DNA of 63,099 nt from Haloferax larsenii JCM 13917 (lineage in GTDB: Archaea > Halobacteriota > Halobacteria > Halobacteriales > Haloferacaceae), in NCBI RefSeq assembly GCF_000336955.1, contig NZ_AOLI01000021.1:125577-188675 (forward strand). Direction: 5' to 3'. Below the pieces are notes generated by a model, which saw only the letters and a program-made list of their open reading frames with translations, searched no databases and was not told the origin of the DNA. This document shows, piece after piece, positions 1 through 63,099 of this stretch. The translations under genes were made by a program, and so were the position numbers. Numbering within the stretch: position 1 is the stretch's first letter; the number at the start of each line of letters is the position of its first letter.

Positions 1-847
1 GTCGAGATGGCGTCACCCTGCGCTTCGAGAATCTGCGACTGCTTTTCACCCTGTGCGCGGATGATGTTCGACTGCTTTTCACCTTGGGCCTTCTCGACAG
101 CGGAGCGACGCTCACCCTGCGCTTCGAGAATCATGGCGCGGCGACGGCGCTCGGCGGAGGTTTGTTGCTCCATCGCGTTTTCGACGTCCGTCGAGGGCTT
201 CACCTCGCGCACCTCGACGGATTCGACGCGGACACCCCACTCGTCTGTGGGTTCGTCCAACTCCTCTCGAATGCGGGCGTTGATGTGGTCTCGCCGGGCC
301 AGCGTGTCGTCGAGTTCCATGTCACCGAGCGCGGCGCGGAGCGTCGTCTGCGCGAGCAGTGAGACGGCTCGGCGGTAGTGGTCGACTTCGAGGAAGGCGC
401 GTTCGGGGTTCATCACGCGGATGTAGACGACGGCGTCGGCAGTCACCGGTGAGTTGTCCTCGGTGATTGCCTCCTGTGTGGGCACGTCGAGCGTCTGGGT
501 CCGCATGTCGAAGCGGTAGGTCTTCGAGATGAACGGCGGGACGATGTTCAGCCCCGGTTCGAGGATGCCCTGATACTTTCCGAAGGTGGTGAGCGTCCGC
601 TTTTCGTACGCCTGCACGATTTCGACCGCGTCGTACACCGCCGCGATGGCGAGCGCAAGCACCACGTAACCGGCGAGTGTGAGCGGCGTGACGGGGAAGG
701 CGATGACGGCGGCACCGAACGCCAGCACCGCGACTGCGAGGGGACCAACCCAACGCGGGACGCGGGGCGGACCGCTTTCGACTTTCGTCGCCGACGACGA
801 CGTCGACGCCGAGAGCTTCCCGAGTTGGTAGAACAGGCTATCCATGT
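1..847 (-). CDS. SPFH/band-7 (stomatin-like) membrane protein, 3' end missing
   Basis: The gene starts at the ATG at 847 and runs off the window edge, so about 282 N-terminal residues are seen. Two hydrophobic stretches near residues 30-70 form the usual SPFH membrane anchor. The band-7 core follows, with the stomatin-like run YEKRTLTTFGKYQGILEPGL and then EVREVKPSTDVENAMEQQ. The last visible part is a helical region built from near 11-residue repeats, each centred on AQGE (ILEAQGERRS, AVEKAQGEKQS, IIRAQGEKQS). SPFH proteins oligomerise in membranes and often act with NfeD or membrane proteases. Any such partner would lie outside the window. Family is clear; the exact role is not. Confidence 0.88.
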
Positions 848-999
848 GAGGTGGTAGCATCGGCGACGACAAAAACTACCCGCCTGTCGGCGTCGGAATT
901 GGGATGCGTTTCGGGGTAGTATCGGCGTTGGCGCTGGCGTTGCCGCACTGCACCAGCGTGGCCACCAAGTATTTGCCTCCGTCTGTTCGACCCCCGAGT

Positions 1000-1194
1000 A
1001 TGCGACCTGATTACGGCGGTATCGAAGTCGAAGACCTGTTGAAACTCGTGTTAGTCCTCGTCGTCGTCTGGCTGGCACTCGAAATACTCGGGGAGGTACT
1101 CGGCCTGTTCACCGCCCTTCTCGGCCCGTTCCGGCCGATTCTCGGGTTGGTCGTCGTCGTCCTCATCGTCCTCTGGCTCCTCGACCAAATCTAA
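1000..1194 (+). CDS. Small haloarchaeal membrane protein
   Basis: A 64-residue protein beginning MRPDYGGIEVEDLLK and continuing as two hydrophobic helices (about residues 13-33 and 42-62) joined by a short loop. I chose the ATG at 1000 because the longer frame from 904 adds a Cys/Pro-rich, non-hydrophobic leader that looks like upstream noncoding DNA. The sequence resembles a short conserved haloarchaeal membrane family of unknown function. It diverges from the SPFH gene, so a shared role in the membrane is possible but is inference only. Confidence 0.7.
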   Translation: MRPDYGGIEVEDLLKLVLVLVVVWLALEILGEVLGLFTALLGPFRPILGLVVVVLIVLWLLDQI

Positions 1195-1267
1195 CACCCG
1201 TGCAAACCTGGTGACAGAAATTGTCGGACGTCGATATTCATTTGTATCTTTCGTGTGAAAAACGGAC

Positions 1268-1765
1268 GTGTACAGTCTGAACGTCCCGATTCCGGGACAG
1301 GTTGCGCGGGTCGCGTCCGACCTCTTCCCGTATCTCGCTCCGTTCGACCGGGTTCGCGACCGTCACACGCTGGTCTGCAAGCGATTCGAGGAGACCGACT
1401 ACGACCACCTTCGGACTCGTCTCCACGAGGTACTTCGAGGAGCGCCTGCCTTCGAGGCACGCATCACGGACGTCGAGTACTTCGAGGACCCGCCCCGCGG
1501 GAGTGCGCCAGTCGTCTATCTCGCCGTCGAGAGTCCGGGACTCGTGTCGCTGCACGAACGCCTCGTCGACGAATTCGGCGCTGTCGATGGACTCGAAGGC
1601 GACGACTACACCCCGCACGTGACGCTCGCCCGCGGTGGCTCGATTGCGGATGCCCGGTCGCTGGCCAGCCACGACATCGACCCCGTCGAGTGGACCGTCT
1701 CGCAACTCGACCTCTACGACGCTGAGTTTCGCGAGACGGCGGCGTCGATTTCGCTTCCAGCCTGA
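1268..1765 (+). CDS. 2'-5' RNA ligase-like 2H phosphoesterase
   Basis: A 165-residue protein with GTG start. 2H phosphoesterases use two His-x-Thr/Ser motifs to act on 2'-5' or cyclic phosphodiester bonds in RNA or nucleotides. The second motif is clear: PHVTLARGG with H117 and T119. The first is RHTLVCKR at 32-39, where the third position is Leu rather than Thr/Ser, so the pair is asymmetric. The opening SLNVPIPG matches the usual beta-strand start of the fold. Length fits the LigT/ThpR-like group. True substrate is unknown. Confidence 0.78.
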   Translation: MYSLNVPIPGQVARVASDLFPYLAPFDRVRDRHTLVCKRFEETDYDHLRTRLHEVLRGAPAFEARITDVEYFEDPPRGSAPVVYLAVESPGLVSLHERLVDEFGAVDGLEGDDYTPHVTLARGGSIADARSLASHDIDPVEWTVSQLDLYDAEFRETAASISLPA

Positions 1766-1789
1766 AACGAGATTTTCGGAGCGCTGAGG

Positions 1790-3172
1790 CTATCGATTCT
1801 CGCGTGCCTGCAGTCGCATCCCAATCGGTTCCTGCGGATGCATCGTCAACGACCCGCGAAGCGAGAACGGTTCCTCGCGGATGTATTCGAGTTCGTACCG
1901 CTGAGCGACCGTTCCCATGATGAGGCGACCTTCGAGCAGCGACAGGTGTTTGCCGATACAGTGGCGCGGCCCGCCGCCGAAGGGGAAGTACGCGAAACTC
2001 GGTCGGTCGGCCGCCCGCGCGGGCGTCCACCGGTCCGGGTCGAATTCGAGCGGGTCGTCCCACCAGCGTTCCGAGCGGTGGACGACCCACTGCGGGAGCA
2101 TGATTGCCGAGCCCTCGGGGATGCGATAGCCACCGAGTCGAACGTCGACTTTGGGTTCGCGGAACATCACGTACACCGGCGGGTACAACCGCATCGCCTC
2201 GTTTAGGACGCGCTCTGTGTACTCCAACTGTCGCACGTCTTCGAAGGTGGGTGTGCGACCGCCGAACACGTCGTCCACCTCGCGGTGCAGTTTCGCCTCC
2301 GCTTCGGGATGCTGCGAAAGCAGGTACCACGCGTACGTGAGCGTCAGCGCGGTCGTATCGTGGCCCGCCAAGAGCATCGTCATCAGTTCGTCGCGGAGGT
2401 TCTTGTCGGTCTGTTCGCCGCGGTCGTAGGCGCGAAGCAGAATCGACAGGAGGTCCATCGGCTGGTCGCCGACCGCCGAGTCGTCGGCGACCGACGACGC
2501 CGGGCCGGGTCCGTACTCGGTTCCGCGGCGCTCCTCGACGAGGTCCCAGATGATGTCTTCGAGCACCGACAGCGCCTCCTTGTACTCGCGGTTCTCTCTC
2601 GTCGGCACCCAGTCGGGCGTAAGGAACCGAATCGGGTCGGGTTCGAACCGCGCACCCAGCGGTTCGAGGTGCTCTTGCAAACGGCGGATTCGGTCGTCGT
2701 CGAGGTCGCTCCCGAACATCGCGTCGACGATTATCTCGACGGTCAGCCGGGTCATCTCTAACTGGATGTCCACCACGTCGCCGTCGTGCCAGTCGGTCAG
2801 CATCGACTCGGTTCGGTCGGTCATCATCCCCGCCATGGTCGAGATACGGCGCATGTCGAAGGCTGGCTGAGCGAGTCGGCGCTGCGTTTGCCACGTCTCA
2901 CCCTCGCTCATGAGGAGGCCGTCACCGAGCAAGTCGCCGATTGCTTGGTCCTGAAACTGCGGTTTTCGGAACTGCGACGCCTCGCTCACGAGCACCCGCT
3001 CGATGTCACGGGGGTTCGTGAGCATGTAGGTGTCCAGCGGTCCGAGGTCGAAGTGGATGACGTCGCCGTAGGCGTCCGCAACCGCCGTCAGGAAACTAAA
3101 CGGGTCGCGGGCGTACTGTCGACTCGCGCCGAACAGCGGGACGCCTTTCGGTCCGGGAGGGGTCGCACTCAT
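1790..3172 (-). CDS. Cytochrome P450
   Basis: A 460-residue soluble P450. All signature regions are visible: the I-helix oxygen-activation motif AGHDTT, the K-helix pair E and R in NEAMRLYPP, and the heme-thiolate loop FGGGPRHCIG with the axial Cys near residue 400. There is no membrane anchor, and no ferredoxin or ferredoxin reductase gene is adjacent, so the electron donor must be elsewhere. Haloarchaea carry a CYP174-type P450 of about this size and this is a plausible member. The physiological substrate is unknown. Convergent with the RNA-ligase-like gene. Confidence 0.93.
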   Translation of the reverse strand: MSATPPGPKGVPLFGASRQYARDPFSFLTAVADAYGDVIHFDLGPLDTYMLTNPRDIERVLVSEASQFRKPQFQDQAIGDLLGDGLLMSEGETWQTQRRLAQPAFDMRRISTMAGMMTDRTESMLTDWHDGDVVDIQLEMTRLTVEIIVDAMFGSDLDDDRIRRLQEHLEPLGARFEPDPIRFLTPDWVPTRENREYKEALSVLEDIIWDLVEERRGTEYGPGPASSVADDSAVGDQPMDLLSILLRAYDRGEQTDKNLRDELMTMLLAGHDTTALTLTYAWYLLSQHPEAEAKLHREVDDVFGGRTPTFEDVRQLEYTERVLNEAMRLYPPVYVMFREPKVDVRLGGYRIPEGSAIMLPQWVVHRSERWWDDPLEFDPDRWTPARAADRPSFAYFPFGGGPRHCIGKHLSLLEGRLIMGTVAQRYELEYIREEPFSLRGSLTMHPQEPIGMRLQARENR

Positions 3173-3250
3173 CGGGTATGTGTTGGTTCGAAGAGGTAAG
3201 AACTACACGGCGGAATCGGGGTGGTCGCGCGCCACCGGCTCGGTCCTGCA

Positions 3251-3257
3251 TATAAAA
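3251..3257 (+). promoter_or_regulatory. TATA box for the ICMT-like methyltransferase
   Basis: TATAAAA in an otherwise GC-rich gap. A start site about 25 nt downstream would leave a leader of roughly 30-35 nt before the ATG at 3314. Confidence 0.5.
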
Positions 3258-3313
3258 ACTGCCCCCACGAGTACGGCAGCGGGCGTATTTCGGAGACTCG
3301 CCTACGAACCGCT

Positions 3314-3904
3314 ATGGACGTTCTTTCGACCCTCTCGCTGGTCGCGTTCGCGGCGGGCCTGCTGGCTGCTGGCGGAGTCTACCTCATATTGGCTGTGACG
3401 CTCACCACGGACCGACAGTGGTGGCCACCGGGCGACAAGACGTGGGCGTACCACCTTCATTGGTCGCTCGTCGGCGTGTTCAACGTCTCGACTCTCCTCG
3501 TCGCGGTTCTCGATTGGAACACGTGGCTCCTGCCGCGTCCGTCCTCGCTCGTCGCCGGAGGACTTCTCACCGCGCTCGGTGCGGGCGTCTTCTTCCGCGG
3601 AGCCAACGTGATGCAGTCCGACGAGGTCCGCGGCGTCACCGGTGACCTCTACACGGGCGGCCCCTACGCGTACAGCCGGAATCCGCAGTACGTCGGCATG
3701 ATTATCGGAACCGCCGGATTTGCACTGCTTACGAACGCGCTTTTCGTCGCGGTGCTCGCCGCGGCGCACATCGGCTGGGTCTTGCTCTTGCCCGTCGCTG
3801 AAGAGCCACACCTTCGCGACGAATACGGACAGGAGTACGAGCAGTACGCGGCGCGAGTCCCTCGATTCGTCGGTCTGCGGACGGTTCGAGAACTCGTGAA
3901 CTGA
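3314..3904 (+). CDS. Isoprenylcysteine carboxyl methyltransferase-like membrane protein
   Basis: A 196-residue protein with about five transmembrane segments. The family motif is near the C-terminal half: TGGPYAYSRNPQYVG, followed by a hydrophobic segment and EEPHLRDEYGQEYEQYAARVPRF. This is the hallmark of the ICMT/PEMT family, which uses S-adenosylmethionine at the membrane to methylate isoprenylated thiols, lipids or small molecules. I chose the ATG at 3314 because the frame upstream to 3221 is not hydrophobic and contains the promoter. The substrate cannot be deduced. Confidence 0.83.
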   Translation: MDVLSTLSLVAFAAGLLAAGGVYLILAVTLTTDRQWWPPGDKTWAYHLHWSLVGVFNVSTLLVAVLDWNTWLLPRPSSLVAGGLLTALGAGVFFRGANVMQSDEVRGVTGDLYTGGPYAYSRNPQYVGMIIGTAGFALLTNALFVAVLAAAHIGWVLLLPVAEEPHLRDEYGQEYEQYAARVPRFVGLRTVRELVN

Positions 3905-3913
3905 ACCCTGCAG

Positions 3914-6118
3914 TTACGGCCGCGGCGGGTCGCCGTCGTAGGCGTCGTGGTCGTTGTAGAAGTTGAGCATCGCGAACTTGAGTTTCTTCGGCGTGATATC
4001 GACCATCTCCGAGCGCTCTTCGACCGGGAACGACCCGCGAACGCCGTATTTCCCCATCGACGAACTCTCGCGGGTGTAGCGCTTGTCGGCGAGGATACGA
4101 ACCCCGTAGTCGTCCGGGGCGCGGATGACCCGCCCGAGCGCCTGCCGCGTCTTGCGGATAGTCGGAATCTCGACGGCGTATCGCCATCCTGCGTCTCGCT
4201 TGCCGCGGTAGATTCGGTCGTAAGCGTCCTGTACCGCCTCCATCCGTTCGGAGAGGTGCGGATACGGAACCCCGACGACGAGGACGGTTCGCGCGTCGTC
4301 GCCGTCGAAACTCACGCCCTCCGCGAGCGTCCCCCACAGCGACGTGAGGAGGACTGCGTCGTCCTTGCCGACGAACTCTTGGCGGGCTTCTTCGGCGCGG
4401 ACGCCCGGTTCGTCGAGGAAAAGCGTGTGGTCGACCTGCGGATTCGCGCGCAACCGCTCGTGGTAGCGTTCTGCCTCCGCGTACGACGGGAAGAACACGA
4501 GCGTGTTCCCCGGCGTGAACCGGGCGGTGTCGATGAGTAACTGCTCGATAGTTTCCTGTGTGCCCGTGTCGTCGCGCTCCGACGAGAACAGCGCGGGCAA
4601 CGAAACGGCGAACGTCCGGCGGTTCTCCTCGGGGTATTCGAGACCGTAGGCCATCGTCACCGGGTCGTCGAGGCCGAGCGTCTCTTCTGTCACGTCGAAG
4701 GGGCGGAGCGTCGCCGACATCAGGATGCTCGCGTGGACCTCCTCGAACAGTTCGCTCGTCACGTCGTGCGGGATGCAGGTGTACAGTTCGGCGCGGCCGT
4801 AGATCTCCTCGGTGCCGCCGTCGCGCCGCACCGAGAGCATCGGATGGCGGCCGAGTTCGCCGCCCATCTCCATCCAGTCGGCGATGAAGTTCGCCGCCTG
4901 CAACGTCTGGCACTCCTTGCGCGTGGTCGCGTCGCCGTTTTTGTACTCCTCTTCGTACTGCTCGTCCAGACGCTTGCCCAACTGCAACGCGAGTTCGACT
5001 TCAACGTCGATGCCGCGACCCTCGTACGACTGGAGGAACGTGAGCGTCAGGTCGTCGCGGCGGTTCTTGTTGGCGATAGAGAGGTCGTACCAGTTCTCGC
5101 CGACCTGTTCGCGCTCGCCGAAGCCGAACGCCTCGTCGTAGCTCTCTCGGAGGGCGTCGAGGAAGCTTCCGACGACGTTGCGGGCGCTCTCGGCGCGCGA
5201 GTCCTCGACGCCTTCCAACTCGTTCATCGCGCTTTCGAGGGTGTTCTCGGTGAGCGCGCGACTCGCGTGGTCGCGGGCCGCGCCTTCGATGTTGTGTGCC
5301 TCGTCGAACACCGTGATGATGTCCTCGGGGTCGCGGTCTAACCACCGGAAGAACTGCTCGCGAATCATCGGGTCGAGCAGGTGATGGTAGTTGCAGACGA
5401 CGAGGTCGATGCCCTCCATGCCCTCTTTTAGCAACTCGTAGCCGCAGAAGTTCTGTTTGCCCGCGTACTCGAAAATCTCGTCGGGCGTCCGCACGTCGTC
5501 GAACAACCACTGGAAGAACTCGTCTGTGTTCCGCGTGAGGTTGTTGTAGTAGTGGTCGCAGTAGTTGCCCTCCTGCAACTCGTCTAACTCCTCGTCGAGA
5601 CGGTCGAGTTCGTCGGTGACGGCGCTTCTGGCGTCGGCGGCGTTCGAGTCGCCCTCGCGCATCTGGTCTAAGAGGAGGTCCGCCTGCTCCGACAGTTCGG
5701 ATTTGTCGGACTCCTTTTCGACGATGCTTCGGGTGGTGTCGCGGAGGGTCTGACACTCCTGAAAGCCCACGTCGATGTGGCACATCGAGGATTTCCCGCG
5801 GAAGACCACGGCGCGAATCGGCTCGGTTCGCGTTATCTGCCGGGCGTCTTCGACGAACTGACGCATCTGCTGGTGGACGTTCGTCGTGATGACGACCGTC
5901 TTGTCGCGTTCGCGGGCGTACTGGAGGGCGGGCACGAGCGCCGAGATGGTCTTTCCCGTCCCGGTCGCGCCTTCGAGGAGGACGTTCCGCTCCTCGTCGA
6001 GCGCGTCGGCGATTCCCGACATCGCCGCCTCCTGATTCGGATACGGCTCGTCGTAGGGGAAGAATCGCCACGTCCTCCCGGCGTCGGCCTCGTCGCGGGA
6101 GTCGTCTGCGTGGGACAC
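3914..6118 (-). CDS. XPD/DinG-type Fe-S superfamily 2 DNA helicase
   Basis: A 734-residue protein with a GTG start. Walker A is GATGTGKT (50-57) and Walker B is the DEAH box FDEAHNIE (271-278). Between them lie C113, C122, C187 and C225, placed as the four ligands of the 4Fe-4S cluster that XPD-family helicases need to unwind DNA 5' to 3'. The C-terminal RecA-like domain ends with motif VI QALGRVIRAPDDYG. These enzymes act in DNA repair or replication-fork processing. Annotated relatives in haloarchaea are often called Rad3. A second, diverged member lies at 60912-62825. Confidence 0.93.
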   Translation of the reverse strand: MSHADDSRDEADAGRTWRFFPYDEPYPNQEAAMSGIADALDEERNVLLEGATGTGKTISALVPALQYARERDKTVVITTNVHQQMRQFVEDARQITRTEPIRAVVFRGKSSMCHIDVGFQECQTLRDTTRSIVEKESDKSELSEQADLLLDQMREGDSNAADARSAVTDELDRLDEELDELQEGNYCDHYYNNLTRNTDEFFQWLFDDVRTPDEIFEYAGKQNFCGYELLKEGMEGIDLVVCNYHHLLDPMIREQFFRWLDRDPEDIITVFDEAHNIEGAARDHASRALTENTLESAMNELEGVEDSRAESARNVVGSFLDALRESYDEAFGFGEREQVGENWYDLSIANKNRRDDLTLTFLQSYEGRGIDVEVELALQLGKRLDEQYEEEYKNGDATTRKECQTLQAANFIADWMEMGGELGRHPMLSVRRDGGTEEIYGRAELYTCIPHDVTSELFEEVHASILMSATLRPFDVTEETLGLDDPVTMAYGLEYPEENRRTFAVSLPALFSSERDDTGTQETIEQLLIDTARFTPGNTLVFFPSYAEAERYHERLRANPQVDHTLFLDEPGVRAEEARQEFVGKDDAVLLTSLWGTLAEGVSFDGDDARTVLVVGVPYPHLSERMEAVQDAYDRIYRGKRDAGWRYAVEIPTIRKTRQALGRVIRAPDDYGVRILADKRYTRESSSMGKYGVRGSFPVEERSEMVDITPKKLKFAMLNFYNDHDAYDGDPPRP

Positions 6119-6262
6119 GACCGATTCTCGGTCGCCATCCGGTTAAAAACCTCGGAGGTACACCCCCTACTTGACACATCCTACTTAATCGTACCCCCGC
6201 GTTGCGGCCGCGATACCCGTCCGAGGGAGCATTTTGTCGCGCTCTCGTGAACGTCCGGCTAC

Positions 6263-6727
6263 ATGGCAACAGACACTGCCACCTCACGAACCGAATCGAC
6301 ACTGGACGCGAACTGGCAAGCGGGCGTCGTCGCTGGCGCGGTCGCCGCCGCCGTCATGGGCGCGATGATGGTCGTACAGATGCGCCCGGTTCTCGAAGTC
6401 GCCATCCCGTCGATGTACACGCTGATGGGCGGTACCGCCGGATTCACTATCCACGTCGCCCACGGTGCGGTCCTCGGCGTCGCGTTCGCAGGTCTCGCTG
6501 GCGTCGCCGACCTCGACTCGACACCGAAGTCACTCGGTCTCGGCGTCGGCTACGGGGTCGTTCTCTGGGTCGTCCTCGCCGCTCTCGTGATGCCCGTCTG
6601 GCTGAGCGCAGTCGGGTCGCCCGCGAACCCGCCGCTGCCGAACGTGAGCAGGACGAGCCTCGTCGGCCACGTCGTCTACGGTGCCGTCCTCGGACTGGCG
6701 TATCCCGCAGTCGAGCGCATCTTCTGA
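6263..6727 (+). CDS. Haloarchaeal four-helix membrane protein
   Basis: A 154-residue protein with a polar N-terminus (about 17 residues) and four hydrophobic segments, near residues 20-42, 55-80, 90-115 and 132-150. Segment 1 is Ala/Val/Gly rich (GVVAGAVAAAVMGAMM). The repeated HVAHGAVLGVAF and HVVYGAVLGLAY in the second and fourth helices suggest an internal duplication of two-helix units. No enzymatic motif is visible. Similar haloarchaeal proteins have sometimes been labelled histidine kinase, but no kinase domain is present. Convergent with argF. Confidence 0.72.
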   Translation: MATDTATSRTESTLDANWQAGVVAGAVAAAVMGAMMVVQMRPVLEVAIPSMYTLMGGTAGFTIHVAHGAVLGVAFAGLAGVADLDSTPKSLGLGVGYGVVLWVVLAALVMPVWLSAVGSPANPPLPNVSRTSLVGHVVYGAVLGLAYPAVERIF

Positions 6728-6768
6728 ACTGGCTGAAAAGCAGTCGCCGCTCCGGCCCCGACCCGACC

Positions 6769-7668
6769 TTATTCTTCCAGCAACTCGACGATGAGGCCCT
6801 TCTGGGCGTGCAGGCGGTTCTCCGCTTGCTCCCAGACGAGCGACTGCTCGCCTTCGAGCACGTCACCCGTAATCTCCTCGCCGCGGTGGGCGGGCAGGCA
6901 GTGCATGACTTGCGCGTCGCTCCCGTCGAGGAGTTCGCCGTTCAGTTGGAACCCGTCGAACGCTTCGAGCTTTTCGTCGCGTTGGTCCTCTTGGCCCATC
7001 GAAATCCACACGTCGGTGTAGACCACGTCGGCGCCGTCGATAGCTTCCTCGGGGTCGGTCGTGACCGTCGGTGCCTGCCCGAGGTCGGCAGCGCGCTCCA
7101 TGACTTCGTCGTCCATCGCGTAGTCCGGCGGCGTGGCCACCGTGAGGTCGATACCGGCCATGGCACAGCCGAGGACGAACGACTGGCCGACGTTGTTGCC
7201 GTCGCCGACCCACGCCGCCTGGACCTCCTCGAACGACCCGACGTGCTCGCGGATGGTGAGCAGGTCGGCGAGCGTCTGGCAGGGGTGGGCGTCGTCGGTC
7301 AGGCCGTTGATGACCGGTGCCGTGGAGTATTCGGCGATTTCCAGCAAGTCCTCGTGGTCGAACAGACGCGCCATGATGACGTCGCCGTAGCGACCCAGCA
7401 CGCGGGCGGTGTCACAGAGCGGTTCGCCGTGTCCGAGTTGGATGTCTTCCGGGCCGAGAAACAGCGCGTGACCACCCAGTTGGGTCATGCCGGTCTCGAA
7501 GGAGACACGGGTGCGCGTACTCGGCTTCTCGAAGAGCATCGCCATCGTCGCTCGGGGCAGTCGCGTCTCGTCGTCGCCGGCCTTGATGGCGGCGGCACGG
7601 GAAAGAACGCGGTCTAACTCCGATTCGCTGATGTCGTCGATGTCGATGAAGTGTGTCGTGTCGAGCAT
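6769..7668 (-). CDS. argF: Ornithine carbamoyltransferase
   Basis: A 299-residue enzyme that joins carbamoyl phosphate and ornithine to make citrulline. The carbamoyl-phosphate loop STRTR is at 50-54, HPCQ at 128-131, the ornithine-binding DVWISMGQE near 222 and HCLPAHRGEE near 258, all as in ArgF. It is the last gene of the lysW-argXCBDEF unit, 33 nt after argE, and supplies citrulline to ArgG. Length is normal for the archaeal enzyme. Confidence 0.97.
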   Translation of the reverse strand: MLDTTHFIDIDDISESELDRVLSRAAAIKAGDDETRLPRATMAMLFEKPSTRTRVSFETGMTQLGGHALFLGPEDIQLGHGEPLCDTARVLGRYGDVIMARLFDHEDLLEIAEYSTAPVINGLTDDAHPCQTLADLLTIREHVGSFEEVQAAWVGDGNNVGQSFVLGCAMAGIDLTVATPPDYAMDDEVMERAADLGQAPTVTTDPEEAIDGADVVYTDVWISMGQEDQRDEKLEAFDGFQLNGELLDGSDAQVMHCLPAHRGEEITGDVLEGEQSLVWEQAENRLHAQKGLIVELLEE

Positions 7669-7701
7669 TGTCTGTGTCGTGTCTCCTGTCGAGTCGATGC
7701 C

Positions 7702-8811
7702 TCAGTCGTCCGCGAGACGCTCGCAGACGGCGACCAACACGTCGATTGCGTCGTCGAACTCGTCGAGTTCGAGATGTTCGTTCGGCGCGTGGTCGAGGTC
7801 CGAATCGCCGGGACCGTAGGTCGCCATCGGGCAGTCCCACGTCCCGGCGAAGATGTTCATGTCGCTGGTGCCCGTCTTGCGGAGCAAGCGTGGCTTCGTG
7901 TCGCCGACGCCGCGGATGGCGACGCGGAAGGCCCGCGCGACGTCCGTGCGCGGACTCATCATCACGGGCGGGATGGGCTTGTTCCAGTGGACGCTCCCGC
8001 GAGTGAGTTCGCCCTCGGCGACTTCGCGCACGTCCTCGATGGTGAGACGCGGCGGGACGCGGAACTGCACGTCCACCGTCGCCTCCACCGCGAGGCCGTC
8101 GTCGGTGGGACCGCCGTCGAAGCTCACGGGCTTGGTCGTCACCGTGTCGAAGACGCCGTCGTGCTCCTCGTCGAAGAAGTCGGCCACGCGCGACCACCAC
8201 GCGACGGCCGACTGGATGGCGTTGTCCTCGGGGCGCGAGGAGTGTCCCAACTCGCTCGTTGCGACGTAGGTTCCCGAGAGGAAGCCGCGGTAGCCGAGGG
8301 TCACGCCGTCCCAGCCGGAGGGTTCGCCGTTGACGACGGCGTCGGGTTCCTCGCGGTCTTCGACGAGGTGCCACGCACCGCGGGAGGTGGTCTCTTCGCC
8401 GACGACGCCGACGAACGAGACGCCGGTTTCGACGGCCGCGGCGGCCATCGAGCAGAGCGGGCCAGTCGCGTCCACGCTGCCGCGACCCCAGAGCGCCCCG
8501 TCTTCGACCGTCACGGGGATGTCGCCGGGGACGGTGTCGATGTGCGAGGTCAGCAAGACCGAGTCGTCGGCGGGCGCGCGGACGTTACCGACTTCGTCTA
8601 TCCAGACCTCGCGGTCGTGGGCCTCGAAGAACGCCTTCAGCACCTCGGCGGCGGCCTCTTCGTCGCCCGAGACCGACGGCGTCGAGACCATGTCGTAGAG
8701 GAGTTCGCGCGCCTCGGCCCACTCGCTCCCGGCGGTCAGTTCCGCGGGTGCGTCGGTGTGTGCCGCCGAGTCACCCTCTCCTGTGGCGTCGTGGTCGATT
8801 CCGGCGGTCAT
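7702..8811 (-). CDS. argE: LysW-ornithine hydrolase (M20 metallopeptidase)
   Basis: A 369-residue M20-family zinc hydrolase that should release ornithine from the LysW carrier. Metal ligands are in TSHIDTVPG (H90, D92), DATGPLCS and the catalytic GEETTSRG. I chose the ATG at 8811, which overlaps the argD stop by 4 nt, giving translational coupling. The frame is open far upstream only because of high GC inside argD. The first 28 residues are acidic and Ala/Thr rich and have no counterpart in LysK. By context (LysW, ArgX) the substrate is LysW-linked ornithine; LysK is the equivalent name in the lysine pathway. Confidence 0.93.
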   Translation of the reverse strand: MTAGIDHDATGEGDSAAHTDAPAELTAGSEWAEARELLYDMVSTPSVSGDEEAAAEVLKAFFEAHDREVWIDEVGNVRAPADDSVLLTSHIDTVPGDIPVTVEDGALWGRGSVDATGPLCSMAAAAVETGVSFVGVVGEETTSRGAWHLVEDREEPDAVVNGEPSGWDGVTLGYRGFLSGTYVATSELGHSSRPEDNAIQSAVAWWSRVADFFDEEHDGVFDTVTTKPVSFDGGPTDDGLAVEATVDVQFRVPPRLTIEDVREVAEGELTRGSVHWNKPIPPVMMSPRTDVARAFRVAIRGVGDTKPRLLRKTGTSDMNIFAGTWDCPMATYGPGDSDLDHAPNEHLELDEFDDAIDVLVAVCERLADD

Positions 8812-9944
8812 GACAACACGTTCGTCATCGCGTCTACCGCGCGGTCGGCGTGTTCTTCCTCGATAATCAACGGCGGGAGGAAGCGCACGACGGTCCGACC
8901 TGCGGGGAGCGCGAGCAGTTGTTCGGACAGCGCGAGGTGCTTGAGCGTGCGGTTCGCACCGCGTTTGACCTCGACGCCGACCATCAGGCCGTCGCCGCGA
9001 ACGTCGCGGACCGGGAGGTCGTGTTCCTCGACGGCCGCTTCGAGTTCGCTCGTGAGGTACTCGCCGACTGCGCCGGCGTGGCCGGGCAGGTCTTCCTCGA
9101 CGATAGTGTCGAGGGTGGCGTTGGCGGCGGCACAGACCACGGGTCCGCCCGAGAAGGTCGAGCCGTGGGAGGCCGCGCCGTCGGCAATCCAGTCGGCACA
9201 GAGCGTCGCGCCGAGGGGAAGACCGTTTGCGATGCCTTTCGCGCTCGTCAGGATGTCGGGGACGACACCGGCCTGTTCGCAGGCCCAGAGCGTCCCGGTG
9301 CGGCCGATGCCGGTCTGAATCTCGTCGAAGACGAGCGCCGCGCCCGCGTCTTCGGTCAGGTCGCGGGCGGTCTGGAGATACTCGGTCGTGGCCGGGTTGA
9401 TGCCGCCTTCGCCCTGGATGGGTTCGAGGAAGACGGCGGCCGTCTCGTCGTCGACGGCCTCGGCCAGTTCCTCGGCGTCGCCGTAAGTGACGAACTCGAC
9501 GCCGCCAGCGACCGGCTCGTAGGGCTTCTTGTACTTCTGTTTCCACGTGAGCGCGAGTGACCCGAGCGTTCGACCGTGGAAGGCGCGCTTGGTGGCGACG
9601 ATTTTCTCGCGTCCGGTCGCCGAGCGGGCGAACTTCATCGCCGCCTCGTTGGCCTCGGTCCCGGAGTTACAGAGCCAGACGTTCTCGATGTCGCCGGGTG
9701 CGAGCGCCGCGAGCTTCTCGTAGAGTTCGGTGCGAACGTCCACGGGATACGACGCCTGCACGTAGGTCAGTTTGGCAGCTTGCGCTTGGATTGCGTCGGT
9801 GACGGCGGGATGAGAGTGGCCGAGCGCCGCAACGGCGTAACTCGCACCGAAGTCGAGGTATTCGGTGCCGTCGTCAGAGTAGAGATAGGACCCCTCACCG
9901 GATTCGATGGTGATGGGTTTCTCGTTGAAGACGAAGCCGGACAT
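8808..9944 (-). CDS. argD: LysW-glutamate-semialdehyde aminotransferase
   Basis: A 378-residue class III PLP aminotransferase. CNSGTEANE (92-100) binds phosphate, FDEIQTGIGR (207-216) carries the PLP-contacting Asp, and LTSAKGIANG contains the Schiff-base Lys K236. It transaminates the carrier-bound semialdehyde made by ArgC to LysW-ornithine. Its start codon overlaps the argB stop by one base (TAATG), and its own stop overlaps argE. Closely related to LysJ and acetylornithine aminotransferase; the arginine assignment comes from the operon. Confidence 0.95.
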   Translation of the reverse strand: MSGFVFNEKPITIESGEGSYLYSDDGTEYLDFGASYAVAALGHSHPAVTDAIQAQAAKLTYVQASYPVDVRTELYEKLAALAPGDIENVWLCNSGTEANEAAMKFARSATGREKIVATKRAFHGRTLGSLALTWKQKYKKPYEPVAGGVEFVTYGDAEELAEAVDDETAAVFLEPIQGEGGINPATTEYLQTARDLTEDAGAALVFDEIQTGIGRTGTLWACEQAGVVPDILTSAKGIANGLPLGATLCADWIADGAASHGSTFSGGPVVCAAANATLDTIVEEDLPGHAGAVGEYLTSELEAAVEEHDLPVRDVRGDGLMVGVEVKRGANRTLKHLALSEQLLALPAGRTVVRFLPPLIIEEEHADRAVDAMTNVLS

Positions 9945-10882
9945 TATTGTGTGGCCTCCGTCGTCTCCGTCTCGACCAGCGCGCCGGGCGTCACGTGCGT
10001 GCCGCCGCCGTCGAGCGCGGTGGTGATGGGGTCGTTCAGATTCGCGTCGGCGACGACGACCTCGGCGGCCCCGCCGTCGAGTGCTTCCTTCGTGGCCATG
10101 ACTTTCTTCGTCATGAACCCTTCAGCAGCGTCTTCGAGGGCCGCGAACTCCTCGGGTGTGTCGGCCGTCTCGATGAGCGTCGATTCGTCGTCGGGGTCTT
10201 CGTAGACGCCTTTCACGTCGGTGAGGACGACGAGTTTCGCGCCGAGTGCGCCCGCGACTGCTGCGGCGGCGCGGTCGGCGTCCGCATTCACCGGGACGCC
10301 GTCGTCTGCGAGCATCGGAACGGTCACGATAGGCGTGTAGCCGCCGTCGAGAAGCGTTTCGAGGAGGTCCGTGTTGACCGCGGTAATCTTCCCGGAGTGG
10401 TCGCCGCGCTTGATTTTCTTCTTGCCGTCTTCGACCACGCGAACCGCCGATTTGCGCGGGCCGGTGAGGAGACCGCCATCGACGCCCGAGAGGCCGAGCG
10501 CGTCGACGCCAGCCTCGCGGAACAGCGCCGTCAGGTCGGTGTTGAGTTTGCCGGGCATCACCATCGAAAACACGTCCATGGTACGCTCGTCGGTGAAGCG
10601 GCCGGTGACGCCGGAGGGTGATTCGACGTAGGTGGGTTCCTCGCCGAGTGCTTCGAGCGTCTCGTCGACGGCGGTGGAACCGCCGTGGACGACGACGACA
10701 TCGGTTCCGTTGGCGACGAGGTGGGCCACGTCGTTGACGGCTCCTTCCGGGTCGACGGCCTTCGCGCCGCCGACTTTGACGACGACCGGCGGCTCAGAGC
10801 CGCCATCCGTAACGAGATTTTCGTCGTTGTCGACGAGCTGTTCGTGTGCCGCGAGCAGTTCCTCACGTGTGTAGTCTGTCAT
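9944..10882 (-). CDS. argB: LysW-glutamate kinase (amino acid kinase family)
   Basis: A 312-residue kinase of the acetylglutamate-kinase fold. The Gly-rich nucleotide loop VVVKVGGAK (33-41, K36) and VVHGGSTAVDE (65-75) are present, with DVKGVYEDP near the ATP site. It phosphorylates the glutamate attached to LysW so that ArgC can reduce it. I chose MTDYTREELL at 10882; upstream the frame only shadows argC. There are 53 nt between argC and argB, the widest gap inside the unit. Confidence 0.94.
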   Translation of the reverse strand: MTDYTREELLAAHEQLVDNDENLVTDGGSEPPVVVKVGGAKAVDPEGAVNDVAHLVANGTDVVVVHGGSTAVDETLEALGEEPTYVESPSGVTGRFTDERTMDVFSMVMPGKLNTDLTALFREAGVDALGLSGVDGGLLTGPRKSAVRVVEDGKKKIKRGDHSGKITAVNTDLLETLLDGGYTPIVTVPMLADDGVPVNADADRAAAAVAGALGAKLVVLTDVKGVYEDPDDESTLIETADTPEEFAALEDAAEGFMTKKVMATKEALDGGAAEVVVADANLNDPITTALDGGGTHVTPGALVETETTEATQ

Positions 10883-10935
10883 TGTGGATGTGGTTCGAGA
10901 GATGGTCAGTCTGGGGATGTTCGGGGACGATGCGC

Positions 10936-11979
10936 TCAGGGTGAGCCGATCGGGTGGAGACCGGTAAACTCCAACCCGGCGGTCTCCTCGAGGCCGAGTG
11001 CGATGTTGGCCGCGTGGACTGCCTGCCCGGCGGAGCCTTTCATCATGTTGTCGATGGCGGAGAAGACGACGAGGCGACCGTTCGTCGGGTCGATTTCGAA
11101 TCCGACCTCGCCGAAGTTGGTGCCTGCGACGGACTTGGGTTCGGGGTAGCGATAGACGCCGCCGCCGCCAGCGACGGTGCGCATGAAGGGTTCGTCGCCG
11201 TAGGTGCCGCGGAACGCTTTCCACATGTCGCCTTTCGAGACCGGATCGTCGGGGAAGACGTGACAGGTCGCCGCCGCGCCGCGGACCATATCCACGGCGT
11301 GGACGGTAAAGGAGACCGAGAGACCCAGATACTCCTGAATCTCGGCTTCGTGGCGATGTCCGGTTGGTGCATACGGCCGGACGATGCCGGAGCGTTCTGC
11401 GTGCGAGGACGCTTTGCTCGCGCCCGCGCCGCCTTCCGACGAGCCGACTTTCACGTCGACGACGACCTGCTCGTCGCCGGAGAGAATTTCGGCGTCGAAC
11501 AGGGGTTTGAGTCCGAGAATCGTCGCCGTCGCGTTACAGCCGCCTGCCGCGATGAGGTCGGCACCGGGCAGGTTCTCGCGGTTCAGTTCGGGAAGCGCAT
11601 ACTCGGATTTGTCGAGGTATTCGGGACAGATGTGGCCGTCGTACCACTCGTCGTACTGTGCCTCCTCGGAGAGACGGAAGTCAGCAGAGAGGTCGACGAC
11701 GGTGTCTGCGGCCTCTTGGAACGCGTCGATGTGTTCCATCGAGACGCCGTGAGGTGTCGCGGTAAAGAGAACGTCCACGGATTCGAGGTCCGCAGGCGAC
11801 GTAAAGCGGAGGTCGAGGTGACGGAGGTTCGGGTGGACGTGGCCGACGGTCTTGCGCTCGTAGGAGCGACTCGTAGCCTGTTCGACCTCGAAGTTCGGGT
11901 GGCCATCGAGGAGGCGAAGCAGTTCGCCCCCGGTGAACCCGGAGCCGCCGACGACGCCCGCGGTGAGTTGCTCGCTCAT
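10936..11979 (-). CDS. argC: LysW-glutamyl-phosphate reductase
   Basis: A 347-residue NADP-dependent semialdehyde dehydrogenase. The nucleotide-binding loop GGSGFTGGEL is at 11-20 and the catalytic Cys is C148 in AAGGCNATAT. It reduces carrier-bound glutamyl phosphate to the semialdehyde. The start MSEQLTAGVVGG at 11979 overlaps the argX stop by 4 nt; an in-frame extension to 12030 would lie entirely inside argX and is unlikely. Confidence 0.95.
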   Translation of the reverse strand: MSEQLTAGVVGGSGFTGGELLRLLDGHPNFEVEQATSRSYERKTVGHVHPNLRHLDLRFTSPADLESVDVLFTATPHGVSMEHIDAFQEAADTVVDLSADFRLSEEAQYDEWYDGHICPEYLDKSEYALPELNRENLPGADLIAAGGCNATATILGLKPLFDAEILSGDEQVVVDVKVGSSEGGAGASKASSHAERSGIVRPYAPTGHRHEAEIQEYLGLSVSFTVHAVDMVRGAAATCHVFPDDPVSKGDMWKAFRGTYGDEPFMRTVAGGGGVYRYPEPKSVAGTNFGEVGFEIDPTNGRLVVFSAIDNMMKGSAGQAVHAANIALGLEETAGLEFTGLHPIGSP

Positions 11980-12851
11980 GCAGAGGCCTCCGCGAGCGTC
12001 TTTTCGCCTTCGACCTTCGATTCGAGCCAATCGACGACCGTCGCGGGCACGTCCACGTCTACGGCCTCGTTGAGCGCCTTGAACTCGACGGTGTGGTTGA
12101 CCTCGTGGACGGTGTAATCTGTCCCCGTCTCCATGAGGTCGATACCGAGCAGGCCGCCGCCGACGGCGTCAGACGCCTGCTGTACGAGTTCCTTCGCGCG
12201 GGCGTCGAGTTCGAACGCCTCGGCGTCTGCGCCCTTTGCGGCGTTGGTGAGCCAGTGGTCCGACGAGCGAGTCATCGCGGCGATAGGCTCGCCGTCGATG
12301 GCCAGCACGCGGATGTCGCGGCCGGGCTTCTCGACGAACTCCTGAATGTAGAACACTTTGTGCTCGTAGTTGCCGAGCGTCGCCTTGTGTTCGAGGATGG
12401 CCTCGGCGGCCGCCTCGGAGTCGATTTTCGCCATCAGACGACCCCACGACCCCACGACGGGCTTGAGGACGCAGGGGTAGCCGAACTCCTCGACGATGTC
12501 CATCGCGGAGTCGACGGTGAACGCGACCTTCGTGTTCGGCGTGGGGACGCCCGCATCTGCGAGTGCGAGGCTGTTTTTCGCCTTGTCGGCGCAGATGTCG
12601 GCCGTCTCGTGGGAGTTGACGACGGGAATGCCGTACGACTGCAGGAAGCGTGTGATGTAGAGGCTCCTGCTTGTCGCCAGACAGCGGTCGACGACGATGT
12701 CCACGTCGTCGAACGCCGCCGGTGGCTCGGAGAGGTCGAACTGCTCTTTCCGCACGTCTATCTTCGTCACCTCGTGGCCGCGGTCGCGAAGCTTGTTGAG
12801 AAGCAACTTCTCGTCGCGGCGAATCCGGGAATAGAGCAGTCCAATATTCAC
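11976..12851 (-). CDS. argX: Glutamate-LysW ligase (ATP-grasp)
   Basis: A 291-residue ATP-grasp ligase with GTG start that attaches the alpha-amino group of glutamate to the C-terminal glutamate of LysW. ATP-grasp features are CVLKPVVGSWGRLM (the usual Lys and Gly-rich loop), YIQEFV and the metal-binding VHEVNHTVEFK near the end. LysX/ArgX differ in substrate-recognition residues; here WLTNAAKGADAE lies in that region. It follows lysW by two bases, the fixed gene pair of this pathway. It should recognise the cysteine-free LysW upstream. Confidence 0.92.
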   Translation of the reverse strand: MNIGLLYSRIRRDEKLLLNKLRDRGHEVTKIDVRKEQFDLSEPPAAFDDVDIVVDRCLATSRSLYITRFLQSYGIPVVNSHETADICADKAKNSLALADAGVPTPNTKVAFTVDSAMDIVEEFGYPCVLKPVVGSWGRLMAKIDSEAAAEAILEHKATLGNYEHKVFYIQEFVEKPGRDIRVLAIDGEPIAAMTRSSDHWLTNAAKGADAEAFELDARAKELVQQASDAVGGGLLGIDLMETGTDYTVHEVNHTVEFKALNEAVDVDVPATVVDWLESKVEGEKTLAEASA

Positions 12852-12853
12852 GC

Positions 12854-13033
12854 TTACTCTCCCCAGTCCTCTTCGAGTTCAGGTGCTTCTTCCAGTGTCA
12901 CGGGGTCGAGGGCGACGACTTCGAGTTCCGTCCCCGTCGCGGGACTGTCGATAATCTCGCCGACTTCCACGTCGGACGGCAGCTCGATTTCTTCGCCGGT
13001 CAGCGGGTCTTCCGCAGTGATGGTGTCGCTCAT
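12854..13033 (-). CDS. lysW: LysW/ArgW amino-group carrier protein lacking zinc cysteines
   Basis: A 59-residue acidic carrier. The C-terminal tail EDWGE is the signature of LysW, whose terminal Glu is ligated to the substrate by ArgX, and GTELEVVALDPVTLEEAPE matches the LysW core. Classical LysW has a zinc site formed by two CxxC pairs. Here there is not a single cysteine: the positions read AEDPLTGEE and IIDSPATGT, so the four ligands are replaced by D, T, S and T. First gene of the lysW-argXCBDEF unit with a near-leaderless promoter. Identity is secure from tail and context; loss of zinc binding is inference. Confidence 0.93.
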   Translation of the reverse strand: MSDTITAEDPLTGEEIELPSDVEVGEIIDSPATGTELEVVALDPVTLEEAPELEEDWGE

Positions 13034-13059
13034 TACACCCGATTCTGGACGGTGATGGG

Positions 13060-13069
13060 TATTAAACCC
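13060..13069 (-). promoter_or_regulatory. TATA box of the lysW-arg unit
   Basis: On the minus strand the sequence reads GGTTTAATAC, ending 27 nt before the lysW ATG, so the transcript is probably leaderless. The box lies inside a short dyad (GGGTATTAAACCC on the plus strand), a possible site for a regulator. Confidence 0.55.
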
Positions 13070-13086
13070 GTCGAATTTTACGAAGC

Positions 13087-13233
13087 AAAAAACAGTGTAA
13101 AGAAGCGTCTCTCGGTGGTTATCGGGCGAATCGACCGACACTGGTGGTCGGTCGAACGACGCGTCGGGCTCGGTTGCCAGCCTCACCCAACACCGGGGAC
13201 GGGACCGGTCGCGGAACCGGTCGGGCCGTCCCC
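13087..13233 (-). terminator. Hairpins and T-tract after argH
   Basis: Reading on the minus strand away from argH there are two strong dyads: GGGGACGG/CCGTCCCC at 13195-13202 and 13226-13233, then TCGACCGAC/GTCGGTCGA at 13131-13139 and 13147-13155. A run of six T follows (13092 to 13087). This would end argGH transcription before the lysW promoter. The rest of the 332-bp gap (to 13365) is very GC-rich, with short tandem GGTCGC-type repeats at about 13247-13325, and I see no convincing gene in it. Confidence 0.5.
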
Positions 13234-13365
13234 AGCGTCGGGCGCGGTCGTGGTCGCGGTCGCGGTTCGGTTCGCGGTCGTCGCGGGACCGAAACCGCTC
13301 GTCGCGGTCGTCGCGGAGCAACAGCTCGCGGCGGTCGCGGCAGGCCGGAGCTGCGGGTCGCGTTC

Positions 13366-14832
13366 TCAGACATAGTTCGATACCTCTTCGTCGAGTTGCT
13401 CGGCGGCCGCCGCCAGCGAGTTGCGGGCGTCGGCGACCGCCGCCGCGTCGGCTTCGAGTTCGTCGCGGGCCGTCGAAAGTGTCGCCTCAACGGCGACGGG
13501 GGCAGGACCGCCGAGGGAGTCGCGACTGGCGACGCTCTCGGTGGGGTCCAGCGCTGCGTTGACGGCCGCTTCGCTCACGTGCGTATAGAGTGACTCACCT
13601 AATACGTCCGTAGCGACGGCGTCAAGTGTTGCCACGTCGGGAGTCCCCGAAGAACGGGCGGCGGCCTCGGCAACGACTTCGTGGGCCGTGCGGAACGGCA
13701 GTCCGGCCATCGCCAGCAGGTCGGCGACGCCTGTCGCCGTCGAGAAGCCGTCGCCTGCGGCCTCGGCGAGTTCGTCTTCGGGCCACGTCGCGGAGGCGAC
13801 TGCCCCGGCGGCCACGGCGGCCGCTTCGGTCACGTCGTCCACCGCGCGGAACGTGTGGTTGTGTGCGCGTTGCAGGTCGCGGTTGTACGCGCGGGGCAGT
13901 CCCTTCAGCGTCGTCAACAGGCCGGTGAGTTCCCCGACGGCGTCGCCCGCGACGGCGCGGACGAGTTCCATCGTGTCGGGGTTCTTCTTCTGCGGCATAA
14001 TCGACGACGTCGAGGAGTAGTCGTCGGAGAGTTCGACGAGTCCCTTGTTCGAGAAGACGACGAGGTCCTCGGCGAGTCCCGAGAGGGTGACCGCGTGCGT
14101 GGCGAGTGCGGACAGCGTCTCCGCGAGAAAGTCGCGGGTCGCGGAGGCGTCCATCGAGTTCTCCATCACGCGGTCGAAGCCGAGCAGGTCGGCGACGAGT
14201 TCGCGGTTCACGTCGAAGGGTGTGCCCGCGAAAGCGGCCGACCCGAGGGGTGACTGGTTGATGCGCTCGTACGCACACACGAGGCGGGCGCAGTCGCGGG
14301 CGACCGCTCGCTCGTACGAGAGCAAGAAGTGCGCAACCGTCGTCGGTTGGGCGGGTTGCAGGTGTGTGTAACCGGGCATCACCGTCTCGGTGTGCTCGGC
14401 GGCCGTCTCGACGAGCGACTCGCGCAGGGCGAGCGCGGCGTCGAGCGCTTCCAGCACGTCTTCGCGCAGGCGGTAGCGAATACAGGTCGCCACCTCGTCG
14501 TTGCGCGAGCGCGCGGTGTGCATCTTCCCACCGTCGGGACCGACGATGTCGATGACGGCGGCCTCGATGGCCTCGTGAACGTCCTCACCGCCGGAAAGCG
14601 AGTCGTGGCCTGCGGCCTCGACCTCGTCCAGCGCGTCGAGAATCTCGCTCGCGACGTCGGACTCGATGATGTCCTGTGCCGCGAGCATCACCACGTGTGC
14701 CCGGTCGACGGCGAGGTCGGCTTCGAAGATGCGTTCGTCGGCCGCGAGGCTCGACATGAACCCGCGGGCGGGGCCGCCGCTGAAGCGGTCCCGGCGAATG
14801 ACGCCCTCGGAATCGCCGTCCTCGCCTGTCAT
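13366..14832 (-). CDS. argH: Argininosuccinate lyase
   Basis: A 488-residue member of the fumarase/aspartase superfamily that splits argininosuccinate into arginine and fumarate. HTARSRND (105-112), TVMPGYTHLQPAQ (150-162) and the mobile catalytic loop SSIMPQKKNP (276-285) are all intact. I chose MTGEDGDSEG at 14832, one base after the argG stop; the longer frame upstream overlaps argG. Together argG and argH form a separate two-gene unit. Confidence 0.96.
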   Translation of the reverse strand: MTGEDGDSEGVIRRDRFSGGPARGFMSSLAADERIFEADLAVDRAHVVMLAAQDIIESDVASEILDALDEVEAAGHDSLSGGEDVHEAIEAAVIDIVGPDGGKMHTARSRNDEVATCIRYRLREDVLEALDAALALRESLVETAAEHTETVMPGYTHLQPAQPTTVAHFLLSYERAVARDCARLVCAYERINQSPLGSAAFAGTPFDVNRELVADLLGFDRVMENSMDASATRDFLAETLSALATHAVTLSGLAEDLVVFSNKGLVELSDDYSSTSSIMPQKKNPDTMELVRAVAGDAVGELTGLLTTLKGLPRAYNRDLQRAHNHTFRAVDDVTEAAAVAAGAVASATWPEDELAEAAGDGFSTATGVADLLAMAGLPFRTAHEVVAEAAARSSGTPDVATLDAVATDVLGESLYTHVSEAAVNAALDPTESVASRDSLGGPAPVAVEATLSTARDELEADAAAVADARNSLAAAAEQLDEEVSNYV

Positions 14833-14833
14833 C

Positions 14834-16054
14834 TTACTCTTCGCTGCCGCCGTCGGCGGCGAGCTCGGGCTTTTCTTTCTGTGCTGCGCTCTGGTTTGCC
14901 AGGCGCGCCTGGAAGCCGTGGTACTTGGCGACGCCCGTGGCGTCGGCCTGCTCAATGCCGTCGACCGTCTCCGTGTTGAAGGAGGCGGCGGACTCGGAGT
15001 AGGCGGCGTACTCGGACTCGCGGCCGACCGGGCGGGCCTGTCCGCCCTCGAACTTGATGGTCACGGTGCCCGTGACGCGTTCTTGGGTCGTTTCGAGGAA
15101 CGCGTTCAGCGCGCCAACGAGCGGGGCGTCGATGAGACCTTCGTAGGCCTTCTGGGACCACTCGTCGTCCACGGTGGCCTTGAAGTCACGCTCTTCTTTC
15201 GTGAGGACGAGACCTTCGAGCGCCTTGTGCGCGTTCAGGAGCGTCGTCGCGGCCGGGTGCTCGTAGTTCTCGCGCACCTTCAGACCGAGCATGCGGTCTT
15301 CCATCATGTCCGTGCGGCCGACGCCGTAGGAACCGGCCTTCTCGTTGAGGTGCGAGATGAGTTCGAGGGGGTCCATCGCCTCGCCGTCGATGGCGACGGG
15401 GTAGCCGTCTTCGAACTCGATTTCGACGAGTTCCGTCTCACCCGAGGGCTGGTCGGTCCACTCGTAGATGTCCTCCGGCGGGACGTAGCCGGGGTCTTCG
15501 AGATTGCCGCCCTCGATGGAACGGCTCCAGAGGTTGGTGTCGATGGACCAGACGCCTTCGTTGCCGCCCTGTACCGGGAGGTCCTTCTCGGCGGCGTACT
15601 CGATTTCCCACTCGCGGGTCATACCCATCTCGCGGACGGGCGCGATGACTTCGAGGTCGGAGGCGCGCCAGACGGCCTCGAAGCGGAGTTGGTCGTTCCC
15701 CTTGCCCGTACAGCCGTGGGCGATGCCGTCACAGCCCTCTTCTTCGGCTTTGTCGAGAATCGCCTGTGCGATGACCGGACGTGCGAGCGCCGTGCCGAGC
15801 GGGTAGCCCTGATAGTCTGCGTTCGCGCAGACCGAGTCGAGACAGAGCTGTGCGAACTCCTGTTTCGCGTCGATGACGTAGTGGTCGAGACCGAGTGCCT
15901 CTGCGGTTTCGTAGGCTTCCTCGAACTCTTCTTCTGGCTGGCCGACGTCGACCGTGACGCCGATAACTTCGTCGTATCCGTACTCTTCTTCGAGAATTGG
16001 GACGCAGACTGTTGTGTCCAGTCCGCCCGAGAACGCGAGTGCGACTTTCTTCAT
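14834..16054 (-). CDS. argG: Argininosuccinate synthase
   Basis: A 406-residue ATP-pyrophosphatase that condenses citrulline and aspartate. The PP-loop is FSGGLDTTV (8-16), and GCTGKGNDQLRFE plus the later VQGGNEGVWSIDTNLWSRS complete the active site. MKKVALAF at 16054 is the right start because it places the PP-loop at its usual distance from the N-terminus and lies 25 nt from a good TATA box. Confidence 0.97.
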   Translation of the reverse strand: MKKVALAFSGGLDTTVCVPILEEEYGYDEVIGVTVDVGQPEEEFEEAYETAEALGLDHYVIDAKQEFAQLCLDSVCANADYQGYPLGTALARPVIAQAILDKAEEEGCDGIAHGCTGKGNDQLRFEAVWRASDLEVIAPVREMGMTREWEIEYAAEKDLPVQGGNEGVWSIDTNLWSRSIEGGNLEDPGYVPPEDIYEWTDQPSGETELVEIEFEDGYPVAIDGEAMDPLELISHLNEKAGSYGVGRTDMMEDRMLGLKVRENYEHPAATTLLNAHKALEGLVLTKEERDFKATVDDEWSQKAYEGLIDAPLVGALNAFLETTQERVTGTVTIKFEGGQARPVGRESEYAAYSESAASFNTETVDGIEQADATGVAKYHGFQARLANQSAAQKEKPELAADGGSEE

Positions 16055-16078
16055 GTACCTGTTTGTGACGTGGATAGC

Positions 16079-16088
16079 TAAATAAATT
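16079..16088 (-). promoter_or_regulatory. TATA box of argGH, and the gap to 16328
   Basis: AATTTATTTA on the minus strand, 25 nt before the argG ATG, giving a leaderless transcript. The upstream 16090-16130 is AT-rich. The remaining gap to 16328 holds a small GGCCCTAAAGGGCC dyad near 16188-16201 and a second AT-rich patch (16293-16308), but no gene I can support. Confidence 0.5.
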
Positions 16089-16328
16089 CTTTGCATTTAG
16101 ATTACGAAATTAAGAGGTAGAGATGCCTATAGCCACGAAAAAGGAAGATTAGCAAATTCGACGTGTCCCGAAGGATATGATGATACTGGCCCTAAAGGGC
16201 CGGTCGTCGTCGTCGGACAGCAGCGGCTCGCAGCGGGGCAAAAGTGGCGAGGGTGCTGCGAGTCGCCATGGTTGCGAATGAGTACAACAGCGTCCCTATT
16301 AAATTCTTTCGGCGACGCAACCTTCGCC

Positions 16329-16445
16329 TCAGTCGAGCACCTCGACGGCGAGTTCGAAGAGGAGTTCTTGGTCGAACAGTGCGACCACGAGTGCAACCAC
16401 GAGGAGGACGACGAGGCCGACTGCGAGCCATTCGATGAGTGTCAT
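16329..16445 (-). CDS. Putative 38-residue single-pass membrane protein
   Basis: A short frame with ATG at 16445 and TGA at 16331-16329. It begins MTLIEWLAVGLVVLLVVALV and ends with an amphipathic tail FDQELLFELAVEVLD. The hydrophobic helix covers about residues 4-24. Codons are strongly G/C-ending, as in neighbouring genes. The opposite strand carries an overlapping frame with many Cys and acidic residues, which is probably the antisense shadow of this gene. Short one-helix proteins of this form are common in haloarchaea. No function can be assigned. Confidence 0.5.
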   Translation of the reverse strand: MTLIEWLAVGLVVLLVVALVVALFDQELLFELAVEVLD

Positions 16446-16517
16446 GGATACATCCGGGCGTGTGTCACGCGTCGGAAAAATGCTCTGTGGCCGTCCGGCC
16501 GCGTCCACGTTCTCTCG

Positions 16518-17729
16518 TCAAGCACTCGACTCTGTGGCCCCACCGCGAAAGACCAGTCGCTCGACGAGGTCCGACCGCTGCATCAACACCGTTCCGAAGG
16601 CGCTCATGACGAGGACGTAGCCGACGGCGAACGCCGGAATCACCTCCCGCATCACCTGCGTGGTTCCCGACGCGGCCAGTGCCGCGATGACGAGCGAGAA
16701 CTCGCCGCGCGGGACTAACCCGACGCCGACGCGGAGCGACCGGTGTGTCGAGAGGTCGTAGACGCGACCGCCCAGATAGCCCGACAGCACCTTCGCGGGC
16801 GTCGTCAACACCACCGCTACGACGAGCGGGACGGCGGCCGCCCCGAGGAGCATCGGGTCGGTTCCGAGGCCAATCCAGACGAAGAAGACGGCCGCGAACA
16901 CGTCGCGAACGGGGGTGAGAAGCCGTTCGATTCGCTCTCGGTGCCCGCTCGTCGAGAAGCCCATGCCGACGAAGAAGGCGGCGACGGCCTCGCTCACGCC
17001 GAGCGCCAGCGCTGCGCCCGAAATCGGAATGACCACCGCCAGCGTGCGGACGACGAACGCCTCCTGATTTTCGATGTCGAGGACGCGGGTAAACAGCCCC
17101 GTCCCGTACTGGACGGCCACGAGCAGGAGGCCGAGGAAGCCGAACGCGATGGCCAGCGACTGGCCGATTGCGGCCACGCCGCCGTTCCCCGCGCCCCCGC
17201 CGCCGAGGACGAGCGACGTGACGACCGCGAGGTAGACCGCGATAGCGAGGTCTTCGAAGACGAGTGTCCCCAGTATCGGCTCCGATTCGGGGTCGGCAAT
17301 CCACCCGAGGTCGATGAGCGTCTTCGTCACGATTGCCGACGAGGAGATGTAGACGATGCCGCCGAGGAGGAGCGCCTCGACGAGTGACCACCCGAACGCG
17401 AGTCCGATGACGATGCCGAGCGGGAGGTTGATGGCGAGGTCGATGACGCCCGCCCGCCCGATATTGCGTCGCGCGGCACGGAGTCTGTCGAGACTGAACT
17501 CCAAGCCGAGGAAGAACAACAGGAGGACGATACCGAGTTCGGCCAGCAGGGCGACAACCTCGCCGTCGGCGACGTACGGCAGGTCGAGTCTGCCCGCGAC
17601 GTGCGGCCCGACGACGACACCGCCGACGACGTACAGCGGGATAACCGAGAGGCCAAGACGGAGTGCGACCGCACCCGTCACTGCGACCACCGCAAACAGG
17701 TAGCCGAATTCGAGCAGTTCCCCAGCCAT
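16518..17729 (-). CDS. Cation:proton antiporter, CPA2/Kef family (KhtU-like)
   Basis: A 403-residue membrane protein with about 11-12 transmembrane segments. Family features are GVVVGPH in an early helix, FFLGLEFSLDRLR and SSSAIVTKTLIDLGW, followed by GTLVFEDLAIAVYL, which holds the conserved acidic residue of the ion pathway. CPA2 antiporters exchange K+ or Na+ for protons. The preceding gene encodes an RCK-C (TrkA-C) protein and overlaps it by one base, matching the KhtTU arrangement in which the soluble subunit gates the antiporter. The transported ion (K+ likely) is inferred. Confidence 0.85.
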   Translation of the reverse strand: MAGELLEFGYLFAVVAVTGAVALRLGLSVIPLYVVGGVVVGPHVAGRLDLPYVADGEVVALLAELGIVLLLFFLGLEFSLDRLRAARRNIGRAGVIDLAINLPLGIVIGLAFGWSLVEALLLGGIVYISSSAIVTKTLIDLGWIADPESEPILGTLVFEDLAIAVYLAVVTSLVLGGGGAGNGGVAAIGQSLAIAFGFLGLLLVAVQYGTGLFTRVLDIENQEAFVVRTLAVVIPISGAALALGVSEAVAAFFVGMGFSTSGHRERIERLLTPVRDVFAAVFFVWIGLGTDPMLLGAAAVPLVVAVVLTTPAKVLSGYLGGRVYDLSTHRSLRVGVGLVPRGEFSLVIAALAASGTTQVMREVIPAFAVGYVLVMSAFGTVLMQRSDLVERLVFRGGATESSA

Positions 17730-18214
17730 CAGCTCCCTTCGACGAGGTCGACGAAGTTCCGGCAGGCCTCGCGCGGGCCGATGACGACGAGCCTATCGCC
17801 CGCCTCCACGGTCGCGTCGCCGCCGGGCGAGGTGATGACCTCGTCCCCCCGCTCGATGGCGATGACCGACGCACCGGTCACCTGTCGGAGGTCAGACTCC
17901 CCGAGCGTCTGTCCGGCCACCTCGGAACCCTCCTCGACTTCGACCCACTCGATGAGTGTGTCCTCGCCGAGGAGCGTTTGGATGTCCCCGGAGCGAACCG
18001 GCTGAAAGTACGCCCCTTCGAGGAGCGTCCCGACTTGCCTCGCGAGTTTGTCGTCGAGTTCGAACAGCTTCTCGGAGTCGCTGTCGGCACTCTCGCGGCG
18101 GAACACCTCTCGCTTCCCAGTGTTGTGGGTCACGATGACGAGTCGAGACTCGTCGCCGAGTTCCACTTCGTGTTTCTTCCCGACGCCCGGAAGGTCGCTC
18201 TCGTAGACAGTCAC
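17729..18214 (-). CDS. TrkA-C domain regulatory protein (KhtT-like)
   Basis: A 161-residue soluble protein with a GTG start. The C-terminal 75 residues form an RCK-C/TrkA-C domain: SEVAGQTLGESDLRQVTGA, SVIAIERGDEVITSPGGDA and GDRLVVIGPREACRNF. The N-terminal half (VYESDLPGVGKKHEVEL) resembles KhtT, the gating subunit of a K+/H+ antiporter. It is translated just before and overlaps the antiporter gene, so they probably form one complex on the cytoplasmic face. Confidence 0.82.
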   Translation of the reverse strand: MTVYESDLPGVGKKHEVELGDESRLVIVTHNTGKREVFRRESADSDSEKLFELDDKLARQVGTLLEGAYFQPVRSGDIQTLLGEDTLIEWVEVEEGSEVAGQTLGESDLRQVTGASVIAIERGDEVITSPGGDATVEAGDRLVVIGPREACRNFVDLVEGS

Positions 18215-18293
18215 GACAGAAACGTTAGCGACAAACGAAAATAAAGCCGTCTCCCGGTTTGGAGCGGAATCGGCCCGTCACCGACCGTCGAAT

Positions 18294-18896
18294 TCAGGCG
18301 ACGACCCAGAGCACCGCCGCGATACCGACACACGCGACCGGTGGAATCGAGAGGTTGTCGTCGATGACGTAGCCCGCGACGACCGGCTTTGCGCCGTCGG
18401 CCAGTGTCGCACCAACTGCACCGACTACCGACGCACCGACGCCAGCGACGACGCCGACGACCGGCACGACGAAGGGTGCAGCGAGGGCGAAACAGACGGT
18501 GAACATCGCGCCGAGCGTCGGAAGCGACTTCATCTCACCGACCGGTGCCGACCCGAGAAGGCCGCTTATCGGGTCGCCGATAGTGAGCATCAACATCCCG
18601 GGAACGGCGATGTGAGGCGCGAACACCAGCGCGACGGCCGTCTGGCTGTAGATGTACAGTGCGTAGCCCGCGACGTTGTCCTGTTCGTACTCGCGGGTGA
18701 GTTCGTCGTAGATGCGCCAGTCGAGGCCGCCGAACAGACGGAGCGCTTCGAGGACGGTGACGACGACAGACGCGAGGACGAAGAGATAGCCGAGTACCCG
18801 CCAGTCGACGAGGTCGAGGATGTACAAAAGCGGCATCCCAGAGCCACTCGCGTGCACCAGTCGCCGCTTGACTTCGGCGGTACTCGGTCGCCACAC
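18294..18896 (-). CDS. Dolichol kinase / SEC59-DGK1-like membrane protein
   Basis: A 200-residue membrane protein with about six to seven hydrophobic segments. The start is a GTG at 18896, seven bases after the glyS stop; it places EVKRRLVHASG near the N-terminus, where this CTP-dependent lipid-kinase family has its first conserved motif. TIGDPISGLLG and the later DGAKPVVAGYVIDDNLSIP correspond to the family's conserved acidic motifs. A role in phosphorylating a polyprenol or another lipid alcohol fits the family but is not shown. An in-frame extension upstream lies within glyS and is rejected. Confidence 0.68.
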   Translation of the reverse strand: MWRPSTAEVKRRLVHASGSGMPLLYILDLVDWRVLGYLFVLASVVVTVLEALRLFGGLDWRIYDELTREYEQDNVAGYALYIYSQTAVALVFAPHIAVPGMLMLTIGDPISGLLGSAPVGEMKSLPTLGAMFTVCFALAAPFVVPVVGVVAGVGASVVGAVGATLADGAKPVVAGYVIDDNLSIPPVACVGIAAVLWVVA

Positions 18897-18903
18897 GGTG
18901 AGT

Positions 18904-20688
18904 TTAGGCTTCGACTGCCTCGTTGTCTTCGACCACCGCGTCGAACGAGACGGTCCCGGCGCGGAGACCGACCAGCGTGTCGACGAGGTCGGACACTGCG
19001 AGACGGACCTGTCGGCCGGAGTCGCGTTCGCGGATGGTGACGGTGTCCGGGCCATCGCCTTCCATCCCATCGCGGTCGACGGTCACGCAGAACGGCGTGC
19101 CGACTTCGTCCTGTCGGCGGTAGCGCCGACCGATGCTGCCGGAGTCGTCGTAGGCGACCGCGAAGCCGGCGGCGCGGAGTTTCTCCGCGATGTCGTCGGC
19201 GAGGTCCACGAGTTCGTCGACGTTGCTGACGAGGGGGAAGACACCCACGTTCGTCGGCGCGACAGTGGGCGAAAGCGAGAGGAACGAGCGCTCTTCGCCG
19301 TCGACTTCGTCCGTCTCGTACGCGTGCGCGAGAAGCGTGTACACCGTGCGGTCGACGCCGAACGAGGGTTCGACGACGTGCGGCGTGATGTGCTCGCCCG
19401 CCTCGGTCTGCGTCTCGACCGAGAAGTTCGCGACGTCGGTATCGACGGTGACTTCCTCGCCGTCGAGGTCGAGGGTGACTTCCTCGCCGTCGAAGGCGTC
19501 GGGGTCGCGCTCGGCGAGGGTTTCGAGCGCCTCGGCCACGTCTGCGGCCTGTGCGCCGAACTCGGGGCCGAGCGTCGCCATGTCGGGGTCGACGACGGCG
19601 CGTTCGACCGTCTTGGGTTCGTCGTACTGCTGGAAGACGGTGAAGTCGTCGTCGCCGTACTCGCCGTGCTTCGAGAGGTCGTAGTCGCTGCGGTACGAGA
19701 AGCCCGCAATCTCTATCCAGTCGCCGTCGACTTCGCTTTCGGCGTCCCAACAGTCCGCAGAGTAGTGGGCACGCTCGCCCGCGAGGTGCTGGCGGAAGCG
19801 GAAGCGGTCCATGTCGACGCCGATGTTCTCGTACCACTCCTGGGTGATGCCGAGGAAGTAGCCGAGCCACGCGTTGCCGATGATGCCGTCTTCGACGGCC
19901 TCGCCGATGGTCGTCTCGACGTAGTCGCCGTCGTCGGCCTGCTGCTCGGTCGCGGGGTACAGAAGCACCTCGACGTCTTCGACTCCCGAAAGGTCGGGTT
20001 CGTCCCGCTCGGGGTCGATGAAGTGTTCGAGTTCGGCCTGCGTGAACTCGCGGGTGCGGACGATGCTCTTGCGCGGGCTAATCTCGTTGCGGTAGGCGCG
20101 GCCGATTTGGGTCACGCCGAACGGAAGTTGGTTCCGCGCGTACTCCTTGATTCGCGGGAACTCCACGAAGATGCCCTGTGCCGTCTCGGGCCGGAGGTAG
20201 CCGGGAGACGAGGAACCGGGGCCGATGTTCGTCGCGAACATGAGGTTGAAGCTCTCGACGGACTGCCCGGCGAGTTCGGCACCGCAGTTCGGACAGACGA
20301 GGTCGAGCTCCGTGATTTTCTCTGCGGCTTCTTCGAGCGACAGCGTCTCGGCGTCTTCGAGGTCGGAGTTGTCCTCGATGAGGTGGTCCGCGCGGTGCGA
20401 TTCGCTGCACTCGGCACACTCGACGAGCATGTCGTCGAAGCCGTCGAGGTGGCCGGATGCCTCGAACACTGGCTCCGGCATGATGGTCGGCGCTTCGATT
20501 TCGAGGTTACCTTCCTGGACCGCAAAGCGGTCGCGCCACGCTTCTTCGACGTTGGACTTCAGCGCCGCGCCCTGCGGGCCGTAGGTGTAGAAGCCGCCGA
20601 CGCCACCGTAGGCACCGGACGAACCGAAGAAGAAGCCGCGTCGCTTCGCCAGTTCGACGAGTGCGGCCGCCTCGTTGCCCTCACTCAT
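18904..20688 (-). CDS. glyS: Glycine-tRNA ligase (class II)
   Basis: A 594-residue alpha2-type archaeal/eukaryotic glycyl-tRNA synthetase. It opens with the typical GFFFGSSGAYGGVGGFYTYG, has class II motif 2 region TREFTQAELEHF and YLRPETAQGIFVEF, and a C-terminal anticodon-binding domain. Two Cys pairs at 91/94 and 132/135 form a zinc knuckle. The gene overlaps the CBS gene upstream by 8 nt and is followed by the dolichol-kinase-like gene 7 nt later, so the three are probably one transcript. Confidence 0.97.
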   Translation of the reverse strand: MSEGNEAAALVELAKRRGFFFGSSGAYGGVGGFYTYGPQGAALKSNVEEAWRDRFAVQEGNLEIEAPTIMPEPVFEASGHLDGFDDMLVECAECSESHRADHLIEDNSDLEDAETLSLEEAAEKITELDLVCPNCGAELAGQSVESFNLMFATNIGPGSSSPGYLRPETAQGIFVEFPRIKEYARNQLPFGVTQIGRAYRNEISPRKSIVRTREFTQAELEHFIDPERDEPDLSGVEDVEVLLYPATEQQADDGDYVETTIGEAVEDGIIGNAWLGYFLGITQEWYENIGVDMDRFRFRQHLAGERAHYSADCWDAESEVDGDWIEIAGFSYRSDYDLSKHGEYGDDDFTVFQQYDEPKTVERAVVDPDMATLGPEFGAQAADVAEALETLAERDPDAFDGEEVTLDLDGEEVTVDTDVANFSVETQTEAGEHITPHVVEPSFGVDRTVYTLLAHAYETDEVDGEERSFLSLSPTVAPTNVGVFPLVSNVDELVDLADDIAEKLRAAGFAVAYDDSGSIGRRYRRQDEVGTPFCVTVDRDGMEGDGPDTVTIRERDSGRQVRLAVSDLVDTLVGLRAGTVSFDAVVEDNEAVEA

Positions 20689-21535
20689 GCAGCGCCTCCA
20701 GCAGGTTGATGTCGCGGACGATGCCGATGAGTTCGTCGCCCGAGACGAGCGGAATCTGTTCGATGTCCTCGCGAATCATCGTCTGGGCGGCGTCTTTCGC
20801 GGTGACGCGCGTCGAGACGGAGACGAGGTCGTCGGTCATGAACTTCGAGACCGGTTCGGCCGGAATCTCGACGTTCCGGGTCGGGATGTAGCGGTTGCCG
20901 ACGGCCTTGATGCCTTCCCACATCCACTCGTCGTCCTGCCCCGCGACGGAGTCGCCGGTGCCCGCCTCGCCTTCGACGACGCGAGCGACTTCGATGATGT
21001 CGACTTCGGTGACGATACCGGCGAGCGACGCTTCGTCGTCGAGGACGACCGCGTACGGGACGTTCGCGTAGTAGATTTCACGTTCGACGACCGGCAGCGG
21101 CGTCTCGATGTACGTCGTGTTCACGTCGCGGGCGGCGAGGTCACCGACCGGGGTCTCACCGTCGATGTCGCCGCGAGCGATTGCGCGGATGACGTCGGTC
21201 ACAGTGAGGATGCCTTCGATACCGTCACCGTTGATGACGGGGATGCGTCGTGCACCCTCCGAGACCATCGTCTCGGCGACGACTTCGAGGTCGTCGTCCG
21301 AACTCACGGTCGGCACTTCGCGGACGAGGACCGCAAGCTGGTCTTCGTCCGGGTGCTTGATGAGGTCCTCTCGGGAGATGAGACCGCGGTACTTCGTCCC
21401 CTCGTCCGTCTCTTTGACGACCGGCACGGAGGAAAAGCCGCGCTCCTGCAGGTACTCCAGCACGTCATCGCGGGTCCCCGGAAGGGAGACCGTCACGACC
21501 TCCTCACCGGGCGTCATCGCGTCGGCTACTTTCAT
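20681..21535 (-). CDS. Protein with four CBS domains
   Basis: A 284-residue soluble protein made of four tandem CBS domains. Each has the usual beta-alpha ending such as RGLISREDLIKH, GILTVTDVIRAIARGD, GIVTEVDIIEVARV and GIVRDINLLEAL. CBS pairs bind AMP, ATP, SAM or similar ligands. I chose the ATG at 21535 (MKVADAMTPG) because it begins the first CBS domain exactly; an upstream in-frame ATG at 21592 adds a basic, unrelated segment. Its position before glyS suggests co-expression, but the ligand and target are unknown. Confidence 0.88.
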   Translation of the reverse strand: MKVADAMTPGEEVVTVSLPGTRDDVLEYLQERGFSSVPVVKETDEGTKYRGLISREDLIKHPDEDQLAVLVREVPTVSSDDDLEVVAETMVSEGARRIPVINGDGIEGILTVTDVIRAIARGDIDGETPVGDLAARDVNTTYIETPLPVVEREIYYANVPYAVVLDDEASLAGIVTEVDIIEVARVVEGEAGTGDSVAGQDDEWMWEGIKAVGNRYIPTRNVEIPAEPVSKFMTDDLVSVSTRVTAKDAAQTMIREDIEQIPLVSGDELIGIVRDINLLEALHE

Positions 21536-21620
21536 ACCACCGCTTTCATCCCCACGCCTAATGTACTCTGCGAAGGCTCGCGCATCCTTCACACGGCTGG
21601 TTCGCGGGCACGATGTGTAT

Positions 21621-21673
21621 TCGACTCCAGCTAACAGATCTGCGGGGTAGAATACTCGACTCCAGCTAACAGA
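21621..21673. repeat. Pair of 18-nt perfect direct repeats
   Basis: TCGACTCCAGCTAACAGA occurs at 21621-21638 and again at 21656-21673, with 35-bp spacing. Both copies are followed by a G/C run (TCTGCGGGG and CCCGCACC). They lie between the starts and ends of two minus-strand genes, upstream of the CBS gene. They could be a regulatory site pair or a small duplication. Confidence 0.85.
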
Positions 21674-21701
21674 CCCGCACCGTTAGAAATACTCTGTCTG
21701 C

Positions 21702-22262
21702 TCAGTCGTAATTCATCGCGGCGTCGTCGACGTCTGCCCAGCTTTCGACGTCCGCGATGCTCGGGAAGAACTTCTCGTAGTCGTCGTGGCGGAACGACCC
21801 GAGGTGCGTCGCGTCGAGCTTCTGGACGTGCGTGTACAGCATCTCTTCTTCGACCGCGGTCTGCGCGCAGCCGACCGCGTTTCTGAGTGCGTACATCCCG
21901 GCGATGAGAATCGCCGTCTTCGTCTCGGGGTCGCGGTACTCGGTCACGAGAAAGACCTTGCCGCTCTGTTCGGCTCGATAGACCTCGTATTCGGGGAAAT
22001 CACCCGCTTCGACGGCCTCGGAGAACGGTTCGGCTTTGTTCCCCGGAATAACGTACACGAGTCCGAAGTGGTCATCGTCTCCGCTTCGACCCATCGGCGC
22101 GGTACTCCCCGCTTGAATCGTAATCGTCGACCAGCCGTCGTCTTCCAACTCAGAAGCGAGTGCCTGCATATCTTCGAGCGTCGCCGCCCAGGCTTCTTTT
22201 TCTGCCCCGGCGTTCGCGGCGAGTCGCTCACCGTGGTCGACTCCCTCTCCGATCTCTGGCAT
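21702..22262 (-). CDS. Haloarchaeal conserved protein of unknown function
   Basis: A 186-residue acidic, soluble protein. Visible blocks are GWSTITIQAGSTAP, FGLVYVIPGNKAEPF, YEVYRAEQSGKVFLVTEYRD and a hydrophobic AILIAGMYALRNAVGC. The strand-rich pattern with a central helix suggests one alpha/beta domain. No signal peptide or catalytic motif is evident. I recognise the style of a haloarchaea-restricted family but no function. It stands alone between the CBS unit and the peptide transporter. Confidence 0.7.
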   Translation of the reverse strand: MPEIGEGVDHGERLAANAGAEKEAWAATLEDMQALASELEDDGWSTITIQAGSTAPMGRSGDDDHFGLVYVIPGNKAEPFSEAVEAGDFPEYEVYRAEQSGKVFLVTEYRDPETKTAILIAGMYALRNAVGCAQTAVEEEMLYTHVQKLDATHLGSFRHDDYEKFFPSIADVESWADVDDAAMNYD

Positions 22263-22327
22263 GCGTCTACGTCACTTCTCGCCGCGGTAAAAGTTGTCGA
22301 AGACCGCAGCGCTCTTTTATCGGCGCT

Positions 22328-22729
22328 TCAGGGTGCCTGAATCGCGACGCCGAAGACGACCTCCATGACGAAGGACGTGACGAGGACACTGAGGCTCGCA
22401 ATAAACAGCTTTGCTCCGATAGAGAACCGCTCCGATGCGGGGAGGTGATAACTCGCTGGGAGCGCTCGCGCCACGGCGGCCTGTATTCCGACCGGCTCAC
22501 GCGTCGACTCGTCGTCGTCTTTCCACAGCGGCGTCGGTCGGAGTTTGAACCCCGAATACGCGAACAGTGCAAACCCGACGACGAACATAAACCACTTCGC
22601 GCCGAGAAGCGGGCGGACTCCGAGGAGCATCGCGAGCGCCGCACCGATTCCGAACACGATGGCGGTAACCACCAGTGCGTAGGCGCCCGCATCGACACAC
22701 CGGAACCGGAGCCGCCTCGCGTCTACCAT
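22328..22729 (-). CDS. Membrane protein at the end of the peptide-transporter operon
   Basis: A 133-residue protein with four predicted helices: two in residues 14-60 (AYALVVTAIVFGIGAALAML and WFMFVVGFALFAYSGF) and two in 103-130. Between them is a polar loop with TPLWKDDDESTREP and YHLPASERFSIGAKL. Its start overlaps the stop of the ATPase gene by one base, so it is translationally coupled to the dpp-type genes and may help the transporter or just share its transcript. No known function. Confidence 0.68.
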   Translation of the reverse strand: MVDARRLRFRCVDAGAYALVVTAIVFGIGAALAMLLGVRPLLGAKWFMFVVGFALFAYSGFKLRPTPLWKDDDESTREPVGIQAAVARALPASYHLPASERFSIGAKLFIASLSVLVTSFVMEVVFGVAIQAP

Positions 22730-24092
22730 CAGTCGTCAGCGAACAGTTCGTCGTGCGTTTCGGAGTAGGCGTCCGACGGCTCGTCGTACTCGTTCGCGTG
22801 ACGGTGACAGAAGCTCGTACGCCCGGTGTCACCGACCGTGTACAGCTCGGGTTGGTCGGTGTCACAGACGCTCCCGAACTCCTCGCGGAGGTACTGCTGT
22901 GCTCGCTCGGGTTTGTCTTGGTCGACGTATTCGATGGCCTCGTGAATGTGCGACGAGACGTCCTGTGGGACGGTAATCTCGTCGAACAGTTCGGATTCGA
23001 CCTCGTAGATGTCGGTCAAACGGGTCTCGCCACCGATGAAGTCGCGGACGCGCTCGGTCAGCGTCAGTTCGACTCGGTTGCGCTCGCGGAGCACTTCGCG
23101 AAGGATGCTGATGCGGTCCCAGAGCTCGTCGTCGAGGTCGCGGTACTTTTCGGGACGTATCTTGACCGGACACCGCGTCGAGAACGGACACCCTGTCGGT
23201 GGGTCTCGCGGGCTCGGCGGCGTCCCACGGAGCGTGATTCGGTTCCGTTCACTCGTCGGGTCCGGCTCCGGAATCGCGGACAACAACGCGTGCGTGTACG
23301 GATTCGCTGGGTCGTCGAACAGCGCCTCCGTGGGACCAATTTCCATGATGTTACCGAGGTACATCACGGCGACGCGGTCACAGATGTGTCGGACGACAGA
23401 AAGGTCGTGGGCGATAAACAGGTACGTCAGCCCGAACTCCTCTTGGAGGTCTTCGAGGAGGTTCAGGACCTTGGCCTGCACGGACACGTCGAGCGCAGAC
23501 ACCGGCTCGTCGAGGACGATGAACTCGGGTTCGAGTGCGAGTGCACGGGCGATACCGATACGCTGGCGCTGCCCGCCAGAGAACTGGTGCGGGTAGCGGT
23601 AGTAGTGTTCTTCTTGGAGCCCAACCGTCGAGAGGAGTTCGCGCACCTTCTGGGTGCGCTCATCCGGCGTTCCAACCTCGTGGACGTCGAGCGGTTCGCG
23701 GATAATCTCCCCGACCGTCATCCGGTCGTTGAGGCTCGACTCGGGGTCCTGAAACACCATCTGGGTGTTCTTTCGCCAGTTTTTGAGTTCCTCTCCCGAG
23801 AGCGTCGTGATGTCACGCCCGCGGCGGAGGACCTCACCGCCGGTCGCCTGTTCGAGACGCACGAGGGTTCGACCGAGCGTCGACTTCCCACAGCCGGATT
23901 CACCGACGAGACCGAGTGTCTCGCCCTTCTTAATCTCGAAGTTCACACCGTCGACTGCTTTGACGGGCGACCCGCCCAGCAGTCCAGTGGTGTCGTAGTA
24001 CGTCTTGAGGTTGCGGACCTCGATGAGTGTCTCGCCAGACGAGACCTCTTCAGAGGCACTCGTCTCCTGACTGTTCGCGTTTGTCTGCGTGC

Positions 24093-24096
<4 letters not shown>
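22729..24096 (-). CDS. dppF: Oligopeptide/dipeptide ABC transporter ATPase (DppF-like)
   Basis: A 455-residue ATPase. Walker A is GESGCGKST, the signature is [15 protein letters not shown] and Walker B is [12 protein letters not shown]. The oligopeptide-family C-terminal cysteine motif is present ([12 protein letters not shown]). The protein is about 100 residues longer than typical DppF, with a charged extension of helices and a final Cys/His-containing tail ([14 protein letters not shown]). It overlaps dppD by 4 nt. Confidence 0.92.
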
Positions 24097-25135
<1,039 letters not shown>

Positions 25136-25139
<4 letters not shown>

Positions 25140-26575
25140 ACGCCCGACCCCCCTGCGGCGGCAGCTTCAGTACTCTCTCCGCCCTGACTCTGTGGGTCGA
25201 TGGCGTCACGGACGCCGTCACCCAGCGCGTTGAACCCGGTCACGACGAGCGTGATGACGATTCCAGGCAGGAGTGAGATGTGCCACGAGATGCTCGCGAC
25301 GTACGGCTGTCCGTCAGAGATGAGCCGTCCCCACTCGGGCGTCGGCGGTGAGATACCGAGGCCGATGAACGACAGCCCTGCGATGGCGATGATGATGCCG
25401 CCGAGCGTCATCGACGAGTAGACGAGGAGGTAACCGATGACGTAGGGCGCCATGTGCTTTCGCATGATGACGAGCGGGTCCTGCCCGAAGCTCTTTGCGG
25501 CGTCGATCCACTCTTGTCCCGACACTTGCAGTGCGGGACCACGAACGGCACGCCACAGGCTTGGCCAGTAGATGAGGACGAACACGCCGACCATCAATAC
25601 CGCGCCGTCGTACAAGTTCCCAATCCACGTCCCGCTGAAGACGACGAAGACGATGATGAGAAGCATGAACAGCGGAATCGCCTGTACCGAGTCACTGGTC
25701 AGGACGATAGCGAGGTCAGCGAGTCCCTTGTAGTAGGCCGTGATGAGCGCGAGTAGCAACGCGATACCCGCCGCGAGTGAGATGGCGAGCAACGCAATCG
25801 ATAGCGATACCCGCGCTCCAGAGGCAACGAAGGTAAACAAGTCCTTCCCGTCTGTCGTCGTCCCGAACGGATGGAATCGCCCGAAGTCGTCGTACTGGAG
25901 TGGGCCGACGTTCCGCTCGGCCGACCCTTTCGAGGCCGAGACGATGTTCGCCTGTCCGACGACTGTCGACTCGACGGAGTTCGTCTCTTCGTCCCAGTAG
26001 GACATCTCGTACGAGTACGGGTCTCGAATGTTCTTGTCGACCGTCGTGGGACCGAGTGCCGGTGCGAACACTGCCATCACGAGGAAGATTGCAACGACAG
26101 CGAATCCGAACTTCCCCCAGCTGTGGCGGCTGAAGCGGTTGATGATGTCGTCGCCAGGCGTCCAGTCGGCTTCGCGGTAGTACTCCCGGTAGCGGAAGTA
26201 GCCGTTGACGAGCCAGACGATGAACGCTGCCGAGTACAGGTACACGAGTGCAACGCGGATACCCCACGCGACACCCGGTTCGAGACCGAGGAAGGTCTCC
26301 TGCCACGTCGTCCCGTCGTAGTAGCCCGAGTTCGGAATGACGTCGCGCGACAGGAGCGTCGGAATCTGCTCGCCGAACGCGACGATACTGGAGCCAAGCT
26401 CGGCCTGACCGAAGGCACCCAACACGGCGCTGACGAGTGCTCCGGCGGTTTGAACGAGTGCACCCAGTTCGGGGAGGATGAGGACTGCGCCGATGGCAGC
26501 CCACACGAGCGCTGGGCGCGGATTATCTGCGATTCGCTCCGTCAATCTGTTGTCTGGATTTTCGTTCTCAATCAT
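25136..26575 (-). CDS. dppC: Peptide ABC transporter permease (DppC-like)
   Basis: A 479-residue permease, longer than bacterial DppC (about 300) because of an N-terminal region with three extra hydrophobic segments before the standard domain. The BPD_transp_1 domain is C-terminal and contains EWIDAAKSFGQDPLVIMRKH, the EAA-type loop that contacts the ATPases. A soluble segment around residues 195-250 (SVESTVVGQANIVSASKG) should face outward. Start at 26575 is 4 nt after the dppB stop. Confidence 0.9.
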
Positions 26576-26579
26576 GTTT

Positions 26580-27626
26580 TCAGTTCTGTTCGAGACCGAC
26601 GCGTGGGTCCACGACGGTGTAGAGGACGTCTTGTAGGATGTTCACGGACACGAGCAAGACGATGGAGATGTACATGAGCGCGCCCACGAGCGGAAGGTCC
26701 CCTTGAACGGATGCCTGCAAGAACAGGTATCCCATCCCGTTGATAGCGAACACCAACTCGACGAGGACCGACCCGCTGATGAGGATGAACGCTTCGCTCG
26801 TGATGATTGGGATGAGCGGAATGAGCGCGTTCCGGAAGACGTGCTTCCAGACGATGCTCCGCTCGGACAGTCCTTTAGCGCGTGCTGTCTCGACGTAGTT
26901 CGAGTTAATCGTCTCCAAGACTGCGGTCCGGCCGATACGCATCTCGTTACCCATCGACGAGGAGCCGAGGACGAGCGCCGCCGGTGCGACCTGCTTGATG
27001 GCTTTCAGCAGTTCGGTGAACGTCTCACCGGGGTTCGTGATGAACTCGACGGGGTTGTTGAAGAACGCGATGGACGGCGGTGTGACGATGTTCGTCTCGA
27101 CGAGCAGCTTGGACCACTCGAATCCGAGCAGGTCTTTCGACTGGGCGAGGAGGCTCACGAGAATCACTGCGAGCCAGAAGTTCGGCATCGCACGCCAGAC
27201 GATTCCGCCGAACGAGGCGATGTAGTCACCGCTCGTGTTCGGGTTGAGACCCGCGTAGAAACCGAGCGGAATCCCAACGAACAGTGCGATGAGGACCGAC
27301 CAGAACCCGAGCCACATCGTTCGCGGCAGGTAGATGAGGATGAGTTCGAACGCAGGGGTCCCGGGGCTGATGACCCACGAGTTCGGCATGTTGAGCGTGA
27401 CGAGGTTCACGAGGTAGTCGAAGTACTGTTGCCACAGTGGGTCGTACAGCCCGAGTTGCCGTCGGATGCGCTCTGCCTCGGCACCCGACCCGTTCTCTGG
27501 TCCCAGAATTGCTGCTGCGGGGTCAATCGGTCCGAGACGGACAATTAAGAACGTGACCGTGACGCCGAAGAGGACGACAGGAAGCGCGAGCAGAATCCGT
27601 TTGAGGAGATACTGCCAGCGGCTCAT
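26580..27626 (-). CDS. dppB: Peptide ABC transporter permease (DppB-like)
   Basis: A 348-residue permease with about six transmembrane helices. The N-terminus RWQYLLKRILLALPVVLFGV and the later ETARAKGLSERSIVWKHVFRNALIP (the EAA loop) are standard DppB features. A large external loop follows the first helix. It is the first membrane gene after dppA, from which it is separated by 155 bp with a T-tract, a common way to give more binding protein than permease. Confidence 0.92.
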   Translation of the reverse strand: MSRWQYLLKRILLALPVVLFGVTVTFLIVRLGPIDPAAAILGPENGSGAEAERIRRQLGLYDPLWQQYFDYLVNLVTLNMPNSWVISPGTPAFELILIYLPRTMWLGFWSVLIALFVGIPLGFYAGLNPNTSGDYIASFGGIVWRAMPNFWLAVILVSLLAQSKDLLGFEWSKLLVETNIVTPPSIAFFNNPVEFITNPGETFTELLKAIKQVAPAALVLGSSSMGNEMRIGRTAVLETINSNYVETARAKGLSERSIVWKHVFRNALIPLIPIITSEAFILISGSVLVELVFAINGMGYLFLQASVQGDLPLVGALMYISIVLLVSVNILQDVLYTVVDPRVGLEQN

Positions 27627-27755
27627 CTGTCACCCCTATACCCGTTCGTGTTGCTCATGCTGGATAGGTTTTCAACGGTCATGATTATGTCTTACGTTAT
27701 GATTTCGGAAACATTTACCACGGCTACTGGGGCCGAAGCTCAAGCTTCACGGCGC

Positions 27756-27761
27756 AAAAAA
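27756..27761 (-). terminator. T-tract after dppA
   Basis: Six consecutive T on the minus strand, 20 nt after the dppA stop, followed by a small dyad GAAGCT/AGCTTC (27735-27748). It may cause partial termination between dppA and dppBCDF. The rest of the 155-bp gap is AT-rich and may carry a second promoter. Confidence 0.35.
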
Positions 27762-27781
27762 TCGAAAATGTTGGAATCTCG

Positions 27782-29644
27782 TTACTCGCGCTCGGAGAGC
27801 GTGATGTCCTTGTCCATTGCGGACGCGCCACCCATTGCTCCCGGCGGCTTGTAGTCGATCCAGTCGTACCAGAACATCTCACCCTTCGGGTGATAGAGGT
27901 TGATGAAGCCGATGTCTTCCCAGTTGGCCTCTTCGAGTGCGACGTACGCTTCGTCGCGGGCCTTGGCGGCTTCTTCGGTCGGCGCCTTGTTGTTGAGGAC
28001 GGTCTGCCACGCATCGGTCGCCTTCTGGGCGGCGTCACCGTTCTCTTCCGACCAGTTGAGGTACGAGACCGGTGCCGTCTCGCCACCGGTGATGGTGTCA
28101 GACGGGTTCAGAAGCTTCAGGAAGTTGCTGGCTTCTGGGTAGTCGGCACCCCAACCGAGGGTGTAGACTTCGAGGTTACCCTGACGACCGCGCTGGGTAA
28201 GCGTCGAGAAGGGTGCCTTCTCGATCTTCATGTCGATGTGGGCGCTCGTGAGCTGGTCACGGAGAATCTTCGCCATCGACTCCCAGGTAGAGGACTCGTA
28301 CTGGGTCCACTGGAGCGTGTACTTGTTGTCCTTGCTGTAGCCGGCCTCTTCCATGACCTCACGGGCCTTGTCGAGACGCGACTCGTTGATACCGTACGGG
28401 TAGTTGGACTGAACGTGCTCTTCGTAGGCGCTGGGGCCACCCGGGTAGATTGCCGGCGGGGTGAGGTGGAACGCGGAGCTGCCGCGGTTCTTGAAGACCT
28501 CTTTGACGAGGACTTCACGGTTCATCGCGTACGCGAAGGCCTTGCGGACCGGCTTCGGCACGCTGGACATGTTGAATCCAATGTAGTACGTGACGAGTTC
28601 CGAGACGGCCGAGTAGTTCAGCGTCGAATCGTTCCGAACTGGGCCGTAGGTACCGCGGTCGCGACCGACGTCGTCGGTCTCTTCGACGTTCACGAGTTTC
28701 GGGTCGTACTTGGCGGTCGGAATCCCGAACGCGTCTGCGTTCTTCTCCATCACGTACGTCCACTTGGCGTCGTCGTCCTCGATAATCTGCCAGTGGATAC
28801 CGTCGTTCTTGACTTCGCCACCGTAGTAGTCGTCGTACTTGACGAGGTCGACGGAGGTCCCCTGTTCCCACTTCTCGAGCTTGTACGGACCACAGCCGAC
28901 CGAGTTCTTGGTCGCGAACTCGTTGTAGTCCATCTTGCCGTCGTAGCCTTCCACGTCGCCGACGATGTTCTCGGGGTGAACCGAGAAGACACCGTACGCA
29001 ATCATGCCGAGCGTGGATGAGAAAGGCGAGGACAGTTTGACCTTGACCTTCTTCTCGCCGACTTTCTCGACACCGAGCGTGCCGGGCTTGTAGACTTCAA
29101 TTTCTTCGCCGTCTTCGCCGGTCTTCGTCTTCGTCTCGTGCTCGACTGCGAGCGTGCCGAGGATGAAGCTGGAACGGCGGGTGTGTTCGGAGCCTGCGAG
29201 ACGCTCCCAAGAGTAGATAACGTCTTCGGGGGTGACTTCGCTCCCGTCGTGGAACGTCGCGTCCTTCAGCGTGAACGTGTATTCGGTTCCGTCCTCGGAA
29301 ACCGAGTAGTCAGACGCGAGGAGCGATTCGGTACGCGCCTCACCCTGCGGATAGTGAACGAGCGTCTGGTGGATGTTCGTGACGACGTAGCTCGAAGCCT
29401 CGTCGGTCATCGCGACGGGGTCGAGCGTCGTGACCGTCGAGTTCGTGTACTGGAGGATGTTCTCGTCCGAATCTCCACCACTCTGCTCGGTTTCGGTATC
29501 GGTGGAACCGCCACTGGTTCCTTCGTCTGTCGTCGTCTCTTCACCATCTCCGCCACCGGTACATCCGGCGAGAGCGGCAGCCGTAGCGGCACCACCCGTT
29601 GCTTTCAGGAAGCGGCGACGCGAGAGTTTGTTAGTGTCTGGCAT
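27782..29644 (-). CDS. dppA: Peptide ABC transporter substrate-binding lipoprotein (DppA-like)
   Basis: A 620-residue extracellular binding protein of the SBP_bac_5 family. The N-terminus has the Tat motif SRRRFLK (8-14) and a lipobox LAGC ending at C28, so it is exported folded and lipid-anchored. A Thr/Glu/Gly-rich linker (residues 30-60) follows. Domain landmarks are YSWERLAGSEHTRRSS and VRKAFAYAMNREVL. The family binds peptides, or sometimes nickel or other solutes. Ligand is not deducible here. Confidence 0.93.
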   Translation of the reverse strand: MPDTNKLSRRRFLKATGGAATAAALAGCTGGGDGEETTTDEGTSGGSTDTETEQSGGDSDENILQYTNSTVTTLDPVAMTDEASSYVVTNIHQTLVHYPQGEARTESLLASDYSVSEDGTEYTFTLKDATFHDGSEVTPEDVIYSWERLAGSEHTRRSSFILGTLAVEHETKTKTGEDGEEIEVYKPGTLGVEKVGEKKVKVKLSSPFSSTLGMIAYGVFSVHPENIVGDVEGYDGKMDYNEFATKNSVGCGPYKLEKWEQGTSVDLVKYDDYYGGEVKNDGIHWQIIEDDDAKWTYVMEKNADAFGIPTAKYDPKLVNVEETDDVGRDRGTYGPVRNDSTLNYSAVSELVTYYIGFNMSSVPKPVRKAFAYAMNREVLVKEVFKNRGSSAFHLTPPAIYPGGPSAYEEHVQSNYPYGINESRLDKAREVMEEAGYSKDNKYTLQWTQYESSTWESMAKILRDQLTSAHIDMKIEKAPFSTLTQRGRQGNLEVYTLGWGADYPEASNFLKLLNPSDTITGGETAPVSYLNWSEENGDAAQKATDAWQTVLNNKAPTEEAAKARDEAYVALEEANWEDIGFINLYHPKGEMFWYDWIDYKPPGAMGGASAMDKDITLSERE

Positions 29645-29670
29645 TCGGACAACTCTTTCAAGCCCTCGTG

Positions 29671-29680
29671 GATAAACTTA
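29671..29680 (-). promoter_or_regulatory. TATA box of the dpp operon
   Basis: The minus strand reads TAAGTTTATC, 27 nt before the dppA ATG, so the mRNA is probably leaderless. The divergent gap to 29881 also has an AT-rich stretch (29779-29798) but no other gene. Confidence 0.5.
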
Positions 29681-29852
29681 CCGTATTCGATTTGTTTGAT
29701 ACGGGTTTGTGTGGATGGGGTGTAGTTACCTACCCAAACGGCGAAAACTGCCGCGAGAACTGCCGGAACTATAGTCTTGGATTTTAAACTAGTTTCTCAG
29801 AGGACAGAATCGACACCCCGTGTTGACGTGGAACACTGCCGTTTCGGGCAAC

Positions 29853-29859
29853 TTATATA
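29853..29859 (+). promoter_or_regulatory. TATA box of the 55-residue protein gene
   Basis: TTATATA, about 23 nt before the ATG at 29882, consistent with a leaderless transcript and with the ATG chosen. Confidence 0.55.
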
Positions 29860-29881
29860 GGGGTGACACTATGTATCATAC

Positions 29882-30049
29882 ATGACGCCGGATGCGACGG
29901 CTTCCGTCGACGACTCAGGCGCCGAGGTTATGGCCTCGGTGGATCGTACTCAGACGGGCCAGCGTCTTATTATCGCGGACATCTCCCGCGACGACGCGTG
30001 GCTCGCTGCCGACGTAGCCGACGCACTCGCACTCGACGACTGGCGATAA
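29882..30049 (+). CDS. Small haloarchaeal protein, 55 residues (DUF7556-like)
   Basis: A short acidic protein from ATG at 29882 to TAA at 30047-30049. It has the pattern EVMASVDRTQTGQRLIIADI, then SRDDAWLAADVADALALDDW, which matches a short haloarchaeal family as I remember it (DUF7556; name not verified). A good TATA box precedes it. Mostly beta strand then one helix. Function unknown; it is transcribed towards, but separately from, the PPC-polC pair. Confidence 0.65.
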   Translation: MTPDATASVDDSGAEVMASVDRTQTGQRLIIADISRDDAWLAADVADALALDDWR

Positions 30050-30112
30050 TCGCTCTCGCGGTCTACGCGAAGAACATTCACATTTTAGTCTGACTCTCCC
30101 GTGACTCGTAGT

Positions 30113-30532
30113 ATGAACGCTCGAGCGGTGACGGTGAGCGAGGAGTACCTCGCGAGCCTCGAACACGGGGCAGACTGGCGCGAGGAGATAGAGGAGTTCT
30201 GCGCCAGAAAGGACATCGACTCCGCGTGGTTCAACGCGATGGGTGCCGTCCAAGACGCCGAACTCTGGTTCTACGACCAGGACACCCAGGAGTACCAGTC
30301 TGTCACGTTCGACGAACCGCTCGAAGTCGCTTCGTGCGTGGGGAACGTCGCACTCCTCGACGGTGAACCCTTCGCGCACACTCACGCCGTCCTCTCCCGT
30401 CGAAGTGGGCAGTCACTCGCAGGCCACCTCAACGCGGGGACTGTCTTCGCGGGCGAACTGTATCTCCGCGCGTTCGAAGAACCGCTCGAACGCGAACACG
30501 ACGACGTAACCGACCTCGACCTCTGGTTGTAA
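30113..30532 (+). CDS. PPC/DUF296 domain protein upstream of polC
   Basis: A 139-residue single-domain protein of the PPC (plant and prokaryote conserved, DUF296) fold. The conserved metal-site-like histidines appear in AHTHAVLSRRSGQSLAGHL, followed by NAGTVFAGELYLRAFE. Plants attach this domain to AT-hooks; prokaryotic versions stand alone and their role is unclear. I chose the ATG at 30113 (MNARAVTVSEEY) rather than the GTG at 30101. It ends 3 nt before the polC start, so the two are almost certainly co-translated. Confidence 0.85.
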   Translation: MNARAVTVSEEYLASLEHGADWREEIEEFCARKDIDSAWFNAMGAVQDAELWFYDQDTQEYQSVTFDEPLEVASCVGNVALLDGEPFAHTHAVLSRRSGQSLAGHLNAGTVFAGELYLRAFEEPLEREHDDVTDLDLWL

Positions 30533-30535
30533 ACC

Positions 30536-33500
30536 GTGCGCGAAGAGGAAGAACGGTACTTCGGACGCATCGAAGGCCGACTCGACGAGGCGTTCGAAGT
30601 CGCACGCGCCGCAAAACAGCAGGGTCACGACCCGAAACGGGACGTCGAAATCCCGGTCGCCAAGGACATGGCCGACCGCGTCGAGAACATCCTCGGCATC
30701 GATGGCGTCGCCGAGCGCGTCCGCGAACTCGAAGGGGAGATGTCACGCGAGGAGGCCGCCCTCGAACTCGTGACCGACTTCGTCGACGGCAACGTCGGTG
30801 ACTACGACTCCCGCGAGGGAAAAGTCGAGGGCGCGGTTCGAACCGCCGTTGCCCTCCTCACCGAGGGTGTGGTCGCCGCACCAATCGAAGGTATCGACCG
30901 CGTCGAGATTCTCGAAAACGACGACGGCACCGAGTTCGTCAACGTCTACTACGCCGGGCCGATTCGCTCCGCGGGTGGGACCGCACAGGCGCTGTCGGTG
31001 CTCGTTGCCGACTACGCCCGGTCGCTTCTCGGCATCGACGAGTACAAGGGCCGAGACGACGAAATCGAGCGCTACGTCGAGGAAATAAATCTCTACGACA
31101 AGGAGACCGGTCTCCAGTACTCGCCGAAGGACAAGGAGACGCGCTTTATCGCCACGAACATGCCCATCATGCTCGACGGCGAGGCGACCGGCGACGAAGA
31201 AGTCTCTGGCTTCCGCGACCTCGAACGCGTCGATACCAACTCCGCACGCGGGGGTATGTGTCTCGTCATGGCCGAGGGTATCGCGCTCAAGGCCCCGAAG
31301 ATTCAGCGGTACACTCGTCAACTCGACGAAGTGGAGTGGCCGTGGCTTCAGGACCTCATCGACGGCACCATCGGCAAAGACGACGGGAAGAAAGACGAAA
31401 GCGAGGCCGAAGCCGAATCTGAGGCTGGCGACGCTGACGAAGACGACGCCGACGCTGCCGAAGCAGACGACGCTCACGACGAACCCGAAGGCCCACCTCG
31501 TGTCGAACCCGCAACCAAGTTCCTCCGCGACCTTATCGCCGGCCGGCCAGTCTTTGGCCACCCCTCCGCACCCGGTGGGTTCCGACTTCGCTACGGCCGC
31601 GCCCGAAACCACGGATTCGCGACGGCTGGCGTCCACCCGGCGACGATGCACATCGTAGACGACTTCATCGCCACCGGCACGCAGATTAAGACCGAACGGC
31701 CCGGGAAGGCCGGCGGTGTCGTCCCCGTCGACTCTATCGAGGGGCCGACAGTCAGACTCGCCAACGGCGACGTTCGCCGCATCGACGACCCCGAAGAGGC
31801 CGAGGAACTGCAAAACGGGGTCGAGAAAATCATCGACCTCGGCGAGTACCTCGTCAACTTCGGCGAGTTCGTCGAGAACAACCACCCGCTCGCACCCGCC
31901 TCCTACGTCTTCGAGTGGTGGATTCAGGACTTCGAAACGACCGACGCCAACGTACAGGCCCTCCGCGACGACCCGACTGTCTCACTCGACGACCCGACTG
32001 TCGAGGAGGCACTCGCCTGGGCCGAGCAGTACGACGCTCCGCTGCATCCGAAGTTCACCTACCTCTGGCACGACATCTCCGTCGAGCAGTACGACGCGCT
32101 CACCGATGTCGTCGCGGCGGGCGAGATTGTCGCCGCCGAAGCAGACGGTGGACAGCCGCGCGGCAGCCGAGCAGGTGGTGGCCGCGCCGACGGCGGCGGT
32201 ATCGCGGTCGAACCCGAAGACGGAAACGAGGGAACGCTCGTCGTCGAGAACACGCCCGAAATCCGCGAAACGCTCGAAAACCTGCTCGTCGAACACCGCC
32301 AGACCGACGAAGAGCTTCGGATTCCTATCTGGCGACCACTCGCTCGCTCGCTCGGCCTTGCTGACGACCGAGCGCGTACGTGGTCACTTGATGACCTTTC
32401 GGCGCGCGCCCGCGAATGGGAAGACGGCGACAACGCCGTCGAGGCGGTCAACGAAATCGCACCCTTCGAAGTCCGCGAGCGGGCACCGACCCGAATCGGC
32501 GGTCGGATGGGTCGCCCCGAGAAATCCGAACGCCGCGACCTCTCGCCCGCGGTTCACACGCTGTTCCCAATCGGCGAAGCGGGCGGGAGCCAACGCGACG
32601 TCGGCGACGCCGCTCGGAAATTCGGCGAGTCAGGCAAACGCGGCGAAGTCTCCGTCCGACTCGGGAAGCGAAAGTGCCCCGACTGCGGACAGTTCGGATT
32701 CAAACCGAAGTGTTCCAACTGCGGCGGCCACACGAAGCCTCACTACGAGTGCGACGACTGCGGCACGGTCATCCAGCCCGACGAATCGGGTCGCGTCTAC
32801 TGTGACCGCTGTGAGTGGGACGTCGAGAGCGCCGAGTGGCAGACTGTCGACCTGAACACCGAATATCGGGACGCGCTCGAATCGGTGGGTGAGCGCGAGT
32901 CGTCCTTCGAGATTCTCAAAGGCGTCAAGGGGCTCACCTCCTCGAACAAGACGCCCGAACCCATCGAGAAGGGTGTCCTCCGGGCGAAACACGACGTCTC
33001 GTCGTTCAAAGACGGGACCGTCCGCTACGACATGACCGACCTTCCGGTCACGGCGGTCCGGCCCGAGGAACTCGACGTGACGGCCGACCACTTCCGCGAA
33101 CTCGGCTACGAGACTGATATCGACGGCGAACCGCTCCGATTCGACGACCAACTGGTCGAACTCAAAGTCCAAGATATCGTCCTCTCGAAGGGTGCGGCGA
33201 AGCATATGATGCAGACCGCGAACTTCGTTGACGACCTCCTCGAACAGTTCTACGGGCTGGAACCGTTCTACAAGATGGACGAGCGCGACGACCTCATCGG
33301 CGAACTCGTCTTCGGGATGGCACCCCACACCTCCGCGGCGGTCGTCGGGAGAGTTGTTGGATTCACGACAGCAGCGGTCGGATATGCGCATCCGTACTTT
33401 CACGCCGCGAAACGCCGGAATTGCGATGGTGACGAAGACTGTGTGATGCTCCTTATGGACGGTCTTCTCAACTTCTCGAAAGAATTCCTCCCCGACAAAC

Positions 33501-34174
33501 GCGGCGGGCAGATGGACGCGCCGCTCGTGATGTCTTCGCGTATCGACCCCTCGGAAATCGACGACGAGGCGCACAACATGGACATCGTCCGGCAGTACCC
33601 ACGGGAGTTCTACGAGGCGACCCGGCGGATGGAAGACCCCGACGATTGGGAAGACGAAGTCACCATCGCCGAGGAGTACCTCGGCACCGACCGCGAGTAC
33701 ACTGGATTCGACCACACCCACGACACCACGGACATTGCCGCCGGGCCGGACCTCTCCGCGTACAAGACCCTCGGGTCGATGATGGACAAGATGGACGCTC
33801 AGTTGTTCCTCGCGCGAAAGCTCCGGGCGGTCGACGAGACCGACGTGGCCGAGCGCGTCATCGAGTATCACTTCCTGCCGGACCTCATCGGGAACCTCCG
33901 CGCGTTCTCCCGGCAGGAGACGCGCTGTCTCGACTGCGGCGAGAAGTACCGCCGGATGCCCTTGACCGGCGAGTGTCGCGAGTGCGGTGGCCGGGTGAAC
34001 CTCACCGTCCATCAGGGGTCTGTGAACAAGTACATGGACACCGCGATTCAGGTTGCAGAGGAGTTCGACTGCCGCGACTACACCAAACAGCGCCTCGAAG
34101 TGCTTGAAAAGAGCCTCGAATCCATCTTCGAGAACGACAAGAACAAACAGTCGGGTATTGCGGACTTCATGTAG
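30536..34174 (+). CDS. polC: DNA polymerase D large subunit DP2
   Basis: A 1212-residue catalytic subunit of the archaeal replicative polymerase PolD, with GTG start. The catalytic double-psi barrel motif NCDGDED is at 962-968, with D966 and D968 fitting the known catalytic aspartates. Zinc sites lie at about 713-765 (four CxxC pairs) and near 1130-1155 (CLDCGEKY...CRECGG). Residues 290-320 are a highly acidic insertion of E, D and A. The end QSGIADFM fits a PCNA-interacting (PIP) box. No intein is present, although NCDGDED is a known intein site in haloarchaeal polC. The gene's 3' end is duplicated downstream. Confidence 0.97.
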   Translation: MREEEERYFGRIEGRLDEAFEVARAAKQQGHDPKRDVEIPVAKDMADRVENILGIDGVAERVRELEGEMSREEAALELVTDFVDGNVGDYDSREGKVEGAVRTAVALLTEGVVAAPIEGIDRVEILENDDGTEFVNVYYAGPIRSAGGTAQALSVLVADYARSLLGIDEYKGRDDEIERYVEEINLYDKETGLQYSPKDKETRFIATNMPIMLDGEATGDEEVSGFRDLERVDTNSARGGMCLVMAEGIALKAPKIQRYTRQLDEVEWPWLQDLIDGTIGKDDGKKDESEAEAESEAGDADEDDADAAEADDAHDEPEGPPRVEPATKFLRDLIAGRPVFGHPSAPGGFRLRYGRARNHGFATAGVHPATMHIVDDFIATGTQIKTERPGKAGGVVPVDSIEGPTVRLANGDVRRIDDPEEAEELQNGVEKIIDLGEYLVNFGEFVENNHPLAPASYVFEWWIQDFETTDANVQALRDDPTVSLDDPTVEEALAWAEQYDAPLHPKFTYLWHDISVEQYDALTDVVAAGEIVAAEADGGQPRGSRAGGGRADGGGIAVEPEDGNEGTLVVENTPEIRETLENLLVEHRQTDEELRIPIWRPLARSLGLADDRARTWSLDDLSARAREWEDGDNAVEAVNEIAPFEVRERAPTRIGGRMGRPEKSERRDLSPAVHTLFPIGEAGGSQRDVGDAARKFGESGKRGEVSVRLGKRKCPDCGQFGFKPKCSNCGGHTKPHYECDDCGTVIQPDESGRVYCDRCEWDVESAEWQTVDLNTEYRDALESVGERESSFEILKGVKGLTSSNKTPEPIEKGVLRAKHDVSSFKDGTVRYDMTDLPVTAVRPEELDVTADHFRELGYETDIDGEPLRFDDQLVELKVQDIVLSKGAAKHMMQTANFVDDLLEQFYGLEPFYKMDERDDLIGELVFGMAPHTSAAVVGRVVGFTTAAVGYAHPYFHAAKRRNCDGDEDCVMLLMDGLLNFSKEFLPDKRGGQMDAPLVMSSRIDPSEIDDEAHNMDIVRQYPREFYEATRRMEDPDDWEDEVTIAEEYLGTDREYTGFDHTHDTTDIAAGPDLSAYKTLGSMMDKMDAQLFLARKLRAVDETDVAERVIEYHFLPDLIGNLRAFSRQETRCLDCGEKYRRMPLTGECRECGGRVNLTVHQGSVNKYMDTAIQVAEEFDCRDYTKQRLEVLEKSLESIFENDKNKQSGIADFM

Positions 34175-34364
34175 TGTGGGGCGGTCGAGTGCGGTTTTTT
34201 CCTCCAGGTTTTCGAGCCGAGTGACGGAGTCACTCGGGGAGAAAAAGTGGAAAACGAACAGTCGGGTATTGCGGACTTCATGTAGTGTGGTCGGCGGTCG
34301 AGTGCGGTTTTTTCCTCCAGGTTTTCGAGCCGAGTGACGGGGTCACTCGGGGAGAAAAAGTGGA
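34145..34364 (+). repeat. Tandem duplication of the polC 3' end and its terminator
   Basis: Unit 1 is 34145-34251 and unit 2 is 34256-34364. They are nearly identical, with a 2-base insertion and a few changes. Each holds the polC end codons for QSGIADFM and the TAG, a T6 run (34195-34200 and 34308-34313), and a hairpin with arms CCGAGTGAC/GTCACTCGG (34217-34237 and 34330-34350). Copy 2 therefore lies wholly outside the gene. Confidence 0.95.
34195..34200 (+). terminator. T-tract terminator of polC, first copy
   Basis: GCGG followed by six T, 21 nt after the polC stop. Archaeal termination needs only a T-rich run; a 9-bp hairpin lies just beyond. An equal copy at 34308-34313 is the second unit of the duplication. 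Confidence 0.55.
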
Positions 34365-34724
34365 GTGTTGTGGGTGGAGTGGACCGCAGATACGACTCAA
34401 ACTATTCGTTAGTATCTGCTCGTGGATTCACACTGTTGGGGCGTAGTGTGGTAGTATTCTGCCCTCGTCCATAATGACGTACGCAACACGTCGACCTTGT
34501 ACGCTGTACTAGTTATGTGTCCGGCACGCGCGTGCGAACGACTGGCATATCGGGCCGCAGAGTCGACCGTCGTTATCCTACCCTCTCGTTGTCTTTCGAC
34601 GTGTCACACGCTGACAATTGTGTATGATTGTTTGTTAGATTAACCCGGACGCAAGTGAATTTTCTTCATCAGTATTTCTAGTTCAAAAAAGCTTATGCTG
34701 ATATCTAGCGGAGTATCTGGTGGA
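34365..34724. other. Gap between polC and pckA with no visible gene
   Basis: This 360-bp stretch is less GC-rich than its neighbours, and no frame has coding character. AT-rich DNA from 34620 to 34695 (including CAAAAAAGCTTATG near 34683) is the probable pckA promoter. I looked for a clean TACT-N7-GAGTA dyad of the TrmB type and did not find one. Confidence 0.5.
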
Positions 34725-36242
34725 ATGGCAAAATCGACTCTCTGGCCGACAGTAGCCGACTTCCCCGACCCTGTGGCGACGGACCACATCACGTACAACC
34801 CGTCGTTTGCGGACCTCCGCGACTACTCTGCACACTTCGAGACGACCACCGACTACGAGTCCCCATCGTACGTCAGTTCGTATCGGTCTCGGAGTGCCGA
34901 CCGGACCGCGAACGCTGTCGACGATTCGTTCGACGACGACGACTTCGACGTGTTCCAGCGCGGTATCGAGTGGGTTTCCGACCCCTCGAACGACGTGCTC
35001 TGTGTCGACCGCGTCGTCGGTCGCCACGAGGAAGTCTCGGCAGTCTGTCGACTGTTCCTCCCGAAGGAGTACGGCCGTATCGCACTCGCGTGGGCCAAAC
35101 TCCTCGAAGCACCCGAAGACGGTGCCGAACCGGACTTCGTCACCGTCCAACTCCCCGACGCTACCGACGAGCCGTGTATTCGTATCCTTCCCGATGAAGG
35201 ACTCACGACGGTCCTCGGCAGCGACTACACCGGTGAGGCGAAAAAGTCGTTCCTGCGACTGTTCATGCTCCGTGCGAAGCAGGCCGGTGGGCTCGGACTG
35301 CACGCCGGGAGCAAGCGGGTCGCGCTCGACGCGGCCGACGGCCACCGCGAGGTCGGACAGCTCTTTTTGGGACTGTCGGGAACCGGTAAGTCGACGCTGA
35401 CCAGCCACGGGCTCTGGTTAGACGACCCGGAAGGCGCGGAGATGCTTCAGGACGACGTCTGCGCACTGCTTCCCTCGGGAACCGTCGCCGGTAGTGAGGG
35501 CGGCGGCCTCTACATCAAGACGCTCGGCCTCGACGCCGACGAACAACCCGAACTCCACGGGGCGGCGACCGACGACAGCGCCGTCCTCGAAAACGTCGCC
35601 GTTGACGACGACGGGACCGTCCACTTCGACGAACCGCGCCACGGCCGGAACGCGCGCGCAGTGATTCGCCGCGACCACCTCGAAAGCTCGGCGGACGACA
35701 TCGACCTCGAACAGGTCGACCAGGTGTTTTTCATCACGCGCAACCCGCTGATGCCACCGATTGCGAAACTCGACGAGTCGCAGGCGGCAGCCGCGTTCAT
35801 GCTCGGCGAGTCCGTCGAGACGAGCGCCGGCGACCCCTCGCGCATCGGCGAACCGATTCGGGTCGTTGGAACCAACCCCTTCATCGTCGGGTCAGAGGGT
35901 AAAGAGGGCAACCGCTTCCGCGACCTCATCGACGACCTCGACGTGGACTGTTTCGTCATCAACACCGGTGCGGTCGGGACCGCCGACCCCGTCGACGTCG
36001 GCGTCGAAGAGACCATCGCCATTCTCGAAGGTGTCGCCCGCGAGAGCATCGAGTGGACCCACGACGACACGCTCGGTCTGACCGTTCCGTCGGACGTTCC
36101 CGGCATCGACATCGAGCAGTTCGCGGTCGCCGACCACGTCGAGGACTTCGCCGACGCCCACAGCGACCTCCGCGCCGAGCGTCGCTCCTACCTCGAACAG
36201 TTCCCGGACCTCGACGACGACATCGTAGACGCGACGTACTAA
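34725..36242 (+). CDS. pckA: Phosphoenolpyruvate carboxykinase (ATP)
   Basis: A 505-residue enzyme converting oxaloacetate to phosphoenolpyruvate, the entry to gluconeogenesis. The P-loop GLSGTGKST is at about 216-224; FFITRNPLMPPIAKL, GLHAGSKRV and EGKEGNRF are other conserved blocks. The ATP-dependent form is indicated by the PckA-type kinase loop. I chose MAKSTLWPTVADF at 34725, which has GGTGG just upstream; an in-frame ATG at 34695 sits in the promoter. An acidic insertion (DDSFDDDDFD) near residue 65 is halophilic in character. Confidence 0.9.
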   Translation: MAKSTLWPTVADFPDPVATDHITYNPSFADLRDYSAHFETTTDYESPSYVSSYRSRSADRTANAVDDSFDDDDFDVFQRGIEWVSDPSNDVLCVDRVVGRHEEVSAVCRLFLPKEYGRIALAWAKLLEAPEDGAEPDFVTVQLPDATDEPCIRILPDEGLTTVLGSDYTGEAKKSFLRLFMLRAKQAGGLGLHAGSKRVALDAADGHREVGQLFLGLSGTGKSTLTSHGLWLDDPEGAEMLQDDVCALLPSGTVAGSEGGGLYIKTLGLDADEQPELHGAATDDSAVLENVAVDDDGTVHFDEPRHGRNARAVIRRDHLESSADDIDLEQVDQVFFITRNPLMPPIAKLDESQAAAAFMLGESVETSAGDPSRIGEPIRVVGTNPFIVGSEGKEGNRFRDLIDDLDVDCFVINTGAVGTADPVDVGVEETIAILEGVARESIEWTHDDTLGLTVPSDVPGIDIEQFAVADHVEDFADAHSDLRAERRSYLEQFPDLDDDIVDATY

Positions 36243-36453
36243 CCACCCCCGCGAGACGGGGCGTTACCCTTCCTTTTCGACATCCGAGCCGAACCCGTTT
36301 CTGACACTCCGTGTTCGACGAAACTTTCCAACCTCTTCGATGATTCTATATCGCGGTATCCAGTTTATTACTTATATTCGCCTCGCTGTCGCAGCCACAG
36401 GAGCGGTTCGGTGGCCGTTCGAATTTAGGCCGTTGGATGTCTATTGTGAACAT

Positions 36454-36741
36454 ATGGCAACCAAATCTGAGCCAACCGTCGGCATGACGGTCTACACCGA
36501 GGACGGAACCGAAATCGGGACTATCCGCGGCTTCGACGAGGACGGTTTCTTCGTCACGACTCGCGACGGGCTCGCGGAGATGTCAATCGAACACGAGCGC
36601 GCGGGCCACGAGTTCGGGGAGGCGGAGTTGATGTGGCGGTGCGACGAGTGCGGCGAGATGGGCTCTATCGACGACTTACCCGACACGTGTCCCAACTGTG
36701 GTACCGAGCGGGAGAACATCTACTACTGGACCGAGGACTGA
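36454..36741 (+). CDS. Small zinc-ribbon (rubredoxin-like) protein
   Basis: A 95-residue protein with two parts. The N-terminal half (GMTVYTEDGTEIGTIRGFDEDGFFV) looks like a PRC-type beta-barrel. The C-terminal half is a zinc or rubredoxin-like ribbon, WRCDECGEMG then TCPNCGTERE, with a terminal aromatic YYWTED. It resembles a haloarchaeal family named DUF7130 as I recall it. I chose MATKSEPTVG at 36454; the frame above it runs through an AT-rich promoter (36340-36385). Function unknown, perhaps metal or RNA binding. Confidence 0.8.
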   Translation: MATKSEPTVGMTVYTEDGTEIGTIRGFDEDGFFVTTRDGLAEMSIEHERAGHEFGEAELMWRCDECGEMGSIDDLPDTCPNCGTERENIYYWTED

Positions 36742-36795
36742 GACGCGCGGCCCGCAGACTCCTCGATTTTTATCGCCCGCTGTGTACGTCCAGCC

Positions 36796-37692
36796 ATGCG
36801 TATCCTCGTCTTCGGCGCGGGCAGTCTCGGAACGCTCGTCGGCGGCTTGCTCGCATCGGTCCACGACGTGACGCTCGTCGCCCGTGACCCCCACGCCTCG
36901 CGGGTCGCCGAGGCCGGTCTCGACGTCGTCGGCGCTGAATCTCGGCGTGTCTCCCCGAACGCGACGACAGTCCAGACGGGCCACGACGCGGACCTCGCCT
37001 TGGTGACCGTCAAATCGTTCGACACGGCCGCCGCAGCCGAGTCACTCGCCGAGTGCGACGTCGACGCGGTCCTCTCACTGCAGAACGGATTGACCGAGGA
37101 AACCCTCGAATCAGCCCTTGAAGCGCCCGTTCTGGCCGGAACCGCGACGTACGGCGCACGCCTCGTCGACCCGGGTCGCGTGGAGTGTACCGGCGTTGGT
37201 CGGGTCGTTCTCGGCGCACTTGACGGCGGATCCTCTCCGCTCGCAGAACGCGTCGGCAAGGCGTTCCGCGACGCGGATATCAACACGCTCGTCGCCGCAG
37301 ACATGCCACGGCGTCGCTGGGAGAAACTCGCCGTCAACGCGGGTATCAACGCAGTCACCGCACTCGCGCGGGTCGAAAACGGTGCGCTCGACAGCGACGA
37401 AGCCCACGACGTTGCTCATCGGGCCGCCCGCGAGACGGCCCGAGTCGCCCGATTGGAGGGCGTTCACTTATCCAACAGAGTGGCACGCGACGCTATCGAC
37501 CGGGTCGTCGAGAAGACCGCCGCGAACCGCTCGTCGATGCTGCAAGACGTTGACGCGGGCAAGCGAACCGAAGTCGATGCCATCAACGGGGCGGTGGTCG
37601 ATAGTGCCGCCCGCCACAACTTCGAAGTGCCGACGAACCGGACGCTCACGGCGCTCTTGCGGGCGTGGGAACGGGGAGAAGGGCTTCGGTAG
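36796..37692 (+). CDS. panE: 2-dehydropantoate 2-reductase (ketopantoate reductase)
   Basis: A 298-residue NADPH-dependent oxidoreductase of the ApbA/PanE family, which makes pantoate for coenzyme A. The dinucleotide loop is GAGSLG (7-12). The catalytic Lys is K177 in RRRWEKLAVNAGINAVTAL with N181 nearby. The C-terminal domain with SSMLQDVDAGKRTEVDAING is the substrate-binding module and is well conserved. A standalone gene, convergent with the sulfatase-fold gene. Confidence 0.92.
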   Translation: MRILVFGAGSLGTLVGGLLASVHDVTLVARDPHASRVAEAGLDVVGAESRRVSPNATTVQTGHDADLALVTVKSFDTAAAAESLAECDVDAVLSLQNGLTEETLESALEAPVLAGTATYGARLVDPGRVECTGVGRVVLGALDGGSSPLAERVGKAFRDADINTLVAADMPRRRWEKLAVNAGINAVTALARVENGALDSDEAHDVAHRAARETARVARLEGVHLSNRVARDAIDRVVEKTAANRSSMLQDVDAGKRTEVDAINGAVVDSAARHNFEVPTNRTLTALLRAWERGEGLR

Positions 37693-37710
37693 GACGGAAC
37701 CGAGGGGTCG

Positions 37711-39252
37711 CTATTCGAGGTAGCCGAGGTCGCGCAGGCGCTCTTGTGCTTCGTCGTCCATCTGGTCGACCGAGTCGTCCGACACGTCGGTATCCAGCGC
37801 GTCGGTCCACGCGCCGCCGATTTCGTCTTCGAATTCCGCGAGCGCGGCTTCGGTCTCGCGGATGGCTTCGTCGTCCGAGTCGGCGAGGTTCTCCAGCTCG
37901 TCGGGGTCGGTGTCGAGACGGAACGCCTCGTCTTCGATACGGTCGATACGGGTGTATTTGGCGTCAGTGCGCCGTGCGGACCGCATCCGCGAGTAGAACC
38001 GAGTGTTCTCGCCGAGGACGATGTTCGCGGTCGCGGCCTTCTCTTCGAGTTGCTTGAGTTCGACCACGGGACGCGAGTATTCGACGAACGCGTACTCGCC
38101 GTCACGGAGTTGGCCGGGGTCGTCGTTCGTCGCCTTGGCGAAGTCGCGGTAGTCCGCCGAGAGGAGCGACCGCGTCCGGTCGAGGGCGACAGCTTCGTCG
38201 CCGGGACTCGCGGGTTCGCCGCCCTCGACGCCGAGCGAGTCGAGTACCGTGTGGTAGAGGTCCACCAGTTCGACTTGGTCCTCGCGTCGGTCCGCACCGA
38301 GCTTCGGGTGCTTGACCATGAGCGGGACGTTGATGAGCGGGTCGTAGAGGCAGAATTCGTGGCCGTAGAGACCGTGTTCGCCGTGCAGTTCGCCGTGGTC
38401 TGCACAGACGACGACCATGGTGTCGTCCCACTGGTCGGTCTCTTTCAGGTGGTCGAACAGGCGGGTGAGTTGGTCGTCGATGTGGGCGATTTCGGCGTCG
38501 TAGAGGCCGCGGATGTCCTCCCACTCATCGTCCTCGATTTCGTAGGCCCCGGCGTTGTACTCCTTTGAGTTTTGGCACACCTCCGAGGAATCGACACCCG
38601 GTGCGAACTCGTCGGCGTACTCCTCCGGCGGGTGGTACGGGAGGTGTGCGTCCATCAGGTTGATGAAGGCGAAGAACTCCTCGGAGTCGTCGATGAAGTC
38701 GATGGTCTGGTCGATGACTGTGGGCGTCTTCGAGTCGGCACCCTCGCCACCCGCGAGATACTCGTGGGCGGTGTTGCCGAGGCTGACGAGTTTGTCGGCG
38801 AGCGCGCGGAGGGTGTCGCTGTCGTTCATCGTCTTCCAGGCCTTCGCCAGTGGCCCGGAGAGGAAGTCGCCCGGCATGACTTCGAAGAAGTTGTCCTGTT
38901 CGTCGAAGCCGTCGGTCAGGTGCGTGTAGGGCGTAATCCAGGCGTTCGAGGAGTAACAGGCGGTGTCGTACCCGGCGGCCGAGAGCGTCTCGGCCAGGGT
39001 GGTCGCGCCTTCGAGATAGGGGTTTTCCTGGTCGGCACCGTGTTGACTCGGGTACATCCCGGTGAACAACGACGCGTGGACTGGCAGCGTCCACGGCGCG
39101 GGCGCGACGGCCTGCTCGAAGACGGTCGCCTCCTCGGCGAACTGATCGAGTCCCGGCGTCGTCGGTCGGTCGTACCCGTACGGGGTGAGGTGGTCCTTTC
39201 GGACCGTGTCCATGACGACGAAGAGGACGTTCTCGGGCGACTCGGCGGTCAT
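37711..39252 (-). CDS. Sulfatase-fold enzyme (alkaline phosphatase superfamily)
   Basis: A 513-residue cytoplasmic-type enzyme with no signal peptide. The first metal-site Asp is D15 in VMDTVRKDHL; the second site is CADHGELHGEHG. At the place where a sulfatase has the formylglycine precursor (C/S-x-P-x-R), it has T55-L-P-V-H59, as in WTLPVHASLFTG. Thr cannot become formylglycine, so the nucleophile should be Thr itself, as in LtaS-like phosphoglycerol transferases. Hence true sulfatase activity is doubtful; a phosphatase, phosphotransferase or phosphonohydrolase is more likely. Haloarchaeal genomes hold many such genes, often near glycosylation loci. Confidence 0.87.
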   Translation of the reverse strand: MTAESPENVLFVVMDTVRKDHLTPYGYDRPTTPGLDQFAEEATVFEQAVAPAPWTLPVHASLFTGMYPSQHGADQENPYLEGATTLAETLSAAGYDTACYSSNAWITPYTHLTDGFDEQDNFFEVMPGDFLSGPLAKAWKTMNDSDTLRALADKLVSLGNTAHEYLAGGEGADSKTPTVIDQTIDFIDDSEEFFAFINLMDAHLPYHPPEEYADEFAPGVDSSEVCQNSKEYNAGAYEIEDDEWEDIRGLYDAEIAHIDDQLTRLFDHLKETDQWDDTMVVVCADHGELHGEHGLYGHEFCLYDPLINVPLMVKHPKLGADRREDQVELVDLYHTVLDSLGVEGGEPASPGDEAVALDRTRSLLSADYRDFAKATNDDPGQLRDGEYAFVEYSRPVVELKQLEEKAATANIVLGENTRFYSRMRSARRTDAKYTRIDRIEDEAFRLDTDPDELENLADSDDEAIRETEAALAEFEDEIGGAWTDALDTDVSDDSVDQMDDEAQERLRDLGYLE

Positions 39253-39340
39253 ACCCCACGGTGGGGCGTAGTCGCCGATAAAACTCCTGTTCTCGGATGC
39301 GCGTCAGTCGAACGACACGCTAGAACCGAACTGTGACCGC

Positions 39341-39706
39341 TTAGAAGGGCGCTTGCGGGCCTTGGTCGTCTTCGCGGTCTTCGGTGGTGTCGCCGGGGAA
39401 CGACGGGCTGCCGCCGCGGCTCTCGCCACCCATGCCGTCTCCGTCCATACCGGTGTCGGCGTGGACTTCGTTGATTTCGGGAATCTCCTTGACCATTCGC
39501 GTCTTGATGGCCTGGATGGTCATCGGGGAGATGCCACAGCCGGAGCAGGCACCGCCGAGGAGAATCGTGACTTCGCCCGACTCGCGGTCGAGGTCACGAA
39601 TGGCTGCGCTGCCGCCGTGCATCTGGATTTGCGGGAAGTTGCGGCGGAGGAAATTAACGACACGCTCTTTGAGGTCGTCCTCGCCGTCCTGCGTCTCCGT
39701 GCTCAT
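39341..39706 (-). CDS. NifU C-terminal domain Fe-S scaffold protein
   Basis: A 121-residue protein with the NifU/NFU scaffold domain: HGGSAAIRDL followed by GGACSGCGISPMT with C54 and C57, the pair that binds a transient 4Fe-4S cluster. The C-terminal 35 residues are a Gly/Asp/Met-rich, disordered tail (GMDGDGMGGESRGG). I chose MSTETQDGED at 39706. It may load Fe-S enzymes such as the two helicases of this window, which is inference. Confidence 0.88.
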   Translation of the reverse strand: MSTETQDGEDDLKERVVNFLRRNFPQIQMHGGSAAIRDLDRESGEVTILLGGACSGCGISPMTIQAIKTRMVKEIPEINEVHADTGMDGDGMGGESRGGSPSFPGDTTEDREDDQGPQAPF

Positions 39707-39749
39707 GGGCGCGGCTTCGGGGTGAACGGGCTTAGGCCTTTGGTTCGGG

Positions 39750-40067
39750 TTAGGCTTCGACGCCGAAGACGCGGTGCAGCTCTGCCTCGATTTCGTCGAT
39801 ATAGCGTTCGAGAACGGCATCGAGCTTGTCGTCGTCGACGACGACGGCAGTGAGCCGCTCGGTGGGGTTTTCCGGGAGTTCGACGACGAAGTCGCCGTCC
39901 TCGTAGAAGGGCTCGGACTCGTTGAGAATCTGCTGGTCGATGCCGTGGATGAGCGTCGAGTCGAACTCGTCGTTCATCGTCTCGAAGGCGTTCTTGTACG
40001 CACGCTGGAGCTGAGGGAAGTAGTGGACGTATTTGTCTTCGAACTTCTCGGGGTCGAAGTCGCTCAT
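39750..40067 (-). CDS. Haloarchaeal conserved protein (DUF5783-like)
   Basis: A 105-residue acidic protein beginning MSDFDPEKFEDKYVHYFPQL. It combines N-terminal helices (LQRAYKNAFETMN) with a beta segment (FYEDGDFVVELPENP) and a terminal helix. It matches a haloarchaea-restricted family that I recall as DUF5783. It ends 43 nt before nifU-like and is probably co-transcribed with it. No function is known. Confidence 0.75.
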   Translation of the reverse strand: MSDFDPEKFEDKYVHYFPQLQRAYKNAFETMNDEFDSTLIHGIDQQILNESEPFYEDGDFVVELPENPTERLTAVVVDDDKLDAVLERYIDEIEAELHRVFGVEA

Positions 40068-40180
40068 ACCAGTGCTTTCCGGTTGCCAGCAAAAAATCGG
40101 ACGATTGGCCGGTGCACACTCCGCTCGCGCGGATAGTGTTCTCGAACGATGTGTTGAAACGCACAATAATGTTGCAAATA

Positions 40181-40188
40181 TTATATTA
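40181..40188 (+). promoter_or_regulatory. TATA box, DoxX-type gene
   Basis: TTATATTA in an AT-rich patch. It predicts a start near 40210 and a 75-nt leader before the ATG at 40285. A GTG at 40204 opens the same frame, so a longer protein cannot be excluded. The 217-bp divergent gap shows no other gene. Confidence 0.45.
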
Positions 40189-40284
40189 ATCTTCTAACCA
40201 ATTGTGGTGTTGGGATGGAGGTACCTCCTACCGAAACAGACAGTTCGCAGAATCGCTCGACAGCCAGTGAGGTACGGTAAGACT

Positions 40285-40761
40285 ATGCCTCGCCACTCCT
40301 CGTCTGAGACGGTCATCCAGTGGGCCTCGGTGCTCGTTCGGCTCGCCCTCGCGATTCCCATGCTCATCTCCGGTGTTGGGAAGGTCTTTGCAGTCGGCCC
40401 GAAAGCCATGGGAATCTCGAATTTTGCAGGGTTCTTGGCGAATCTCGGGGTTCCACTGCCGACTGCGGTCGCTTGGGGCGTCGGCCTCGTCGAACTCCTC
40501 GGCGGGCTCCTGTTACTGGTCGGATTGCTCGTCCGCGTCGCGGGTGCGTTGGTCGCCGTCGTCATGTTCGCTGCGACGGTGCTCGTCCACCTCCCGAACG
40601 GATACCCCGCTTCGGACGGTGGCGTCGAATTGACGCTCACGCTGTGTCTGGTCGCTCTCGTCGTCGTGTTGATTGGACCAGGTGCGCTCTCGCTCGAACG
40701 CGCACTGTTCGACGATGAGTTGCTCACGTCGAGTTCGCAGCACTCGATGCAGGCGGACTGA
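40285..40761 (+). CDS. DoxX/SURF4 family membrane protein
   Basis: A 158-residue protein with four transmembrane helices. Landmarks are LVRLALAIPMLISGVGKVF, the Gly-rich VAWGVGLVELLGGLLLLVG and the HLPNGYPASDGG loop. DoxX proteins are small quinone- or thiol-linked membrane proteins of ill-defined role. The N-terminal 14 residues are polar. No doxD-like partner is adjacent. Confidence 0.83.
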   Translation: MPRHSSSETVIQWASVLVRLALAIPMLISGVGKVFAVGPKAMGISNFAGFLANLGVPLPTAVAWGVGLVELLGGLLLLVGLLVRVAGALVAVVMFAATVLVHLPNGYPASDGGVELTLTLCLVALVVVLIGPGALSLERALFDDELLTSSSQHSMQAD

Positions 40762-40932
40762 ACTCCGTGTTCCCTTTTTGATGGCCGCCAACGCTGGAGA
40801 GCGATTGCCGTCGTCGAATCTCGCCTCAACCCCGTTTCGTATAGCGTCTATCCATTCATCTCTGTCGGCTGGCGGCAGAGCGATTCCACTCAGCGAACGT
40901 TTCAGATGTAGGAAATCGAGCGACGCGGTGCG

Positions 40933-41154
40933 TCACTCGACGAGTGGGCTGTCCACGCGTGCCGCGAGAAGCTCGCTCGCGACGTGGATAGACACCAACT
41001 CGTTGATTAGCTCGTCTAGCGACTCGTCCTCCTCGCACAGCGCGTCGAGTCGCTCGACGGTTCGACGGTTCAGTTCCACCGTCTCTGTCTCTACCTCCGG
41101 TTCGTAACCGACCGGGTACTCGTATTCGAACCTGTTCGATTTTGCTGTCGCCAT
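40933..41154 (-). CDS. Ribbon-helix-helix-like small protein
   Basis: A 73-residue protein with a beta strand (VETETVELNRRTV) then two helices (ERLDALCEEDESLDELINELV), the pattern of a ribbon-helix-helix domain as seen in antitoxins and small regulators. I chose ATG 41154 (MATAKSNRFEYEYP). No toxin-like gene is adjacent. The N-terminal KSNRFEYEYPVGYEPE is unusual. The gap before it (40762-40932) has a hairpin, CTCTG/CAGAG, near 40861-40881, and a T5 run near 40774 that could end the DoxX transcript. Confidence 0.6.
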   Translation of the reverse strand: MATAKSNRFEYEYPVGYEPEVETETVELNRRTVERLDALCEEDESLDELINELVSIHVASELLAARVDSPLVE

Positions 41155-41428
41155 CGGCGTCCCCCCGACCGACCGGCACGGCCGGTACCGTGTCATACAC
41201 AAGCATCCAATATGAGGATTTCGCGGATTTCGGTGGATACGAACGAGAATCTGCGGTTATTCCGGATTCTGAGATAGTCGGCAAATCAGCACCGATAAAT
41301 TCCATGTCGCGATATCGAATGTGGGTCGGCATGCGAATTGGCGTCCGAAGTGGGACCGTACAGACAGCGAGTCGTGGTGGAACCGGGTGAACTACTTGTT
41401 ATTTGTTAACTGAAAACACACTCTGTGT

Positions 41429-42259
41429 ATGGCGACCGACTCGGACCTGTACACTGACGACGGGGTTCTGAAGAAGAAACACTACAAGCGCGAGTTACAC
41501 CGGCTACAAGAAGAGTTGGTCAAACTCCAGTACTGGATAAAGGAAAACGACCTCCGGGTCTGTGTCGTCTTCGAGGGGCGCGACGCCGCGGGTAAAGGCG
41601 GCGTCATCAAGCGAATCACTCGACGGCTCAACCCGCGGGTCGCGCGCGTCGTCGCACTCGGAACGCCCACAGACCGCGAGCAGGGACAGTGGTACTTCCA
41701 GCGCTACGTCGAGCAGTTACCGACTGAAGGTGAGATGGTGCTTTTCGACCGGAGTTGGTACAACCGCGCAGGCGTCGAGCGCGTGATGGAATTCTGTACC
41801 GACGAGGAGTACGAGGAGTTCCTCCGGACCTGCCCGGAGTTCGAGCGAATGCTCGTCCGGTCGGGGACGATTCTCATCAAGTACTGGTTCTCTATCAGCG
41901 ACGACGAACAGGAACGACGCTTCCAGAAGCGCTCTGACGACCCGAAGCGACGGTGGAAACTGAGCCCGATGGACCTCGAAGCGCGCTCGCAGTGGGTCGA
42001 GTACTCGAAGGCGAAAGACGAGATGTTCGAACACACCGACATCGACGAGGCACCGTGGCACGTCGTCCACGCCGACGTGAAACGCCACGCGCGACTGAAC
42101 TGCATCTCGCACCTGCTGGACCAAATCGACTACGAGGACCTCACGCCCGACTCTATCGAACTCCCGCCCAGACAGGACGACACCGGATACGAACGCCCGC
42201 CAATCGACAGTCAAAACTGGGTACCGGCGAGGTACGGAGCGAACCCGGTTGAGGAGTGA
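41429..42259 (+). CDS. ppk2: Polyphosphate kinase 2
   Basis: A 276-residue single-domain PPK2. Walker A is FEGRDAAGKGG (48-58, K56), and the Walker B region is LFDRSWYNRAGVE with D107. A short lid with the Arg-rich SDDPKRRWKLSPMD is conserved. PPK2 transfers phosphate between polyphosphate and nucleotides (GDP or ADP). Single-domain enzymes usually favour nucleotide phosphorylation. No ppk1 or ppx is adjacent. The 274-bp region upstream contains an AT-rich promoter near 41395-41415 and no other gene I can support. Confidence 0.92.
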   Translation: MATDSDLYTDDGVLKKKHYKRELHRLQEELVKLQYWIKENDLRVCVVFEGRDAAGKGGVIKRITRRLNPRVARVVALGTPTDREQGQWYFQRYVEQLPTEGEMVLFDRSWYNRAGVERVMEFCTDEEYEEFLRTCPEFERMLVRSGTILIKYWFSISDDEQERRFQKRSDDPKRRWKLSPMDLEARSQWVEYSKAKDEMFEHTDIDEAPWHVVHADVKRHARLNCISHLLDQIDYEDLTPDSIELPPRQDDTGYERPPIDSQNWVPARYGANPVEE

Positions 42260-42279
42260 GCAGTCCGCGTTTCGTGATG

Positions 42280-43698
42280 CTACGCTAACTGCTCGCCGAC
42301 GATGCGGTCCGCTTCGGCGATGAACTCCTCGACGGTGCCCTTCGGAATCGTCGCGCCCGCAGCGACGTCGTGGCCGCCGCCGTCGCCGCCGACTGCGCGG
42401 GACGCCTCGCGCATGACCGCCGAGAGGTCGAGGCCCTTTCGGACCATCACGTACGACCCGCGCGAGGAGACTTTCACTTCGCCGTCGTCCTTCTCGGCGA
42501 ACGCGAGGACGGGAATCCCCGAACGCGTCGCGTCGGTACCGACGGACATTCCGGCGACGATGCCGACGATTGTCTCGCGAATCGCGTCGCCCGCGTCGAA
42601 CCACTGGAGGTTCTCCTCGGTCGTCACGCCGTGGTCTTTCACCCAGTTGAGCCCGTTCGAGAGATTTTTGCGGTGGTTCTGGAGGAGTCGGCGCGCTCGG
42701 TCGAGGGCGCGGTCGCGGTCGCCGAGACAGACCGCGAGACCGACATCCGCGCGGTCGTACCGGGCTGTCGCGTTCAACACGGTCGAGAACTCGCTCACGT
42801 CGCGGAGTTCGGTCCCCTCGGCTTCCTGCGTCAGGACGTAGGTCGTCCCCACGAGGTCGTCGATGCGTCTGGCGGGAACGCCGCTGGCGATGGCCCGGCG
42901 CATCAGGGCACTGGCGAGCGTCTGTCGCTCGTCGCCCGTGAGGTCGACCCAGCGCTTCCACTCGCCGTCGTCGTCGCGGCAGGGCACGTCGAGTTCGGTC
43001 AGGAACTCGATGGCTCCCGCTTGGTCGTTCGAGATACCGGGAATGCGAACGTCGGTCGCGTATTCGAGGAGTTTGGGAAGCGGTCGCGTCTGGCGGCCGT
43101 AGATGAGGAGGTCGGTCCCCTCGTCGACGACGCCGGCTTCGATGCCTTCCTCGACGATGCCTTCGTTCGCGCCGTGGAGGCCGCCGTCGGAGTCCTGCAT
43201 GTCGCCGACTGCGCCGACGACGGCGAGAGCCGCGAGGTCGCGGTTGTCGCCGCCCTCGGGTTCGAGCGCTCGCGCGAGGACGTAACTCGCGCCCGCACCG
43301 GAGAGTTCGGTCGCGCCGTCGATACCGAACCGGAGGGGGTTGAGGTGGTGGTCCGTCTCGACCCCCTCGGCCGGTTGGTGGTGGTCGGCGATGACCGGGT
43401 GGAAGTCACCTGCGGTCTCGTGCTCGGCGATGATGTCGAGTTGGCCGCTCCCGAAGTCGGTGAAGAGAACGGTGTCGTAGTCGGTCGCGGCGATGTCGGC
43501 GACCGACGCGGCGTCGAGTTGGCGACAGAACACCGTCTCGAACGGAATCCCGGCACGTTCGAGCGCGGTCGAGGCGATACCGGCGCTGGTCAACCCGTCG
43601 GCGTCGATGTGCGAAGCGAGAAGCACGCTGTCGGCGTCGCGGAGGCGGTCTGCACACGCCGTGGCGTGGGTCGTGAGGTCGGGGACGGGTCCGTCCAT
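42280..43698 (-). CDS. DHH-family phosphoesterase/exonuclease (archaeal RecJ-like)
   Basis: A 472-residue DHH-DHHA1 protein. Motif I is ASHIDADGLTSAG (H30, D32, D34), motif II has D81 in FTDFGSGQ, motif III is ADHHQPAEG (D105-H107) and a further GAVGDMQDSD near 165 supplies metal ligands. The DHHA1 substrate clamp ends with GGDGGGHDVAAGA. The frame is open far upstream only as a shadow of the MFS gene; I chose MDGPVPDLTT at 43698. Archaeal RecJ/GAN proteins act as nucleases with the replication complex. Exact substrate uncertain. Confidence 0.9.
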   Translation of the reverse strand: MDGPVPDLTTHATACADRLRDADSVLLASHIDADGLTSAGIASTALERAGIPFETVFCRQLDAASVADIAATDYDTVLFTDFGSGQLDIIAEHETAGDFHPVIADHHQPAEGVETDHHLNPLRFGIDGATELSGAGASYVLARALEPEGGDNRDLAALAVVGAVGDMQDSDGGLHGANEGIVEEGIEAGVVDEGTDLLIYGRQTRPLPKLLEYATDVRIPGISNDQAGAIEFLTELDVPCRDDDGEWKRWVDLTGDERQTLASALMRRAIASGVPARRIDDLVGTTYVLTQEAEGTELRDVSEFSTVLNATARYDRADVGLAVCLGDRDRALDRARRLLQNHRKNLSNGLNWVKDHGVTTEENLQWFDAGDAIRETIVGIVAGMSVGTDATRSGIPVLAFAEKDDGEVKVSSRGSYVMVRKGLDLSAVMREASRAVGGDGGGHDVAAGATIPKGTVEEFIAEADRIVGEQLA

Positions 43699-43844
43699 CA
43701 GTTCGATACTCTCGTCGTCACCGGCATAAACGCTGGCTGTTCGTGGTTGGTGCGGTGGTTGGTGTGGCGGGCATGCTGTGACGAGGTGGTCCCGTCTCGG
43801 TACAAAAACCTGCGGAGTAAATGGGTGGACGGCAGTGTGTTGGT

Positions 43845-45053
43845 TCAGAGCCGCCGCATTACGACGAAGAGCAACACGGCCGCGGCGACAGTCAACACCG
43901 TGACCATCGCCCAGCCAGCGCCGTAGCCAGAGAACTCGACGAGCGCGCCGAAAAGCGGTGGGGCGACGAGCCCACCGGCGTTGATGGCAGTCTGGCCGCC
44001 AGCGGTCGCCGCGCCGATGTCGTCGTCGTCGACGACGCTGCTCAGACAGGAGTAGAAGACGCCCGTCGAGCCGTGAATCGTGAGCCCGAGCGCGACGAAG
44101 ACACCGAGTGTGAGCACCAGCGACCCGCCGGACCCGGCGAGCAGAGCGAAGAGTGCGGTCGCACCCGTAAGCTGGACGAGCGCCACAGTCGCCGCCCCGC
44201 GTGCGCCGCCGAGTCGGTCGGCGAGGCTCCCTGCGCCGATGCGGCCGACGCTGCCCGTGACTTGTGTCGCCGCGAGGACGATACCCGCCATCGACGCGCT
44301 CGCGCCGACAACGTCCTCGACGTAGAGAATGGTGTACCCGAGCATCGAGTAGATAGACGCGCCGACGAAGAGCCCCGCCGCGACGAGCGCGACGTAGGTT
44401 CGGTTGCTCCCGAGTCCGGCGAGTTCCGGCGGTTCGAGGCGGCCCGTCCCGTCGGTCCCCTGGTAGCTGACGGCGAACACGAGCGCGTACCCGACCGCGA
44501 CGACGGCGATGAGCCAGAAGCCGACCTGCCACGCCGCGAACGCTGCGATACCGGTGACGATGAGTGACGACGCGCCGCTCCCGGCGGTGACGCCGACTTG
44601 CTTGAGTCCCATCGCGAGGTTCTTGCTTCCGGCGGGTGCCGCGGCGACGATACCTCGATTCGACGCGGGCATCGCCGTGGAGTAGGCCGCCCCGAGGAGG
44701 GCGACCGCTCCCAACAGAAGTGCGTACGACCCGGTCGCTGGCGTCGCCGAGACGACGACGAGCGCGACAGCGAGTGCGAGCAACCCGCCGAGCATCACTG
44801 GTTTCTCGCCGAAGCCATCGACGGCGGCACCGCTCGGGAACAGCGCGACGGTGTAGCCGAGCAGTCCGGCGGTCAGGAAGAGGCCCACCAGCGACTCCGA
44901 GATGGAAAACGCCTCGCGGACGAACCCCGTGGCGGCAAAGAGCGTGTAGTAACAGAGACTCGCTGCGGTCTGCCATCCGGCGACTGCGCCGACGGCCCGC
45001 CACGACCCGCTTTGGGTCGGGCGTGTCTCCGCATCTCCGGTGTCGCCGCTCAC
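43845..45053 (-). CDS. Major facilitator superfamily transporter
   Basis: A 402-residue, 12-helix MFS protein with GTG start. The helix 2-3 loop has GAAVDGFGEKPVM (the MFS signature between TM2 and TM3), and a related GSLADRLGGARGA lies between TM8 and TM9. The substrate is unknown. It is coupled to hemD by a 4-nt overlap and so shares the hemC-sumT-hemD transcript; a role in tetrapyrrole or cobalt/nickel handling is possible only as a guess. Confidence 0.87.
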   Translation of the reverse strand: MSGDTGDAETRPTQSGSWRAVGAVAGWQTAASLCYYTLFAATGFVREAFSISESLVGLFLTAGLLGYTVALFPSGAAVDGFGEKPVMLGGLLALAVALVVVSATPATGSYALLLGAVALLGAAYSTAMPASNRGIVAAAPAGSKNLAMGLKQVGVTAGSGASSLIVTGIAAFAAWQVGFWLIAVVAVGYALVFAVSYQGTDGTGRLEPPELAGLGSNRTYVALVAAGLFVGASIYSMLGYTILYVEDVVGASASMAGIVLAATQVTGSVGRIGAGSLADRLGGARGAATVALVQLTGATALFALLAGSGGSLVLTLGVFVALGLTIHGSTGVFYSCLSSVVDDDDIGAATAGGQTAINAGGLVAPPLFGALVEFSGYGAGWAMVTVLTVAAAVLLFVVMRRL

Positions 45054-45793
45054 TCGTGGTACGTCGGCGCGGTCGTCTCGACCACGTCGCAGGCGAGGGC
45101 GTCGAACGTCGCCTCGTCGGGGACGATATCGACCTCAATACCGTGTGATTCTGCCGTTTCGCGCGTCGGCGGGCCGATAGCACCGACGATTGCGTCGTTC
45201 AGCCCGGCGATAGTTTCGTCACGGATGCCGCGGTCTGCGGCGGCGTCGAGGAAGTGCTCGACCGTCAGCGACGAGGTGAACAGCGCGGCGTCGAGGTCGC
45301 CGTCGGCCGCCATGACTGCCGACCCGCCCGAGCCTTCGGGGCGCACGAGCCGATAGAGAACCGTCTCGTGAACGTCTGCACCGGCGTCTCGAAGCCCGTC
45401 GAGGAGGACTTGGCTCCCGTGGTCGCTGCGGGCGACTTCGACCGTCGCGCCCGCAACGTCGTCTGCGAGGTACTCGACGAGTCCGGCGGAGGTGTACTCC
45501 TCGGGGACGTGTGCGACCTCCCAACCGGCGTCTCGCGCGGCACCGGCAGTCGTCGGGCCGATACAGCACAGTGTTGCCTCGCCTGGATTCCACCCGTCGG
45601 CCGCGAGGAGTTCGACGCCGGTCTTACTCGTGAGGACGACGAACTCGGCGTCTTCGGGTGTTGCGCCCGTCGGCTCGACAGCCAGCATCGGGTCGGCGAC
45701 TGGTGTCGCACCGAGCGAGTCGAGGAGTTCGACGGCGTCCGCGAGGCGGTCGTCGTCGGGGCGGAAGACGGCAGCGCGAACTTGCTGGGTCAT
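45050..45793 (-). CDS. hemD: Uroporphyrinogen-III synthase
   Basis: A 247-residue enzyme that cyclises hydroxymethylbilane with inversion of ring D. HemD is poorly conserved in sequence; here the support is the two-domain Rossmann-like pattern (EDAEFVVLTSKTGVELLAA and LDAALFTSSLTVEHFLDAA), the ATVEVARSDHGSQVLLDGLR hinge, and the operon hemC-sumT-hemD. It ends with IVGAIGPPTRETAESHGIEVD, typical of the family. Confidence 0.9.
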   Translation of the reverse strand: MTQQVRAAVFRPDDDRLADAVELLDSLGATPVADPMLAVEPTGATPEDAEFVVLTSKTGVELLAADGWNPGEATLCCIGPTTAGAARDAGWEVAHVPEEYTSAGLVEYLADDVAGATVEVARSDHGSQVLLDGLRDAGADVHETVLYRLVRPEGSGGSAVMAADGDLDAALFTSSLTVEHFLDAAADRGIRDETIAGLNDAIVGAIGPPTRETAESHGIEVDIVPDEATFDALACDVVETTAPTYHE

Positions 45794-46653
45794 TCGCTCG
45801 ATTCCTCGCTCGCGTTCGACTTCGGTGTGTCGCTCGCGGCCGTCTCAGCCAGCGCGTCGATGCCGCCGTCGCGGAGGAACGACTTCACGCGGTCGCGAAC
45901 GCCCGCGACCTCGCCGATGACGGTGATAGCCGGTGGTTCGATGTCGGCCTCGTCGCGCACGTCGACGATGGTGTCGAGGGTGCCCGTGGCGACGCGCATC
46001 TCCGGCCACGTCGCGCGCTCGATGAGCGCGACGGGCGTCTCGGGGTCCATCCCGGCGTCTCGGAGTTCGCTCGTGTACAACGGGAGTTTTCCGACGCCCA
46101 TGAGGACGACGAGCGTGCCGCCGGTCGCCGCCAGCGCCTCCCAGTCGACCGCCGACTCGTCTTTCGTCGGGTCTTCGTGACCCGTAACGAACGAGACAGA
46201 CGAGACGTAATCGCGGTGCGTGACCGGGATACCGGCAGCACCGGGGCCGCCCACGGCGGAGGTGATGCCGGGGACGATATCGAACGGAATCCCGTTCTCT
46301 GCGAGGTGTTCCATCTCCTCGCCGCCGCGGCCGAAGACGAACGGGTCGCCGCCTTTCAGGCGAACCACGTCGTTTCCGTCGCGCGCGAGTTCGACCATCC
46401 GAGCGTTGGTGTACTCCTGTGGCGTCCACTCGCCATCGGCGCGCTTGCCCACGTCTTCGCGCTTGTCGGCCGGAATCATCCCGAGAATCTCCGGGCCGGG
46501 GAGCTTGTCGTGGAGCACCACGTCCGCCTCGTCGATGAGGCGTGCGGCCTTCATCGTCAGTAGTTCCGGGTCGCCCGGGCCGCTACCGACGAGGTGGACC
46601 GTCCCGACAGATTCGGCGTCCGGGTCGTCGGTGCCGCGTTCTGCCCCTGTCAT
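45790..46653 (-). CDS. cobA: Uroporphyrinogen-III C-methyltransferase
   Basis: A 287-residue SAM-dependent enzyme (SUMT) making precorrin-2 for siroheme, cobalamin and the alternative heme route. The SAM loop is LVGSGPGDPELLT (21-33) and the core motif is RLKGGDPFVFGRGGEE, followed by PGITSAVGGPGAAGIPVTHR. I chose MTGAERGTDD at 46653, one base after the hemC stop. It has a polar C-terminal tail (ASDTPKSNASEESSE). Confidence 0.94.
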   Translation of the reverse strand: MTGAERGTDDPDAESVGTVHLVGSGPGDPELLTMKAARLIDEADVVLHDKLPGPEILGMIPADKREDVGKRADGEWTPQEYTNARMVELARDGNDVVRLKGGDPFVFGRGGEEMEHLAENGIPFDIVPGITSAVGGPGAAGIPVTHRDYVSSVSFVTGHEDPTKDESAVDWEALAATGGTLVVLMGVGKLPLYTSELRDAGMDPETPVALIERATWPEMRVATGTLDTIVDVRDEADIEPPAITVIGEVAGVRDRVKSFLRDGGIDALAETAASDTPKSNASEESSE

Positions 46654-46654
46654 C

Positions 46655-47752
46655 TCACTCGTCCTCGGCGTCCGCGCTCGCTTCCTCGATAAGCTGTCCA
46701 GCGCCGCGCTCTCGGAGGTCGGCGGCGAAGTCGCGGGCGGCGGTGGCGTGGTTTCCAATCGGCAGGTCGCGGGCCGTCTTGATGGCTTCGGAGCCGTCGG
46801 TCGCGAGGACGTGCACGTCCACGTGGACGTGTTTGCCCTGTACGAGCGCGTGGATGCCGACCGGTGCGATACAGCCGCCGCCGAGTTCGGCGAGAATGGT
46901 TCGCTCGACGGTCGTCTCGACGCGCGTCCGCGCGTGGTCCAGTTTGTCGTGAACGAGGTCGATAATCTCCTCGTCGGACGCCGTCACCGCGATAGCTCCC
47001 TGTCCGGGGGCGGGCACGAAGTCCGAGCGAGGGAGCCGCGCGTAGGAGACCTTGTCCAGCAGTCCGCTTCGCTTGAGCCCCGCTTCGGCGAGGACGATAG
47101 CGTCGTACTCGGTGTCGACCTTGCGCTCCATCGCCTGGCGTTCGAGTTCCGAGAGGCTGTCGAACCACTCGTCGACGCGCTGGTCGAACTCGCCGTCGTG
47201 GTCGGTCTTCCCGTGTTTGCCCTGCCGGTCTTTGTCGTCTTCGACGCGCTGTTCGTGTTCGCGCTGGAGGTGCGTCGCCAGCAACTTCTCGACGCGGGTG
47301 TCCACGTTCCCTCGGAGTGGCTCGACTTCGAGGTCGTCGCGATAGTTGAGCAGTTGCGCCTGCCGTCGGAGCGACGACGTACCGACGACTGCGCCCTCCG
47401 GCAGGTCGTCGATGTCGTGGCCCTCACGCGTCACGAGCACGTCACCGGCGGGCGCGCGCTCGGGAACGCCCGCGACGACGAGGCCGTTCGGCTTCTCGGT
47501 CGGCATGTCCTTCATCGAGTGGACCGCGGCGTCCACGTCACCGTCGAGGACGCGCTCGTCGAGTGCACGGACGAACGCCCCCGTCTTACCCAGCCGGTGG
47601 ATGAGTGTGTCCTGAATCTTGTCCCCCTCGGTCTCGACTTCGACGAGCTCCACGTCGAGTCGCCGACTCGCGAGCGCGTCCTGTACGCTCGCCGCCTGTG
47701 TGCGCGCGAGCGCCGACCCTCGCGTCGCGAGGCGAAGCGTCCGATTAGTCAT
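46655..47752 (-). CDS. hemC: Hydroxymethylbilane synthase (porphobilinogen deaminase) with insertion
   Basis: A 365-residue enzyme polymerising four porphobilinogens. The catalytic Asp is D82 in VHSMKDMP, the cofactor-bearing Cys is C294 in LGGGCIAPVG, and the substrate-binding TSSLRRQAQ and LRGNVDTRVEKL are intact. Typical length is about 310; residues 159-213 are an extra segment rich in H, K, R, D and E (LQREHEQRVEDDKDRQGKHG onward) sitting between LRGNVDTRVEKL and EYDAIVLAEAGLKR. First gene of the hem transcript. The long open frame upstream of 47752 is not part of it. Confidence 0.95.
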   Translation of the reverse strand: MTNRTLRLATRGSALARTQAASVQDALASRRLDVELVEVETEGDKIQDTLIHRLGKTGAFVRALDERVLDGDVDAAVHSMKDMPTEKPNGLVVAGVPERAPAGDVLVTREGHDIDDLPEGAVVGTSSLRRQAQLLNYRDDLEVEPLRGNVDTRVEKLLATHLQREHEQRVEDDKDRQGKHGKTDHDGEFDQRVDEWFDSLSELERQAMERKVDTEYDAIVLAEAGLKRSGLLDKVSYARLPRSDFVPAPGQGAIAVTASDEEIIDLVHDKLDHARTRVETTVERTILAELGGGCIAPVGIHALVQGKHVHVDVHVLATDGSEAIKTARDLPIGNHATAARDFAADLRERGAGQLIEEASADAEDE

Positions 47753-47840
47753 ACGCTGTTGTCTGCGTCCCGCGTTGAAAAGCCCACCAGTTCGCGCCCG
47801 GCACGCCGGGGTGTGACGTGTCGAACGAAGGGAAAAACGA

Positions 47841-48326
47841 ATGACCGCCGCCTGCGACGACTCCGGCATGCCCTCCCGCGACGATTCAGGTTCCTCCCAT
47901 GGCGACTCCGGCACGTCCTCCCGCGGCGACTCCGACACCTCTCTGTTCGGTTCGCTGCTCCAGCAGGTCGGCGATGTCGTCGTCGTCGTACTCTTCCTGT
48001 CCGGATTGACCGCAGTCGTCGGCCCACTGGACCTACTCGTCTCGTCGCTCGGCGTTGCCCTTCCGCACTTCTCCGGGCTCATCGCCGCGGGTATCGTCGG
48101 GGTCGGTATCGTCCTCGTTCGCCCGCTTCGCCTCCGCCTCGTCGTTCGTGTCTGGGTCGTCGGCCTCGTCACGACGGTCGTCTCGACGACGCTTCTCGTC
48201 TTCTTCCAACTGGAAGGCAACACCGCTGGGATTGCCCTCACGTGGGCTCTCGGCGTCGCCCTCGGTCTCGTGATGGCCTACCCGCCGTTCTGGAAACGGG
48301 CGGAAGCGCGGTTGCGAGTCGATTAA
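47841..48326 (+). CDS. Membrane protein with Ser/Asp/Gly-rich N-terminus
   Basis: A 161-residue protein. The first 34 residues are a low-complexity hydrophilic stretch with repeated DSG and RGDS units (SRDDSGSSHGDSGTSSRGDS). Four hydrophobic helices follow, with LRLRLVVRVWVVGLV between helices 2 and 3. It lies between hemC and hemL on the opposite strand. No motif points to a function. An alternative start downstream of the repeats cannot be excluded. Confidence 0.65.
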   Translation: MTAACDDSGMPSRDDSGSSHGDSGTSSRGDSDTSLFGSLLQQVGDVVVVVLFLSGLTAVVGPLDLLVSSLGVALPHFSGLIAAGIVGVGIVLVRPLRLRLVVRVWVVGLVTTVVSTTLLVFFQLEGNTAGIALTWALGVALGLVMAYPPFWKRAEARLRVD

Positions 48327-48345
48327 AAACAGTGTGGCGGGCGGC

Positions 48346-49683
48346 TTACAGCGCTTCCTTGTACGCTTCCAGCGTCTCTTCGATGTCTTCGTCCGTGTGC
48401 GCGTAGGAGACGAACTGGCCTTCGAACTGGTTCGCACTGAGGAACACGCCTTGGTCTTTCATCTCCTGCCAGAAGACGCGCTCCCAGCGGTCGGTCTCGG
48501 CTTTCGCCACGTCAGCGCCGGTCTTCGGGCAGTAGTCGTAGTTCGGACACGCCTCGTGTTGCGTACAGCCGTCTTTGCACGCGTCGGCGCGGTCGGGCGC
48601 GCCGTGGCGCGTGAACACCGTCTTGAACATCGAGTCGGTGCCGACGACCGTGTACTCGGGTGCCTGGTCTTCGAGGATGTCGGTGATACCGCGGCGGAGC
48701 TTCTCCCCGAGGCGGTTGACGTGGTCGTACACGTCGTTTTCGGCGGCGTACTTCAGGTATTCGTGGCCCGCGGCCATCGTGACCGGGTGGCCCGAGAAGG
48801 TGCCGGACTGGAACACGTCGCCGCCGGGAGTGAACTGCTCGATGAGGTCGGCTCGGCCGCCGATTGCGCCGACGGGGAACCCGCCGCCGATAATCTTCCC
48901 GAACGTCGTGAGGTCGGGCGTGATGCCGAACTTACCCTGCGCGCACTGGAGACCGCCGACGCGGAAGCCAGTGATGACCTCGTCGAAGATGAGGAGCGCG
49001 CCGTGTTCGTCCGTGAGGTCGCGGAGCGTCTGCAGGTAGCCGTCGACGGGGTGGACGATTGCGGTGTTGCCGAGGATTGGCTCGGTCAGGACCGCCGCGA
49101 TGTCCTCGCCGTGTTCTTCGAACACCTCGTGGGCCGTCTCGGGGTCGTTGAACGGGACGGGAATCGTGTGTTCGGCGAACGACGAGGGAATACCGGGCGA
49201 ACTCGGGGACGCACCGTCGGGGCCGCCCTCGACGAGCGTGCTCTCCTGTGCGCCGTGGTAGCCGCCTTGCATGACGACGATTTTGTCGCGGCCGGTGGCC
49301 GCGCGGGCGAGTCGCACTGCCGAGACGGTCGCTTCGGTCCCGGAGTTGACGAAGCGAATCATCTCGACCGAGGGGACGTGTCGCGCGACGAACTCGGCGT
49401 GTTCGACTTCGATTTCGGTCGGTGCGCCGTACATCGGCCCGGCCGCGGCGTGCTTCTGGACGGCGGCCTGAACAGGCTCGGGGGCGTCGTGGCCGTAGAG
49501 AAGCGGCCCGTAGCCCATCACGTAGTCGATGTAGCGGTTTCCGTCGGCGTCGATGACGTGTGCGCCGTCACCGCGCTCGACGAAGAACGGATACGGCTTC
49601 GTGGCCCGAACCGAGGAGTTCACACCGCCAGCGAGGACTGAGAGCGCACGGTCGTACAGCCCGCGTGACTCGTCGTGGTTCAT
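48346..49683 (-). CDS. hemL: Glutamate-1-semialdehyde 2,1-aminomutase with Cys cluster
   Basis: A 445-residue PLP enzyme making 5-aminolevulinate. The PLP Lys is K263 in [25 protein letters not shown] (233-243) and [14 protein letters not shown] are intact. Residues 366-390 carry C369, C373, C379 and C385 ([19 protein letters not shown]), a C-x3-C-x5-C-x5-C pattern not seen in bacterial HemL. This stretch is inserted between the end of the large domain and the C-terminal helix region ([15 protein letters not shown]). It could bind zinc or an Fe-S cluster. The other residues suggest a normal enzyme. Confidence 0.95.
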
Positions 49684-49715
49684 ACGCGGCGGTTCGAACG
49701 CTCGGGGGAAAGAGC

Positions 49716-50456
49716 TTACTGGCTCGACTCGTCGTTCCGGGACGCCGTCCCGTCAGCGGATTCGGCGGTGTCACCGACGCCTCCGGCACCTGACGAATCG
49801 GTCGCAATCGCTCCTGCCAACAGGAGACTCGCCACGTTGTTCAGCGAGTGAATCGCCATCAACGCGACCACGTCGCGGACGATGAGGTACAGGACCGTCG
49901 TCAAGAGCGCCGGAACCGCGATTCGAGCCACTGCGCCGCGATTCCAGCCGACTGCGTGGCCGAGGGTGAACGCCACGAACGAGATGCCACCGGCGAGAAG
50001 CGGGTTCCCGGTGAATTCGAGCAATCGCTCGATTGCGTAGCCGTGGAACAGCGCCTCCTCGGTGACGCCAGCGGTCACGGCCACGAAAATTCGTTGGCGA
50101 CGCGACAGCGACGTCAACTGCGACATCTCGCCTTCGAGTCCGCCGATGCCGAAGTGGTTGAACAGCGGTGTCGTCACCGCGCTCGCCGTGAACAAGACGA
50201 TAGTGCCGGTGACGACGATAATCGCGAACGAACCGGGGTCGAACGAGCGCCCCGTCATCGACGACAGCGGCCGCCCCTCGACGAAGACGACGTACCCGCA
50301 CAAGACGGCCAAAAGCAGCCACTTGACCGCGTCGCTGGCGAGGAGGTCGCGTCGCGTGTCAGGTGGCGACGCGCGATACCGGGAGACGACGAGACCCGCA
50401 ATCGGCATCCCGGCGAGCGCGATAGCGAGCCCTCCAAGGAGTTCGACGCTCAGCAC
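49716..50456 (-). CDS. CPBP/CAAX-type intramembrane protease
   Basis: A 246-residue, multi-helix membrane protein with GTG start. The CPBP motif pairs are present: [14 protein letters not shown] (motif 1, Glu-Glu and the usual aromatic/Gly), FTLGHAVGW (motif 2 His) and AIHSLNN (motif 3 His-x-x-x-Asn). A hydrophilic Ser/Thr/Asp/Glu tail of about 30 residues is C-terminal. Some members process prenylated or other membrane substrates. Substrate unknown. Confidence 0.87.
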
Positions 50457-50525
50457 GACGGCACACCGTTCATCGTCCGGTCGCTTGGGGCCGAGTAAAA
50501 AAACGGTTTCGCGTGGGGGCGCGAA

Positions 50526-50885
50526 TCAGACTGCGTCGCGGCCGGTCTTTCCGGTGCGGACCTGTAGTGCGCCCTCGACGGGGAGGATGAACACCTTTCC
50601 GTCGCCTTTCTCGCCGGTGTGGGCCGCATCGGCGATGGCGTTCGCCACGTCTTCGGCCGGGACGTCGGCGACGACGCACTCGATTTTGACCTTCTGATGG
50701 AGGTCGACTGTGTACTCTTCGCCGCGCCACTGGCTTTTCTTGGCGGGTTGCGAGCCGCGGCCCGAGACGTTCGTGACGGTCAGTGAGGGAGCTCCGACTT
50801 CGGCGAGCGCGGTCTTCACGTCAGCGAGTTTGTCGGGTCGGATGACGGCCATGACGAGTTTGATGTCGTCCGATTCGTCGCTCAT
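50526..50885 (-). CDS. glnK: PII nitrogen-regulatory protein (GlnK type)
   Basis: A 119-residue PII protein. [16 protein letters not shown] opens the ferredoxin-like fold; the T-loop contains [17 protein letters not shown] with the usual Tyr, and the C-terminal B-loop and strand read [24 protein letters not shown]. It senses ATP/ADP and 2-oxoglutarate and blocks its Amt partner. It overlaps amt by 4 nt and is translated right after it, a textbook amtB-glnK pair. Confidence 0.96.
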
Positions 50886-52270
50886 TGGTCTTCACCTCCG
50901 TTCTCCGTCGTGTTCTCGGTGATAGTGACACCGCCGTCGGTCGCAGTCGCCTTCGCGGGCGTGCCGAGTCCGCGGTCCGGACCGGAGTCGCCGACGAACT
51001 CGGGGTAGACCGAGACGCCGTGCTCGCCGATATCAAGGCCTTCGAGCTCTTCTTCTTCCGAGACGCGGAGGCCAAAGATGGCATCAGTGAGCGCGAAGAC
51101 GGCGGCGGAGGCGGCGATGGTCCACAGGGCGATGATGCCGACGCCAGCGACCTGCATGACCAGTTGCGTGGCGGAGAAGCCGCCGACCGCGAACACTGGG
51201 ATGAGTGCCGTGCCGACCGCACCGGCAACACCGTGGACGGCGAAGACGCCACACACGTCGTCTATCTTCAGCGAATCGACCGTCCAGCGGTAGGCGGGCA
51301 GGACGATTGCGCCGCCGAGTGCGCCGAGGACGAGACCGCCCCACCACGTGACGTGAGGGACAGCGCCCGTGACAGCCACGAGTCCGGCGAGCAAGCCGTT
51401 GGCCATCCAGAGGGGGTCGGGCTTGCCCTGGTAGCTCGTCGAGACGAGCATCGCGGCAACCGCGCCAGCGCCCATGCCGAGCGTGGTCACGAGTGCGACG
51501 CGGCCGAGTGCGGCACCCATGAACTCCAGACCGCCGCTTTCGGTCGCCGCGAGGACGGTCGCCTGCGTGCCGACGTTGAAGCCGTACCAGCCGAACGCGA
51601 GGATGAGCGTCCCGAGGACGGCGAGGAGCATCGAGTGGCCGGGAATCGGCTGGCTCTCGCCGTTCTCGTCGAAGCGCCCCTTCCGCGGACCGACCATCTT
51701 TGCACCGACGAGGCCGGCGACGCCACCGCACATGTGGACGACGGTCGCACCGGCGAAGTCGAGGTAGCCGACGCCGAGGGCGGCACCGAGGAAGCCGCTT
51801 CCGGAGAGGAGGCCGCCGGACCACGTCAGGCCCTGTACGACGGGGTAGATGAATCCCGTGATGGTCGCCGCGAAGACGACGTAGGCACGGAAGTCCATGC
51901 GTTCTGCGACTGCACCGGAGACGATGGTCGCGGCGGTCATGGCGAAGACGGCCCCGAAGAGCCAGTCAATCCACGTGCCGGAGTCTCCGATGTAGGAGAA
52001 CGCGGCGGCCGCGTCGAAGCCACCCGGCGAGGTGAGGCCGCCGACGATAGTCGCCACGCCCGCGCCGACGATGAAGTAGACCAGAACGCCCAGCGCCCAG
52101 TCGGTCATGTTCTTCATCAGGACGTTCCCCACGTTCTTGGCGCGAACCTGCCCGGCTTCGAGCAGCGCGAAGCCCGGCTGCATGAAGAAGATGAGGAACG
52201 AGACGACCAGCACCCAGACGTAGTTGATACCCTGCGCGACGACCGCCGGGTCGACCTGCAAGGGAATCAC
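50882..52270 (-). CDS. amt: Ammonium transporter
   Basis: A 462-residue Amt/Mep protein with 11 transmembrane segments and an outward N-terminus. [36 protein letters not shown] and [11 protein letters not shown] carry the conserved pore residues, including the twin-His positions. The cytoplasmic C-terminal tail ([20 protein letters not shown]) is the GlnK docking region. Start is a GTG at 52270, with GGTGG 5 bases upstream. Regulated likely by nitrogen through the promoter region described next. Confidence 0.95.
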
Positions 52271-52274
52271 GACT

Positions 52275-52383
52275 GTCCACCTCCAAATTCAATTGGTGGA
52301 CAAAACGGTTCTTTTTCACCAATTCCGTGTAGATTGTGTTGCTTCATCACGCTTCGGCTTCATGAGGAGGTAGTAAATAAAGA
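52275..52383 (-). promoter_or_regulatory. amt promoter with inverted repeats in the leader
   Basis: A TATA-like TTTATTTAC (minus strand, 52373-52383) predicts an 80-nt leader. Within it are dyads TCCACC/GGTGGA (52275-52280 and 52295-52300, overlapping the ribosome-binding GGTGG) and AATTGGTG/CACCAATT (52291-52298 and 52317-52324). They could be an operator for nitrogen control or RNA structure masking the ribosome site. A related CAATTTGGTG is at 52401-52410. Confidence 0.4.
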
Positions 52384-52662
52384 ATGGGGTTGAAACTGTC
52401 CAATTTGGTGGTGTATAATAAGACAGACAAACAAAATACGGTAGAATACTATGCGTATAAGGTTGTATTTCGTCCAGAACTGAGACAGATGTTCGGCGCT
52501 GTGTGGACGAACGTTCAGGAAAATATTGCCACAGACGGCCGATTTCGTCGCGCGCGGCCCGGTCTCACGGGGTCGAGAAGACGGCTTGCGTCTCGGTCTG
52601 GCGGGGAGAGACGAAGGGCTCGGGCCTCGGTCCGGTAGGGAGAGGAGAAGGCCGGCGGCCGG
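52384..52662. other. Gap between amt and hemB, no gene
   Basis: The left part (52384-52470) is AT-rich and may carry extra promoter elements. From 52540 to 52660 it is GC-rich with an imperfect direct repeat (GTCTGGCGGGGAGAG and GTCCGGTAGGGAGAG) and a hairpin CCGGTC/GACCGG near 52658-52672 at the hemB stop, possibly part of its termination. An 84-codon frame here has no coding character. Confidence 0.5.
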
Positions 52663-53655
52663 TCAGCGACCGGACGATAACTGCTCCGCCACGTGCTCTG
52701 CAAAGTACGTGATGATGAGGTCTGCTCCGGCGCGCTTCATCGACAACAGCGACTCGTGGGCCACTTCGTCGAGGTCGAGCCATCCCTTCTCGGCGGCGGC
52801 GTGGAGCATCGCGTACTCGCCGGAGACGTTGTAGGCGGCGACCGGGTGGTCCCACGTCTCGCGGATGGTACGGACGATATCGAGATACGGCAGGCCGGGT
52901 TTGACCATCAGTACGTCGGCACCCTGTTCGACGTCGAGGGCGACTTCGCGCATCGCTTCGCGGGCGTTGGCGGGGTCCATCTGGTAGTGGCGGCGGTCGC
53001 CGAAGGCCGGGGCACCGTCGGCGGCGTCGCGGAAGGGGCCGTAGAAGGCGCTCTCGTACTTCGCGGCGTAGGACATGAGTGGCACGTCGCTGTATCCCGC
53101 GTCGTCCAGCCCCTCGCGAATCGCTCCGACCATCCCGTCGGTCATCGACGAGGGGGCGACCATGTCGGCACCGGCCGCGGCGTGGGACACCGCCGTCATC
53201 GCCAAGAGGTCCAGCGTGGGGTCGTTTTCGACGGTGAGAGTCGGGTCGTCTTCGGCGTGCGATTCCAACACCCCGCAGTGTCCGTGGTCGGTGTACTCAC
53301 AGAGACACACGTCGGTGATGACGTAGGCGTCGGTCTCGGCGGTGATGCGGCGGACCGCCTCTTGTACGACACCGTCCTTCGCGTACGCGCGCGACCCCTC
53401 GGCGTCCTTCGACTCGGGGATACCGAAGACGATGACGGCCTCGACACCCGTCTCTCGGACTTCCGCGACACGCTCGGCCGCCTCCGAAATCGGAACTCGC
53501 TCGTGGCCCGGCATCGACTCGATGGGGACGCGCTCGTCGGTCGTCGCGTCCACGAATATCGGTGCGACGAGGTCCGTCGCGTCGAGCGTCGTCTCCGAGA
53601 CGAGCGGTCGAATCCCGTCTGTCCGAAGTCGTCGCGGGCGGTCGGTGAGGTCCAT
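52663..53655 (-). CDS. hemB: 5-aminolevulinate dehydratase (porphobilinogen synthase)
   Basis: A 330-residue enzyme joining two aminolevulinates. The zinc-site triad is in DVCLCEYTDHGHCG. Catalytic lysines sit in MSYAAKYESAFYGPFRDAA and LMVKPGLPYLDI. I chose MDLTDRPRRLRTDG at 53655, since residues before it in the longer frame are basic and promoter-like. It supplies porphobilinogen to HemC; it is transcribed apart from hemC and hemL but within the same 8 kb. Confidence 0.96.
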   Translation of the reverse strand: MDLTDRPRRLRTDGIRPLVSETTLDATDLVAPIFVDATTDERVPIESMPGHERVPISEAAERVAEVRETGVEAVIVFGIPESKDAEGSRAYAKDGVVQEAVRRITAETDAYVITDVCLCEYTDHGHCGVLESHAEDDPTLTVENDPTLDLLAMTAVSHAAAGADMVAPSSMTDGMVGAIREGLDDAGYSDVPLMSYAAKYESAFYGPFRDAADGAPAFGDRRHYQMDPANAREAMREVALDVEQGADVLMVKPGLPYLDIVRTIRETWDHPVAAYNVSGEYAMLHAAAEKGWLDLDEVAHESLLSMKRAGADLIITYFAEHVAEQLSSGR

Positions 53656-53749
53656 ACGTCGGCTTCGACAGGCGGTGGCAAAACGGCGTCGCTCTCGGTA
53701 CCGTGTCACACCATAACCGATTTGCCGCACCCCTCACAACCCGAGAGCG

Positions 53750-54262
53750 ATGAGTGCCCCGGTTGCAGAACTTCCGCCCTTCCTTCGCGAACTTCTCGCG
53801 TCTGAACTCGCCTTCGTCGTCCTCTTTGCGGTGTTCGTCCTCGAAGGCGCGATGTTACTCTACGTCGCGCCGAGTGAACTGCTCGTCCCCGGTGCGCTGG
53901 TGCTGATTGGCCCAGAACACCTCCTTCCCATCCTGGGGATTGCCGTCCTCGGCGCGACAGTCGGCCAGTTCGCGCTCTTTCTCGTCGCCCAGCGCGGCGG
54001 TCGCGAGTATCTCCTCTCGCGGTCGTGGTTCCGCATCGACGAGTCCAAAATCGAACGGTTCGACGGCTGGTTCGACCGCTGGGGGCCGCTCGTCGTCCCG
54101 GCGAGTAACGCGATGTTGTTCACGCGCGGGATGCTCACCGTTCCGGCGGGGTTCGCCGAGATGTCGCCGCGGCGGTTCCTCGCGCTCTCTGCGCTCGGGA
54201 CGCTCGTCTTCGAGGGCGTGCTCGCGGCGCTCTACCTGCTCGGTGGCCGAGTTCTCGCGTAG
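53750..54262 (+). CDS. DedA/VTT-domain membrane protein
   Basis: A 170-residue DedA-family protein (VTT domain). Hallmarks are VFVLEGAMLLYVAPSELLVPGALV (the reentrant loop region with acidic Glu residues), GQFALFLVAQRGGREYLLS and FDRWGPLVVPASNAMLFTRG with the conserved Arg. DedA proteins are linked to lipid scrambling and membrane homeostasis. It is divergent from hemB, with a 94-bp gap. Confidence 0.86.
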   Translation: MSAPVAELPPFLRELLASELAFVVLFAVFVLEGAMLLYVAPSELLVPGALVLIGPEHLLPILGIAVLGATVGQFALFLVAQRGGREYLLSRSWFRIDESKIERFDGWFDRWGPLVVPASNAMLFTRGMLTVPAGFAEMSPRRFLALSALGTLVFEGVLAALYLLGGRVLA

Positions 54263-54341
54263 CTCTCTCGACTGTCTGGTCCAAGAAAATGGATGGCTCG
54301 AAGGAGGATAGCGGAGGACGTCCGGGGACCGGACTGCGACC

Positions 54342-54506
54342 TCACTTCGTTCGGTTGATGTCGAGTTTTTCTTTCAGGGCGGCGAGTTCCTCGGATTCGG
54401 CGAGTTCCTCGACGCGTTTACGGAAGTGTCGCTCACAGAGGCCGACTTTGATGGAGTCTTTCTCCGCGGCGTATGCGGCCTCGCGGTCGCAGTAGTGACA
54501 CTGCAT
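54342..54506 (-). CDS. Small zinc-finger-like protein, 54 residues (DUF6757-like)
   Basis: A short protein from ATG at 54506 to TGA at 54342-54344. It begins MQCHYCDREAAYAAEKDSIK, followed by GLCERHFRKRVEEL, with Cys/His spaced for one zinc, then a charged helix (ELAESEELAALKEKLDI). The pattern matches a haloarchaeal family I recall as DUF6757. It is probably nucleic-acid or protein binding. Too short to be found by length-based gene callers. Convergent with DedA. Confidence 0.72.
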   Translation of the reverse strand: MQCHYCDREAAYAAEKDSIKVGLCERHFRKRVEELAESEELAALKEKLDINRTK

Positions 54507-54580
54507 ACCCCCTCTTCAGACCCGATATGATTTAACTCTACGCCCGCGGCAGACGGTGCAGTTGTCGGTTGAAAAACGAA

Positions 54581-55375
54581 TCAGAGGCCTGAAATCTCGG
54601 CCGCGAAGCGCTCGAACTCCGCCGCAGGGAGTCCGGCTTTCCCCAGTGTGTCGTCGTGTGCGTCGCTCCCGCCGGTTGCGAGCAGGTCGTAGGTTTCGAT
54701 AGCTTCGTCGAGCAGGTCGGTGTCGACGTCGTAGCTGTAGGGGTAGTATCGCTCGACTGCGTCGAGGTCGGCACAGAGTTCGAGGGCGAACGCGGGGTCT
54801 CGGTAGCGAAACGGGTGGGCGAGGCTCACGACGTCGCACGCCTCCCGGAGAATGCCGACACCGTCGTCGAAGGTCGGGAGCGCACGCGGGACGTAACACG
54901 GGCCGTCGGCACCGATGAGGTCGTCGAACGCCCCCTGATAGTCGTAGGAGGCGTCGCTCGCGTCGATAGCGTGAGCGATATGCGGCCGCCCAATCCCGTG
55001 GTGGATGTCGATATCGAGGTGTACGCCGGTCGTCTCCTCGACGGCGTCGACGATTTTCCGGGCGCGCTCGACGCGGTCCTGCTGGAGGCGTTCGACTTCG
55101 GCGGTGAGAGCGTCTGTCTGTTCGACGCCGTATCCAAGCAGGTCGACGCGGCGGTCCCCGGCGTCGACGCGCAGTTCGATTCCGTGGATGATGGTCACAC
55201 CCTCGCGTTCGACGACGGGTGCGTCGAGTTGCGGATGGTATCGGTCGTGGTCGGTCACGGCCACGACCTCGACGCCGCCGGCACGTGCTGCGGCCGGGAG
55301 CGTATCGAGGGTGAGACGACCGTCCGAGGCGGTCGTATGGAGGTGGAGGTCGGCTACCGGGCCGTCGGTGCTCAT
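54581..55375 (-). CDS. PHP-domain metal-dependent phosphoesterase
   Basis: A 264-residue PHP-fold protein. Metal ligands are in VADLHLHTTASDG, AVTDHDRYH, IIHGIELRVDAG, VVSLAHPFRY and LATGGSDAHDDTLG, matching the trinuclear metal site. Related archaeal and bacterial enzymes hydrolyse phosphate monoesters or pAp-like 3',5'-bisphosphate. I chose MSTDGPVADL at 55375 over an upstream in-frame ATG. The 132-bp divergent promoter region with the next gene has a TAAGGA-type direct repeat. Confidence 0.88.
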   Translation of the reverse strand: MSTDGPVADLHLHTTASDGRLTLDTLPAAARAGGVEVVAVTDHDRYHPQLDAPVVEREGVTIIHGIELRVDAGDRRVDLLGYGVEQTDALTAEVERLQQDRVERARKIVDAVEETTGVHLDIDIHHGIGRPHIAHAIDASDASYDYQGAFDDLIGADGPCYVPRALPTFDDGVGILREACDVVSLAHPFRYRDPAFALELCADLDAVERYYPYSYDVDTDLLDEAIETYDLLATGGSDAHDDTLGKAGLPAAEFERFAAEISGL

Positions 55376-55507
55376 ACGCTGAGGTCCGTGTGGGGGGACA
55401 AGAAGCCTTGTGCGCAATCTTCAATTAAGGATGATTAAGGACTGCAAAGTCTCTAATGACGCTCATGGAAAATCATTAAGAATGTGGCCCGGTTTCGTTG
55501 GGGTGTA

Positions 55508-55792
55508 ATGCGCCTGAACGGACTCGGCGACGCAATCGATCGCCACGAATACCCGACTAGCTCGACAGACTTCGTCCAACACTACGGGGACGAAGTAATC
55601 GAGCTCCAAAACGGCCAGGAGACTGTCGCACAGATTCTGGCACGTCTCGGCGACGAGACGTACACGTGCCCGCAGGACGTGCGGGACTCGCTCTACACTG
55701 CAGTCGGGCACGAGGCAATCGGTCGCCGATACTACAGCGACCGCGACCCGAGCCCGCTGGGCGAAGACGGTCCGCAGATGCTCTCCTTCTAA
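55508..55792 (+). CDS. Haloarchaeal conserved protein (DUF5789-like)
   Basis: A 94-residue protein. MRLNGLGDAIDRHEYPTSST, GDEVIELQNGQETVAQILARLGDE and GRRYYSDRDPSPLGEDG match a haloarchaeal family I recall as DUF5789; many copies occur per genome. An in-frame GTG at 55484 would add eight residues, but the family starts at MRLNGLGDA. Function unknown. It ends on the last base before the next, convergent gene. Confidence 0.78.
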   Translation: MRLNGLGDAIDRHEYPTSSTDFVQHYGDEVIELQNGQETVAQILARLGDETYTCPQDVRDSLYTAVGHEAIGRRYYSDRDPSPLGEDGPQMLSF

Positions 55793-56797
55793 CTACGACA
55801 GCCACGGGAGGTCCACCGGGACCGACCCCTTCGCGTACCCTTCGACGTCTCCCGACGGCCGGAGTCGAAACACGACTGCGGGCCGGTGACGGACGTCTGG
55901 TTTCTCGCCCATGATGGCGGCCCAGTCGTCGTCGGGGAACGACGAACAATCGACGAACAGCGTGACGCCACCGCCGTGTTCGGCGAGTTGGCCCTGACCG
56001 CTGGTCTTGGTCTGTGCGGTGTCTCGAATCGCCGCGACCGGATTGCTCACCGACCGTCGATTCGGCGGGAGCGGCCGCGTCACTTCGACGAGTGCCCCGC
56101 CCGTGCGGGCGTCGTCGACGCGGAAATCGATGGAGTGGCCGGTCGTCACTTCGATTTCTGGCGTGATGTCGTACCCCGCCTCCGTCAGTAGGTGCGCCAC
56201 GTCGAACTCGCCCATCGCCGCCGTCATCCGAATTCGGTCGAAGTACTCGGAGGTGCCGAGCTTTCCGGCCATGACTTCCCGGTACTCGTCGAGTGCCCCG
56301 GTCGCAAAGAGGCGCTCGTAGAACGACAGCGCCTCCTCGCGTGTCGCGTCGGGGAAGCCCGCCGCGTGGTCGTAGAAGAACTCGCGAGTCGTCTTGCGCC
56401 CGTCTTTCGAGAGGAACACCGGGAGAAAGAACCACGAGAGATGCGGGTACGGCTTCAGCCACGGCGACTCCTCGAACAGTTCGTCGATGAGCTCGCGCTG
56501 CGCCCACCGGGAAATCGAGAAGGGTGCCTCGTCGAACCCTTCTTTGTCTGTTCGCCACAGCGAACTCGGCGTCTCGGTGTTGCCTAGCCAGTAGGCGTGG
56601 TCGTCGGTCCACGCGAGAAGGGCGATGTCGCCGTTTTCCATATCGAACCGACGCGCCTCGTAACCGTCGGGTGGGGCGTGCGCTGGCGCACGCATCGTCG
56701 CACCGAGATTCGAGTCCAGCGGTTCGAAGACGTCGCGACGAACTCGTGATTCGTCCCAGCGACCGGGCGCAAAGCGAAAGCGGAGGGGGCGTGCCAC
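55793..56797 (-). CDS. DUF5784-like protein with a PD-(D/E)XK-like C-terminal half
   Basis: A 334-residue protein with GTG start. The N-terminal part is rich in aromatic residues (RWDESRVRRDVFEPL, HAYWLGNTETPSSLWRTDKE) and the middle is helical. The C-terminal 120 residues read GEFDVAHLLTEAGYDITPEI, then HSIDFRVDD, then ALVEVTRPLPP, then a helix DTAQTKTSGQGQLAEH and VTLFVDCSSF. This order matches a restriction-endonuclease-like core (acid, ID, ExK) with the Lys replaced by Thr. Haloarchaeal family DUF5784 as I recall it; not experimentally known. Convergent with the DUF5789-like gene. Confidence 0.75.
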   Translation of the reverse strand: MARPLRFRFAPGRWDESRVRRDVFEPLDSNLGATMRAPAHAPPDGYEARRFDMENGDIALLAWTDDHAYWLGNTETPSSLWRTDKEGFDEAPFSISRWAQRELIDELFEESPWLKPYPHLSWFFLPVFLSKDGRKTTREFFYDHAAGFPDATREEALSFYERLFATGALDEYREVMAGKLGTSEYFDRIRMTAAMGEFDVAHLLTEAGYDITPEIEVTTGHSIDFRVDDARTGGALVEVTRPLPPNRRSVSNPVAAIRDTAQTKTSGQGQLAEHGGGVTLFVDCSSFPDDDWAAIMGEKPDVRHRPAVVFRLRPSGDVEGYAKGSVPVDLPWLS

Positions 56798-56914
56798 AGG
56801 TGGTGTAGTCTACGGGGAGGTTTTATCTTTTCCCGCCATCCTCTCCGAATCTATCATGATTTTGATTGTCACCGTTAATTATATGTGGGAAGACTTCACA
56901 CGGTATGATGAGCC

Positions 56915-57088
56915 ATGTCAATGGGTGCCTACGACGAAGCAGAACACGAACGCCGCGAACGCATGACGAGTCAAGTCGAACCCGGCACCGACGACGACCG
57001 AAACACCTACCGCGGAACGGTCGAGTACGACTCCGGTGACTCGACCGAAGCCCTCCTCGAGCAGTTCAAGCAGATGAAGGGTGACTGA
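56915..57088 (+). CDS. Small haloarchaeal protein, 57 residues (DUF5786-like)
   Basis: An acidic, helix-rich protein beginning MSMGAYDEAEHERRERMTSQ and ending with ALLEQFKQMKGD. It matches a short family, DUF5786 as I recall it. A TATA-like TTAATTATATG (about 56875-56885) lies close upstream, giving a very short leader. A second ATG two codons downstream is an alternative start. No function known. Confidence 0.7.
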   Translation: MSMGAYDEAEHERRERMTSQVEPGTDDDRNTYRGTVEYDSGDSTEALLEQFKQMKGD

Positions 57089-57114
57089 TTCACGCACGTT
57101 TTTCGGCCGTCGCG

Positions 57115-57813
57115 TCACCGAACTCGAACGAGCGCCGCTGCGACTCCTGAGACGATAGTCACGGCGACGACGTGTCCACCAACCGCCACGAGAAGTATCG
57201 GTTGGTCCTGAAGAAACGGCACGAGGAGCAACTGTGCCGCACCGAACCCGACGTTGAGGAGGTTGACTCGCCCGACAGTCTTCGCAGTCGGGTCGTCGAA
57301 GCGGTAGCGAAGGACGCCCCAGAGGCCGACGACCGCTGCCCACCACGACGTGCCGATGCGGTAACAGAGGTCCCAGAGGACGAGCAGCATCAGGTAGACG
57401 ACCACGACCGGTGGTTCCGTGCCGAACAGCACCGTCACGAGTGGGACTGCAGTCTGCCGCCCGTCGAAGACGAACAGGTGCGTCACGAGCGCGACGAACG
57501 CGAGCACCGCTAACACGACTTCGATACTCGACCCGAACAGGAGGCGTCGGTAAGGGCCCGGCACGGCAGCGGCGCGGGTCAACTGCCCCATTCGGAGCAT
57601 GACGATGCTCCCGACTGCGGCGACGACGACTGCAGCAGTCCCGGCCACTGCCGCGGCCCAGAGGTCGTACACCCACGCGAGAGTGAGGACAGCGACCTCG
57701 AAGATAGCGATTTGCAGCGCGATTGCGCCCGCTTCGCTGATGTTGACGCCCGGAAGTGCGCCGACGATGCTCTCGTAGACCCACGTCTCGCCGTACTCCG
57801 GGGCGTCGCTCAT
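57115..57813 (-). CDS. Haloarchaeal membrane protein, unknown
   Basis: A 232-residue protein with about six to seven transmembrane segments: one near residues 30-50, one at 52-70, then segments at 95-115, 120-145, 150-170, 190-210 and 212-230. A short loop WYDLWAAAV-type tract (WVYDLWAAAVAG) and the RFDDPTAKTVGRVN loop are polar. No known family motif is seen. The gene ends 27 nt after the DUF5786-like gene on the other strand. Confidence 0.65.
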   Translation of the reverse strand: MSDAPEYGETWVYESIVGALPGVNISEAGAIALQIAIFEVAVLTLAWVYDLWAAAVAGTAAVVVAAVGSIVMLRMGQLTRAAAVPGPYRRLLFGSSIEVVLAVLAFVALVTHLFVFDGRQTAVPLVTVLFGTEPPVVVVYLMLLVLWDLCYRIGTSWWAAVVGLWGVLRYRFDDPTAKTVGRVNLLNVGFGAAQLLLVPFLQDQPILLVAVGGHVVAVTIVSGVAAALVRVR

Positions 57814-57913
57814 ACGCCTCTGGTTAGGTCCCGTGACTTATCAATCGTCCTGCGTTCTCCTTTCATTCCCGTCGTCGCCAGCCATCCACTCGCCCGACGG
57901 CGACTCACTCGAC

Positions 57914-57986
57914 TGACCGCGACTCACACACCCAACCGCGACTCACACACCAACCGCGATTCACCCGCTCAACCGCGACTCACACC
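57914..57986. repeat. Short tandem repeat CAACCGCGACTCACACAC, about four copies
   Basis: Units of 18-20 bp share the core ACCGCGACTCACA (copies begin near 57914, 57932, 57950 and 57970). The last copy reaches into the stop codon of the SDR gene at 57980. Copies differ by one to three bases. Confidence 0.75.
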
Positions 57987-58912
57987 GTTTCGGTCGGCGA
58001 TTCCACGGTGACGGTCGTCTCGTCTTCGCTCCCTTCGCCCAGCGCTCGTTCGACTGCCTCGTCGAAGGGTGTCGCCTCGACCGAGACGATGTCGCGGATG
58101 CGGTCGTCCTGCACCACGACGGGATTTTTCAGTCCCTCGATGAGCGGCCGTGCGACCCCGGCGTCCACGTCGGTCACGAGGCTAATCCAGTACGACGAGA
58201 GGCGCGGCGTCAACACCGGCACCGGGACGATTCGCGGGTCCTGTCCGAGATGGGACCCGACCCGGTGGAGTATCTCGCGGTAGGTGAGAACCTCCGGGCC
58301 GCCGATTTCGTACGTCTCGCCCGCCGTCTCGGGGTAGTCGAGGACGCCGACGAGATAGCCAACCACGTCGGCGATAGCGATTGGCTGACAGCGTGTTTCG
58401 ACCCACTGCGGCGTCACCATCAAGGGGAGACGCTTCGCCAGTTGGCGAATCACCTCGAAACTCGCGCTCCCGGCACCGACGATGATTGCCGCCCGGAGCG
58501 TCGTCAGTTCGAACGCGCCGGATTCGAGGAGATGTTCGACCTCGCGCCGAGAGCGAAGGTGCGGCGAGAGTCGGTCGCGTTCCTCGCCGAGACCGCCGAG
58601 ATAGACGACTCGTTCGACGCCCGCCGCTGACGCCGCATCCACGAAGTTGCGGGCCGCGAGACGGTCGCGTTCCTCGAAATCGCCTCCCGATTGCATCGAG
58701 TGGACGAGATAGTACGCGGCGTCGACGCCCTCCATCGCCGGGCCGAGCGAGTCCGATTCGAGCAGGTCGCCTTCGATGACCTCGACTGCGTCCGGTCCCG
58801 TGTACCGACTCGCGTCGCGGACTAACGCGACCACGTCGTGGCCGGCGTCGAGGAGGGCGGGGACGAGGTGTCGGCCGACGAATCCGGTCGCACCAGTGAC
58901 GAGCACTCTCAT
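57980..58912 (-). CDS. NAD(P)-binding epimerase/SDR-type protein
   Basis: A 310-residue atypical SDR. The Rossmann loop GATGFVGRHLV (7-17) and the strand VEVIEGDLLES define the cofactor site, and AYYLVHSM plus VVYLGGLG are typical of the NmrA/NDUFA9-like group. The YxxxK catalytic pair of classical SDRs is not obvious, as in this subgroup. The role may be a quinone-enzyme or lipid-linked redox factor. Its 3' end touches a tandem repeat. Confidence 0.82.
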   Translation of the reverse strand: MRVLVTGATGFVGRHLVPALLDAGHDVVALVRDASRYTGPDAVEVIEGDLLESDSLGPAMEGVDAAYYLVHSMQSGGDFEERDRLAARNFVDAASAAGVERVVYLGGLGEERDRLSPHLRSRREVEHLLESGAFELTTLRAAIIVGAGSASFEVIRQLAKRLPLMVTPQWVETRCQPIAIADVVGYLVGVLDYPETAGETYEIGGPEVLTYREILHRVGSHLGQDPRIVPVPVLTPRLSSYWISLVTDVDAGVARPLIEGLKNPVVVQDDRIRDIVSVEATPFDEAVERALGEGSEDETTVTVESPTETV

Positions 58913-58977
58913 GATTCATGATAACGACACCACAGGTGTTAAAGACTCGTCGCGGGCGAGGTCGCGCTGTCGGCGAA

Positions 58978-59862
58978 TCAGTTCTCCTGCCGAATCGCGT
59001 CCCAACCAGGCGTCTCGGGCGCACCCCGTGCGACTTCGACGGCCTCCGGGTCGGGTGCGTCGGCCGCGTCCGCGCCGAGTGCAGTTGCCGCCTCGACCCA
59101 CGTCTCGAACGCGCTTCCTGCCCACGAGTCGGCTTCGAGGGTTCGTTCGCGGGCGTCGCGGGCGCGTTCGTCGTCGACTTCGGTCGAACCCGGGTGGGAC
59201 CCGACCGCGACGCCGACGAACTCTGCTCTGTCGGCTGCGGTCAGAGAGCGCGTCTGAATCCGCTCGACCACACCGTCCAGACGCTCGGGGTCGGGATGGA
59301 CGAACAGCTTCGCCCCGAGCGCGTGGGGGCCGAGCAGGAGGCCCTGGTGGTTCTCTGGCGGTTCGTCGTCGAGCAGTCGGTCGCCGCCGTGGATTCGTTC
59401 GACGCGTTCGCACTCGGTCTCTTTGTCGAGCACGAGGTTGTGACCGGGGTACTCCGAGCACTCGGCGGGGTACAGGTCGGAGTCGTGGATGCGACACTGA
59501 AGCGTGTCGGGGTCGAGAAAGACACAGGCTCGGAGCCACGTCCGCTCGATACCGAACGGGGCGACGGGCTTCGGCGGCTTTCGCATCCCGACGAAGAACG
59601 CCGGCTTCCCGTGTATCGAAGCCACCTCGGTGCCGTCGATTTCGATACCCTCGCCCGGTGCGGCTTCCCAGAGCCGCGGCGTCAACACGTCTCCGAGACC
59701 AGCGTCGACGAACTCGCGCACTTCGTCGCGCGTCAGCGGCACGAGATTGTAGGTGTCGTCGAGCGGTGCTCGCGGCCCGCGGCGCTCGTGGTCCAGCGCG
59801 ACGGGCGAGACTGGTCGCCAGTCGATACAGCACCCGGCACAGTCCTCACAATCGACGCGCAT
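58978..59862 (-). CDS. YkgJ-type cysteine-cluster protein
   Basis: A 294-residue protein starting MRVDCEDCAGCC, with C5, C8, C11 and C12. Four more cysteines follow in RACVFLDPDTLQCRIH and YPAECSEYPGH, the YkgJ/zinc- or iron-binding cluster pattern. The C-terminal third is acidic and helical with no cysteines (SLTAADRAEFVGVAVGSH). I chose ATG 59862; the extension upstream is basic and promoter-like. Function unknown, probably metal-dependent. Confidence 0.84.
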   Translation of the reverse strand: MRVDCEDCAGCCIDWRPVSPVALDHERRGPRAPLDDTYNLVPLTRDEVREFVDAGLGDVLTPRLWEAAPGEGIEIDGTEVASIHGKPAFFVGMRKPPKPVAPFGIERTWLRACVFLDPDTLQCRIHDSDLYPAECSEYPGHNLVLDKETECERVERIHGGDRLLDDEPPENHQGLLLGPHALGAKLFVHPDPERLDGVVERIQTRSLTAADRAEFVGVAVGSHPGSTEVDDERARDARERTLEADSWAGSAFETWVEAATALGADAADAPDPEAVEVARGAPETPGWDAIRQEN

Positions 59863-59938
59863 GCCATAGAAATTATACGCCGATAGACATGAACCCCTCG
59901 GCGGGGTATTTTTCCGGCCACGTCTCCTCTCCCGGAGT

Positions 59939-60142
59939 ATGGCTTCAGAACCGTGTGACGTCTGCGGAAAGCGGGTCCGCATCGCTGGCGGCATCGGCGA
60001 CCTGTGGAACTTTCCGACCTCCTCGTCGGGCGGGATGACGCTCGAACTCGTCGACGGGTCCGAGCACTTCCTCTGTTTCGAGTGTATGGAGCGCCTTCCG
60101 GGCGACCGCGAACCGACGGCCGAAGACGTGGCGGCGCTGTAA
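59939..60142 (+). CDS. Small zinc-knuckle protein, 67 residues (DUF7561-like)
   Basis: MASEPCDVCGKRVRIAGGIG begins with a CxxC pair (C6, C9), and FLCFECMERLPGD has a second pair near 46 and 49. A treble-clef-like single zinc site is likely. The sequence resembles a haloarchaeal family I recall as DUF7561. It starts 76 nt from the divergent Cys-cluster gene. Confidence 0.75.
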   Translation: MASEPCDVCGKRVRIAGGIGDLWNFPTSSSGGMTLELVDGSEHFLCFECMERLPGDREPTAEDVAAL

Positions 60143-60323
60143 CGTGCTATTGCGCCGAGCCGACTTCAAGCGCAACACGAGGGGTGGCTTCCTGTGTGGG
60201 AGCAGTCGTGGAGTTTTACCTGATATGATGTGGTAAATTATAACCCACAAACACTAGTAGTGCTTCGTAAGCCGCTACCGAGAGGTCGCGGCGTCAAGAC
60301 CCACCGCCGGATGAAGTTGGACG
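60143..60323. other. Gap between the zinc-knuckle gene and the mobile element
   Basis: The 181-bp stretch holds a TATA-like AAATTATAAC (60235-60244), which could start a transcript near 60262-60266, and the hairpin listed next. No protein-coding frame stands out. Confidence 0.5.
60262..60323 (+). ncRNA. Candidate structured RNA with a GNRA-type hairpin
   Basis: About 25 nt after the TATA box at 60235 lies GCCGCTACC-GAGA-GGTCGCGGC (60271-60292): eight Watson-Crick pairs with one mismatch, closed by a GAGA tetraloop. A following CACCGCCGG stretch runs into the mobile element at 60324, so a longer RNA could have been cut. I do not recognise a known RNA family. Identity is tentative. Confidence 0.3.
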
Positions 60324-60349
60324 GACTCTCCCGTTAATCCTTAATCCAG
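60324..60349 (+). repeat. Left terminal inverted repeat of the element
   Basis: 26 bp, containing a tandem TTAATCC TTAATCC, with perfect complementarity to the right arm at 60690-60715. Confidence 0.9.
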
Positions 60350-60404
60350 TTAACGTTGGGAGCCCGCTCTGGTGGACTCTGAGCAGTGGGCAGACTACTC
60401 AAAC

Positions 60405-60578
60405 ATGTCCACAAAAAGTGGAGGAGAAATCCTCCGTCGGCGGTGGGCTACGCTGAGCAAGAAGTTCAGTTCCCTTTCAACGTGGGAGAAACTGAGCAGG
60501 GCACGTGAGGTCCTGAAGACAGCCTACTGGCTGTTGAAAGTCCTCATTGCCCTCAGTACCCTCGTGGTACTCCTGTAG
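60405..60578 (+). CDS. Small tail-anchored membrane protein inside the element
   Basis: A 57-residue protein from ATG at 60405 (a GTG at 60372 in the same frame would give 68). It begins MSTKSGGEILRRRWATLSKK, is basic and helical through KLSRAREVLKTA, and ends in a hydrophobic helix YWLLKVLIALSTLVVLL at the C-terminus. So it is probably a tail-anchored protein with a positive cytoplasmic face. Codons are less G/C-biased than neighbours. No transposase, nuclease or toxin motif is visible. It is the only cargo between the inverted repeats. Confidence 0.5.
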   Translation: MSTKSGGEILRRRWATLSKKFSSLSTWEKLSRAREVLKTAYWLLKVLIALSTLVVLL

Positions 60579-60689
60579 AGGCGTAGTCCACTACAAAGAA
60601 TCGGCTCCAGAACACAAGGGGGATACCCCTTTCCTACAAAGAACTCTCTGGAACCGTTACAATTATATTCGAAACTGGCGTAGCTGTAT

Positions 60690-60715
60690 CTGGATTAAGG
60701 ATTAACGGGAGAGTC
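60690..60715 (-). repeat. Right terminal inverted repeat of the element
   Basis: 26 bp, the inverse of 60324-60349, reading CTGGATTAAGGATTAACGGG at its inner end. Followed by TGAGTAGCC, with no obvious direct repeat of the left flank. Confidence 0.9.
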
Positions 60716-60911
60716 TGAGTAGCCGTTTATTGGACTCTTCCACCTCTGCACTTCTGAGCTGTCGCTTTATTGGCCGAACTGTAACGATACGCGATGGTCG
60801 TCGGCCGCTTTTCGCCTCGAATACCCTTGTCTGTGTACCTCTGCTAACCCTTGCCGTACTGTTTCTGAAGGGGAGCGGTGGATTTAGGCCCGCCCACCGA
60901 CAGGAACCATC

Positions 60912-62825
60912 GTGGACCCGTCGCGTATCATCGACTCGTTTCCGGCTCCCGAGTATCGTGGGAATCAGGAGCGTGCACTGCGCGACATTCGAGACGCCTT
61001 CGCCGACGGCAACGACGTGGTGTTGATTCGCGCGCCGACCGGGAGCGGCAAGTCGCTCCTCGCGCGCTCTATCGCGGGCGCGGCCCGGACCGTCGAGGAG
61101 GCGACGCCCGCGCAGGCGACAGACGCCTACTACACCACGCCGCAGGTGTCGCAACTCGACGACGTCGCCGAAGACGACCTGCTTTCTGACCTCAAGATAA
61201 TCCGCGGGAAGTCGAACTACAACTGCATCATCCGCGGAGAGGAAGACACACCCGTCGACCGCGCTCCCTGCGCCCGCGAGCGCGGATTCGACTGTTCGAT
61301 TCGGCACCGCTGTCCGTACTTTTCCGACCGCGCCATCGCCTCGAACCGCCAGATTGCGGCGATGACGCTCGCGTATTTCATGCAGACCGCCGGGTCGGAC
61401 GTGTTCCGCAAGCGCGACGTGGTCGTCATCGACGAGGCCCACGGACTGGCCGAGTGGGCCGAGATGTACGCGACCATCGACCTGAAGCCCCGGACGGTCC
61501 CGATTTGGGACGATATCGGCGTTCCCGACCTCTCCGAAGCGGGCGACCCCGTCGAGCGAGCCGCGCGATTCGCCGAAACCATCGCTGGCGTCTGCGAGCG
61601 GGCGAAAGACGAGTTGCTGGCGCAACCCGAGTTGACGCCCGAGGAGGCGGCCCGACGCGACCGCTTGCAGGAACTCCGCGGCGAACTCAACTGGTTCGTC
61701 GAGGACTACCGCGACCCACAGAGCCCGACGACGTGGGTCGTCGACCAGCACGACGGTGAGGGGTCACCCATCGCTATCAAGCCGCTCGATCCGGCGAAGT
61801 ACCTCAAACACACCGTCTGGGACCGCGGCAACAGGTTCGCGCTCCTGTCGGCGACCATCCTGAACAAGGCCGCGTTCTGTCGGTCGGTCGGTCTCGACCC
61901 CTCGAACGTCGCGCTCGTGGACGTGGGTCACACCTTCCCGGTCGAGAACCGGCCCCTGTACAACGTCGCCCAAGGGAAGATGACCTACGAACACCGCGAC
62001 GAGACGCTCCCCAAAATCGCCCGCCTCATCGTCCGTCTGATGGCGAAACACCCCGACGAGAAGGGCCTGATTCACTGCCACTCGTATGCGATTCAGGCGG
62101 AACTCCGCCGCCGACTCGCCGAGATGGGACTCGGGAACCGAATCCACGGTCACGACCGAGAGAACCGCAACGCGGAGTTAGAGACGTGGAAGGCGACCGA
62201 CCGCCCCGAGGTGTTCCTCTCGGTCAAGATGGAGGAGGCATTGGACCTGAAAGGCGACCTCTGTCGGTGGCAGGTACTCTGTAAAGCGCCGTATCTCAAC
62301 ACGAACGACTCGCGTGTCGCCCGCCGCCTCGAAGACGGCCAGTGGGCGTGGTACCGCCGAGCAGCCCTGCGAACCGTGATTCAGGCGTGCGGCCGCGTCG
62401 TTCGCGCCCCCGACGACTACGGCGACACCTACGTCGCCGACAGCAGTCTGTTGCAGTTGTTCGAGAAGACGCGCCACGACATGCCCGACTGGTTCGCCGA
62501 ACAGGTAGACCGGATGTCGAAACCGGACCTCCCCGAGTTCGACCCCGTCGCCGCCGGTGGTCGCGGAAGCAACGCGACGAAGGGTCAGTCGGGACTCGGC
62601 GGCCAGTCGATGGGGCAGTCGGGGACCGGAACTGGGTCGAGCGCGACGAGTTCCGCCGGTAGTCGGTCCTCGGGTGGGCAGTCGGCTGGCGGACGGTCGT
62701 CAGGGGGCAAGTCCGGGGGCAGCCGCTCTCGTGGTGGCTCTGGCGGCGGGCGCAGTCGCTCGGAGTCGGATTCGAACGACGGTGGTCGCGGGGACCATCC
62801 GCTTTCTGACGTCTGGGGCGAGTGA
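60912..62825 (+). CDS. Second XPD/DinG-type Fe-S helicase with Gly/Ser/Arg tail
   Basis: A 637-residue protein from GTG at 60912. Walker A is RAPTGSGKS (40-48), the DEAH box is VIDEAHGL (172-179), and C105, C120, C128 and C134 are the Fe-S ligands (more closely spaced than in the first helicase). Motif VI is QACGRVVRAPDDYG. The last 90 residues are low complexity, Gly, Ser and Arg rich with RG and SRGG groups, like tails that bind nucleic acid in DEAD-box proteins. The two homologues probably have different partners. The DNA or RNA substrate is unknown. Confidence 0.92.
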   Translation: MDPSRIIDSFPAPEYRGNQERALRDIRDAFADGNDVVLIRAPTGSGKSLLARSIAGAARTVEEATPAQATDAYYTTPQVSQLDDVAEDDLLSDLKIIRGKSNYNCIIRGEEDTPVDRAPCARERGFDCSIRHRCPYFSDRAIASNRQIAAMTLAYFMQTAGSDVFRKRDVVVIDEAHGLAEWAEMYATIDLKPRTVPIWDDIGVPDLSEAGDPVERAARFAETIAGVCERAKDELLAQPELTPEEAARRDRLQELRGELNWFVEDYRDPQSPTTWVVDQHDGEGSPIAIKPLDPAKYLKHTVWDRGNRFALLSATILNKAAFCRSVGLDPSNVALVDVGHTFPVENRPLYNVAQGKMTYEHRDETLPKIARLIVRLMAKHPDEKGLIHCHSYAIQAELRRRLAEMGLGNRIHGHDRENRNAELETWKATDRPEVFLSVKMEEALDLKGDLCRWQVLCKAPYLNTNDSRVARRLEDGQWAWYRRAALRTVIQACGRVVRAPDDYGDTYVADSSLLQLFEKTRHDMPDWFAEQVDRMSKPDLPEFDPVAAGGRGSNATKGQSGLGGQSMGQSGTGTGSSATSSAGSRSSGGQSAGGRSSGGKSGGSRSRGGSGGGRSRSESDSNDGGRGDHPLSDVWGE

Positions 62826-62912
62826 TTACAGCGCGAAGCTAACCGCGTAGAACAGCGACGACCCCAGCATCAGCGCGACGAGTGTCAGCGCGAGCAGTTG
62901 CTGTTTGTCCAT
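62826..62912 (-). CDS. 28-residue membrane microprotein
   Basis: MDKQQLLALTLVALMLGSSL then FYAVSFAL: a short charged N-terminus and one hydrophobic helix. ATG at 62912, stop directly beside the convergent helicase stop. This short MDK-x-LLAL pattern recurs, as I recall, in haloarchaeal genomes. No function known. Easily missed by length cut-offs. Confidence 0.55.
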   Translation of the reverse strand: MDKQQLLALTLVALMLGSSLFYAVSFAL

Positions 62913-63099
62913 GGGCGTACGACGTGGCTGGGGAGAAATGAACGCTTCGGCACGATTCGCAGGTGTGATAACGGAAACTGGACTGCGTCTACCCTTGGAG
63001 AGTGTCCATCTCTTTTGAGGCCCGAGTTTACTCGAACTTGAGTGTATTTTCTCTCCGCTGTATGCCAATTATGACATTAGTTGTCATTAAAATATTGGT
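62913..63099. other. Right end of the window with a dyad
   Basis: The last 187 bp contain no gene I can support. ATGACA/TGTCAT (63071-63076 and 63082-63087) is a small dyad in AT-rich DNA and may be an operator for a gene beyond the window. Confidence 0.4.

Follow-up and report, generated by a model that had tools for sequence, protein, structure and literature searches.

What is recorded by the atypical codons that surround an empty intein insertion point in a conserved polymerase gene? The question is raised by polC of Haloferax larsenii JCM 13917, located at 30536..34174 (+ strand) of the window, i.e., the whole stretch of 63,099 nucleotides analyzed here (NZ_AOLI01000021.1, positions 125,577 to 188,675). 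This open reading frame has orthologs across Halobacteria and across the phylum, and it encodes the large subunit (DP2) of DNA polymerase D, with 1212 aa and no intein. The catalytic motif NCDGDED (codons 962–968; 33419..33439, + strand) contains an empty insertion point, N962|C963, between 33421 and 33422 (+ strand), the position being taken from intein-bearing orthologs. This junction is the published pol-IIa allele of Halobacteria (Soucy et al. 2014, PMC4071816), which has the same insertion point and host gene and whose presence is widespread and patchy. A sequence-only reading of this DNA had noted unusual codons on both sides of the empty site, and had proposed that the region may have been co-converted during intein homing or replaced during intein loss.

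Intein occupancy of the pol-IIa site

The comparative sample consists of polC from 76 high-GC3 Halobacteria, in which the pol-IIa site is empty in 36, holds a full intein in 25 and a mini-intein in 15. An intein is thus found at the exact N962|C963 junction in 40 of the 76 overall, and in nine of the 14 other Haloferax. C963, the +1 nucleophile for pol-IIa, is invariant (76/76). Among the 15 Haloferax sampled, the site is empty in the window, H. mucosum, H. denitrificans, H. profundi and two further genomes. The volcanii group carries an intein of 495 aa at this position, H. marinum a mini-intein of 181 aa, and H. elongans, the closest relative of the window polC in the sample, an intein of 508 aa with 65% identity to its nearest relatives in other genera. 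The H. elongans intein has LAGLIDADG-like motifs and belongs to a different family from that of the volcanii group. A rarer second intein position, pol-IIb (codons 991|992; 33506..33511, + strand), is also empty in the window; its +1 residue is Gln, which is no splicing nucleophile. The same genome harbors an MCM intein at AGL|T (523 aa) and a PolB intein at MN|SLYG (411 aa), which indicates that the lineage has been exposed to homing even though its polC site is empty.

Atypical codons around the empty site

Every one of the codons singled out in the sequence-only reading (GTT, GGA, ACA, GCA, TAT, CAT, GAT, GGT and CTT) is present around NCDGDED. In the window polC, GC3 is 0.52 over codons 938–962 and 0.66 over codons 963–991, compared with 0.79 for the whole gene. 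The dip in codon usage at the intein site was confirmed, although it is marginal within this gene by itself (lowest 40–50-codon window, permutation P = 0.037). The trough described below (codons 933–988) lies in the lowest 1% of the 56-codon windows of this gene. Two more low-GC3 segments, 31388–31507 and 32303–32422, fall outside the deep minima common across species; the former lies in an acidic, poorly conserved linker.

Across the 76 Halobacteria, a trough of atypical synonymous codons spans codons 933–988 (33332..33499, + strand) with the intein site at its center. When codon usage was adjusted for amino acids over well-covered columns, the three lowest 15-codon windows of polC were codons 938–952, 970–984 and 955–969, at −0.22 to −0.15 against a window standard deviation of 0.048. 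In 48 of the 76 species, no other window of polC is lower than the trough; by intein status, this holds for 26 of 36 empty alleles, 17 of 25 full alleles and 3 of 12 with a mini-intein only. Its floor is flat, with a log-likelihood deviation of about −0.35 in each of four 14-codon bins, and its edges are sharp, the deviation just outside being −0.05 and −0.04. No trough was found in 29 intein-free polC genes of other classes in the phylum; GC3 exceeds 0.6 in 12 of these genes. In other archaea of the phylum, pol-IIa inteins are present in about one-third, roughly half of them mini-inteins, and the empty alleles there are without the trough.

The codons inside the trough are both diversified and AT-shifted. 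At invariant residues of empty alleles, codon heterozygosity is 0.50, compared with 0.34 for the same amino acids elsewhere; codon sharing between genera is the lowest in polC; and within several genera synonymous divergence is elevated (e.g., 0.25 and 0.15 vs. 0.10 in the volcanii group). The share of rare codons in the trough is 9.3% for empty, 7.1% for full and 4.8% for mini-intein alleles, compared with 2.2–2.5% elsewhere. The raw count of distinct codon haplotypes was uninformative as a statistic for the trough, since its values are almost as high in other conserved segments. Some unusual codons of the left flank (codons 949–955, 33380–33400 of the window) are kept across genera, namely CAT at H952 (59/76), TTT at F955 (48/76) and GGA at G949 (43/76).

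Averaging of GC content by conversion between GC-rich and GC-poor species was also considered and was rejected: the flanks of Haloquadratum show no shift toward GC, and cross-genus codon sharing is lower than expected. The correlation between intein composition and flank composition was not significant (P = 0.086).

Flank divergence and phylogeny in Haloferax

The sequence-only reading was right that the pol-IIa position is empty, that its flanks are atypical and that the anomaly is linked to that position; the part that found no support is an event in this genome. Between the window and the intein-bearing H. elongans, the synonymous difference is 0.15 and 0.08 in the flank and 0.15 in the rest of the gene. 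In the phylogeny of the 15 Haloferax, the rest-of-gene tree was not rejected for the flank (AU P = 0.055), several control windows of polC were more discordant than the flank, and the window and H. elongans stay sisters in the flank tree. Excess flank identity at z ≥ 3, as a recent donor would produce, was observed in one of approximately 2990 cross-genus pairs, and the window is not in that pair. Given the ordinary divergence of the flank, the tree comparison and a donor search that returned no donor for the window, co-conversion or replacement in the window is not supported.

A local event, either co-conversion of the flank together with an intein or its replacement upon intein loss, would agree with the filled site of the sister H. 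elongans next to the empty site of the window. It is opposed by the lack of flank-specific excess divergence or tree conflict, and by the same codon pattern in most Haloferax, and we regard it as highly improbable. Most relatives have the trough with or without an intein, which largely matches the observation that the sequence-only reading had named as counting against its own proposal, namely a codon pattern common to all relatives with no recombination signal. The empty site of the window carries a codon pattern inherited in its Haloferax lineage. The core codons of H. elongans polC, which surround its intein, are nearly the same as those of the window.

Codon usage and intein status

A phylogenetic regression (PGLS) that covered 22 inferred gains and losses showed the core of the trough (codons 956–976; 33401..33463, + strand) to be more atypical in empty than in full alleles (difference 0.19, P = 0.008). 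It is also more atypical in empty than in mini-intein alleles (difference 0.21, P = 0.016). By the same method, full and empty alleles do not differ in the outer flanks of the trough, and no status effect was found in control segments of polC. Individual codons, in counts not corrected for the tree, follow the same direction: AGR at R960/R961 is found in 13 of the 36 empty alleles, in 2 of the 15 with a mini-intein and in none of the 25 full ones, and AAT at N962 in 23 of 36 empty vs. 8 of 40 filled alleles. The strongest contrasts within genera are those between empty and filled alleles. In Halorussus, where synonymous identity is 31% vs. 73%, empty alleles read AAA AGA AGA/AGG AAT TGT GAC GGA, and filled alleles read AAG/AAA CGC/CGT CGG/CGC AAC/AAT TGC GAC GGC. 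MCM and PolB show no difference by status, their filled alleles being just as atypical as the empty ones.

These comparisons bear on two explanations that involve inteins. The first is that homing copies a short flank together with the intein, that flanks exchanged between species become mixed and under-optimized, and that intein loss leaves such flanks behind in empty alleles. The GC3 of the flank resembles that of the inteins (0.69), filled MCM and PolB alleles are no less atypical than empty ones, and at pol-IIa the sharing of core codons is greater between two filled alleles than between two empty ones, all in favor of such hitch-hiking. Co-conversion of flanking markers in intron and intein homing likewise predicts unusual flanks at an insertion site; it predicts donor-derived flanks in filled alleles, however, whereas in polC, once the tree is taken into account, the empty alleles are the more atypical. 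A single cross-genus pair with excess flank identity at z ≥ 3 among about 2990, the agreement of the window flank with the species tree, the rarity of TTA and AGA in the sampled high-GC3 species and the narrowness of the dips at other sites (3–20 codons, below) also argue against hitch-hiking, and we consider it unlikely as the main cause.

The second explanation is that endonuclease cuts repaired without gain of an intein raise the local mutation rate, so that codon optimization is lost without any selection for escape. Synonymous divergence and rare codons are indeed raised around the cut site, and the effect is stronger in empty polC alleles. The sharp-edged plateau and the shared CAT and TTT codons are unlike random damage, though, and filled MCM and PolB alleles are affected equally; we rate break-induced mutagenesis as rather less probable than hitch-hiking.

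Other intein sites and control motifs

The exact insertion points in other genes were read from filled alleles, and 14 codons around each were compared with conserved null windows of the gene. No conserved null window is as low as the dips at MCM GTGK|S, AGL|T and EQQ|S, and the same applies to MN|SLYG and YGD|TDS in PolB. The NrdJ site ATNP|CGEQ is at the 0.7th percentile, and no dip was found at NrdJ 241 and 629. In RFC-S, after exclusion of the 5′ extension of the ORF, which is poorly conserved, the two lowest windows, both shallow, are found at the intein site LDEADSL|T and at the P-loop. Dips outside polC are 3–20 codons wide. Among 13 sites, with linked sites treated as independent, the dip is deeper where intein prevalence is higher (Spearman −0.71, P = 0.006).

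Catalytic motifs without inteins served as controls and were normal, with values of +0.07 at the RadA P-loop and +0.12 at RpoA1 NADFDGD; the interior of aEF-2 was likewise normal. MCM of non-halobacterial relatives shows weak dips (−0.05 to −0.07 at GTGK|S). The results for RadA, RpoA1 and aEF-2, together with the outgroup polC and MCM, led us to reject the idea that dips are common to conserved motifs in general.

A function of the codons unconnected with inteins was also weighed, in which non-optimal codons would slow translation or shape the mRNA at catalytic motifs, and inteins would target these motifs by coincidence. Consistent with such a function, each of the strong dips coincides with a conserved catalytic motif, and CAT, TTT and GGA of the polC left flank are conserved across genera. 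Comparable intein-free motifs (RadA P-loop, RpoA1 NADFDGD) are nonetheless normal, as is the same polC motif outside Halobacteria, and the depth of the dips follows intein prevalence and, in polC, intein status. We find a codon-level function improbable, slightly more so than break-induced mutagenesis.

The deep dips are at sites with an invariant C, S or T. Little or no dip was found where empty alleles often lack the nucleophile, i.e., at pol-IIb (Q/R/K), MCM-d (mostly P/A) and MCM 411 (mostly K/Q/S). At MCM-d, Pro in place of Ser in empty alleles is reported to block the intein (PMC10643990). The dip at PolB LDLK|SLYP, where Ser is invariant and prevalence is low, is shallow.

Proposed synonymous escape from homing

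The best explanation, to which we give about an even chance, is that synonymous recoding lets host alleles whose amino acids cannot change escape homing endonucleases. Mating and gene transfer would repeatedly bring the homing endonucleases of Halobacteria inteins to empty targets. At pol-IIa, MCM-a and similar sites, the residues would be fixed by their catalytic role, including the nucleophile that the intein itself needs; since the amino acids could not change, resistance would have to come from piling up synonymous changes in the DNA target. Such recoding would draw on codons that the genome otherwise avoids, with a constant protein and randomized rare codons as the outcome. An occupied site would be immune, and its codon usage may drift back, as in the mini-intein lineages of polC. 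The nucleophile exceptions are what is expected if recoding happens only where the protein cannot change.

Selection by homing endonucleases is the putative cause here of what was observed, that is, the location, specificity and diversification of the atypical codons and, in polC, their association with intein status. In polC, the atypical and diversified codons are restricted to the stretch that a mobile intein targets, as would be expected of an escape allele. Compared with the other explanations, escape best covers the location, the diversification, the trend with prevalence, the nucleophile exceptions and the status effect in polC. By itself, it does not explain how wide the polC trough is, the recurrence of CAT952, TTT955 and GGA949 across genera, the filled MCM and PolB alleles, or the trough-free alleles of other archaea. 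The main gap is the equality of empty and filled alleles in MCM and PolB. The polC trough, at about 165 bp, exceeds the footprint of a LAGLIDADG enzyme, its outer flanks do not differ between full and empty alleles, and some odd codons of the left flank are common across genera rather than randomized; these features count against escape, as does the lack of a dip at NrdJ 241 and 629. Homing endonucleases are reported to tolerate single synonymous changes (PMC3024317), hence escape would need several together; the MCM endonucleases of H. mediterranei cut H. volcanii targets with several synonymous changes (PMC10643990).

On a broader scale, a Halobacteria-wide arms race with inteins may be written in synonymous codons, with unchangeable sites recoded, changeable ones not, and recoding relaxed after permanent occupancy, a possibility that we hold somewhat more tentatively than escape itself. 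As proposed here for recoded polC alleles, some host alleles at MCM-d withstand invasion by the intein (PMC10643990); resistance there is conferred by Pro for Ser, which blocks splicing, whereas in polC the protein is unchanged and synonymous codons vary. Soucy et al. (2014, PMC4071816) map presence and absence, and the words “codon” and “flank” are absent from their text. In a search of open full text, no earlier description of unusual codons at intein sites came up.

In homing gene drives, synonymous recoding of the target gives resistance to the homing nuclease. Alleles resistant to gene drives are engineered or selected in the laboratory, whereas the polC pattern is natural and its cause putative; if escape is true, it would be a natural counterpart of recoding-based resistance, legible in genomes. 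The pattern touches on the questions of whether hosts resist inteins through changes in the target DNA and of how homing cycles end. A codon signature at target sites would make past exposure to homing readable from intein-free genomes, and the arms race would become testable in the genetically tractable Haloferax.

Two minor observations concern individual pol-IIa alleles. The polC of Halogranum rubrum has a one-sided trough, with GC3 of 0.28 in the left flank (codons 938–962) and 0.93 in the right flank. In nearly all pol-IIa inteins, the last residue before the +1 Cys is Gln and not the usual Asn, and two mini-inteins of Halomarina apparently have the C-terminal Asn.
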